32,530 nt of DNA from a virus. Shown here one piece after another: positions 1 through 32,530 of the stretch (within the stretch, counting starts at the first letter, position 1; the number at the start of each line of letters is the position of its first letter). Both the position numbers and the translations under genes were made by a program. The stretch covers positions 1 through 32,530 of IMG/VR virus record IMGVR_UViG_3300024520_000312. One strand, written 5' to 3'. Under the pieces are notes generated by a model, which searched no databases, was not told the origin of the DNA, and saw only the letters and a program-made list of their open reading frames with translations.

Positions 1-2
1 AC

Positions 3-179
3 ATCAAGGCCACGCCAGTAACCGGCCCGAAGGTCAGGCAGTGGTTCTTGAAGACGCATGGGATTGAACGATTATCGCGCTACAGCGATACGAAACGTGG
101 GTTCAGCGTCCAGTTGTGCTGGCTGGTGCCGCTGTACCCTGAGCACGTGAAGTGGGTGCACGACAAGTTTAGGAAGTGA
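3..179 (+). CDS. C-terminal part of an unidentified protein (cut by window edge)
   Basis: An open frame runs from the window edge to a TGA at 177-179 and gives 58 residues with no internal start-like methionine. The translated end is rich in Trp, Arg and Lys (for example QLCWLVPLYPEHVKWVHDKF) and looks like real coding sequence. The next downstream ORF could begin on the overlapping GTGATG at 176-181, but a better start lies at 212. I do not recognise the family. Its position ahead of the replication operon suggests an early gene, which is inference. Confidence 0.6.
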   Translation: MKATPVTGPKVRQWFLKTHGIERLSRYSDTKRGFSVQLCWLVPLYPEHVKWVHDKFRK

Positions 180-195
180 TGTTCCACGTGGAACG
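180..195. promoter_or_regulatory. parS-like palindrome (candidate ParB-binding site)
   Basis: The sequence TGTTCCACGTGGAACG contains the perfect 14-bp palindrome GTTCCACGTGGAAC at 181-194. This core equals the parS sequence described for chromosomal ParB of pseudomonads and fits the general consensus TGTTNCACGTGNAACA except for the last base. It lies just behind the stop of the truncated ORF and about 18 bp ahead of the ATG at 212. No parB gene is in the window, so binding by a host or phage ParB is inference. Its half-site TTCCAC is also the outer part of the repeated palindrome at 815, 2184, 5434 and 23710, so it could instead be a variant of that family. Confidence 0.5.
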
Positions 196-211
196 TTGGG
201 GGGAGAGAAGT

Positions 212-430
212 ATGGGTAATTTAACTACGGCGAAGAAGTTCAATTCGCTAACACTTTCGGATTTAGCTGATTCGGTAATATTTTACGAGGTTCATCGAAC
301 GCTCAAGCATTACGAAAGGATGCAGGCTGAGGTCGAAGAATTGTACGAGCTTGCTAGCGGAAGCAACCTTGTCACTAGCGAACTAATTCTTAGAATGATC
401 AAGCCGTACGTGAATGGGGGCGAAGCATGA
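212..430 (+). CDS. Small protein of unknown function, 72 aa
   Basis: I place the start at ATG 212 because GGGGGGAGAG lies at the right distance upstream. The longer frame from GTG 176 would run through the parS-like palindrome and lacks a clear ribosome site. The product is mostly helical in appearance, with an acidic stretch around residues 35-50 (EVEELYELAS). It has no motif I recognise. Its stop overlaps the next start as ATGA, so the two genes are probably translationally coupled. Confidence 0.6.
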   Translation: MGNLTTAKKFNSLTLSDLADSVIFYEVHRTLKHYERMQAEVEELYELASGSNLVTSELILRMIKPYVNGGEA

Positions 431-609
431 AGTTTAAGTTCTTGGGCTCGCCGACCTGGACTGCGGTTCAGCTAGAGCTATTCCCCGATAACTTTCGCGA
501 GCAGTATTGGCAATCTCTGGATGGGAGCGTTTTTAAGAGAACTAACGAACTGATTGCTGATTTTGAGAAATTGAGGGAAAGGATTTATCGCCCTTACCCG
601 TTGACATAG
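427..609 (+). CDS. Small protein of unknown function, 60 aa
   Basis: The ATG at 427 overlaps the preceding stop in an ATGA arrangement. The product begins MKFKFLGSPTW and ends in a charged helix (NELIADFEKLRERIY). I see no known domain. The -35 element of the strong promoter (TTGACA, 601-606) lies inside the last codons of this gene, so it closes the small upstream gene pair before a new transcription unit starts. Confidence 0.6.
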   Translation: MKFKFLGSPTWTAVQLELFPDNFREQYWQSLDGSVFKRTNELIADFEKLRERIYRPYPLT

Positions 610-629
610 GTCCCTAATTCCGGTATAAT
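601..629 (+). promoter_or_regulatory. Consensus sigma-70 promoter
   Basis: TTGACA at 601-606 and TATAAT at 624-629 are both perfect matches to the sigma-70 consensus and are separated by exactly 17 bp. Transcription should begin near 636. The promoter reads into the structured non-coding stretch 636-812 and onward into the replication operon from 871. It implies recognition by host RNA polymerase; no phage RNA polymerase gene is visible in the window. Confidence 0.85.
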
Positions 630-635
630 GTTAAG

Positions 636-812
636 TTCAAGTGGGGGATCGCCTTTTCAGAATGGGAAACGGACAGGCGTGACGCTTCTTGAAAACCTGG
701 GGGTGGGGGTCTCGCTCTCTCCCACCCCCGCCTAACTAGGGCGAGAGCCGGGGGTTGCCAAGGGTCTATGACTGAAAGGCGACTTACCTGATTTCCCGGC
801 TCTTGCCCACTT
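636..812 (+). ncRNA. Candidate structured RNA or structured 5' leader
   Basis: About 235 nt separate the predicted transcription start from the next ATG at 871, and no good ORF fills the gap. Several stems can be drawn by eye. A closing stem could form between AAGTGGG (639-645) and CCCACTT (806-812). CGCC (650-653) can pair with GGCG (676-679). A 9-bp G/C stem pairs 699-707 with 721-729. A 14-bp stem with one G-U pair joins 739-752 to 795-808, and nested in it is GTTGCC (754-759) with GGCGAC (778-783). The closing stem and the 14-bp stem compete for 806-808, which would allow switching. No U-run follows the G/C hairpin, so it is not a plain terminator. Function is unknown. Confidence 0.5.
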
Positions 813-814
813 TA

Positions 815-836
815 TTTCCACAACGCGTTGTGGAAA
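815..836. repeat. 20-bp palindrome, copy A
   Basis: This copy has the core TTCCACAACGCGTTGTGGAA, a perfect inverted repeat, flanked by one T and one A. It lies directly after the structured RNA candidate and 34 bp ahead of the ATG at 871. Three more copies occur at 2184, 5434 and 23710. As RNA it forms a 9-bp stem with a CGCG loop; as DNA it could bind a dimeric protein. Confidence 0.8.
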
Positions 837-870
837 GCAAAGACCACGAAGACCACTAAGGAGCAAAGAC

Positions 871-1248
871 ATGACGATTGGAAATCTGATAAAGCAATGT
901 CGGGACGCGGCAGAAGAACATCGAAAAGCTGTCGAAGTTGCTAAGAAGACTAGCGCGAAATTAGAATTCGTTAAGGCGTTAACGATCGAAGCGTTGGAAG
1001 AAGAGGGTACGGACACCGCACGCGACGCAGAGACCGTCGTCACCCGCACTGAAAGAAAGCTTCCTCAAGTCGTCGACTGGGAAGACTATTACAAGTTCAT
1101 CCGCCGCAACAACGCGTTCGAGTTGTTGCATCGCCGACCTTCATCCCAAGCGTACAACATTTTTATGGAAACCCGTAAGAAGCAAATTCCGGGCGTCAAG
1201 ATCTACACCAAGGTCGGTCTCAACATTCGTAAACGAGGAGCAGCATGA
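871..1248 (+). CDS. Conserved-looking phage protein of unknown function, coiled-coil N terminus, 125 aa
   Basis: The ATG at 871 follows AAGGAG (858-863) at good spacing. Residues 1-50 form a charged helix, probably coiled coil (RDAAEEHRKAVEVAKKTSAKLEF). The C-terminal half (VDWEDYYKFIRRNNAFELLHRR, then IPGVKIYTKVGLNIRKR) resembles small proteins found in phage replication modules, but I cannot assign a family with confidence. It is the first gene after the strong promoter and the palindrome, and it overlaps the next gene at TGATG. A DNA-binding or accessory replication role is inference. Confidence 0.7.
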   Translation: MTIGNLIKQCRDAAEEHRKAVEVAKKTSAKLEFVKALTIEALEEEGTDTARDAETVVTRTERKLPQVVDWEDYYKFIRRNNAFELLHRRPSSQAYNIFMETRKKQIPGVKIYTKVGLNIRKRGAA

Positions 1249-2051
1249 TGGCAGCTAAGAAAGCAGTGGCGAGAAAGGGTTCGAAGGAAGTAACCAGGAA
1301 GCCGAGGTCAGAGGCGGAGCTATCTTCTCTGGAAAAGAAGTTGATGGAGCGGATCAAGTCGGCGCAAGAAGAGATCAAGGGCGACGGTTCTAACCTCATT
1401 CGGTTTGATTCACGCGGCTTTGTTTATCAGGGCGCTGAGCTGGGCATGTCGCTCGACGTGGTCGTGCTCGGAAGTTGTTTCGAAAAGACTTATTACGACG
1501 CACCGTTCGATAGGGAGGCATCAACGGCGGTTGATCCGTTGTGTTGGGCGCTGGGCGAGGACTCGAAGAACTTGTCGCCGAAGGCAAGCTTGAAGACGAA
1601 GCTGTCCGACGCGTGCCGAACGTGTTCGATGAGCGAATGGATCGACGGGCGCAAGGCTAAAGACGAGATCGGCAACCAGTGCCGTGACTATCGCCGGGTG
1701 GCGGTGGTGCCTTGGCTTGAAGACCAGGCCGCGCCAGATTTATCCGAAATTGCGTTGATCCGCATTCCCCCGACCAGCTTGAAGAACTTCGCGACGTACA
1801 TCACGCGGGTGTACCGGTTCCTCGGGCAAGATCCGATCCAGCTCGTAACGCGGTTTGAAATCGATCAGACCGAGAGCTATGGGAAAATTCAGATCCCCTC
1901 CATCGTTGAGACAATCGAAGACCGGGAGACGGTCGCGGACTTACAAGCGCTCCCCGCTGAAGCGGTGCTTGCCGACGTCCCGTACAGCCTGACCCCGACC
2001 CCAGCGCCGGCACCGCCCCAACGTAAGAAGCGTGCCCGGTCGCGGGTGTGA
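1245..2051 (+). CDS. Phage replication-module protein with Cys cluster, possibly single-stranded DNA-binding
   Basis: The start is ATG 1245 or the adjacent ATG 1248, after GAGGAGCAGC. The 268-aa product has a basic N terminus (KKAVARKGSKEVTRKPR), a central segment with spaced cysteines (PLCWALG, CRTCSMSEW, NQCRDYRRVAVVPW) and a Pro/Ala tail ending in a basic patch (PPQRKKRARSRV). The pattern CxxC...W...C...RR is one I associate with a widespread phage protein next to DNA polymerases that is often labelled hypothetical or ssDNA-binding. The Cys cluster may bind zinc. The assignment rests on pattern and neighbourhood only. Confidence 0.55.
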   Translation: MMAAKKAVARKGSKEVTRKPRSEAELSSLEKKLMERIKSAQEEIKGDGSNLIRFDSRGFVYQGAELGMSLDVVVLGSCFEKTYYDAPFDREASTAVDPLCWALGEDSKNLSPKASLKTKLSDACRTCSMSEWIDGRKAKDEIGNQCRDYRRVAVVPWLEDQAAPDLSEIALIRIPPTSLKNFATYITRVYRFLGQDPIQLVTRFEIDQTESYGKIQIPSIVETIEDRETVADLQALPAEAVLADVPYSLTPTPAPAPPQRKKRARSRV

Positions 2052-2075
2052 GCGTTGTGGAAAGGAGATGGCAAC

Positions 2076-2225
2076 ATGAAAGGTACATTAGAAGAACGAT
2101 TCTTTATAAAGGTTCGCAAAGGACGAAAACCTGACGATTGTTGGGAGTGGCTTGCAAGTACTAACGGTGACGGTGGGTATAAGTCTCCACAACGTGTTGT
2201 GGAAATAAAATGCCATCACGAGTAA
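2076..2225 (+). pseudogene. Truncated HNH endonuclease (N-terminal remnant)
   Basis: An ORF of 49 codons starts at ATG 2076 after AAAGGAGATGGCAAC. Its first 27 residues (MKGTLEERFF, then PDDCWEWLA) match the start of the intact HNH gene at 4332 with three substitutions. At DNA level I count 10 mismatches in the first 81 bases. Similarity fades after TNGDGGY, and the frame then reads through palindrome copy B and stops inside the polymerase gene. The HNH core and zinc part are absent. A half-palindrome (GCGTTGTGGAAA, 2052-2063) lies on its left and a full one on its right. It is best read as the debris of a homing-type endonuclease; a small functional peptide is less likely. Confidence 0.8.
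2184..2205. repeat. 20-bp palindrome, copy B, at the polymerase start
   Basis: This copy reads CTCCACAAC-GT-GTTGTGGAA in its core: the 9-bp arms match copy A except for one base at the outer left edge, and the centre is GT instead of GC. It ends five bases before the ATG of the DNA polymerase (2210). Its right arm supplies the only Shine-Dalgarno-like bases (GGAA) for that start, so a hairpin in the mRNA would hide the ribosome site. Confidence 0.75.
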
Positions 2226-3934
2226 CGATTGACTTCGAAACGATGCCCATCGTGTCCGGATCGCCGTCGTCGCCTGAGCCGGTGGGTGTCGCCATTCGAA
2301 AGGGTGGCCGCAGTCGCTATCACGCGTGGGGGCATCCGATTGAGAACAATACAACGAAGGAAAAAGTTAAAACGGTCTTGAAGGACTTATGTAAGAACAA
2401 CATTCTTTTGATGCACAACGCGCAGTTCGATCTGCGCGTGCTCGAAGACCATTTCGGTTTGATGCCAGATCGCGGCTTCGACGACACGAAAATTTTAGCC
2501 TTCCTTAAGCATCCGTCGAATAAGACCCTTTCTCTGAAGCCCTTGTCGGAGCAATTCTTCAAGATAAAGCCAGAAGAGCGCGACCGGATGCACGACTGGT
2601 TAGGAGAGAACTATCCTCCCGCTCGTCTGGTCGGGGACAAGACGAAGTACACCGCCTTCGCTCCGGGTAGTTTGGCGGGAGAATATGCGGTCGGGGATGT
2701 CGATCGGACGATGGATTTATTCAAGCTTTTTGATCGTCAACTTGATAGTGAAGAAAGGGCCGCTTACGAACGGGAAAAGTCGGTAGTCGTCCCCACCATC
2801 AAGATGGAGCGGGCCGGCGTTCGAATCGACGTCGATCGGCTCGAAGTGGACTTGGAACTCGCTCAACGCCGAAGAAACATTCTGGGATACGGTCTGAGCG
2901 GGCGGTTACGTGACCCGATGATCAACCTCAATTCACGGCCTCAGATGGCGAAGGCGCTTTTTGATGCGGGGCTGGTCAAGGTGTTCCTCAAAACGGAAAA
3001 AGAGAATGAATCCGTTTCTATTCCGAGCTTGCGGATGACGTGTACGGACCAGGATTTCGTCGATGACCTGGAGCTTTACTCGAAGCTGGGTAAGTTGATC
3101 GGCACGTATATGACCCCCTGGCTCTTTTCTGCACACCAAAATAACGGCTATTTTTACCCTTATTTCAATCCGACAAGGGTAGACTCCGAAAGCGGGGTCG
3201 GAGGGACGCGTACCGGTCGGTATAGCTCGAATTTCCAGCAAGTACCGAAGGAAGCCTTCAAAGGGCTCCCGTTCATGCGCAATTACGTGCTCCCGGATAA
3301 GGGGTACAAGCTCGTCGACCGCGATTATTCTCAGCAAGAGCTAAGGATCTTAGCGCACTTCGCTGGAGGCGCTTTAACGAAAGCTTATCAAGCGAATCCC
3401 CAGCTCGACATGCACACGCACGTACAAGCGATCATCCGAAAGAGTATCCCGGACATCGACCGAAAAGCCGTGAAGACCTGCAACTTCCTGACCATCTACG
3501 GCGGCGGGGTGAATCGTTTAGCAGATCAGCTCGGGATCACTCACGAAGAGGCGCGTCGGATAAGGGAGGAGCACCAAAAGGCGTTGCCGGAGGTTGCGGC
3601 ATTGAACACACGCTTGAGGCGGGAGCATAAGGCCGACGGGTTTATTCGGACCTGGGGCGGGCGTAAGTACACGTTAGATTTCCAGGACTGGTACAAGCTC
3701 ATCAACGTCCTCATTCAAGGCTCGGCGGCGGACCAGACTAAGGAAGCAATTCGTCGGTACGATGTGAGGGAATTTGTAGACGCTCGTCTTATGCTCCAAG
3801 TTCACGACGAACTCGTCATATCTTCATTTGAGACGGAGAAAGGTCTTAGATGGGCGATGGAGGAAATGTCGGAGTGGGATGTACCGATGCTAACGGATAA
3901 GACTACGGGCAAATCTTGGGGGGAGGCTAAGTAA
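2210..3934 (+). CDS. Family A DNA polymerase with 3'-5' exonuclease domain
   Basis: This is the replicative or repair polymerase, 574 aa, much shorter than E. coli Pol I and lacking a 5' nuclease domain. The exonuclease motifs are visible: IDFET (D8, E10), MHNAQFD (N70, D74) and YAVGD (Y159, D163). The polymerase domain has TGRYSSNFQQVP (335-346), motif A DYSQQELR (D372), the O-helix K422...F426...Y430-G, and motif C VHDELV (531-536). The residue at the E. coli 762 position is Phe, as in many lytic phages. The ATG at 2210 sits just after palindrome copy B with only a weak ribosome site. No primase or replicative helicase is seen nearby. Confidence 0.95.
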   Translation: MPSRVTIDFETMPIVSGSPSSPEPVGVAIRKGGRSRYHAWGHPIENNTTKEKVKTVLKDLCKNNILLMHNAQFDLRVLEDHFGLMPDRGFDDTKILAFLKHPSNKTLSLKPLSEQFFKIKPEERDRMHDWLGENYPPARLVGDKTKYTAFAPGSLAGEYAVGDVDRTMDLFKLFDRQLDSEERAAYEREKSVVVPTIKMERAGVRIDVDRLEVDLELAQRRRNILGYGLSGRLRDPMINLNSRPQMAKALFDAGLVKVFLKTEKENESVSIPSLRMTCTDQDFVDDLELYSKLGKLIGTYMTPWLFSAHQNNGYFYPYFNPTRVDSESGVGGTRTGRYSSNFQQVPKEAFKGLPFMRNYVLPDKGYKLVDRDYSQQELRILAHFAGGALTKAYQANPQLDMHTHVQAIIRKSIPDIDRKAVKTCNFLTIYGGGVNRLADQLGITHEEARRIREEHQKALPEVAALNTRLRREHKADGFIRTWGGRKYTLDFQDWYKLINVLIQGSAADQTKEAIRRYDVREFVDARLMLQVHDELVISSFETEKGLRWAMEEMSEWDVPMLTDKTTGKSWGEAK

Positions 3935-4116
3935 TGGCTAGGGATTTTTATGAATGGGAATACCAGTCATTAACGATTTTAGAATCTAAGAATTTAGAGC
4001 ACGATGCCAATGAATTATTGGAGAAATACGGGTTGGTAAACGTTTTGTCGTGGGCAGCGGCAAAATCTCTTGCGCTGTATTCGACGGCGCCGAAGGCTCC
4101 GAAGGAGGGAACATGA
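3934..4116 (+). CDS. Small protein of unknown function, 60 aa
   Basis: The ATG at 3934 overlaps the polymerase stop by one base (TAATG), and GGGGGGAGG upstream gives a strong ribosome site. The product is MARDFYEWEYQS... with an acidic middle and an Ala-rich end. No known domain is visible. Tight coupling to the polymerase suggests a replication accessory, which is inference only. Confidence 0.65.
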   Translation: MARDFYEWEYQSLTILESKNLEHDANELLEKYGLVNVLSWAAAKSLALYSTAPKAPKEGT

Positions 4117-4319
4117 ATAGACGGTGGTTCTTCAAAAGAAGTGCTGCGCTCCCTGCGGCGGTAGCGTTAGCACCACTGGCGAAAGTAATTGAGGAGGTGC
4201 CTCCTAAAATACCAAAAGTCATTTACGATCCTCGCGATGAGATGACGATGATGGGATCTGTTAGGCCTTTGTTTGAAGTAACGGCGATGTCGTCTGCTAC
4301 TTGGGTAAAGTATGACTGA
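4113..4319 (+). CDS. Small protein with twin-arginine-like signal peptide
   Basis: I choose ATG 4113 because AAGGAGGGAAC immediately precedes it; a longer frame from 4050 has no ribosome site. The 68-aa product begins MNRRWFFKRSAALPAAVALA. RRWFFK fits the Tat motif RRxFxK and is followed by an Ala-rich hydrophobic stretch (about residues 10-22). The remainder (VPPKIPKVIYDPRDEM...) is short and not recognised. If exported, it would act in the periplasm or envelope, an unusual place for a product of a replication operon. The stretch could also be a membrane anchor. It overlaps the preceding gene by four bases. Confidence 0.65.
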   Translation: MNRRWFFKRSAALPAAVALAPLAKVIEEVPPKIPKVIYDPRDEMTMMGSVRPLFEVTAMSSATWVKYD

Positions 4320-4331
4320 GAAAACGTAGTT

Positions 4332-4796
4332 ATGAAGGGTACATTAGAAGAACGATTTTTTGCGAAGGCTCGCAAAGGGCGCAAACCTGACGATTGTTGG
4401 GAGTGGCTCGCCGTTACTAATTCTCAAGGGTACGGTCGAATACGAGTTGATGACCAAATGAAACTTTCGCACCGAATTAGTTGGTGGGTTCATTTTGGAC
4501 CTATACCTAAAGGACTTCAGGTTCATCATCATTGCGATAATCCACCATGTAGTAATCCGTCGCACCTTTGGATTGGGACTCAGTCTGATAATATTCGGGA
4601 TTGTTCTGAAAAGGGCCGGCTTATTACTGTGGGAAAATCGAGAATGACGTGTTGTCCTAACGGCCACGAATACACTGTAGAAAATACAGCTTTTGAAACT
4701 AACGGTCATCGAAGATGCCGTGAATGTAATCGAAGAACTATTAGAGTCTACATGAGAAAGTGGCGCGAAAAACAACGGCGGTTAGCGTATGTCTGA
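4332..4796 (+). CDS. HNH endonuclease with C-terminal zinc finger (free-standing homing type)
   Basis: The 154-aa product has the phage HNH_3-type layout. An N-terminal DDCWEWLA...GYGRI segment is followed by SHRISWWVHFG, then HHHCDNPPCSNPSHLWIGT (residues 65-83), with the HNH histidines around 65-67 and N75/H78, and then DNIRD. A C-terminal zinc site is formed by C107, C108, H112, C129 and C132. Such proteins nick or cut DNA and move as free-standing homing elements. The gene is richer in A/T than its neighbours, has only a weak ribosome site and overlaps the next gene by 8 bases, which fits a late insertion. A truncated twin is at 2076. Confidence 0.9.
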   Translation: MKGTLEERFFAKARKGRKPDDCWEWLAVTNSQGYGRIRVDDQMKLSHRISWWVHFGPIPKGLQVHHHCDNPPCSNPSHLWIGTQSDNIRDCSEKGRLITVGKSRMTCCPNGHEYTVENTAFETNGHRRCRECNRRTIRVYMRKWREKQRRLAYV

Positions 4797-5427
4797 GACT
4801 CGCCAATGGTCCTATTCGTCTTTATCGAAGTACGAAAGCTGCCCCTTACGATATTATTTGAACAAGATTGAAGAGCTGGAGGACAAGCCGGGGCATGCGG
4901 CGATGCGGGGGACGAAGATCCACGAGCAAATCGAAGAGTACCTCCGGTTTAGCACCAACGGTCTTCCGGACTTGGTCGAGTCGTCGTTCGGCGAAGAGCT
5001 GGACCGCGCAAGAGAAGCGTCGGCTGAGCCGGAGGTGGCGATCTCTTTGACCGAAGATTGGGAGCGGTGCGATTGGGATGACGGTTGGGTCCGGGGAAAG
5101 ATCGATATGTTGATCCCCGACAAGTCGATCATCGTAGACTTCAAGACCGGTCGGTATTACCCAACCCACCGGGACCAGGCGTCCCTTTACGCATTGATCT
5201 CGATGGCGGGCGGGTATACGGAAGATGCGTACGTCGAGTTCTGGTTTTTAGATAATGACGACGTAGTAACGTGGGAGTTCACTCGTCGAATGCTCCCTAA
5301 ACTAAAAGAAAAATGGGCATTTAAGGCTAAGCAACTTCAAGATGAAACAGAGTGGAAAGCTACACCAAATCGCTTCTGTAAGTGGTGTAGCTTCAATGCT
5401 AACAAAGGAGGACAGTGTGTCTATTAA
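4789..5427 (+). CDS. Cas4/RecB-like PD-(D/E)XK exonuclease with probable Fe-S cluster
   Basis: The 212-aa product has the motifs of the PDDEXK_1 family in order: SYSSLSKYESCPLRYY (8-23), RGTKIHE with H45, GKIDML with D106, VDFKTG with D117 and K119, and QASLY with Q130 and Y134. Four cysteines (C18, C197, C200, C210) are spaced as in Cas4 and AddB nucleases, which bind a 4Fe-4S cluster. It is expected to resect DNA ends. No CRISPR array or cas1 is present, so a role in phage recombination, replication or host DNA breakdown is more likely than spacer acquisition. Confidence 0.9.
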   Translation: MSETRQWSYSSLSKYESCPLRYYLNKIEELEDKPGHAAMRGTKIHEQIEEYLRFSTNGLPDLVESSFGEELDRAREASAEPEVAISLTEDWERCDWDDGWVRGKIDMLIPDKSIIVDFKTGRYYPTHRDQASLYALISMAGGYTEDAYVEFWFLDNDDVVTWEFTRRMLPKLKEKWAFKAKQLQDETEWKATPNRFCKWCSFNANKGGQCVY

Positions 5428-5433
5428 GAGGAA

Positions 5434-5455
5434 TTTCCACAACGCGTTGTGGAAG
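5434..5455. repeat. 20-bp palindrome, copy C
   Basis: This copy has the perfect core TTCCACAACGCGTTGTGGAA. It lies in the short gap between the Cas4-like nuclease and the VRR-NUC gene. Its right arm contains the GGAAG that would serve as ribosome site for the TTG at 5461, the same geometry as copy B at the polymerase. If the GTG at 5449 were the start, the palindrome would lie partly in coding sequence. Confidence 0.8.
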
Positions 5456-5460
5456 TAAGT

Positions 5461-5844
5461 TTGGCCAGTACCTCTGAAGAACGGAAATTTGCTCGCTGGT
5501 GTAAGAGCGAAAGTCTCTTATGCTGGAAGTTTACGAGCCCTGGGCACCGTGGTGTGCCTGACCGGGTCGTCATCCTTCCTGATGGTCGAACGGTTTGGAT
5601 TGAGTTCAAAAATCGAGGGGAAAAACTCACCCCATTACAAGCGAAGACGCATGAAGCACTGAGGAAGTTCGACCATGTTACAGCAACTTGCATATCATTC
5701 GTCGAGGCACGCAGTCTCGTCCAGGATCTTCTCACCAAGGCGCTATCAGGAGGAAGCGATTGGTCATCTGTTGGAAAACTCCAGCGCGGGGCTGTTCTTG
5801 AGTCCCGGATTGGGAAAGACGGCAGTTACGCTACAAGCGATTAG
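5461..5844 (+). CDS. VRR-NUC domain nuclease
   Basis: From the TTG at 5461 the product has 127 residues; GTG 5449 would add four. The VRR-NUC signature is complete: ERKF with E7, GVPDR (31-35), IEFK with E48 and K50, and LTPLQ with Q60. This is a small stand-alone PD-(D/E)XK nuclease of the kind paired with SNF2 helicases in phages, probably acting on branched DNA. The domain ends near residue 80. The remaining tail overlaps the helicase gene by 170 bases in another frame and is probably not constrained as protein. Confidence 0.88.
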   Translation: MASTSEERKFARWCKSESLLCWKFTSPGHRGVPDRVVILPDGRTVWIEFKNRGEKLTPLQAKTHEALRKFDHVTATCISFVEARSLVQDLLTKALSGGSDWSSVGKLQRGAVLESRIGKDGSYATSD

Positions 5845-7084
5845 GCTCCTGATAGTCGGCGGTGCAATCAAAAGGGCGTTGGTCTTCGCCCCCTTACGAG
5901 TCATCTACAACGTCTGGCCGAATGAAATCGAGAAGTGGGAGAACTTCAACGGACTCAGTTACTCCATCCTCCACGGACCGAAGCGTGCCCGTAATCTCCT
6001 AGAAGACGTCGATATCTATCTCGCCAATCCAGAGGGAATATCATGGCTGTCAGCGACGAACATCTGGAACAAGGTCGATGCCCTAGTTGTGGACGAGTCC
6101 TCGATGTGGAGAAACGCTCGGACGCAGCGGTACCGGTTGATCAAGAACAAGCTGAAGGATTTCAGACGACGTATTATCTTGACAGGAAGTCCAGTACCGA
6201 ACGGGCTCTTGCAACTGTGGAGTCAATTGTACCTCTTGGATTTAGGGAACCGATTAGATCCTCGGTTTACGGCGTACCGCCGAAAGTACTTTCTTCCTAT
6301 ATTCAGATCTTATGGGACGGATTGGGTCCTCCGCGAGGGGGCTGATTCGGAGATCCACGATAAGATCTCAGACATCGTCATGCATCGGTCGAACGACGTG
6401 CTCGACCTTCCGCCGCTGATAGAAAACAAAATCCACGTTGAGCTGCCGCCTAACGCGCAAGCGATGTACGACGCGTTGAAACAAGATTTTATTTTAGCGC
6501 TGAAGGATAAGGACATCACCGCGGTCAATTCTGGCGTACTTTCTGGGAAGCTAAAACAATTGGCATCAGGAGGGATTTACGACGACCACGGGGTGGGGAC
6601 TCCTATCCATGATGCTAAATTAAAAGCGTTAAGAGAACTGATCGATGAAGAACAAGGGAACCCGTTACTTGTTTTCTATCAGTACCGGCACGAGTTGGCC
6701 CGATTACGAGAAGAGGTCTTTGCTGCCCCTTACCTTGGGTCTGGTGTTTCACCAAAAGAGGGGCGTGAAATTATTCGTGCTTGGAATCAGAACGAGCTTC
6801 CCGTTCTTTACCTTCACCCGGCTAGTGCGGGACATGGACTTAATTTACAAGAGTCTTTATGCCGAGCCGCTTGCTGGTTCTCCATCCCCTGGGACCTCGA
6901 ACACTATGAGCAAGCCACCGCCCGGATCTGGCGACAAGGGCAGAAGCACAGTGTCGTGCTTCATCACATCATCGCCAGGAAGACGATCGATCCGGTCGTG
7001 ATGCGGTCCTTATCTCTGAAGAGAAATGTCCAGAACGACTTGATGTTCCAGTTGTTGCAGCGGGAGGTGACGAAGGATGGTTGA
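5675..7084 (+). CDS. SNF2-family DEAD-like helicase/translocase
   Basis: The 469-aa product shows the two RecA lobes of the SNF2 family: RRYQEEAI (Q-like motif, 22-29), PGLGKT (Walker A, 44-49), DESS (140-143), TGSP (170-173), then SAGHGLNLQ (motif V) and ATARIWRQGQ (motif VI). It should move along double-stranded DNA using ATP. ATG 5675 is preceded by TGAGGAAG, supporting the start despite the long overlap with the nuclease gene. The pairing with VRR-NUC is common in phages and points to a joint role in recombination or replication-intermediate processing. Confidence 0.92.
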   Translation: MLQQLAYHSSRHAVSSRIFSPRRYQEEAIGHLLENSSAGLFLSPGLGKTAVTLQAIRLLIVGGAIKRALVFAPLRVIYNVWPNEIEKWENFNGLSYSILHGPKRARNLLEDVDIYLANPEGISWLSATNIWNKVDALVVDESSMWRNARTQRYRLIKNKLKDFRRRIILTGSPVPNGLLQLWSQLYLLDLGNRLDPRFTAYRRKYFLPIFRSYGTDWVLREGADSEIHDKISDIVMHRSNDVLDLPPLIENKIHVELPPNAQAMYDALKQDFILALKDKDITAVNSGVLSGKLKQLASGGIYDDHGVGTPIHDAKLKALRELIDEEQGNPLLVFYQYRHELARLREEVFAAPYLGSGVSPKEGREIIRAWNQNELPVLYLHPASAGHGLNLQESLCRAACWFSIPWDLEHYEQATARIWRQGQKHSVVLHHIIARKTIDPVVMRSLSLKRNVQNDLMFQLLQREVTKDG

Positions 7085-7418
7085 GAAGATCTTCTGCCCC
7101 CTTTGCAGCACCGCGCTGCTTTTTACCGGGGAGTACCGGGACCTGGGCTCGCAACGGTACCGGTGCCCTAACGGACATTTCGACAAGTTTTTCAGAACGG
7201 ATAAGGACCGAACCCGGCGGAAGATCACTTCGCAGACGAGGGGCGGCTGGCTCGCTAAGGGGTGGTTAGAGGCTCAGGGGGTTTCGTATTCGAAGGTTCC
7301 GGTCGGGGTTAAGCCTGGAGCGAACCTGCCTACGCCGATGGAAGAGGGCTCGACCGATAGTGAGGGAGCTTTAGTGCCTTTGAGCGCTTCTCTTGCGGAA
7401 TCTCGTAAGCTCTTATGA
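7077..7418 (+). CDS. Zinc-ribbon protein, 113 aa
   Basis: The start overlaps the helicase end by 8 bases, with GGGAGGTGACGAAGG upstream. The N terminus has CPLC (C7, C10) and CPNGH (C30, H34), a CxxC...CxxxH zinc ribbon, followed by a basic segment (RTDKDRTRRKITSQTR). It may bind nucleic acid. The last 48 codons lie opposite the 3' end of the minus-strand gene 7274..9166, so that tail may not be selected for as protein. It is the last gene of the plus-strand module. Confidence 0.7.
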   Translation: MVEKIFCPLCSTALLFTGEYRDLGSQRYRCPNGHFDKFFRTDKDRTRRKITSQTRGGWLAKGWLEAQGVSYSKVPVGVKPGANLPTPMEEGSTDSEGALVPLSASLAESRKLL

Positions 7419-9166
7419 GTAGAATCGCCCAAGGCATCGCGAACAACTTTAGCAGCGTAGTCCCCATCATCAAGGATTCGGACGTACTCCGCGTTAAAGG
7501 GGCCGACGGTCATTTCAGAAATCTTCTTATTGGCGACCCGCGACCCGATCGACCCGATTTTCAATCCACCGGCCATCGACTTACGGCCGAAGATTGCTTG
7601 CACTGGCTTTGAGCTGTAAACCCTATTCAATTGGTTCATAGTCCACAACCCAGCGACGTCTTTCAAAGCCTGGTTCGGGCTGGAGGGCATGGAGATGCCC
7701 GCTGCGCCCTTTAGTCCGGTCGAACGCGTCATGTGATCGACGACGGAGTGAAGTACGAGCATCTGATCTGGATTGTAGACTTGTCGCAGCGCTTCGACCC
7801 CGCCCGGAGAGTCCCAAATATTGACTAGCTTCCCGTAGGATTTTTGAATGAACTCGTCATCCATATTTCCTACGTCGCGGGTGTCGCCGAAGATGCGCGA
7901 GGTAAACGCCTTGTGTACCTGACGTTTTAGGGCTAGCTTTTGACGCGGGGTTTTGGCGAGCTTCGACAATTCTTCAAGCTGGGTAAAGGGGTTCCCGCCT
8001 TTCCACACGTCGATTTCATTCAGGGTCTTGGTAAGCCCCATTTTGGATAGCGCGGAGAAGTCTCCGAGATCTGAATCAATCGCTGCTTTTAAACTCAGGG
8101 AGTTTGGTTGGTTGAACAATTTTTTCAGCTCGGGGACTGCGTCGATATCCGCTTTGTTTTGCTGATAGAAATCCTTAATCACCTTGTGGTTGTACTTCCG
8201 GGCTGCGCCGGGGGGCGTACTCGCATCAAGATGATTAGCTAGATCGTTCAGGACGTGACGCTGCGCTTGGGGAATGGTGTGGACGTCGCTGTCAGAAAGG
8301 ATCTGAAAGTACTTGGACTTCAGCGCCGATTCGCGTTGAGCGATAGCTTTTGTATCGAAGTCCGGAGAGCGAACCGCTTGTTGCTGTTGAGCGAGTAGCT
8401 CTGGATTCTTGGACATCAACGCGGTCGTCTGCTTTTGACCTCCGACCGCTGAAGCGTTGTCCAAATTGAAAAGTAATTGTTCATTGCCGAACTGGTCAGT
8501 GAACGCTTTCCGAGCCGCCGCTTGTTGTCCGGCAGCGGTAGGCAGTTTTGCTTTAGCTCCTTCGGGGAGAAGCCCTTTACCTAAGCTGACTTTTCGAGCA
8601 AGTTGCGCCGCCCCCATCGGGGTCGCTAACTCAAGTCCAGTCGCAACGATTGATCTCCCCGGCATTTGCTCGGGTAAGGTTTCGCGAGCGGACTGGCCTG
8701 CAAGCCCTGCAAGCCCCGCCAATCCGGCTTCAAGTCCCGGTTTAACCGCTGGTGCGAGCCCTCTTACCGCTGCCGCCGCTTGCCCGCCAATGGGAACCGT
8801 TGCGCTGCTTAGTGCTTCGACGCCTGCGCTCGCCATTCGCCCCGGTCCAGTTTGCGGTAGGTATTGGGCAGCGTCTCCGAAAAGGGCTTCTTCTCCTCGA
8901 CCCAGCGATTCGGAATAAGCCCCCCCGCTCAGCTTGTCTGCGATGGCGGTAAACGGGGCGGAGATAAATTCGTTCCCACGAGCGAAAGCTCCAGGGATTG
9001 AGCGAAGGATGTCTTCGCCGTAATTACTTGAAGCCCTTCTTTTCTGGTCTGCAAGACCGGGAGCTTCTTTCTCAGCCAACCATTTTTCTAACCCAACGGC
9101 TTTAGCTTCATCGCCCGCTTGACGATGCTTATCGATGAGCTGTAAGACTTCGGTTCGTGTAGCCAT
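7274..9166 (-). CDS. Internal virion (ejection) protein, putative
   Basis: The 630-aa product begins MATRTEVLQLIDKHRQAGDE. It has a section seen in phage DNA-transfer proteins (SNYGEDILRSIPGAFARGNEF, about residues 47-67), then Ala/Gly-rich stretches including three AGL repeats, and a long helical body. The position at the end of the tail operon and the composition resemble P22 gp16/gp20-like ejection proteins, but no catalytic motif is seen. The start overlaps the preceding stop. Its 3' end overlaps the convergent zinc-ribbon gene by 145 bp. Confidence 0.65.
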   Translation of the reverse strand: MATRTEVLQLIDKHRQAGDEAKAVGLEKWLAEKEAPGLADQKRRASSNYGEDILRSIPGAFARGNEFISAPFTAIADKLSGGAYSESLGRGEEALFGDAAQYLPQTGPGRMASAGVEALSSATVPIGGQAAAAVRGLAPAVKPGLEAGLAGLAGLAGQSARETLPEQMPGRSIVATGLELATPMGAAQLARKVSLGKGLLPEGAKAKLPTAAGQQAAARKAFTDQFGNEQLLFNLDNASAVGGQKQTTALMSKNPELLAQQQQAVRSPDFDTKAIAQRESALKSKYFQILSDSDVHTIPQAQRHVLNDLANHLDASTPPGAARKYNHKVIKDFYQQNKADIDAVPELKKLFNQPNSLSLKAAIDSDLGDFSALSKMGLTKTLNEIDVWKGGNPFTQLEELSKLAKTPRQKLALKRQVHKAFTSRIFGDTRDVGNMDDEFIQKSYGKLVNIWDSPGGVEALRQVYNPDQMLVLHSVVDHMTRSTGLKGAAGISMPSSPNQALKDVAGLWTMNQLNRVYSSKPVQAIFGRKSMAGGLKIGSIGSRVANKKISEMTVGPFNAEYVRILDDGDYAAKVVRDALGDSTHKSLRDSAREALKGTKAPSLSVEPSSIGVGRFAPGLTPTGTFEYETP

Positions 9167-10281
9167 TATCTAAACCCAGGCGGGATCTCGCCCAAATCTT
9201 CCTCAGCGGGCGGCGGTACGGTCTGGCCGGGGATCCCCGTATTCCCAGTGAATTGAGCTTCCGCTGTCAACATTCTGTTTTGCAAGTTCTGTTGGAAATC
9301 GACGACAAAATCTTCCATATTTCGAACGACATCTTCGCGAAGCTGCGGACGGCCGGCGAAGAACCCGGAGAGGGAAGTTCCCACTGCTTCGACAAGACCG
9401 TGCTCGCTATATACTTGGTCGATTTGATCCTGACTGAAGGTCGTATCGTCAGGGTACTTCGCGTGTAGGTACGCCAGCATGAGAGAGTGGTGCGTCGTAC
9501 TGGTTCGGGTCCCTCGTTTCTTCGCTCCCAACCAATTTTCAATCGCTTGAAGCTTTGGTGCTCCTTTCGGGTAGAACCGTTTGACGTGCATCGATAATTG
9601 CTTAGCGCTGTCGATGAGATTGTCTATTGATCGTTGCTTAAGGTTCCCTTGCGCGGTTCGTGAATTCGCAGCCGAAATATCTAAACGTTCAGCGGCCATA
9701 TTTGCGCCGACCGCCGGGACAGGCTCTCCGTTCATAGTGGCAGGTTGAAGTTGCCCATCAACTAACCGGCCCAAGAGAAACCTATTAGGGTCGTTGGGGT
9801 CTGGAATCGGAAGAAACGCTGTGTTTGTTTGTCCTCCACGACCCTTTAGTCTGTCATTCGTAACCCGACGTTTAATCTCTTCGGGTCCGATGACGCCTCC
9901 CGTTTGAGGATCGATAATGACGCCGTCGTCTCGCGTGGAAAGGCCCGTCAGTGCACCTGACGTTATTGTCTTCGGCTTGTTGAGGCTCTTTAAGTAAGCG
10001 CTCGTTTTCTTTTTTTGGTTTTCAAGAGTACTCCTACGGAGATCAATAGATTCCTTTCGGAAATTTCTAGTGTCTTCCCGAGCGGTTTTCTTATCTTCCC
10101 GTTTCGCTTCCGCCGCCTTCAGCGCTTCCATATATTTGAACGCGTTCAGCCCGCCTTGCCCGAGGACTGAACCAAAACTGACTGGCCCTTGGCTGGCGGG
10201 CCGCGGTTGGTTAGCGGCGAGCATGCTCAAGCCGGCGATGGCCGGGAACATCCCGACATTTTTACCTTCAAAGAGAGGCAT
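9166..10281 (-). CDS. Virion structural/internal protein, putative
   Basis: The 371-aa product starts MPLFEGKNVGMFPAIAGLSM, followed by a long charged helix about residues 50-95 (AAEAKREDKKTAREDTRNF), a region with IIDPQTGGVIGPEEIKRR, and a Pro/Glu-rich end. Such helix-rich proteins near the end of a podoviral tail operon are usually ejected with the DNA. I do not recognise a family. The ends overlap both neighbours by a single base, typical of this operon. Confidence 0.6.
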   Translation of the reverse strand: MPLFEGKNVGMFPAIAGLSMLAANQPRPASQGPVSFGSVLGQGGLNAFKYMEALKAAEAKREDKKTAREDTRNFRKESIDLRRSTLENQKKKTSAYLKSLNKPKTITSGALTGLSTRDDGVIIDPQTGGVIGPEEIKRRVTNDRLKGRGGQTNTAFLPIPDPNDPNRFLLGRLVDGQLQPATMNGEPVPAVGANMAAERLDISAANSRTAQGNLKQRSIDNLIDSAKQLSMHVKRFYPKGAPKLQAIENWLGAKKRGTRTSTTHHSLMLAYLHAKYPDDTTFSQDQIDQVYSEHGLVEAVGTSLSGFFAGRPQLREDVVRNMEDFVVDFQQNLQNRMLTAEAQFTGNTGIPGQTVPPPAEEDLGEIPPGFR

Positions 10282-11189
10282 TACTGTCCAACCTCCGTGA
10301 TAGTCAGCGACGTCGGGTTCGCGGCACCGAAGAAGTCAGTCGCATCGGCGTTACCGTTGAGACGTGCGGTGGTTGAGCCCCCTCCGCACCTCAAGTAGTA
10401 AGTGACCGCGGTCGTAACGCCGGCGGTTACGGTAGCCTTCCCAGTAATAACGGAAGCTTCTTTGGCCGTACCGGAGGTATGGACGGCGCTGATAATCGCG
10501 GTCGAACTTGCTGTCGCGCTTCGGGTGTCGTGAATCGATACCACCGTTGAAGCCGCTGCCGTGGCGTTAGACACCAGTGCAGTGAACTCCAGAATCAATG
10601 TATTGTTGGCATTCGAAGGGGTAATGGATGCGGTTGAGGACGCGACTACGGACCCTTCCGTACCGAGGGGGATCGTCCCGTCGATGGGGACCGCGCTGGT
10701 AAACGCTTGCCCTGAAATAACTCGGCTGTGAACAACTTGTTTAACTCCGACCGTGTCGTGGCTGTCCTTGATGAAGAAGTTAGATCCATCGCAGACAACC
10801 GTAACGGCCTGCCCGCTGCCGGTCAGCGTTATGGTGCTGGCGCCGTTAATCGTCTCGGAGCCGACGGTATTGATGAAGACTTTGTTCGCTGCGACTGACT
10901 TCTGAATACCAACAACCCAGCCCGATCCGCCAGCGGCGGCAGTCACTAGTGTTAGAGATTTGTCGCCTCCGGTGGAGTCGAAGCGCATGAACTTTTTCAG
11001 ATCGACATCCGCCAACGTCGTACTGGCGACGCTGATAGTCGCACTCGTTAGCCAACGGCCAGCTTTACCGACGTTTTTCTTAATCCCCCGGAGATGATTA
11101 TCTAAAGTAGCGCCAACGACATCGGTCCCTGCCGGGGTATTACTCGCCGCCGTAGCAGCGTTTAAGCTAACTAGGTCTGTCGTCGGCAT
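10281..11189 (-). CDS. Tail-fibre-like beta-rich protein
   Basis: The 302-aa product is rich in Ser, Thr, Ala and Val with alternating hydrophobic residues. The middle (about 85-140: KVFINTVGSETINGAS, TLTGSGQAVTVVCDGSNFFI) fits the beta-repeat found in many phage fibres, and the end (NPTSLTITEVGQ) is a strand pattern typical of jelly-roll fibre tips. The N terminus (NHLRGIKKNVGKAGRW) may mediate attachment. It probably contacts the host surface or decorates the tail. Family-level assignment is by pattern only. Confidence 0.6.
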   Translation of the reverse strand: MPTTDLVSLNAATAASNTPAGTDVVGATLDNHLRGIKKNVGKAGRWLTSATISVASTTLADVDLKKFMRFDSTGGDKSLTLVTAAAGGSGWVVGIQKSVAANKVFINTVGSETINGASTITLTGSGQAVTVVCDGSNFFIKDSHDTVGVKQVVHSRVISGQAFTSAVPIDGTIPLGTEGSVVASSTASITPSNANNTLILEFTALVSNATAAASTVVSIHDTRSATASSTAIISAVHTSGTAKEASVITGKATVTAGVTTAVTYYLRCGGGSTTARLNGNADATDFFGAANPTSLTITEVGQ

Positions 11190-11743
11190 TACGCTATCCC
11201 CGGCACACTAGTTTGCTGGTGAATTGCTCCGGGGAGCTGACTGAGGCCACCGCCCTGTGCGCCTAAGAACGCGAGCATATCCGGCGTAATTTGGCCTTGG
11301 TAGCCCGGAGGCGCTCCCGCCCGACCTTGGCCAGCCGCTTCCGCCAGCGAGGCGTAGTTCGGATTTCCGAGGGGTGCTGCCGAAAAACCGCCCGGGGCTG
11401 CCTGATTAGAAGCTTGTCCACCGCCACCTCCTAGCCCTGAAGTGAATAAATCGGTCCCAATTTCTCCTAAGGGGCTCCCAAGGAAATCTAACCCGCTATT
11501 GATACCCGGTCCAAATAGCCGACCCGGAGCGAGCGCCATCATACCCCCTAACCCCAGTTGGCCGGCGGCTGAACCAGCAATCGGCAGCGCTGCGCCACCC
11601 GCGCCGGCACCGGCTGCACTGATAGCACCCAGCTCCCCCGCTAAGCCCCCACCGGCGCCAGCCGCGCCCAAGGCGGGGAACATAAAGGGGGCGGCGAAAG
11701 CTCCTGCGGTCAAAGCCAGTGGTAATGCGGCTGATTTGCCCAT
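11189..11743 (-). CDS. Gly/Ala-rich hydrophobic internal protein
   Basis: The 184-aa product is dominated by Gly and Ala, with hydrophobic stretches in the first 40 residues (LPLALTAGAFAAPFMFPALG) and again near 70. No catalytic motif is visible. Similar low-complexity hydrophobic proteins sit among podoviral ejection proteins and may enter the membrane during DNA entry. A holin is an alternative, but the Gly-rich composition and position among virion genes make it less likely. Confidence 0.5.
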   Translation of the reverse strand: MGKSAALPLALTAGAFAAPFMFPALGAAGAGGGLAGELGAISAAGAGAGGAALPIAGSAAGQLGLGGMMALAPGRLFGPGINSGLDFLGSPLGEIGTDLFTSGLGGGGGQASNQAAPGGFSAAPLGNPNYASLAEAAGQGRAGAPPGYQGQITPDMLAFLGAQGGGLSQLPGAIHQQTSVPGIA

Positions 11744-12286
11744 TTAGAAATTCCCGCTTTGTCGTTGAGCGAAATATGCGTTGCGAGCCGCGAGCTGTTC
11801 AGGCGTCAAGCCTGCCGCTGACATCCCCATGTTGGGAGTCCACGCAGGCGCTACCGGTGCAGGCGCCGCTGCTGCGGGTGTTGCTGCTACCCCAGGTGCC
11901 CCTGCTGCTGCCGCCGCTGCGGGCGATAGTGCGGGGGTTTGTGCTGCAGGCAGCCCCGCTTGAGGAGCCGCGTCGATAAGTTGCCCAACCGGCGACTGTT
12001 GGAATTGGTCCCGGGTTTGGAAGGGAAAGAGATCGGGTATCCCCTGATTCGTCCCAAGCGCTTGAAACGCTTGAGGCACTAAGTTGCCCACATTAGGGGG
12101 AACAATTCCGCCCGTCGCGGGGGTTCCTCCGCCAGGAGGGCCTCCTACAATGGGATTTCCACCAGCAGGTCCCCCTTGATGAGGATCTAATCCCAATTGG
12201 GGACTTTGGGCAAGAATTTCGTGGGGCAATAAGCCGCCCGCACTCGGGAATTGTCCCCCTGTACCTTTATTTCCGAAACCACCCAT
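11744..12286 (-). CDS. Pro/Ala/Gly/Gln-rich low-complexity protein
   Basis: The 180-aa product is largely disordered: GGFGNKGTGGQFP at the start, repeated GG and PP runs, an alanine-rich block (SPAAAAAAGAPGVAATPAAA), and a more ordered tail (SAAGLTPEQLAARNAYFAQR). It lies one base from its neighbour in the run of internal protein genes. It may be a flexible virion component. No family is recognised. Confidence 0.5.
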   Translation of the reverse strand: MGGFGNKGTGGQFPSAGGLLPHEILAQSPQLGLDPHQGGPAGGNPIVGGPPGGGTPATGGIVPPNVGNLVPQAFQALGTNQGIPDLFPFQTRDQFQQSPVGQLIDAAPQAGLPAAQTPALSPAAAAAAGAPGVAATPAAAAPAPVAPAWTPNMGMSAAGLTPEQLAARNAYFAQRQSGNF

Positions 12287-13092
12287 TATCTTGAGAATCC
12301 TCCGGCCAACGCGCCGAGTCCGGCGCCTATTGGTCCACCGTATTGGTTATTGAACCCTTGTCCTAAGCCGTATCCCAGGAGCCCGCCTCCTAACATCCCC
12401 GCCGTGGACGACGGCTGGTAGTACCCCGGTGAGGTCGTCGCGGTTGAACCGCCGCTGCCCATCGAAGCGCCTATGGCGCGTCCGAGGACATCGAGATTCG
12501 CGTACGGGCTCTGTCGTTGCTCTTCGAACTTTCGGATAGCTTCATTGATATTAGCTTGGCTCAGGTCGCGCATAATGTCCCCCGCCCCGAGCTGGAGCTG
12601 CGATTGAGCTTGGGGGATGGCGACTGAACCTGGGATCGCTTGCTGCTGGAGCTGACGTTCGCGCGAATAGTTCCCCCCGTAGATATTGGTAGCCAGGTCA
12701 TTCAGCCCTCGGTTATAGACCTCTTGCACCCCGGTATTGGTCAGGTTGTTCCCGGCCACGGCGTTAGACATTCGGGACTGGACCTGATCTGCCGCTCGGT
12801 TAAACGTCTGGTCGAGGTAGGGGTTCGAATTCAGGAACCCCCCGCCCAAGGTGTACGCGTTCAAATTCCGGGCCTGATTGACCTCGGGGGTATAAAGCGC
12901 GGACTGAAGCCCCTGTTGATGAGCCGCATTCAGTGGCGAAATCCGTTGACCCTGGTAGGTGGAGTACGGTGTTTGGGAGAGATCTTCGGCCCGCGATAGA
13001 AACCGCTTGGCAGGCTCTTCGACGTACTCAGGTGGTTTTGAGATCGAAGTAGTCGTCTGACTTGACGGGCCGCCGCCTCCACCACTACCCAT
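12286..13092 (-). CDS. Virion structural protein, putative
   Basis: The 268-aa product starts with a Gly run (MGSGGGGGPSSQTTTSI), has a helical Gln/Asn/Arg-rich centre (RAADQVQSRMSNAVAGNN, QAQSQLQLGAGDIMRDLSQ) and ends Gly-rich (GGLLGYGLGQGF, GAGLGALAGGFSR). This layout is one I associate with internal or tail-associated proteins of environmental podoviruses. Function is not known. It is followed directly by the low-complexity gene. Confidence 0.55.
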   Translation of the reverse strand: MGSGGGGGPSSQTTTSISKPPEYVEEPAKRFLSRAEDLSQTPYSTYQGQRISPLNAAHQQGLQSALYTPEVNQARNLNAYTLGGGFLNSNPYLDQTFNRAADQVQSRMSNAVAGNNLTNTGVQEVYNRGLNDLATNIYGGNYSRERQLQQQAIPGSVAIPQAQSQLQLGAGDIMRDLSQANINEAIRKFEEQRQSPYANLDVLGRAIGASMGSGGSTATTSPGYYQPSSTAGMLGGGLLGYGLGQGFNNQYGGPIGAGLGALAGGFSR

Positions 13093-13095
13093 CGC

Positions 13096-13524
13096 CTATA
13101 CCTCTTTAATCAATTCAATTTCGTGAAGCCGGAACCCTAATGGTTTAGCCCAGCGTTCGAAGCACATTTGGTCTGACCGAAACGTAATCGTTGTAGCGTT
13201 TATTTTATCAGCCAACTGTTCAATGTGCGCCAAGCCTTCCGCCAATATGTTACCGCCGTTTCTTACGCTATGCAGAAACCAGATGTTCAAACTCACACGG
13301 CCACTGAAGGGATCGTTCCTTTGGTTCAATACGACAAACCCAAGGTACTTACCGGATTCAAGACCTATATAAAGTGTAGCTTGATGCGTTTTGAGTAACC
13401 AATAAACGTCCTCTTGGAAAACATCTTGAGTTTCATGCACTAAGCATTCTGATAATCCTTCGCGAACCGTCCCCCACCATTTTCGTAAGTTTTCAGGGGC
13501 GACGTACTCCAACTCAAACGCCAC
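13096..13524 (-). CDS. GNAT-like acetyltransferase-fold protein
   Basis: The 142-aa product has the strand-helix pattern of GNAT proteins: a central strand YLGFVVLNQ, a strand/loop RVSLNIWFLHSVRNGGNI where the acyl-CoA loop would be, a following helix AEGLAHIEQLADKI, and a late strand with KPLGFRLHEIEL, matching the usual GF/R...E ending. The canonical Q/RxxGxG/A loop is poorly kept, so catalytic activity is uncertain. It sits between the tailspike and the internal proteins. Acetylation of a virion protein or a purely structural role are both possible. Confidence 0.6.
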   Translation of the reverse strand: MAFELEYVAPENLRKWWGTVREGLSECLVHETQDVFQEDVYWLLKTHQATLYIGLESGKYLGFVVLNQRNDPFSGRVSLNIWFLHSVRNGGNILAEGLAHIEQLADKINATTITFRSDQMCFERWAKPLGFRLHEIELIKEV

Positions 13525-15033
13525 TTAAACCGTCCCGTCGTGAAGGAATTTGTATACCGTCCCTTCAACGTTCATCTCGACGTACTGGTTACCCGATCCC
13601 GCTGAAGCTGCCCCACCAGTATCTCCATCAGAGTAGACGAAGCGCTCAGCGCCCGATCCCGTCGGAATACTGCCGTTGATGTAGATATGGTTGATGCAAT
13701 CATCAACTGAGCCTGAGAAATTAACTTCGGTGCCACTAGTTGCCGGATTGACTCGGCCAAGGAATATAGAGCTTTGGCAGTCCTGAGCGTTCACAAATGC
13801 TTCGGTTAACACGCCCGCGCCCGAAGTGTGGAGCATGACAAGGCAGCCGCGGAGGAAGCGGAAATCAAGATGTCGTGTTGTCGCTGCGGTGCCTTCGGCG
13901 CGGCAATTGATCATCATGCCGTTAATCGCGATAAACGAATCTTGCCGAACTCTCCAGGTATCTGCCCCGGGATTGTGGGTATACAATTCTCCCCCGGTGA
14001 TGTCGGCGTAACGCACATCCCCATTCTTATCGCCATCGACGCGTGTCGTCCCACCATTGAGCGACGAACCTGCAAAACCCATCGGACAGAGTTGCGAATA
14101 AAAATCGACGTGGCTTTGCCAGCCCGTAAGGAACATTCCGGCCGCTATGCCTTGGACCGCAAGCTGGTAATCCCCTCGGGTGTTGTGCTCCGTAGTGATA
14201 TCTCTCCAGAGTCCGCCTTTATAACCGACGACTAGATCTTCATCGGCGATTACCGTCCCCCAATTAGTAGCCGTCGTGGCCTGCCCGACGATCGCAACCC
14301 CTCGGAAAATCGTCCCGTCCGCACTCGCTCTCGACTGAATGTCCTTTCCATCTTCAAAGACCGGCGTCAATTTACTGATCGTGATGCTGGCGCTGGCCGC
14401 TTCAGTGGCTAAGATGCCAGGGTTCGTCGCCTCATTAACCGTGATGACGGTGGTCGACGGCGAGCCGTTGACGGTCACCACTTTGTGATCGTTGGCAGTT
14501 CCGCCGCGCACGAGCAAGATGTCGTTATCCGAGAAAACGGAAAAGTCGACCGCGCCGGCTGTGGTCAATGTCGATTGCGCTACGGTAATGTCAGTCGCAA
14601 CGACCTCAGTGCTTTTAGCAATGTTAGGTCTGATTTGCGTTGGCCACGATCCTTCGGTCGGCTGCGCCGATAAGTTCGATCCAATGATCGCCACACCTTT
14701 AGGAAATATCGTCGAGCTGGTTACGTAATCCCCCGGCGGTAGAAAGACTCTGGTATGCGGGCCGGTATCAAACGCCGCATCAATTGCCGCTTGGATCGCT
14801 GCGGTGTCGTCAGTAACGCCGTCTCCCGTTGCCCCGAAGTCATCTTGAGCGTTAACAATTCCGTAGGGGAATATCGCAAGGTTGTTAACTCGGTTCGTAA
14901 TGTCAGTGAGGTAATCGGTCAGTGCCCGACGGACGTGGGGGTCAATTCCTTCAGCGGGAAGGAAAATTTCTTGTAAACGCGGCCCACCCCGGCGCACTCG
15001 GTAATCAGTAAAGAGGCTTTGAGTAGTCGCCAT
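13525..15033 (-). CDS. Tailspike with pectate-lyase-like beta-helix
   Basis: The 502-aa product has an N-terminal adaptor part (residues 1-55) with RRALTDYLTDITNRVNNL, followed by VNAQDDFGATGDGVTDDTAA at about 61-80. That segment is the standard entry into the Pectate_lyase_3 beta-helix of phage tailspikes. The body is Gly/Ser/Thr/Asn-rich, as expected for a beta-helix, and the end may trimerise. Tailspikes bind and often cut host surface polysaccharide. I cannot identify catalytic residues or the sugar. Confidence 0.85.
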   Translation of the reverse strand: MATTQSLFTDYRVRRGGPRLQEIFLPAEGIDPHVRRALTDYLTDITNRVNNLAIFPYGIVNAQDDFGATGDGVTDDTAAIQAAIDAAFDTGPHTRVFLPPGDYVTSSTIFPKGVAIIGSNLSAQPTEGSWPTQIRPNIAKSTEVVATDITVAQSTLTTAGAVDFSVFSDNDILLVRGGTANDHKVVTVNGSPSTTVITVNEATNPGILATEAASASITISKLTPVFEDGKDIQSRASADGTIFRGVAIVGQATTATNWGTVIADEDLVVGYKGGLWRDITTEHNTRGDYQLAVQGIAAGMFLTGWQSHVDFYSQLCPMGFAGSSLNGGTTRVDGDKNGDVRYADITGGELYTHNPGADTWRVRQDSFIAINGMMINCRAEGTAATTRHLDFRFLRGCLVMLHTSGAGVLTEAFVNAQDCQSSIFLGRVNPATSGTEVNFSGSVDDCINHIYINGSIPTGSGAERFVYSDGDTGGAASAGSGNQYVEMNVEGTVYKFLHDGTV

Positions 15034-16562
15034 TACTCTTCACTGTCGATCTGTGCGCGGTAATCGATGCCTAGTAGCTCCATCTCTCCCACGTACTCTT
15101 GCTTAAACTTCTGCCAACGTGCGGCATGGACGCGATCAAACCCACCCCGGAAAAGAGACGCTATACCGTTAAGCGTGGTCTCGTCCCCTCCGTGAACATC
15201 TGAATAGATGTATTGCTGGAGCCCTATCGTGGGGGCCGTCTTGAATCGTGGGCGGATACGATCGACTACCGTAATCTTGTCGTCCGTCCCGATGTTCCAG
15301 GTTGTTAGCCGGCCAATCCCAGGGTTCCCGTTAACAAACCTGAGCCGGTTCGACCCAAAGGTATCTTCGACAACCGCCCATACCGGAGTGCCGGTCGTAG
15401 GCACCCAATCGTCGTAAGACGAAGCGGGTAAGTCGTCATACGCCGTCGCCGCGTAGAGCGTATTCAGTCCGTCATAAGTTACCGAGGTGGGTCGGTATTC
15501 AAAGACGGCTTGAACATCTAAGGGGAACCCACCACCACCGCCCTGAGCCCAGCGATCTGACCGATAATTGTAGGCGACGTACCGGTCTAAGGTTGCATCG
15601 GCGCCGGAAGGGAAGTACCAAATGACCCGGAACTCTTGCCGGTCATGGTAGCCGATCATCTTATCGGCTTCGGCGATGTTCAGATTCTCAAAGAACCATT
15701 TCGCTACCCGGTTTGTTCCGATAGGGATCGGCCGCGTACCGTCGTAGAGGTACGCGTTATCGAACCCCCAGAAGAGGTGCGCAGTCTCGATGCTGACAAC
15801 GGAGAAGGGTCCCCAGGTGCCCAAGCCATCCCCTGGAATCGCCCGAAACCGCCAAACCTCGGGGACGCCGACGTACTGGCCCAAGAACATCGATTGCTGT
15901 TTGTACGCGACGAGGTTCGATCCCAAGCGCTTGGCCGCTGTGATCTCTCCTGGGTAGTCGGTCAATCGCCCCGAAGTGGATTGGGTCGCGATGCTTGTCG
16001 TCCAATCGCTGACGTTACCCGCCGCCGAGCACAACCAGCGGTCGGGCGCATCCCCGTAAATGGGGCCGGTCAGATCTGAATCGTCGATGTTGAACGCAAC
16101 CGCGAAGTCCAGCACGGTCTCGACGATGCGCGCTTTGAACATCCCACTTGAAACTGACATCGAAGTAAACGACGCCGTAGCCGTCGAAGTTCGTTGAATT
16201 TTATCGCCTTTTTGAGCAGCGAGGATGATGTCTCCGTACTGAGCGAAGGTCCATTGAGCTGCGCTATTAGCGGAGTACGTCCCGCCGCCATTCTTAAAGT
16301 TTGTCCAAGTTGTCGACGTCAACTTATAAATCGTAGAGGTCGTTCCCTTAGTAGCGACATAAATCTCATTCGTACCGTCGAGCTTCGTAACGGAAGCCCC
16401 CGAAGCTGCGGTCGAAGCGATGACGCTAAAATCCGAATCAACATTAGAAGGGATCGTTTTGACGCCATTTAGCGTGGGGAGTAGCGCGTTACAGTCCGTG
16501 AGCACACCCGGCTCCGAAGGATCGGCATCGGGAGCGAAGCCTTTAATCGGTTGGTAAGGCAT
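15033..16562 (-). CDS. Packaged-DNA stabilisation / tail hub protein (P22 gp10-like)
   Basis: The 509-aa product begins MPYQPIKGFAPDADPSEPGV, a start I associate with the podoviral stabilisation protein. The rest alternates beta strands with repeated turn motifs (SVTKLDGTNEIYVATKG, AQYGDIILAAQKGDKI, NNAYLYDGT-like elements), as in a beta-propeller. In P22 this protein closes the head and joins the portal-adaptor to the spike. Its place between the adaptor/CBM genes and the tailspike agrees. Its stop and the next start overlap by one base. Confidence 0.75.
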   Translation of the reverse strand: MPYQPIKGFAPDADPSEPGVLTDCNALLPTLNGVKTIPSNVDSDFSVIASTAASGASVTKLDGTNEIYVATKGTTSTIYKLTSTTWTNFKNGGGTYSANSAAQWTFAQYGDIILAAQKGDKIQRTSTATASFTSMSVSSGMFKARIVETVLDFAVAFNIDDSDLTGPIYGDAPDRWLCSAAGNVSDWTTSIATQSTSGRLTDYPGEITAAKRLGSNLVAYKQQSMFLGQYVGVPEVWRFRAIPGDGLGTWGPFSVVSIETAHLFWGFDNAYLYDGTRPIPIGTNRVAKWFFENLNIAEADKMIGYHDRQEFRVIWYFPSGADATLDRYVAYNYRSDRWAQGGGGGFPLDVQAVFEYRPTSVTYDGLNTLYAATAYDDLPASSYDDWVPTTGTPVWAVVEDTFGSNRLRFVNGNPGIGRLTTWNIGTDDKITVVDRIRPRFKTAPTIGLQQYIYSDVHGGDETTLNGIASLFRGGFDRVHAARWQKFKQEYVGEMELLGIDYRAQIDSEE

Positions 16563-16563
16563 A

Positions 16564-17358
16564 TCAGGAACTCTTTCCGAAATCGTTAAGGCGGCTTAAT
16601 GCCTTAGCACGCAAGTTCGTTAAATGAGCCATTTCCTGAGCATAGTTCTCGTGGTCAAACTCATCGGTTCGGTTTTCGTTCGTATACCGATCAAATTCTG
16701 ATTCTAAATACTTAATCTCTATGTCGATAAGTTCAATTTTATTTCGGATCTGAATAAGCGATTCATCCCCAGTAACCGAAACCTCGAACGTCGGCCCCTG
16801 GTTCCGGCGAGCGCGCCCTCGGAATTTTGTATCCCTTTCTGTTCTCCCACGCCGCGGCGCTGGCGGACGCTTCCTCCCACCGTAGGAAGTTCGCCCTCGC
16901 CCCCCGGGCTCACCGCCGCCAAGTCCCGCGGTCGCTACGACCGGGTCGGGGCCTAATAGTGAGAAGTTGTCGAACTCTGAGGTCAGCGTATCGGTTGCAA
17001 CGCCTACGGAGAATTCAATTCTGAGCAGCGCGTCCCCAGTGACGGTAAAAGTATCGTTGACTGAGCCGTCAATCTCTTCAAACGACGAAGAGTAGACCGT
17101 CGACGTTGTCACTCCAACGACGTCGATATTCCAAGAGCCCGCAGTGCCAATAAACCCATCGGCGGTGAACGTGTACTGGCTGCCGGAAACAACGACGATG
17201 TTCTGGTCGTTTTGCCCAACCGCCTCTTCACCGCCTCCGACGTTGGTCATCACCACATGCCCCGTTGACTGGGTGATGGTCCCCGTCCCGGTGAACATCT
17301 GCCATCCCGTGACGTCGGCATCGAACGTCCGATTGATGAGGATGAGTTCGACGGCCAT
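16564..17358 (-). CDS. Carbohydrate-binding-module-like protein with basic linker and coiled coil
   Basis: Residues 1-135 look like a CBM_4_9-type beta-sandwich (INRTFDADVTGWQMFTG at the start, FDNFSLLGPDP at the end). Residues 140-190 form an Arg/Gly-rich linker (GGRGRTSYGGRKRPPAPRR). Residues 200-264 form a charged coiled coil (IRNKIELIDIEIKYLESEF). The same three-part plan appears in the gene at 28772..29581. The head may bind sugars or decorate the virion and the tail may anchor or multimerise. This is inference from composition. Confidence 0.6.
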   Translation of the reverse strand: MAVELILINRTFDADVTGWQMFTGTGTITQSTGHVVMTNVGGGEEAVGQNDQNIVVVSGSQYTFTADGFIGTAGSWNIDVVGVTTSTVYSSSFEEIDGSVNDTFTVTGDALLRIEFSVGVATDTLTSEFDNFSLLGPDPVVATAGLGGGEPGGRGRTSYGGRKRPPAPRRGRTERDTKFRGRARRNQGPTFEVSVTGDESLIQIRNKIELIDIEIKYLESEFDRYTNENRTDEFDHENYAQEMAHLTNLRAKALSRLNDFGKSS

Positions 17359-18002
17359 TAGAACTTCGTCGGTAAGACTCGGTGGCTGGACACTTTGAAG
17401 ACCGTCTCACGGATTAGCTCTCCGTACACTCGCTCCGCTTCTTGAGAAAAATAATTTGCCAGGTTGGGGTTACGCAGCTCATCTCGAAAGATGGTGGCTT
17501 TAGCACGAAGCCGAATCATCTCTTCACCGTCCGTCATCCACTTGTTCGTCGCACCCGTGGACGCGCTTAAGCTAACTTCATCCAGTTTGAACAGCCCCGC
17601 CCAACGCATACCGTAAGCATCATTGGGCGGAGGATAGAGCCTGACCTCATTAGAATGAATCGCAAACATCTCCGGATATCCGTAATACTGACCAGAATCG
17701 ATACTCTCAATTCGATGCCAAGTAACGTGGATGATGGGGTAATCGCGAGTGCCGATTATCATTCGAATGGAATCTAGGCTCAGAATATTAGGGGCAGAGG
17801 TTACGGAAAGCGTGACCGCGGTCGTGCTGGCAACAGTTGTCTTGAGCGCTCCTTGGAACTCATTCCAAGCGAACCGCCGACGTTCGAAGTACCCAATTGC
17901 TCCGATAACCGCCTTGCCCACGGCCGAAGCGGAAGCAGAGATCTCGCCTCGCTTCACTTCTTTGGAAACTCGAACCTTCATTGTTCCGAAGTCACTCAAC
18001 GC
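17358..18002 (-). CDS. Head-tail adaptor (head-completion) protein
   Basis: I prefer the TTG start at 18002: GAGGAGG lies 8 bases upstream and overlaps the stop of the zinc-finger ORF. A longer open frame reaches 18143 but overlaps that ORF. ATG 17984 is another option. From the TTG the product has 214 aa, with FERRRFAWNEFQ, YPIIHVTWHRIESID, RLYPPPNDAYGMRWAG and a helical end (MIRLRAKATIFRDELRNPN). This layout fits the podoviral ring adaptor that binds the portal. Assignment is by pattern and gene order. Confidence 0.65.
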   Translation of the reverse strand, partial: ALSDFGTMKVRVSKEVKRGEISASASAVGKAVIGAIGYFERRRFAWNEFQGALKTTVASTTAVTLSVTSAPNILSLDSIRMIIGTRDYPIIHVTWHRIESIDSGQYYGYPEMFAIHSNEVRLYPPPNDAYGMRWAGLFKLDEVSLSASTGATNKWMTDGEEMIRLRAKATIFRDELRNPNLANYFSQEAERVYGELIRETVFKVSSHRVLPTKF

Positions 18003-18012
18003 CCTATCCTCC

Positions 18013-18348
18013 TCACCACTTTTTCCGGGAGCGGTGACCCGTTGATAATCTCCCCCGGTACTCAGGTACCCCTTCAGGATAATAGTCGTCGGGGACCTGC
18101 TTATCGCAATACTTCTCGTGCATCGCCTTACCCCTTCCGACATATTTTAGACAATGTTTGCAAACTCCTATGGGAACTTCCTTATTAAGAGGGGGGACTG
18201 CCGATACGACGCATGGATTCGAGGACCTGTCTTCCTCTTTCGTTAAGCGAATAACGGGCCTTGGAATCCGGTTTAGTTCCAATTTTTTTATCCGATAAGC
18301 GTCTCGTCTGCGCGGCACTTTGATTTCCCTTTTCGTTAAGAAGGTCAT
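18013..18348 (-). CDS. C2HC zinc-finger small protein, start uncertain
   Basis: The convincing part is the end: GVCKHCLKYVGRGKAMHEKY followed by Cys gives C-x2-C-x11-H-x4-C, a zinc-finger pattern. The only ATG giving the full 111 aa is at 18348 and would overlap the glycosyltransferase gene by 164 bases. No ATG or GTG, and no supported TTG, lies between 18185 and the finger. Thus either the long overlap is real or the finger is made by coupling or a non-standard start. Product DDYYPEGVPEYRG follows the finger. Function is unknown. Confidence 0.4.
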   Translation of the reverse strand: MTFLTKREIKVPRRRDAYRIKKLELNRIPRPVIRLTKEEDRSSNPCVVSAVPPLNKEVPIGVCKHCLKYVGRGKAMHEKYCDKQVPDDYYPEGVPEYRGRLSTGHRSRKKW

Positions 18349-19003
18349 CCAGCATTAAACGCCAATCGTCCGCATAATCACAGCAGAAGTAGTCGTCCCA
18401 CCAGGGGCCTCCTAAAGTGTAATGGACGAGTTTAGCCTTTGAATTATAAGGATATTCCCCTACTAACCAGTTCCATACCGGAGGTAGATCCCCGATCTGA
18501 CCCTCGCTGTCGAGCCATTTGAACTGATGAAGCTCCAAACCAGAAGCGGAGTTGACGTATTCAGGAGTTAGTTTATAGCATCGGCCAGTGTTCATGAGCA
18601 TGAGCGAAGACCAGTTCTTTTTCTCGTACTTCGTCTGCTTATTACCGAGCATCTTAGTTTTAGACATCGGCGTGTACTCGTGCTTGACCACCATGACCGC
18701 GTAATCGCTGTTCCGCATCTCGTAGAGTTCGTTGAGGTCAGCCCGCGCCAGCATGTCGGTGTCCATAAAGATCGCCCACCCCGTGTAATTGCAAAGGTAG
18801 GGGACCAAGAAACGGGTCAGGGAGAACTCTGTCGAGTGGAGCTTCTCTCTTGGGCGGGTGTGGATCTCTTCAAGCTGGTTCCGCTTGATGGGAGTAATCG
18901 AGATTGGCGAGCTAGCGTACTTCTGAATCGAATGACTGAGCACGTGATAGGCACTCGATTCGTTCGGGTCGTACCCCACAAAAACTCGGATTGGATTTTT
19001 CAT
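18185..19003 (-). CDS. DxD glycosyltransferase (GT-A fold)
   Basis: The ATG at 19003 follows AAGGTTGAAATA and lies just after the stop of the radical SAM gene; the longer frame from 19054 would overlap that gene. The 272-aa product starts IRVFVGYDPNESSAYHVLSH, a first GT-A strand, and has AIFMDTDMLARADLNELYE, where DTD is the metal/nucleotide-sugar motif. Later VHYTLGGPWWDDYF resembles the C-terminal part of GT8-like enzymes. It should transfer a sugar from a nucleotide donor. The acceptor could be a virion protein, host glycan or small molecule. The C-terminal tail (RYSLNERGRQVLESMRR) overlaps the zinc-finger ORF. Confidence 0.8.
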   Translation of the reverse strand: MKNPIRVFVGYDPNESSAYHVLSHSIQKYASSPISITPIKRNQLEEIHTRPREKLHSTEFSLTRFLVPYLCNYTGWAIFMDTDMLARADLNELYEMRNSDYAVMVVKHEYTPMSKTKMLGNKQTKYEKKNWSSLMLMNTGRCYKLTPEYVNSASGLELHQFKWLDSEGQIGDLPPVWNWLVGEYPYNSKAKLVHYTLGGPWWDDYFCCDYADDWRLMLDDLLNEKGNQSAAQTRRLSDKKIGTKPDSKARYSLNERGRQVLESMRRIGSPPS

Positions 19004-19007
19004 TATT

Positions 19008-19964
19008 TCAACCTTGGTAAGCGACACAATTTTCGCAAACAGTATCGGAAACATCTTTGTTTAGGTGCGCTTGCCGAAGCTCGGTGAACGCTTCTGAATT
19101 CCAAGCATCCATGAAGCTCATCGTGTTTAAGTCTCCGATGTCAAAGGTGTCGGAAGCTCCAAAACAACAAACAGATAAATGTCCATCGGCCCGAACGTGG
19201 CCTTCAGTAAAGGCGCTCCAACAAGGTAAAGGCTCTCGCAAGGCTCCGATACGCCCCTGGTTCCCGGCAATGGGCCTATAGCCGAGTTCCTCTTCTCGTT
19301 GAGTAGCGAAGGAGCCCATAGAATAGAGGGGGAGCCAGTAGTGCTCATCGACATAGGGAAATACCCTTTCTCGAAGTAGCGCTTCCATCTTCTTTTGTTG
19401 CTCACCGTCGAAGCGAATAGACGAAGCATAAATGCCGCAATTAAAATCACCGCGGTCACGGATCGCTTTCGCCCACTTGAGGTTCTCAAGCGCCTTATTA
19501 AACCACCGGGGCGCTACCCCCATCACTTCAGTAAATTGTTCGGCGTCGTATGCGTTAATCGAAAACTTAAGGGAGTCGAGCCCCGCTTCTAAACAAGCTT
19601 CGATTCGATGGGGCGGTGCGATTGATCCGTTTGTCGTGAGAAAGACGTAAGGGAATCCCAAATCCTTCTTACACCAGCGGATACAACTCTCAAGTAAGCC
19701 CGCGTTCATGAAAGACTCCCCAAGGAAGAAGACCCCAATCTCTTCCACCCCAGCTTCCCACATTTCACCGGTAATCCGTTTGAACAAACTGAAGTCCATA
19801 TCTTGCTTCGGCTGCTCGTCACGCATCCGCAGGGCGCAAAACCCGCAGCGGTAATTGCACCGGGGGCTACATTCGATTTTAACGGACTTCGGAGCGGGTG
19901 GGATAGGGGAAAGATGGGTCTCAGGGATCTTGGTAACCGCGTCAATGCGATCAGTAATATTCAT
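19008..19964 (-). CDS. Radical SAM enzyme with SPASM-type C terminus
   Basis: Start ATG 19964 overlaps the methyltransferase stop (ATGA) and has GAGG upstream. The 318-aa product carries CNYRCGFC, with C36, C40 and C43 binding the radical 4Fe-4S cluster. It has FFLGESF and TTNGS as expected for SAM binding. The C-terminal part shows a SPASM-like cysteine set: PCWSAF, GHLSVCCFGA, DIGDLNTMSFMDAW and VCENC. Such enzymes modify peptides or sugars by radical chemistry. Here it sits between a methyltransferase and a glycosyltransferase, so glycan or protein modification is likely. The substrate is not known. Confidence 0.85.
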   Translation of the reverse strand: MNITDRIDAVTKIPETHLSPIPPAPKSVKIECSPRCNYRCGFCALRMRDEQPKQDMDFSLFKRITGEMWEAGVEEIGVFFLGESFMNAGLLESCIRWCKKDLGFPYVFLTTNGSIAPPHRIEACLEAGLDSLKFSINAYDAEQFTEVMGVAPRWFNKALENLKWAKAIRDRGDFNCGIYASSIRFDGEQQKKMEALLRERVFPYVDEHYWLPLYSMGSFATQREEELGYRPIAGNQGRIGALREPLPCWSAFTEGHVRADGHLSVCCFGASDTFDIGDLNTMSFMDAWNSEAFTELRQAHLNKDVSDTVCENCVAYQG

Positions 19965-20461
19965 AGGGGCCTCAAAGTACAAGTAAATTCGCCTTCAGTT
20001 GCTTGGGTTTCAAGCACTTCCCATCGCTCTCTTATTTTAGGCATCCACCATTCCACAGGCTCAACCACGAGGTGGGCGTTCCTCCCGTCAGCTAGCTCCT
20101 TAATAGCGGGGCGCGTCGCAACGTTGAGGATGCACAACCGCTTCGTGAGCCGGCTCAGGTCGTCGAGAACCGTTTCGGTGAACTCCGGCTCGACGTGCTC
20201 CATGACGTCGGTGCATACGACGATGTCCGCTGGGGCGGGAGGCTCAATGTACTTCTCAAGGGCGGGATCGAACATCTTGATTTCGAAAGGAAGGTGCAAG
20301 TTCAGTTCGGCCTTTCCGCAGCCGTAATCGAGAACGTCGTTAGTTTCTAGTTGAGAGCAAAAGCTCATCACGATGGGTGCCCATCGCGAAGAGTGCTTGC
20401 CGTAGTCCGCTCGGTCGCGGTGGAGCTGCGCGTTCAGCGCTCGATATTCATCGGAGATCAT
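19961..20461 (-). CDS. Class I SAM-dependent methyltransferase
   Basis: The 166-aa product shows the Rossmann methyltransferase core: DVLDYGCGKAELNL (motif I, about 42-55), IKMFDPAL (end of strand 2 with acidic residue), DIVVCTDVMEHVEP (motif IV region) and LCILNVATRP. The N terminus (SDEYRALNAQLHRDRADYG) is the form found in stand-alone metagenomic phage methyltransferases. There is no DNA-methylase catalytic motif such as DPPY or PCQ, so a small-molecule, sugar or protein substrate is more likely. It is coupled to both neighbours by TAATG and ATGA overlaps. Confidence 0.8.
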   Translation of the reverse strand: MISDEYRALNAQLHRDRADYGKHSSRWAPIVMSFCSQLETNDVLDYGCGKAELNLHLPFEIKMFDPALEKYIEPPAPADIVVCTDVMEHVEPEFTETVLDDLSRLTKRLCILNVATRPAIKELADGRNAHLVVEPVEWWMPKIRERWEVLETQATEGEFTCTLRPL

Positions 20462-21960
20462 TACGCTGCCTTTCGCTTTCCGTAAAGACTAATTAACTCT
20501 TCTTTAACTTGGTTAAGAACGCTGTCCCAATCGTCGCCGACTTGACGGATCTGACGAACATGATCGCCGTACCAAATCATCTTATCGTCCCCGTAAGAAT
20601 TTGCCCCCGGTACCTGATACCGCCATGCGGGACGAGAGGGCGTGAGCGACCAGCACTGAACGCCGAAGGCGCCGCAGGCGTGGACTAAGGAATTGTTGAC
20701 CGAGATCACCAGGTCCAGGGAATGGATGAGCCCGCCGTAGCATTCGTCGAGATCGTTGACTACATCGAAATCGTGGTTAAGATCGATGCCCGATTCCTTT
20801 TGAAACTCCAGCGCGACGGCGGTGTTCCAACCCATCTTCTCGGCGTTATCGTACTGAAGGCTTATCCAATCTACGTCGACCGAACGAAGCAAGTCTTCCC
20901 AATCTTTAACGGGGACCGACCTCAGATCGTTACGCGTAATAACCGTCCCGCCTTTCCAACTGATCCCAATCTTCGGCCGGCTTCCAAGCTTTTCGAGACG
21001 CGATTTGTGTTTGTCGACCAGATTATCGAAAGGCTTCAAATAAGGCTTGCGGGGGAAATCCTCGTCTGTCTGACGATAATACTGGCACAAGTTGAAGATG
21101 GGTGCTTGGCTGTCAATCTTGTGCCACTGGGGAAACGTAATCTCTTTCCAAGGTACCTTACGCGTTCCGTAAATTGGAAAGTGATCACCAAAGTTGTGGC
21201 GCATGATTGAAACTAATCGCGGGTGAGCTTCGTAGATGATATCGATGTCGTGGCGAGCATCTTCGAAAACTGACGACGCCAAGATCTCATCCCCAACGCC
21301 CTGCTCTCCGTAAACGACAACGGACTGTCCTTTTTCACCTTCCCAGTAAGGGACTTTGCCTTCTTCGACATAGTGTCTAATCTTCCGTTGCTGGCTTGAA
21401 TTGATGGAAAGCGTGAGCCCGCCTCGGTAGCCTTCCCAACCCTCTTTCCAATGTCCCAATTCAAGATGCGCTAATCCTGAATTCCACAAACCATCTCGAT
21501 TTTTTGAGTCTATTTCAAACGCTTTATCGCACCACTCAAGACATTGTTTAGGTTGCCCCATATTGACGAACCCTGTCGCCATATTGTTATAGAATTCCGG
21601 CTGATTAGGATCTAACTCAATAGCTTTCCTAAAGACTTTTTGACCCTCTTCAAAACGTCCTTCGGAATTATAAACCCAACCAAGGTTATTATAGACTGCT
21701 GAAGATAATTCTTTATCGATCGGGGTCCCTTCTAAAGCTGCCCTGTACAGCATTTCAGCCATCCCGTAACGACTTTCGCGCATATAAGTCACGCCTAAAG
21801 AAAACAAAGCCCCGGCGTTATTTCGGTCACTGTCTAAGAAAAATTCAAAGATGCGTCGAGCTGCCCTTACATCTTCAAGGTTAGTGGACTGTAGTAACTC
21901 CGCACCCTTAGCGACCATCTCTTCCGGCGATTCAAAACTCATTTGTTGTTGGTCTTTCAT
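20461..21960 (-). CDS. TPR-glycosyltransferase fusion
   Basis: From ATG 21960 the product has 499 aa; an in-frame TTG at 21972 is an alternative. Four tetratricopeptide repeats fill about residues 50-205 (for example SSAVYNNLGWVYNSEGRFEE and PEFYNNMATGFVNMGQPKQC). The C-terminal part has GEQGVGDEI, KIGISWKGG and DLVISVNNSLVHACGAFGV, the pattern of GT-B glycosyltransferases of the GT9/GT41-like type. It may glycosylate a protein bound by the repeats. It is the first gene after the terminator at 22001 and heads the modification cassette. Confidence 0.8.
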   Translation of the reverse strand: MKDQQQMSFESPEEMVAKGAELLQSTNLEDVRAARRIFEFFLDSDRNNAGALFSLGVTYMRESRYGMAEMLYRAALEGTPIDKELSSAVYNNLGWVYNSEGRFEEGQKVFRKAIELDPNQPEFYNNMATGFVNMGQPKQCLEWCDKAFEIDSKNRDGLWNSGLAHLELGHWKEGWEGYRGGLTLSINSSQQRKIRHYVEEGKVPYWEGEKGQSVVVYGEQGVGDEILASSVFEDARHDIDIIYEAHPRLVSIMRHNFGDHFPIYGTRKVPWKEITFPQWHKIDSQAPIFNLCQYYRQTDEDFPRKPYLKPFDNLVDKHKSRLEKLGSRPKIGISWKGGTVITRNDLRSVPVKDWEDLLRSVDVDWISLQYDNAEKMGWNTAVALEFQKESGIDLNHDFDVVNDLDECYGGLIHSLDLVISVNNSLVHACGAFGVQCWSLTPSRPAWRYQVPGANSYGDDKMIWYGDHVRQIRQVGDDWDSVLNQVKEELISLYGKRKAA

Positions 21961-21986
21961 AAGCCGAGCCAATGTTTAATTATCAA
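21957..21986 (-). CDS. Possible 9-codon leader peptide ahead of the TPR-glycosyltransferase
   Basis: AGGAGG at 21991-21996 is the only strong ribosome site here but is too far from the glycosyltransferase ATG. It fits a TTG at 21986 with four bases spacing. That frame encodes MIIKHWLGL and stops at a TGA overlapping the ATG at 21960. Ribosomes ending there could re-start on the main gene. It could also be chance. Confidence 0.25.
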   Translation of the reverse strand: MIIKHWLGL

Positions 21987-22000
21987 ATTCCCTCCTAAAG

Positions 22001-22025
22001 AAAAGGGGGCGCGGCGCCCCCTTTT
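22001..22025. terminator. Intrinsic terminator, symmetrical
   Basis: On the minus strand AAAAGGGGGCG is followed by a CCG loop and CGCCCCCTTTT. The 7-bp G/C stem is extended by A-T pairs and ends in T4 on both strands. It lies 21 bp after the decoration gene and would end or reduce transcripts of the terminase-capsid group before the modification cassette. No clear promoter is seen between it and 21960, so read-through probably feeds the cassette and tail genes. Confidence 0.85.
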
Positions 22026-22046
22026 AGCAGCGAAAATTACTTGAAC

Positions 22047-22484
22047 CTATTGGCCCCCAGCAACCGAGTAAATCACGAGATAACGAATTGCTGTTGAAGC
22101 GGTAACCGTTCCCGATTGAAGAGTTGCGGTTACATACTTAAACGATTCGTTCGTGGTTTCCTCTCGAACGCATTGGTACGGACCATGCTGAACAGATTGA
22201 CCCGCAGTACCCCCAGCTTTGAGCGAAGTCAGCGCACTTGCACTGAGCGACCCCGCTTCAGCTCGGATACCTACGTTGTAAACCTGCGTAGCCGCCCCCG
22301 TAGAATGCTCTTCCACAACAGTGACCAAAGCATCGGGTGGGATTTTTGCAAGTAAAAGCATCCCCGACCCCGAAGCGGAAAGTCCCGCCCCATCGTAGGT
22401 ACCTTGCAAAATATGCGTCCCCGTATGCGGCCGATGTGGCGTAATTGCTGGCAACGCCAAAGAAGCAGTAGCAGTAACAGCCAT
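22047..22484 (-). CDS. Probable head decoration protein
   Basis: The 145-aa product is a small beta-rich, Ala/Ser/Thr-rich protein (TGTHILQGTYDGAGLSASG, AIRYLVIYSVAGGQ at the end). It lies 11 bp after the capsid gene and just before the terminator, the usual place of decoration or head-fibre proteins. No family-specific motif is recognised. Confidence 0.55.
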   Translation of the reverse strand: MAVTATASLALPAITPHRPHTGTHILQGTYDGAGLSASGSGMLLLAKIPPDALVTVVEEHSTGAATQVYNVGIRAEAGSLSASALTSLKAGGTAGQSVQHGPYQCVREETTNESFKYVTATLQSGTVTASTAIRYLVIYSVAGGQ

Positions 22485-22495
22485 CGTACTTCCTC

Positions 22496-23599
22496 CTATG
22501 TTGCGCCAGCTCGGGTGCGGCTAGTTACTTGAACGATCGTACTGTAATCCAGCGAATTAAATACCGCCTTCTTCAGTCCGCCAATCAAGCCTGCCGATAC
22601 GCCTAGCTGATTACGATAGTCGAAAAGTTCCTCGGTCCAGCTCATGCGTGAACTGCCAAACCCTCGACCGAAGCCCATGATTGCCGCTTGTGCGCCACAG
22701 AAAATTGCTCGGCGGGTATTAGTTAGAGTGCCCGCTGTCGCTGATCCCCCATGTGGTACTCGCGTCGATTCATGGATGATAACGTTGTTGTACATCCCCA
22801 ACGCACCCGTAAAGATCGGGTTATTGGAAACTTCACCGCCCTTCATCGCCGACTGCTGAATATGCTGCCACGTCACTCCGGCACCCGCCGATGTCGCGTT
22901 GGTACGCAAATCAAAGGCTTGCTCAGGATGAACGAACAGCACCCAACAATCTTTCCCATCAACTCTAATGGGTCGAATTTGAGGTGTTAACGTCTTTGCT
23001 TGAAGAACGAGATTGTCGATCATTGCCAAACTTAGAATGTTTGATGCGCTGACCGAAGCTGACCCGACTTGAGTTTCGGTAGTGTATCCGCTGGTTATCG
23101 TACCAAGAACGACGTGACCTGTTGTAGGTTCTTCAGCCGCTTGCAAACCCACTCGACCAAGACCCGTAGTCAAACGCGAACCGGCGAGCTGGTTCATAAA
23201 CCAACTATCGATTCGGTCAGCCCACCAATCCTGAAGCCCCATTCTCGCTTCCTCGCGAACGCTGAATGGGATCCGCTGGTCGCTCATCTTCCCGCCGGAA
23301 CGTACGGCGTGTCGGAGTTGGTCGATGAAAACGTCATCAGTAAACGTCGTCAAAGCCTCCTCGTTACCTTCTAAGGTGCCATCTCCAATGATACCGTCGC
23401 CGGTGAGCAGCATGCGTAACGTGCAGCGCACTCGATCACCGGGGCCTTTTTGCGTATCCGTAACGATTTGGCACAAAGAGCCTGAGCTTTCGCCCATGAA
23501 CTTATAAGCCCAGGTGGACTTTAGTGCCTCACGAAATAGCTTTCTTGACCACAGCTTGACGGCTTCCGGAGCGTTGACACCATAACTTGTGTTAGCCAT
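22496..23599 (-). CDS. Major capsid protein, N4-gp56 / DUF4043 type
   Basis: The 367-aa product starts MANTSYGVNAPEAVKLWSRK and has KGPGDRVRCTLRMLLTGDGI and the long helix following QLRHAVRSGGKMSDQRI. CWVLFVHPEQAFDLR and YNNVIIHESTRVPHG follow. These are the segments of the N4-gp56 family of HK97-fold coat proteins. ATG 23599 has AAGGGG upstream. It follows scaffold and two very small ORFs, the normal place for the coat gene. Confidence 0.9.
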   Translation of the reverse strand: MANTSYGVNAPEAVKLWSRKLFREALKSTWAYKFMGESSGSLCQIVTDTQKGPGDRVRCTLRMLLTGDGIIGDGTLEGNEEALTTFTDDVFIDQLRHAVRSGGKMSDQRIPFSVREEARMGLQDWWADRIDSWFMNQLAGSRLTTGLGRVGLQAAEEPTTGHVVLGTITSGYTTETQVGSASVSASNILSLAMIDNLVLQAKTLTPQIRPIRVDGKDCWVLFVHPEQAFDLRTNATSAGAGVTWQHIQQSAMKGGEVSNNPIFTGALGMYNNVIIHESTRVPHGGSATAGTLTNTRRAIFCGAQAAIMGFGRGFGSSRMSWTEELFDYRNQLGVSAGLIGGLKKAVFNSLDYSTIVQVTSRTRAGAT

Positions 23600-23620
23600 G
23601 AGTTACCCCTTAGTCGTTAC

Positions 23621-23740
23621 CTAATTGCCTACACCTTTAACGACGGTGCGCCGAACAACCCTTTTACGAGGGGTAGACTCGTAGTGCTCGTTAACGATGA
23701 GCTTCGAAGTTTCCACAACGTGTTGTGGAAACGGATTCAT
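23621..23740 (-). CDS. Very small protein of 39 aa between scaffold and capsid
   Basis: ATG at 23740 has TTGAAGGGCA upstream. The product is MNPFPQHVVETSKLIVNEHY, then a basic stretch ending RKRVVRRTVVKGVGN. The palindrome copy D encodes residues 3-10. The ribosome site overlaps the stop of the ORF upstream. The basic end and position suggest a minor head or regulatory peptide, but this is speculative, and the stretch may be only a palindrome-bearing spacer. Confidence 0.45.
   Translation of the reverse strand: MNPFPQHVVETSKLIVNEHYESTPRKRVVRRTVVKGVGN
23710..23731. repeat. 20-bp palindrome, copy D
   Basis: The core TTCCACAACGTGTTGTGGAA (plus-strand reading) has perfect 9-bp arms with GT in the centre, like copy B. 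It is the only copy in the structural module, lying 111 bp ahead of the capsid gene and inside the 39-aa ORF. This suggests the site acts on the capsid region as well as on replication genes. Confidence 0.75.
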
Positions 23741-23746
23741 TGCCCT

Positions 23747-23917
23747 TCAAAAACACGGACAGCCGGCCAGGTACTCTTGAATATCATCGAATGCTGTTGC
23801 GGAATGACCAAGTTCAGGCTTATCGGGCCTGACGCTCTTTACCACACACTCTAATTCTGAGCCTCCTCCCTGACCGGTGTCCGGACTCAAATCATTGCCA
23901 CAACTCTTTCCAGCCAT
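23747..23917 (-). CDS. Possible small ORF, 56 aa, overlapping scaffold end
   Basis: From ATG 23917, which overlaps the scaffold end by 26 bases, the frame gives MAGKSCGNDLSPDTG, then GGGSELECVVKSVRPDKPEL and a helix TAFDDIQEYLAG with a CPCF end. The ribosome site (GCGGGG) is modest; a GTG farther down after GGAGGAGG is an alternative start. Its stop TGA overlaps the ribosome site of the next small ORF. No family recognised. Confidence 0.35.
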   Translation of the reverse strand: MAGKSCGNDLSPDTGQGGGSELECVVKSVRPDKPELGHSATAFDDIQEYLAGCPCF

Positions 23918-24797
23918 CCCCGCTGGTCGCTTTGTCGAAATCGGAGTCCGACATCGAAGCGAGGTCATCGAACGAAAGCGATTCACGCGGTGTGGAGCCG
24001 CGCGAACCCATTGATTCAGATCGCTCAATATTTTCGTTCAATTCCTTCAGATTAACATTTCCCGGCGCTGCCGCGGGAGCCGCCCCCTTATACCCGCGTT
24101 CACGAGCTACCTTATAGAACATTTCAACGGGATCGACCCCGTTGTTGGTTGCTGTAATCGCGTAGTTGAGCGCTTCCGAATCTAGGATCTGGCGTGCTTG
24201 GGGCTCTTGGTACCCTAGATTCTTCAGCTCATTGAACCTGCTATTTCTCAGAAATTCAGTAGCTTGGTAATAATCAGGGGTCTTAGCCGCAAAGGTCGCT
24301 TCCTTTGTCTGGAATTCCCGCTCGAACATTACGATCTTCTCTTGGTTCTCGCGTTGCTGCCTTTGCTGAGTGGTCTCCGCTTGGAGCCGCTGAGCCGTTT
24401 CCTCCTGCATCCTTAGCCGACCGTCGAGATTCGATGCCGGATCTTCGTCGAACGAAGGGATCTCCGGCTCAGCCGCTTTAGGTTGGGCCGTTTCCTGCTG
24501 AAGCCTCGCTTGGAACTCGTTGAATCGCTCTTCCATCCGCCGGACTTGCTGCTCCATGTCCTTGCGGCGCTCACGCTCCTCATGCAGCGCTTGGTGCGGC
24601 ACCATATCGACTTTAGGTTCAGCAGGAGAAATCCCCTCCGAGCCCTGAGCATCGGGAGGAGAGAGCGAAGATCCGTCCTCGGGGACAATCGAAGACGGGC
24701 TCGGCTCAGGGGCCGGAGGAGAACTGTCGTCCGGTGCCGGCTGTACCGGCTCCGACATTTCGCTTTCAGTCAAATCAAAGCTTGGTTCGTCTGCCAT
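23892..24797 (-). CDS. Scaffolding protein, putative
   Basis: The 301-aa product starts with an acidic, Pro/Ser-rich disordered segment (residues 1-70: QPAPDDSSPPAPEPSPSS). A long Glu/Gln/Arg coiled coil follows, about residues 70-165 (EERERRKDMEQQVRRMEER, QRLQAETTQQRQQRENQEK). A short mixed C terminus ends DKATSGDGWKELWQ. This composition and the place between portal and capsid are typical of phage scaffold proteins. The start overlaps the portal stop as TAATG. Confidence 0.8.
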   Translation of the reverse strand: MADEPSFDLTESEMSEPVQPAPDDSSPPAPEPSPSSIVPEDGSSLSPPDAQGSEGISPAEPKVDMVPHQALHEERERRKDMEQQVRRMEERFNEFQARLQQETAQPKAAEPEIPSFDEDPASNLDGRLRMQEETAQRLQAETTQQRQQRENQEKIVMFEREFQTKEATFAAKTPDYYQATEFLRNSRFNELKNLGYQEPQARQILDSEALNYAITATNNGVDPVEMFYKVARERGYKGAAPAAAPGNVNLKELNENIERSESMGSRGSTPRESLSFDDLASMSDSDFDKATSGDGWKELWQ

Positions 24798-27235
24798 TAC
24801 GATAACCTTTTTGCTATATCCGCAACCTCACCCCCTTGGGTTTTGAGGTATTCAAGGATTATAGCGCGTCTTTGGTCCGACTCTTCGCGGAAATTTGTAA
24901 ACTTTTCGGAGAGACTATCCATTTTTTCGACATTTTTACCCATCTCCCCCGCTAATCCGTCAACCTTTCCGGTGTTCTCTTCCACCTCATCCATCATTTC
25001 GACAATTTTTTCAGCGCCTTCGACTTGCCAATTGCCGACGGTTAACGCTTTGTCAAATTCAGTGCCAGCTCGTTTAGAGTCGCCGGAGCGTTGGAGATCT
25101 CTCGCTGCGTCGTAATGTTTCATAGCTTGTTCAACCTGACGTTTCTCACGCTCATCGCTCAGAGAAATGACCTGAAGCTCCTTCTTACTAGCGATATCCT
25201 CGGATTTAATTTCACGTTCTAAGTTACAAGATTCGCGAAGCTTCTCCATTTCAGCGTCGTATCGAGCATGAATTTCGATGAGCTTCGCCGCACGATCAGC
25301 ATCGGAAATCTTCATCTTGGCGATTCGATCCTGATCGTAACGTTTGCTCTCCGCTAAAAGCTTTTCGCTAGCGAGGAACGCGTCAAGCTGCGCTTCCTGC
25401 CACTTAAAGGCGAGCTGCGACTGTTGCTCCTCTCGCTTATCCTTGAGCTGCTTATTCTCTTCCTGGGTCTTTTGCATCTGCTCTTGCATCTGCTGCATCT
25501 GCTCAGGGCTAGCCATCCCTGACTGTTGTTCAATGTACTGCGCCCAATCCGCCGAAACGCTTTCGGGGAGCGGTGAATACTTGATGAGGTCGGGCGGCAT
25601 CGGAACCCCGGCTTTGAACATCGCGGGGAGCATGTTGCCCAGCACGCTCCAAATTTCAGACTTGAGGTTCGGGCTGGAAGGGGACGTATCGATGATTGTG
25701 TCGTATTTCCGAACGTCCTCATCCTTGTAGAACTCAAGCGCTTGTTCATCCGTTATGCGAACAACCGTCCCCTCGGGGATGTACTGAACCATGAACGAGA
25801 GCAACGCTCGCCCCTGATTCTTCCGGTAGCGCCGGAGCGAATTGGTCAGGGGCTTTAGAACAATGAGCGCCGCCTTCTTCCGCTCCTGTTCTAAGATCCC
25901 TGCCTGGTCCCGGTTCGCCATGCCGAGCAATTCGAGGTTCACGCCCGAGCAATCCCGAATGGAGGAGATGGCAAAGGACATGAGCTTGTCCATCCCGCTC
26001 GGGTACCCGCCCAGATTCTTCTCCTGAACCTTCCCGCCGGTCAGCGCCCCCTGTTCAAGCCAGCTTACGTGGTCGGGGCTCGCCCACCCGGTCTCGAACT
26101 CGCGCTCATCGACGACGGCGCCCTTCTCAATCATCACGCCGCCCTTGGCGTTGGAGTTGAAAATGTGCATCGCCTGGGAGAAAAACTTGTTCGCCCACTC
26201 CTGGGGATCGATCATGACGCGGGTCAGGCCGTACCAGTACCCTTGCTCTTCATCCCGCTTGCCGGTGATCGCGTGATAAGAGAAGTCTTCGTCGATGGGC
26301 GTCGGCCCTTCTTTCAGAAGCACCTTGCCGACGATAAATCGTTGGGTGTAAACCCACTGCTGAGTTTTCGCGTACTCAATCCCTTGCGCATCCAAGAAGC
26401 TCTTCAGCTTGTTGAAGCGCTCCGTCGTAAATGAGGTGATTTTCCCGGAGGCGGGATCTTGGACCTTGTAACCTTCCTCCAGCTCTTTAATTTGGAAGTG
26501 GATCAGCAGCGCCTTATCGTTCTTCTCGTCGTACCAGTTCTGATCCTGCTCGTACTTCCAAGCGCTGGTCGCGTCGTGCTCGTCCATCCACTCACGTTCC
26601 ATCGTGACCTCAGACGCGGTGTCTATCTCGTCAGCCTTCTCCGGAAAGCGGTCCTTAATCTCGACGAGCGGCAGCCACTTCTCGCGCGAAAGCCAGCGCG
26701 CGTCGGATACGTTCGCCTTGCGCGCGTTCGGGTCCCAACGCATCTCCAGAGGAGAGACGCGCTCCATCACGATCTTCCCTTCGGGCTCCAGGGTGTAATC
26801 GACCCGCGTCTCAATCCACCCCATACCGCAGGTGATCGCATCGTGGTACCCGTCGGACTCCTCGTCCTCGGCATCGCACAGATCGCGCACCCACTGCGCG
26901 GCGGCGGTATAGACTTCGTTCGGCTTGCCGTCCCCCTGGCCCCGGGGCATGTAACGGATCTCTTGCCGGTTATCCATCTCGTGCCCGACGATCGAATCGA
27001 GAATGGGGGAAATCCGGTTGAAGGTAACCGCCGGCCGTTGCTGCTCTTCAAGCATCGCGAGGTCTTCAGAATCCCACTGGTTCCCATCTCGGAACTCGTA
27101 AGACTTCCGCGCCTCGACCCGCCAGTCCCCCTGGACCTTTAAGGAATCTTGTCGGTACTGATAAACCTCCTCGACAGAATCGAGTTCTTTCTCACTGGGT
27201 ACGTGAGGTCCGCCGGGGAGATATCCGCCTGCCAT
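24797..27235 (-). CDS. Portal protein, P22-like
   Basis: I choose ATG 27235, with GGAAGGCGG upstream, over the in-frame TTG at 27253. The product has 812 aa. Its N-terminal portal core includes RRPAVTFNRI-like sequence (QQRPAVTFNRISPILDSIVG), CGMGWIETRVDY, RVSPLEMRWDPNARK and YWYGLTRVMIDPQEW, matching P22-type portals. The last 300 residues form a long coiled coil (PEQMQQMQEQMQKTQEENK) and a helical barrel-like tail. It forms the ring through which DNA is packaged and leaves. The gene lies directly after the terminase. Confidence 0.92.
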   Translation of the reverse strand: MAGGYLPGGPHVPSEKELDSVEEVYQYRQDSLKVQGDWRVEARKSYEFRDGNQWDSEDLAMLEEQQRPAVTFNRISPILDSIVGHEMDNRQEIRYMPRGQGDGKPNEVYTAAAQWVRDLCDAEDEESDGYHDAITCGMGWIETRVDYTLEPEGKIVMERVSPLEMRWDPNARKANVSDARWLSREKWLPLVEIKDRFPEKADEIDTASEVTMEREWMDEHDATSAWKYEQDQNWYDEKNDKALLIHFQIKELEEGYKVQDPASGKITSFTTERFNKLKSFLDAQGIEYAKTQQWVYTQRFIVGKVLLKEGPTPIDEDFSYHAITGKRDEEQGYWYGLTRVMIDPQEWANKFFSQAMHIFNSNAKGGVMIEKGAVVDEREFETGWASPDHVSWLEQGALTGGKVQEKNLGGYPSGMDKLMSFAISSIRDCSGVNLELLGMANRDQAGILEQERKKAALIVLKPLTNSLRRYRKNQGRALLSFMVQYIPEGTVVRITDEQALEFYKDEDVRKYDTIIDTSPSSPNLKSEIWSVLGNMLPAMFKAGVPMPPDLIKYSPLPESVSADWAQYIEQQSGMASPEQMQQMQEQMQKTQEENKQLKDKREEQQSQLAFKWQEAQLDAFLASEKLLAESKRYDQDRIAKMKISDADRAAKLIEIHARYDAEMEKLRESCNLEREIKSEDIASKKELQVISLSDEREKRQVEQAMKHYDAARDLQRSGDSKRAGTEFDKALTVGNWQVEGAEKIVEMMDEVEENTGKVDGLAGEMGKNVEKMDSLSEKFTNFREESDQRRAIILEYLKTQGGEVADIAKRLS

Positions 27236-27237
27236 AA

Positions 27238-28566
27238 CTATGCCGCCTTCCAACTAGGCTTAGATTTTTCGCTCCAGTACTTCACTTCATACCGCTTCTT
27301 ACGCTCGGGTATCCGCGCATTCCTGCGCCCAACCGCACCTACCCTGAGCGTATCCGCGCCGTGCGTCGACCAATCATGCTCAGGCTTCGCCTTCCATTCC
27401 CGGTGACGGTTATCCCACATCTTGTGATACGACATCAATGCTTCGACAAGATGCTTACAATTCTCCTTATCGAACCAGCACATCGGGAGCATCGTTCGGA
27501 CAGCGTTAATCCCATCCTCAAGAGGGAGCTTCCGGGCGATGTTGAACTTCAACCCCAGCCCATACGCCATCTCCAGACGAGACTTGCCTGTGCCCATCTC
27601 CCGGACCTCCAGATCAAACGGGCCGATGTGCTCGCCATAGACATAAGGAAGGGATGCAAGATACTTCACGTAGTGCTGAAGCCCTTCGCCGGACGTTTCG
27701 TAGTAGTCGATAATCCGAACCACTCGGGTCGCGGGCTCTTGCTGCACGAAAGTGATCGCGGTCGAGTCGTGCATGCCGATGTCCCACCACGTATCGACCG
27801 CTATCGCCGGATCGTAAGGGACGTTCGTAATCCTTCCTTCCTCATAAGCGTCCTGCATCTGCTTGTTGTAATAAGCGCCGCTCAGCCCGCCGTCGAAGGA
27901 GCAATAGAACTCTTGTTGGATAAGCTCTTCGTCCATGCCGGCATCGCGCTCAGCCTGAACATCCTCCTCAGTCATCACGCCCGTCTCTTCGATGGAAAGC
28001 TTCTCTACGAACCACTCTTTGTTCGTCTTCGCATTTTCGTAAAGCTTGAAGAGGTGGTTGTTCCGACCACGAGGGGTCCCGTTGAATAGCGCCCATCCTT
28101 TATTCTCGCGGAGTATAGGTCGGATAAAATCCCAACCACGTGGGTCTTGAAGAGAGAATTCGGAAAAGACAACCCCCACTGGGTTCGTCCCGACAATAGA
28201 ATCGATATTATCCGATCCGACCACTTGGAAGATTGATCCATTCTTAAGCCTCAACTTCATCTCGGTCGAGTTCGGCGTACCGGCCCATAGCTCCCTCGGA
28301 AAGTGGTTTAGGAACCTGAACCCGTCGAAGTCCATTCCGTCCCAAATGATTTTCTTACCTTGCGCATACGTCGGAAGAAAAAAGAAGTACGATCCCACCC
28401 GCTCCTGACTGGCTCGCGCCATCAAATTCAGGCACGTCTTATCCTTCCCCGCCCGACGATGCCAAACGAGCAGTAGCCGCTTGATCCCGCTATCAAACGC
28501 TTCGAATGTCGAGAGCTGATAAGGACGCGGCTCGAACATATACGGGAGGATGATTTCCTCGCTCAA
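27238..28566 (-). CDS. Terminase large subunit
   Basis: The 442-aa product is the packaging motor. The ATPase has LLLVWHRRAGKDKT (Walker A, 31-44), GVVFSEF (Walker B, 131-137) and FNGTPRG (motif III, 161-167). The nuclease has DIGMHDSTAIT (D262, D267), IIDYYE (D287) and HDWSTHGADTLR near residue 405. The start is TTG 28566, overlapping the stop of the small basic gene; an ATG nine codons on is possible. Terminase followed by portal is the classical order. Confidence 0.95.
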   Translation of the reverse strand: MSEEIILPYMFEPRPYQLSTFEAFDSGIKRLLLVWHRRAGKDKTCLNLMARASQERVGSYFFFLPTYAQGKKIIWDGMDFDGFRFLNHFPRELWAGTPNSTEMKLRLKNGSIFQVVGSDNIDSIVGTNPVGVVFSEFSLQDPRGWDFIRPILRENKGWALFNGTPRGRNNHLFKLYENAKTNKEWFVEKLSIEETGVMTEEDVQAERDAGMDEELIQQEFYCSFDGGLSGAYYNKQMQDAYEEGRITNVPYDPAIAVDTWWDIGMHDSTAITFVQQEPATRVVRIIDYYETSGEGLQHYVKYLASLPYVYGEHIGPFDLEVREMGTGKSRLEMAYGLGLKFNIARKLPLEDGINAVRTMLPMCWFDKENCKHLVEALMSYHKMWDNRHREWKAKPEHDWSTHGADTLRVGAVGRRNARIPERKKRYEVKYWSEKSKPSWKAA

Positions 28567-28757
28567 TACCCGTGTCCGGCGCCCTTTCGTGTGCTGGACA
28601 TACCACCAGACTTCGATCGAAGCTTCCGGCCACCCGGCTTCATCTTGCCGGCCTTCTTGCCCTTGTCAGGACCGGTGGTCAGCCCGCCGTTCCAGGGAAC
28701 GGTATCATTACCTTTCTTCCCATCCACGCCACTTTGATAGTTACAATTCCACTTCAC
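28563..28757 (-). CDS. Small basic protein before terminase (possible small terminase or DNA-binding)
   Basis: The start is GTG 28757 after TGAGGATTTCAAA. The 64-aa product is Gly/Lys/Arg-rich (GLTTGPDKGKKAGKMKPGGR, then KLRSKSGGMSSTRKGAGHGY) and probably disordered. Its position in front of the large terminase is where the small subunit is expected. However, it lacks the helix-turn-helix and oligomerisation domain of known small terminases, so a DNA-condensing or virion role is as likely. Confidence 0.5.
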   Translation of the reverse strand: MKWNCNYQSGVDGKKGNDTVPWNGGLTTGPDKGKKAGKMKPGGRKLRSKSGGMSSTRKGAGHGY

Positions 28758-28771
28758 TTTGAAATCCTCAT

Positions 28772-29581
28772 TTAGTCCACCAACAATAATAGCAGCAAGA
28801 GGGCGTCCGCTCGCTGCTTCAACAATTTTGTCAACTCTGATTCGATATCCTCAAGCTGGATACCAAGTGCTACCACCTTCGAATCGTCGCTAACCAACCC
28901 CGCTTGAAGCGCTTCAAGCTCCGCAATGCGAGCATCAATTATCTCCGGTTCAGCGGGCTCGGGAGTCTCATCTTCAGGGTACGTCGGGCCGTAATTAGTC
29001 CGCGTACTTGGATCTCTCGGCTTACGGCCCTTGGCCTCTTGCCGCCGACGACGTGGTTGAGGCCCGCCCCGTCTCGCTTCGCCCGCACCGCCCCCTCCAC
29101 CCGTCGGTACAGGTACGACCACAGCCAGTAATATCGTAAACGTCGGGGCGGCGACCACGTCGATCGCCGAGGTCACCAGCACCGCAGCGGGTATTGTGAC
29201 CGTAATCGTTTCAATCGCCGTAATGTCGTACAGCGGTGACGCGGTCAGCGTGATAGTGGCAACCGTGGCCGATGTCCGGACAACCGCGGTCGTTACCTCC
29301 TTGTCCCTGACCTCATTATTCCAGCCAAGGGCTTCAGCTTGCGCCGACGTTATGCCGTCGATGATTGCCTGAGTGTCGGCGGTGCTGCCGATTGGCCCAG
29401 TGCCCGCCGCCGCCCACGTGTCATTCGTGAGCGTGATAATGACGGTTTTGCCGCCCGCGACAATATCAGCCTCGGTCGCGCTGGTGACCGTGCCGCTGAT
29501 AACCGCCGACGTTGGCGCGACGGAGAAAGTTTGTGGGGGGCGTGGCCCGCCATAGAGCCCAAGGCGGGTGACTTGAGCCAT
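28772..29581 (-). CDS. Virion protein: beta domain, basic linker and coiled coil
   Basis: The 269-aa product has an extracellular-type beta domain (SAVISGTVTSATEADIVAGG, ITSAQAEALGWNNEVRDKEV, IETITVTIPAAVL), then an Arg/Gly linker (GGGGAGEARRGGPQPRRRRQ), then a charged coiled coil ending in a leucine run (ADALLLLLLLVD). The beta part is a module I associate with environmental phage structural proteins. The layout mirrors the gene at 16564..17358. It may be a fibre or capsid decoration; no enzyme motif is seen. Confidence 0.55.
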   Translation of the reverse strand: MAQVTRLGLYGGPRPPQTFSVAPTSAVISGTVTSATEADIVAGGKTVIITLTNDTWAAAGTGPIGSTADTQAIIDGITSAQAEALGWNNEVRDKEVTTAVVRTSATVATITLTASPLYDITAIETITVTIPAAVLVTSAIDVVAAPTFTILLAVVVPVPTGGGGGAGEARRGGPQPRRRRQEAKGRKPRDPSTRTNYGPTYPEDETPEPAEPEIIDARIAELEALQAGLVSDDSKVVALGIQLEDIESELTKLLKQRADALLLLLLLVD

Positions 29582-29589
29582 TTACACAA

Positions 29590-31191
29590 TCACACTACTA
29601 CGAACAAATCGCCGTTCGCTGGCAACGTGGTAATCGCCGTAAACGTCAGCAACCCACTCGCCGAAGCGTAATCAGTAATGTCGCTCGCCTGCCCGTTAGC
29701 GGTGCCCGACTTCCAGATAATCGTCCGGCCAATCAGTTCATCGTCGAGGAAGCCAGAGAGATCAGACGTCGATTGCGTTGTGCTGAGCGTCCCTGTTACC
29801 GAACTACCTGGGATAATCGCCTCGGTCGACTCTTCAAGGTTATCGGCTGCCGTAGTCGAAGCTGATATCGCTCCCACATTCGCATCTATCTTCCCACCCA
29901 CTAGGGCTGCCGGCAGCAATGCCGGAATGGTCGTGCCGGTGTCGACCTCGATGGCATCGACACTCGCCTGTGTCCCTGACAACAACACGGCTCCGTCAGC
30001 GCCAGTGACAATATCAAGATCGTTCTGCGCGGTGGTCTGAGCCGCCGCTGTCGCCGCACTTGCATGTAAGTTGGTGACGTCGGTCACGGTGGCGACGGTT
30101 TGAGCGGCTGCGATCACCACGCCCGTGGTCCCGGTGTCTGCCAAAGTGGCGGCGGTATCAGCTTTGATCGCTCCGAGGCCATCTGTGCCGTTACTCAGAT
30201 CGGTTTGTATCCCGTCGACAACAGTATCGATTGCTACAAAACCAGTAGCCCCATTCGCCAGGGCAAAAGTATCGCCCGTCTGGACAGTGTGACCGGTAAG
30301 GCTGCCGATTGAACCCGACACGTTGCCAGTCACGTTGCCAGTGATGTCGCCGCGGATATCAACGCCCGACCCGCCCAACGTCGCGACAATCCCGTCGCCA
30401 GAGGTCGCCCCACCTGTTGCAGCGATCCCGTGCCCTACGCCCTGTCCATCGGCTTGTATGCCGGACCCGCTCGTTCCGCCAATTGACCTAATCCCCTCGC
30501 CCGCTCCGGCACCCTGAATAAGCAGTCCGTTACCGTTGCTCACTCCGCTCAAGGTCATACCTGAACCCGACGTGGTCGCCGACGCTGAAATGCCCTCGCC
30601 AGATGTCGCACCCCCGAGCGCCTCTATCCCGACACCCGTCGCACCACCCTGAGTTCTCAGCCCCGCACCCGTCCCATTGCCGTTCAGAGATATCGCATCA
30701 CCGTCCGCACCGGTGCTAACTATCGATACGGCAACCCCGCTTGTTGTAATGGATGTAGCCCCAGTATTCGAACCAGCAATAAATACACCACCCAAAGCGC
30801 CTGCGGTCGCGCTCGGAAGGAAATCAGTCTTCGTCTTGATCGCGGCGATATCGGCATCCGGTGAAGACCCAGTCGCGTAGAGAAACTCATAAGCATCCTC
30901 CTCAACAATCTGGTACTCATGGCGCACTGGCAATGCGGTAGCGCTCGCCGCAACAGTGAGGATCATCGTTCCAACGGTGTTGGTGTCCGTGGCATCCAGT
31001 TCGCAGTTGTAATACCCGTCGGCGTCACTAACTGGGGTGGTCACATCATTCTTGGCTGCCAATGTTTGGCCGTTTTTTGACAGCTTAACCGATGGACTTT
31101 CACCAACCTCGGCGGCAGCACCGTCGAGGATATCCACAAAGGGGCCAATCAAAACATCCACCGCGGTCGACTGCTTGAGAATTTGTGCCAT
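29590..31191 (-). CDS. Glycine-repeat fibre-like protein
   Basis: The 533-aa product begins with a beta domain (residues 1-95: VDVLIGPFVDILDGAAAEVG) and a connector DADIAAIKTKTDFLPSATAG. A run of short Gly-rich repeats follows at about 140-290, with unit pattern SGxGIxAxGGAT (for example IEALGGATSGEGIS and IAATGGATSGDGIV). It ends in a further Ala/Thr-rich beta segment. Such repeats form elongated trimeric or beta-roll fibres. It is probably an appendage protein, perhaps receptor-binding. Confidence 0.6.
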   Translation of the reverse strand: MAQILKQSTAVDVLIGPFVDILDGAAAEVGESPSVKLSKNGQTLAAKNDVTTPVSDADGYYNCELDATDTNTVGTMILTVAASATALPVRHEYQIVEEDAYEFLYATGSSPDADIAAIKTKTDFLPSATAGALGGVFIAGSNTGATSITTSGVAVSIVSTGADGDAISLNGNGTGAGLRTQGGATGVGIEALGGATSGEGISASATTSGSGMTLSGVSNGNGLLIQGAGAGEGIRSIGGTSGSGIQADGQGVGHGIAATGGATSGDGIVATLGGSGVDIRGDITGNVTGNVSGSIGSLTGHTVQTGDTFALANGATGFVAIDTVVDGIQTDLSNGTDGLGAIKADTAATLADTGTTGVVIAAAQTVATVTDVTNLHASAATAAAQTTAQNDLDIVTGADGAVLLSGTQASVDAIEVDTGTTIPALLPAALVGGKIDANVGAISASTTAADNLEESTEAIIPGSSVTGTLSTTQSTSDLSGFLDDELIGRTIIWKSGTANGQASDITDYASASGLLTFTAITTLPANGDLFVVV

Positions 31192-31941
31192 TTATGCCGC
31201 CCTGTTGTGGTGGCTGTGATGATAGAAAAGTGGTGGCGTCGTGCCGCCAGCAGCTGCGATTTCGCTTACGACAAATCGTGGGCCACCCAACGGTAGCAAG
31301 ACAACTGTTTCAGCCGATTCAATTGTGCCAGTTTCAGTAAGGTCGCCTGCCCCGATTAAATCAGTCTCAGTTCCCGTGCCATGCATATCCCCCCAAAAGT
31401 GCAGAATGCTTTCAGGGTGAATCAGGTAGGGATGTACGCCTGCCGCAAGTTGCGCAATCTCTGCCGTAGTTAATGCGATGTCCCAAACGCACGGCCACAT
31501 CGCGCGGCCATTCATGGCGCCGATGGGGGTAGAGTCGGCGCTGTTACCGATTGAGACAGTATCGACGCCGCTGGGAGTTCGCGTTGAACTCTCCGGAGTG
31601 CCTATGACGCCGTCGGCATAAATGGTTCTACTGGAGGTGCCGCTCCACACGCCCGCTAGATGCGTGACCCCGGATAGAGCCCCGAACCCACCAATTGACG
31701 CAACGAACCCAGCGCTCGTAAACGTCGCAGCAGCAATTGAACCGCTGGTAACGGTGTTACTGTGCAAAATCGCGTGGTAGTTGTTAGTCGTAGATGCATC
31801 AGCAACGGACATTACACCGTAGCTAGCCGGCTCTGAATCTAGGTCGACCCAACACGCCATCGTGAGAGTTGTGACGTTACTCGCGCCGCCCCACGAACCA
31901 CTGAGGATTTCGGTCGCTGCCCCGTCGAAGTTTCTAGCCAT
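31192..31941 (-). CDS. LamG/concanavalin-A-like lectin domain protein
   Basis: The 249-aa product matches the pattern of Laminin_G_3 (concanavalin-A-like) folds: TLTMACWVDLDS near the start, THLAGVWSGTSSRTIYADGV in the middle and MWPCVWDIALTTAEIAQLAAG late. A His-rich end (YHHSHHNRAA) follows. Such domains on phage particles bind sugars on the host or on mucus-like polymers. It lies in the group of fibre genes to the right of the terminase. Confidence 0.75.
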   Translation of the reverse strand: MARNFDGAATEILSGSWGGASNVTTLTMACWVDLDSEPASYGVMSVADASTTNNYHAILHSNTVTSGSIAAATFTSAGFVASIGGFGALSGVTHLAGVWSGTSSRTIYADGVIGTPESSTRTPSGVDTVSIGNSADSTPIGAMNGRAMWPCVWDIALTTAEIAQLAAGVHPYLIHPESILHFWGDMHGTGTETDLIGAGDLTETGTIESAETVVLLPLGGPRFVVSEIAAAGGTTPPLFYHHSHHNRAA

Positions 31942-31943
31942 GG

Positions 31944-32435
31944 CTAGGTCGAGTATTCATACGTTGCGCCGTAGAAATAGCCATCCTCGGTCATCGTGTC
32001 GCCGGCGTCAGCGCCGTCTCGAAATAGCTTAATCAGGATGCGGTCACCCGCGACAGCGCTGTCGAAGTTGGCCAGCGATATCTCTATCTCTTGCAGTTGC
32101 CGTGTTCCAACGCCAGCATCCGCTGCGCTCAGGTTCGTGGTCGCAAACGTCGCAGAACCAATAGCGTCATCGGTGTCGCTGTTGGGCGTTACCTTCCAGA
32201 TTTGCGCCTGCCAGACTATGTTTGCTGTAGAGCTGACACTGTTTGACCATTGGATCTTGAGCACGTCAGCCGAGGCGCGGTTTGACGGCACCCGGAGCGA
32301 CACGTAAACCTTTTCGATGATGGTGTCATCGAACGCAAGATATGGGTCGTTCTGGGTTGTGAAAAGCAACTGCGGGGTCAAAGTCGGATCTGGTTTCCAG
32401 ACCCCAACCGGCAGTTCAAATATTCCGGTAGCCAT
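31944..32435 (-). CDS. Beta-sandwich virion protein of unknown function
   Basis: The 163-aa product is built of beta strands (KVYVSLRVPSNRASADVLKI, TANIVWQAQIWKVTP, RILIKLFRDGADAGDTMTED). It has no cysteine-based or catalytic motif. It starts at an ATG overlapping the TAA of the gene to the right. Its composition resembles carbohydrate-binding or fibre-tip domains. The next gene encodes a lectin-like protein, so a shared role at the particle surface is plausible. Confidence 0.55.
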   Translation of the reverse strand: MATGIFELPVGVWKPDPTLTPQLLFTTQNDPYLAFDDTIIEKVYVSLRVPSNRASADVLKIQWSNSVSSTANIVWQAQIWKVTPNSDTDDAIGSATFATTNLSAADAGVGTRQLQEIEISLANFDSAVAGDRILIKLFRDGADAGDTMTEDGYFYGATYEYST

Positions 32436-32530
32436 TACAAGCTCCCCAGCCGGTCAATGACGGCGCGCATTTGGGTTTTCAGAACTGCGATATCGCGCGG
32501 AGGTCTATCGGAAATCGCGGCAATCGATGC
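32435..32530 (-). CDS. C-terminal end of an unidentified protein (cut by window edge)
   Basis: The frame enters at the right edge and ends at TAA 32435-32437, giving 31 residues with a helical pattern (PRDIAVLKTQMRAVIDRLGS). It overlaps the next start by one base as TAATG, like other gene pairs of this operon. This short coiled-coil end resembles the end of fibre or structural proteins; identity is not known. Confidence 0.55.
   Translation of the reverse strand, partial: ASIAAISDRPPRDIAVLKTQMRAVIDRLGSL

Follow-up and report, generated by a model that had tools for sequence, protein, structure and literature searches.

A putative virion glycosylation cassette with a radical SAM/SPASM gene in the structural operon of an uncultured podovirus-like phage

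The FlmG enzyme of Caulobacter crescentus binds flagellin through its TPR part and O-glycosylates it, so that a self-assembling surface protein is modified in the cytosol (PMC7591256). FlmG consists of an N-terminal TPR region and a C-terminal GT-B domain (PMC7591256), and the GT41 enzymes OGT and SPINDLY also combine TPR with GT-B. Among phages, mycobacteriophages such as Che8 encode glycosyltransferases and carry glycan on the capsid (Freeman, 2023, cited in PMC11256854). In Maravista, which is related to Che8, the glycosyltransferase genes are near the 3' end of the genome (PMC11256854). Neither a TPR-containing glycosyltransferase nor a radical SAM enzyme is known to us to be described for Che8-type systems.

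The locus described here lies in a 32,530-nt stretch of DNA from an uncultured phage (IMG/VR record IMGVR_UViG_3300024520_000312), referred to below as the window. Its glycosyltransferase genes, unlike those of Maravista, are located between capsid and tail genes. Manatee Spring podovirus MW202512 carries TPR, methyltransferase and glycosyltransferase genes in the same slot, differing from the window by an inserted endonuclease gene and by having no radical SAM gene. To our knowledge, there is no functional work on the MW202512 cassette. A literature search found no published description of a TPR-containing glycosyltransferase (TPR-GT), a methyltransferase (MT), a radical SAM/SPASM enzyme (rSAM) and a second glycosyltransferase (GT) in combination. 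Virion glycosylation as such is already known; this architecture and the rSAM partner look like a new form of it, and the rSAM step is both the new element and the least certain one.

A nucleotide search of named phages returned no match to the window; in IMG/VR, contig IMGVR_UViG_3300024518_003939 matches it. The phage is podovirus-like, as judged from its capsid and portal proteins, which match GP4-type and PHROG portal families. The major capsid protein (22496..23599, minus strand) matches PF13252 (Pfam E 1e-68), and among solved structures it has a homologue in the Ralstonia phage GP4 capsid protein (E 9e-50). It is followed by the gene for a capsid cement protein, the predicted glycan acceptor (22047..22484, minus strand), and the downstream boundary is set by a SU10_adaptor-like tail adaptor (17358..17984, minus strand), whose match to PF24175 (E 2e-5) falls short of the Pfam cut-off. 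Between the capsid genes and the adaptor gene are five consecutive minus-strand ORFs, encoding TPR-GT (20461..21960), MT (19961..20461), rSAM (19008..19964), a GT8-like GT (18185..19003) and a zinc-knuckle protein (18013..18318). An earlier sequence-only reading had all five genes joined by overlaps of one to four bases. This holds for TPR-GT/MT (1 base) and MT/rSAM (4 bases), whereas rSAM and GT are separated by a 4-base gap and the zinc-knuckle ORF overlaps the 3' end of the GT gene by about 134 bases. The same reading placed the set between capsid and tail genes behind a terminator, which is borne out by the flanking genes and by a strong minus-strand hairpin with a T-rich tail at about 21997..22023, between the cement gene and the cassette. 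The hairpin was read from the sequence and then folded; it is absent from the list of a simple terminator scan, and a hairpin with a T-rich tail is present at the same site in most relatives checked.

The four enzyme genes, which belong to the structural (late) operon, probably constitute a cassette for virion glycosylation that is FlmG/OGT-like in design. In the cytosol, TPR-GT would bind a capsid protein through its TPR domain and O-link the first sugar with its GT-B domain. A second sugar is probably contributed by the GT8-like enzyme, and MT would cap or methylate it. In the weakest step of the scheme, rSAM probably carries out one difficult radical reaction, either on the glycan or on the nucleotide sugar. 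The acceptor would most likely be the cement protein encoded just upstream, so that hundreds of glycan copies could be displayed on the outer capsid, and the terminator may keep enzyme levels below those of the structural proteins. The cassette in the window does not include genes for donor-sugar biosynthesis, so a host sugar must serve. As with FlmG, modification of a self-assembling surface protein in the cytosol is proposed; the likeness drawn here is one of layout. Unlike FlmG, the phage enzyme is encoded in a capsid operon and not in a flagellar context, with additional GT8-like, MT and rSAM genes in the same operon. Phage-encoded glycosyltransferases are shared with Che8-type virion glycosylation as cited in PMC11256854, the capsid glycan here being predicted from the genes.

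TPR-GT matches the TPR family PF00515 (E 3e-17), and a TPR match was found in 38 of 39 relatives. The AlphaFold2 model (pLDDT 92.5) gave SPINDLY, XcOGT and human OGT as best solved folds (Foldseek, E 1e-12 to 1e-8, probability 1.00), whereas whole-chain TM-scores with SPINDLY and OGT are just 0.2-0.4 and identities 9-16%. In the GT-B domain, positions GEQGxGD and H427 are intact. Unlike OGT and SPINDLY, the C-terminal domain in the window has no match in Pfam, GT41 models included; one relative matches GT9, and no Pfam name was retained for this domain. The architecture matches that of protein O-glycosyltransferases, and sugar transfer to a protein is predicted from the modelled fold.

MT is a class I SAM-dependent methyltransferase with matches to Methyltransf_23 (E 7e-6, just below the Pfam cut-off) and phrog_24759 (E 7e-24), and its DYGCGK motif is intact. 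A homologue of MT fused to an MptE-like/Maf-type domain was seen in another locus (L053:7658-9004). GT, of the GT-A (DxD) type, matches Glyco_transf_8 (PF01501; 25.2 bits against a cut-off of 24.3) and phrog_28018 (E 6e-46), with a DxD motif that is intact and conserved in relatives. rSAM contains the Radical_SAM (PF04055, 6e-15) and SPASM (PF13186, 2e-11) domains, both above the Pfam cut-off. The cysteines of its CxxxCxxC motif and SPASM domain (C36, C40, C43, C248, C266, C310 and C313) are invariant in 18 relatives. Pfam matches thus agree with the four enzyme families named in the sequence-only reading, MT falling just under the cut-off. Loss of active sites, which that reading had listed as evidence against its proposal, is not seen; the motifs are intact in rSAM, GT, MT and the GT-B domain.

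Linkage of the cassette genes is far beyond chance. A search of viral contigs for rSAM yielded 61 usable loci, which were grouped into 42 clusters at 90% identity. Within 7 kb and on the same strand as rSAM, GT was found in 32 of the 42 clusters, TPR in 15 and MT in 13; in 23 clusters the distance from rSAM to GT is at most 300 nt. When the capsid protein served as query instead, 41 loci that reach from capsid to adaptor were obtained, in 31 clusters. A TPR-led set occupies 22 of these 31 slots (MT in 20, GT in 20 and rSAM in 5), and the arrangement TPR-MT-GT accounts for 15 of the 22. The remaining nine slots have no cassette and are just 0.4-1.2 kb long; cultured relatives that lack a cassette in the slot are Paracoccus KLEP18-1, Microcystis Mae-JY35 and Rhizobium Y1_10. 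This all-or-none pattern of insertion, in the stretch from cement to adaptor, indicates that the cassette acts as a unit of which rSAM is an optional member. The genes are therefore not scattered singly among relatives, an outcome that the earlier reading had allowed for, and its exact set of genes proved to be one version of a wider cassette, with rSAM in the minority of slots. Endonuclease ORFs, HNH-like by sequence, lie inside the cassettes of MW202512 (L001, 23077-23553) and of L161 (13428-13880) and are possible homing elements.

Unrelated phages, too, have related cassettes in their structural modules. The coat gene of Roseobacter phage CRP-9 is immediately followed by a relative of MT. 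In Tetraselmis viridis virus S20, the MT family occurs alongside glycosyltransferases, with capsid-side genes on one side and head-closure genes on the other, and in CcrColossus it occurs with related GT genes after a tail gene. Several related cassettes carry GDP-mannose 4,6-dehydratase and DegT aminotransferase genes. Two of these longer cassettes (L062:3033-9939, with a GT29-like gene, and L008:4980-10642) suggest that some phages make amino-deoxy sugars.

All four enzyme families of the cassette also adjoin flagellin in a bacterial chromosome. In an Uliginosibacterium MAG (L257:3662-13308), fliS-fliD-flaG-fliC is followed by genes for TPR, rSAM, KpsF, GT and MT and then by a second TPR gene; flagellin and FlaG were named by Pfam, and the fliS- and fliD-like ORFs were read from the sequence. 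This island resembles the cassette in the window in having the four families together, in this case beside fliC, and differs in being chromosomal and in its additional KpsF and second TPR protein. In Azoarcus (L255:7983-11826), rSAM is followed by a TPR protein and then by a type IV pilin gene. These two loci would also suit enzymes that act during infection on flagella or on the surface glycans of the host, remodelling them so as to exclude superinfection. Such a role is unlikely, since the genes sit in the structural operon beside the capsid in several unrelated phage types and since no membrane glycosyltransferase partner, GtrA-like or otherwise, is among the Pfam hits in the cassette; likewise, no membrane flippase or membrane glucosyltransferase of the O-antigen Gtr type was hit. 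Glycosyltransferases and radical SAM enzymes occur in some phage DNA modification routes, and the cassette might accordingly hypermodify phage DNA with a sugar, a radical step and a methyl group. This is less probable still: the TPR/OGT-like architecture points to protein acceptors, the chromosomal counterpart adjoins flagellin, and none of the window genes scanned was seen to encode a base-hydroxymethylating enzyme. Of the options in the sequence-only reading, attachment of a sugar to a virion protein, with a protein acceptor for the TPR domain, is thus best supported (by fold, slot insertion, recurrence among structural genes of unrelated phages and the flagellin counterpart), while action on the host surface or on a peptide is less likely. 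Structural linkage of phage-encoded glycosyltransferases, as in virion glycosylation systems, is seen in 22 of 31 capsid slots.

Within a virion glycosylation cassette, the cement protein is most likely the acceptor, judging from its sequence type, which tracks cassette presence while those of adaptor and portal do not. A profile of 20 relatives of the 22047..22484 protein matches the GP4 cement protein gp1 (8h89_J, E 5.6e-5), which is present in 540 copies and forms trimers on the outer capsid surface (PMC9698820). By BLAST linkage, all 20 scorable cement versions beside cassettes fall into a single group (the corrected ORF of a 21st matching the same profile), and 9 of 11 versions from phages that lack the cassette form a separate group. 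When sequence type was compared with cassette status at matched capsid distance, none of 1000 permutations was as extreme for cement, against 712 for adaptor and 578 for portal. In an exploratory comparison (n=17), cement and the GT-B domain also covary to a degree that capsid distance does not account for (partial correlation 0.51, p 0.001). In the same exploratory set (n=17), covariation is weak with MT (0.27) and absent with GT and adaptor. The TPR domain shows none either (0.06, n=17), although acceptor binding would predict it. From the capsid tree, the cassette state may have changed as many as three times, with just one of these changes forced by well-supported branches, and the link between cement and cassette could reflect shared ancestry or co-transfer.

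Another virion protein, such as the major capsid protein, tail spike or fibre, may be glycosylated in place of cement. This possibility, which we rate well below even, gains from the slot also adjoining adaptor and tail genes, from the related genes of CcrColossus coming after a tail protein, and from published mycobacteriophage virion glycans being on capsid proteins, as cited in PMC11256854. Of the proteins tested, cement alone separates cleanly with cassette status; for those encoded at 23892-24797 and 15033-16562 the signal was no more than weak (49 and 45 of 1000 permutations, respectively). A short N-terminal stretch of the protein encoded at 13525-15033 matches several tail-spike and tail-fibre PHROG families, and this is likely a receptor-binding or depolymerase protein. 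With cement as the favoured acceptor, many uncultured podoviruses are predicted to have sugar-coated capsids, and both the coat protein and the transferase involved can be named.

The AlphaFold2 model of rSAM (pLDDT 84) matches viperin, SuiB, DesII, MoaA, BlsE and BtrN about equally, so the fold is not diagnostic of the reaction. Compared over the same pairs of loci, rSAM sequences have diverged far less than those of its partners, with median identities of 63% against 42% for GT, 64% against 33% for TPR and 62% against 43% for MT. A small invariant substrate fits this better than a variable protein does; another explanation could be that the gene moved recently between phages and bacteria. 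It is tentatively proposed, as a reading rather more doubtful than otherwise, that rSAM alters the sugar placed on the cement protein by the TPR-guided glycosyltransferase, and that the same four-enzyme module serves in bacterial flagellin glycosylation. If rSAM does act on the glycan, this would be a new protein-glycosylation chemistry common to phage capsids and bacterial flagella. No described role for rSAM in phage or flagellin glycosylation was found in the literature.

The chemistry of rSAM is not restricted to glycosylation clusters. Its chromosomal homologues (58-71% identical) are mostly outside such clusters, and rSAM is rare in genomes even of close families (7 of 250 and 13 of 300 in family- and order-level searches). 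Neighbours of the chromosomal homologues, named by reading the sequence without a domain scan, include UspA (20 of 64), cbb3 oxidase (11), HemN (9), NrdD (6) and FNR/Crp regulators. Examples lie at around 8 kb in L208, L214, L226, L264, L268 and L287, where NrdD/NrdG and UbiU/V-like genes also occur. A quick tree did not divide cleanly into glycosylation and respiratory clades, phage and bacterial sequences being interleaved. These respiratory or anaerobic neighbourhoods leave a sugar-modifying role with no more than moderate weight, and rSAM may instead be a passenger, a gene of that type that shares the cargo slot but has nothing to do with the glycan. That alternative, which would leave the rest of the glycosylation scheme in place, is possible though not favoured. 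The absence of rSAM from 17 of 22 capsid cassettes is in its favour; its frequent same-strand proximity to GT across different capsid types and the 4-base MT/rSAM overlap in the window argue against it. A RiPP-like system, in which rSAM would mature a small peptide, is suggested by the frequency of SPASM domains in peptide maturases and by SuiB among the fold matches. It is very improbable, the least favoured of the readings considered, as no obvious precursor or conserved small ORF accompanies rSAM among the neighbour families of the 42 clusters (families built from ORFs of at least 70 aa), and as the zinc-knuckle ORF is present without the cassette.

The sequence-only reading had counted this ORF as a member of the set. 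The ORF is genuine, with the same position and motif in four relatives (L161, L164, L166 and L203); it also occurs at 11067-11228 of Rhizobium phage L004, which has no cassette, and this rules it out as a cassette member and makes it a neighbour. By comparison of VPRRRDAYRI in the window with MRRRDAYRI in L161, its start is most likely the GTG at 18318, and the RRR near the start is a feature of this conserved protein.
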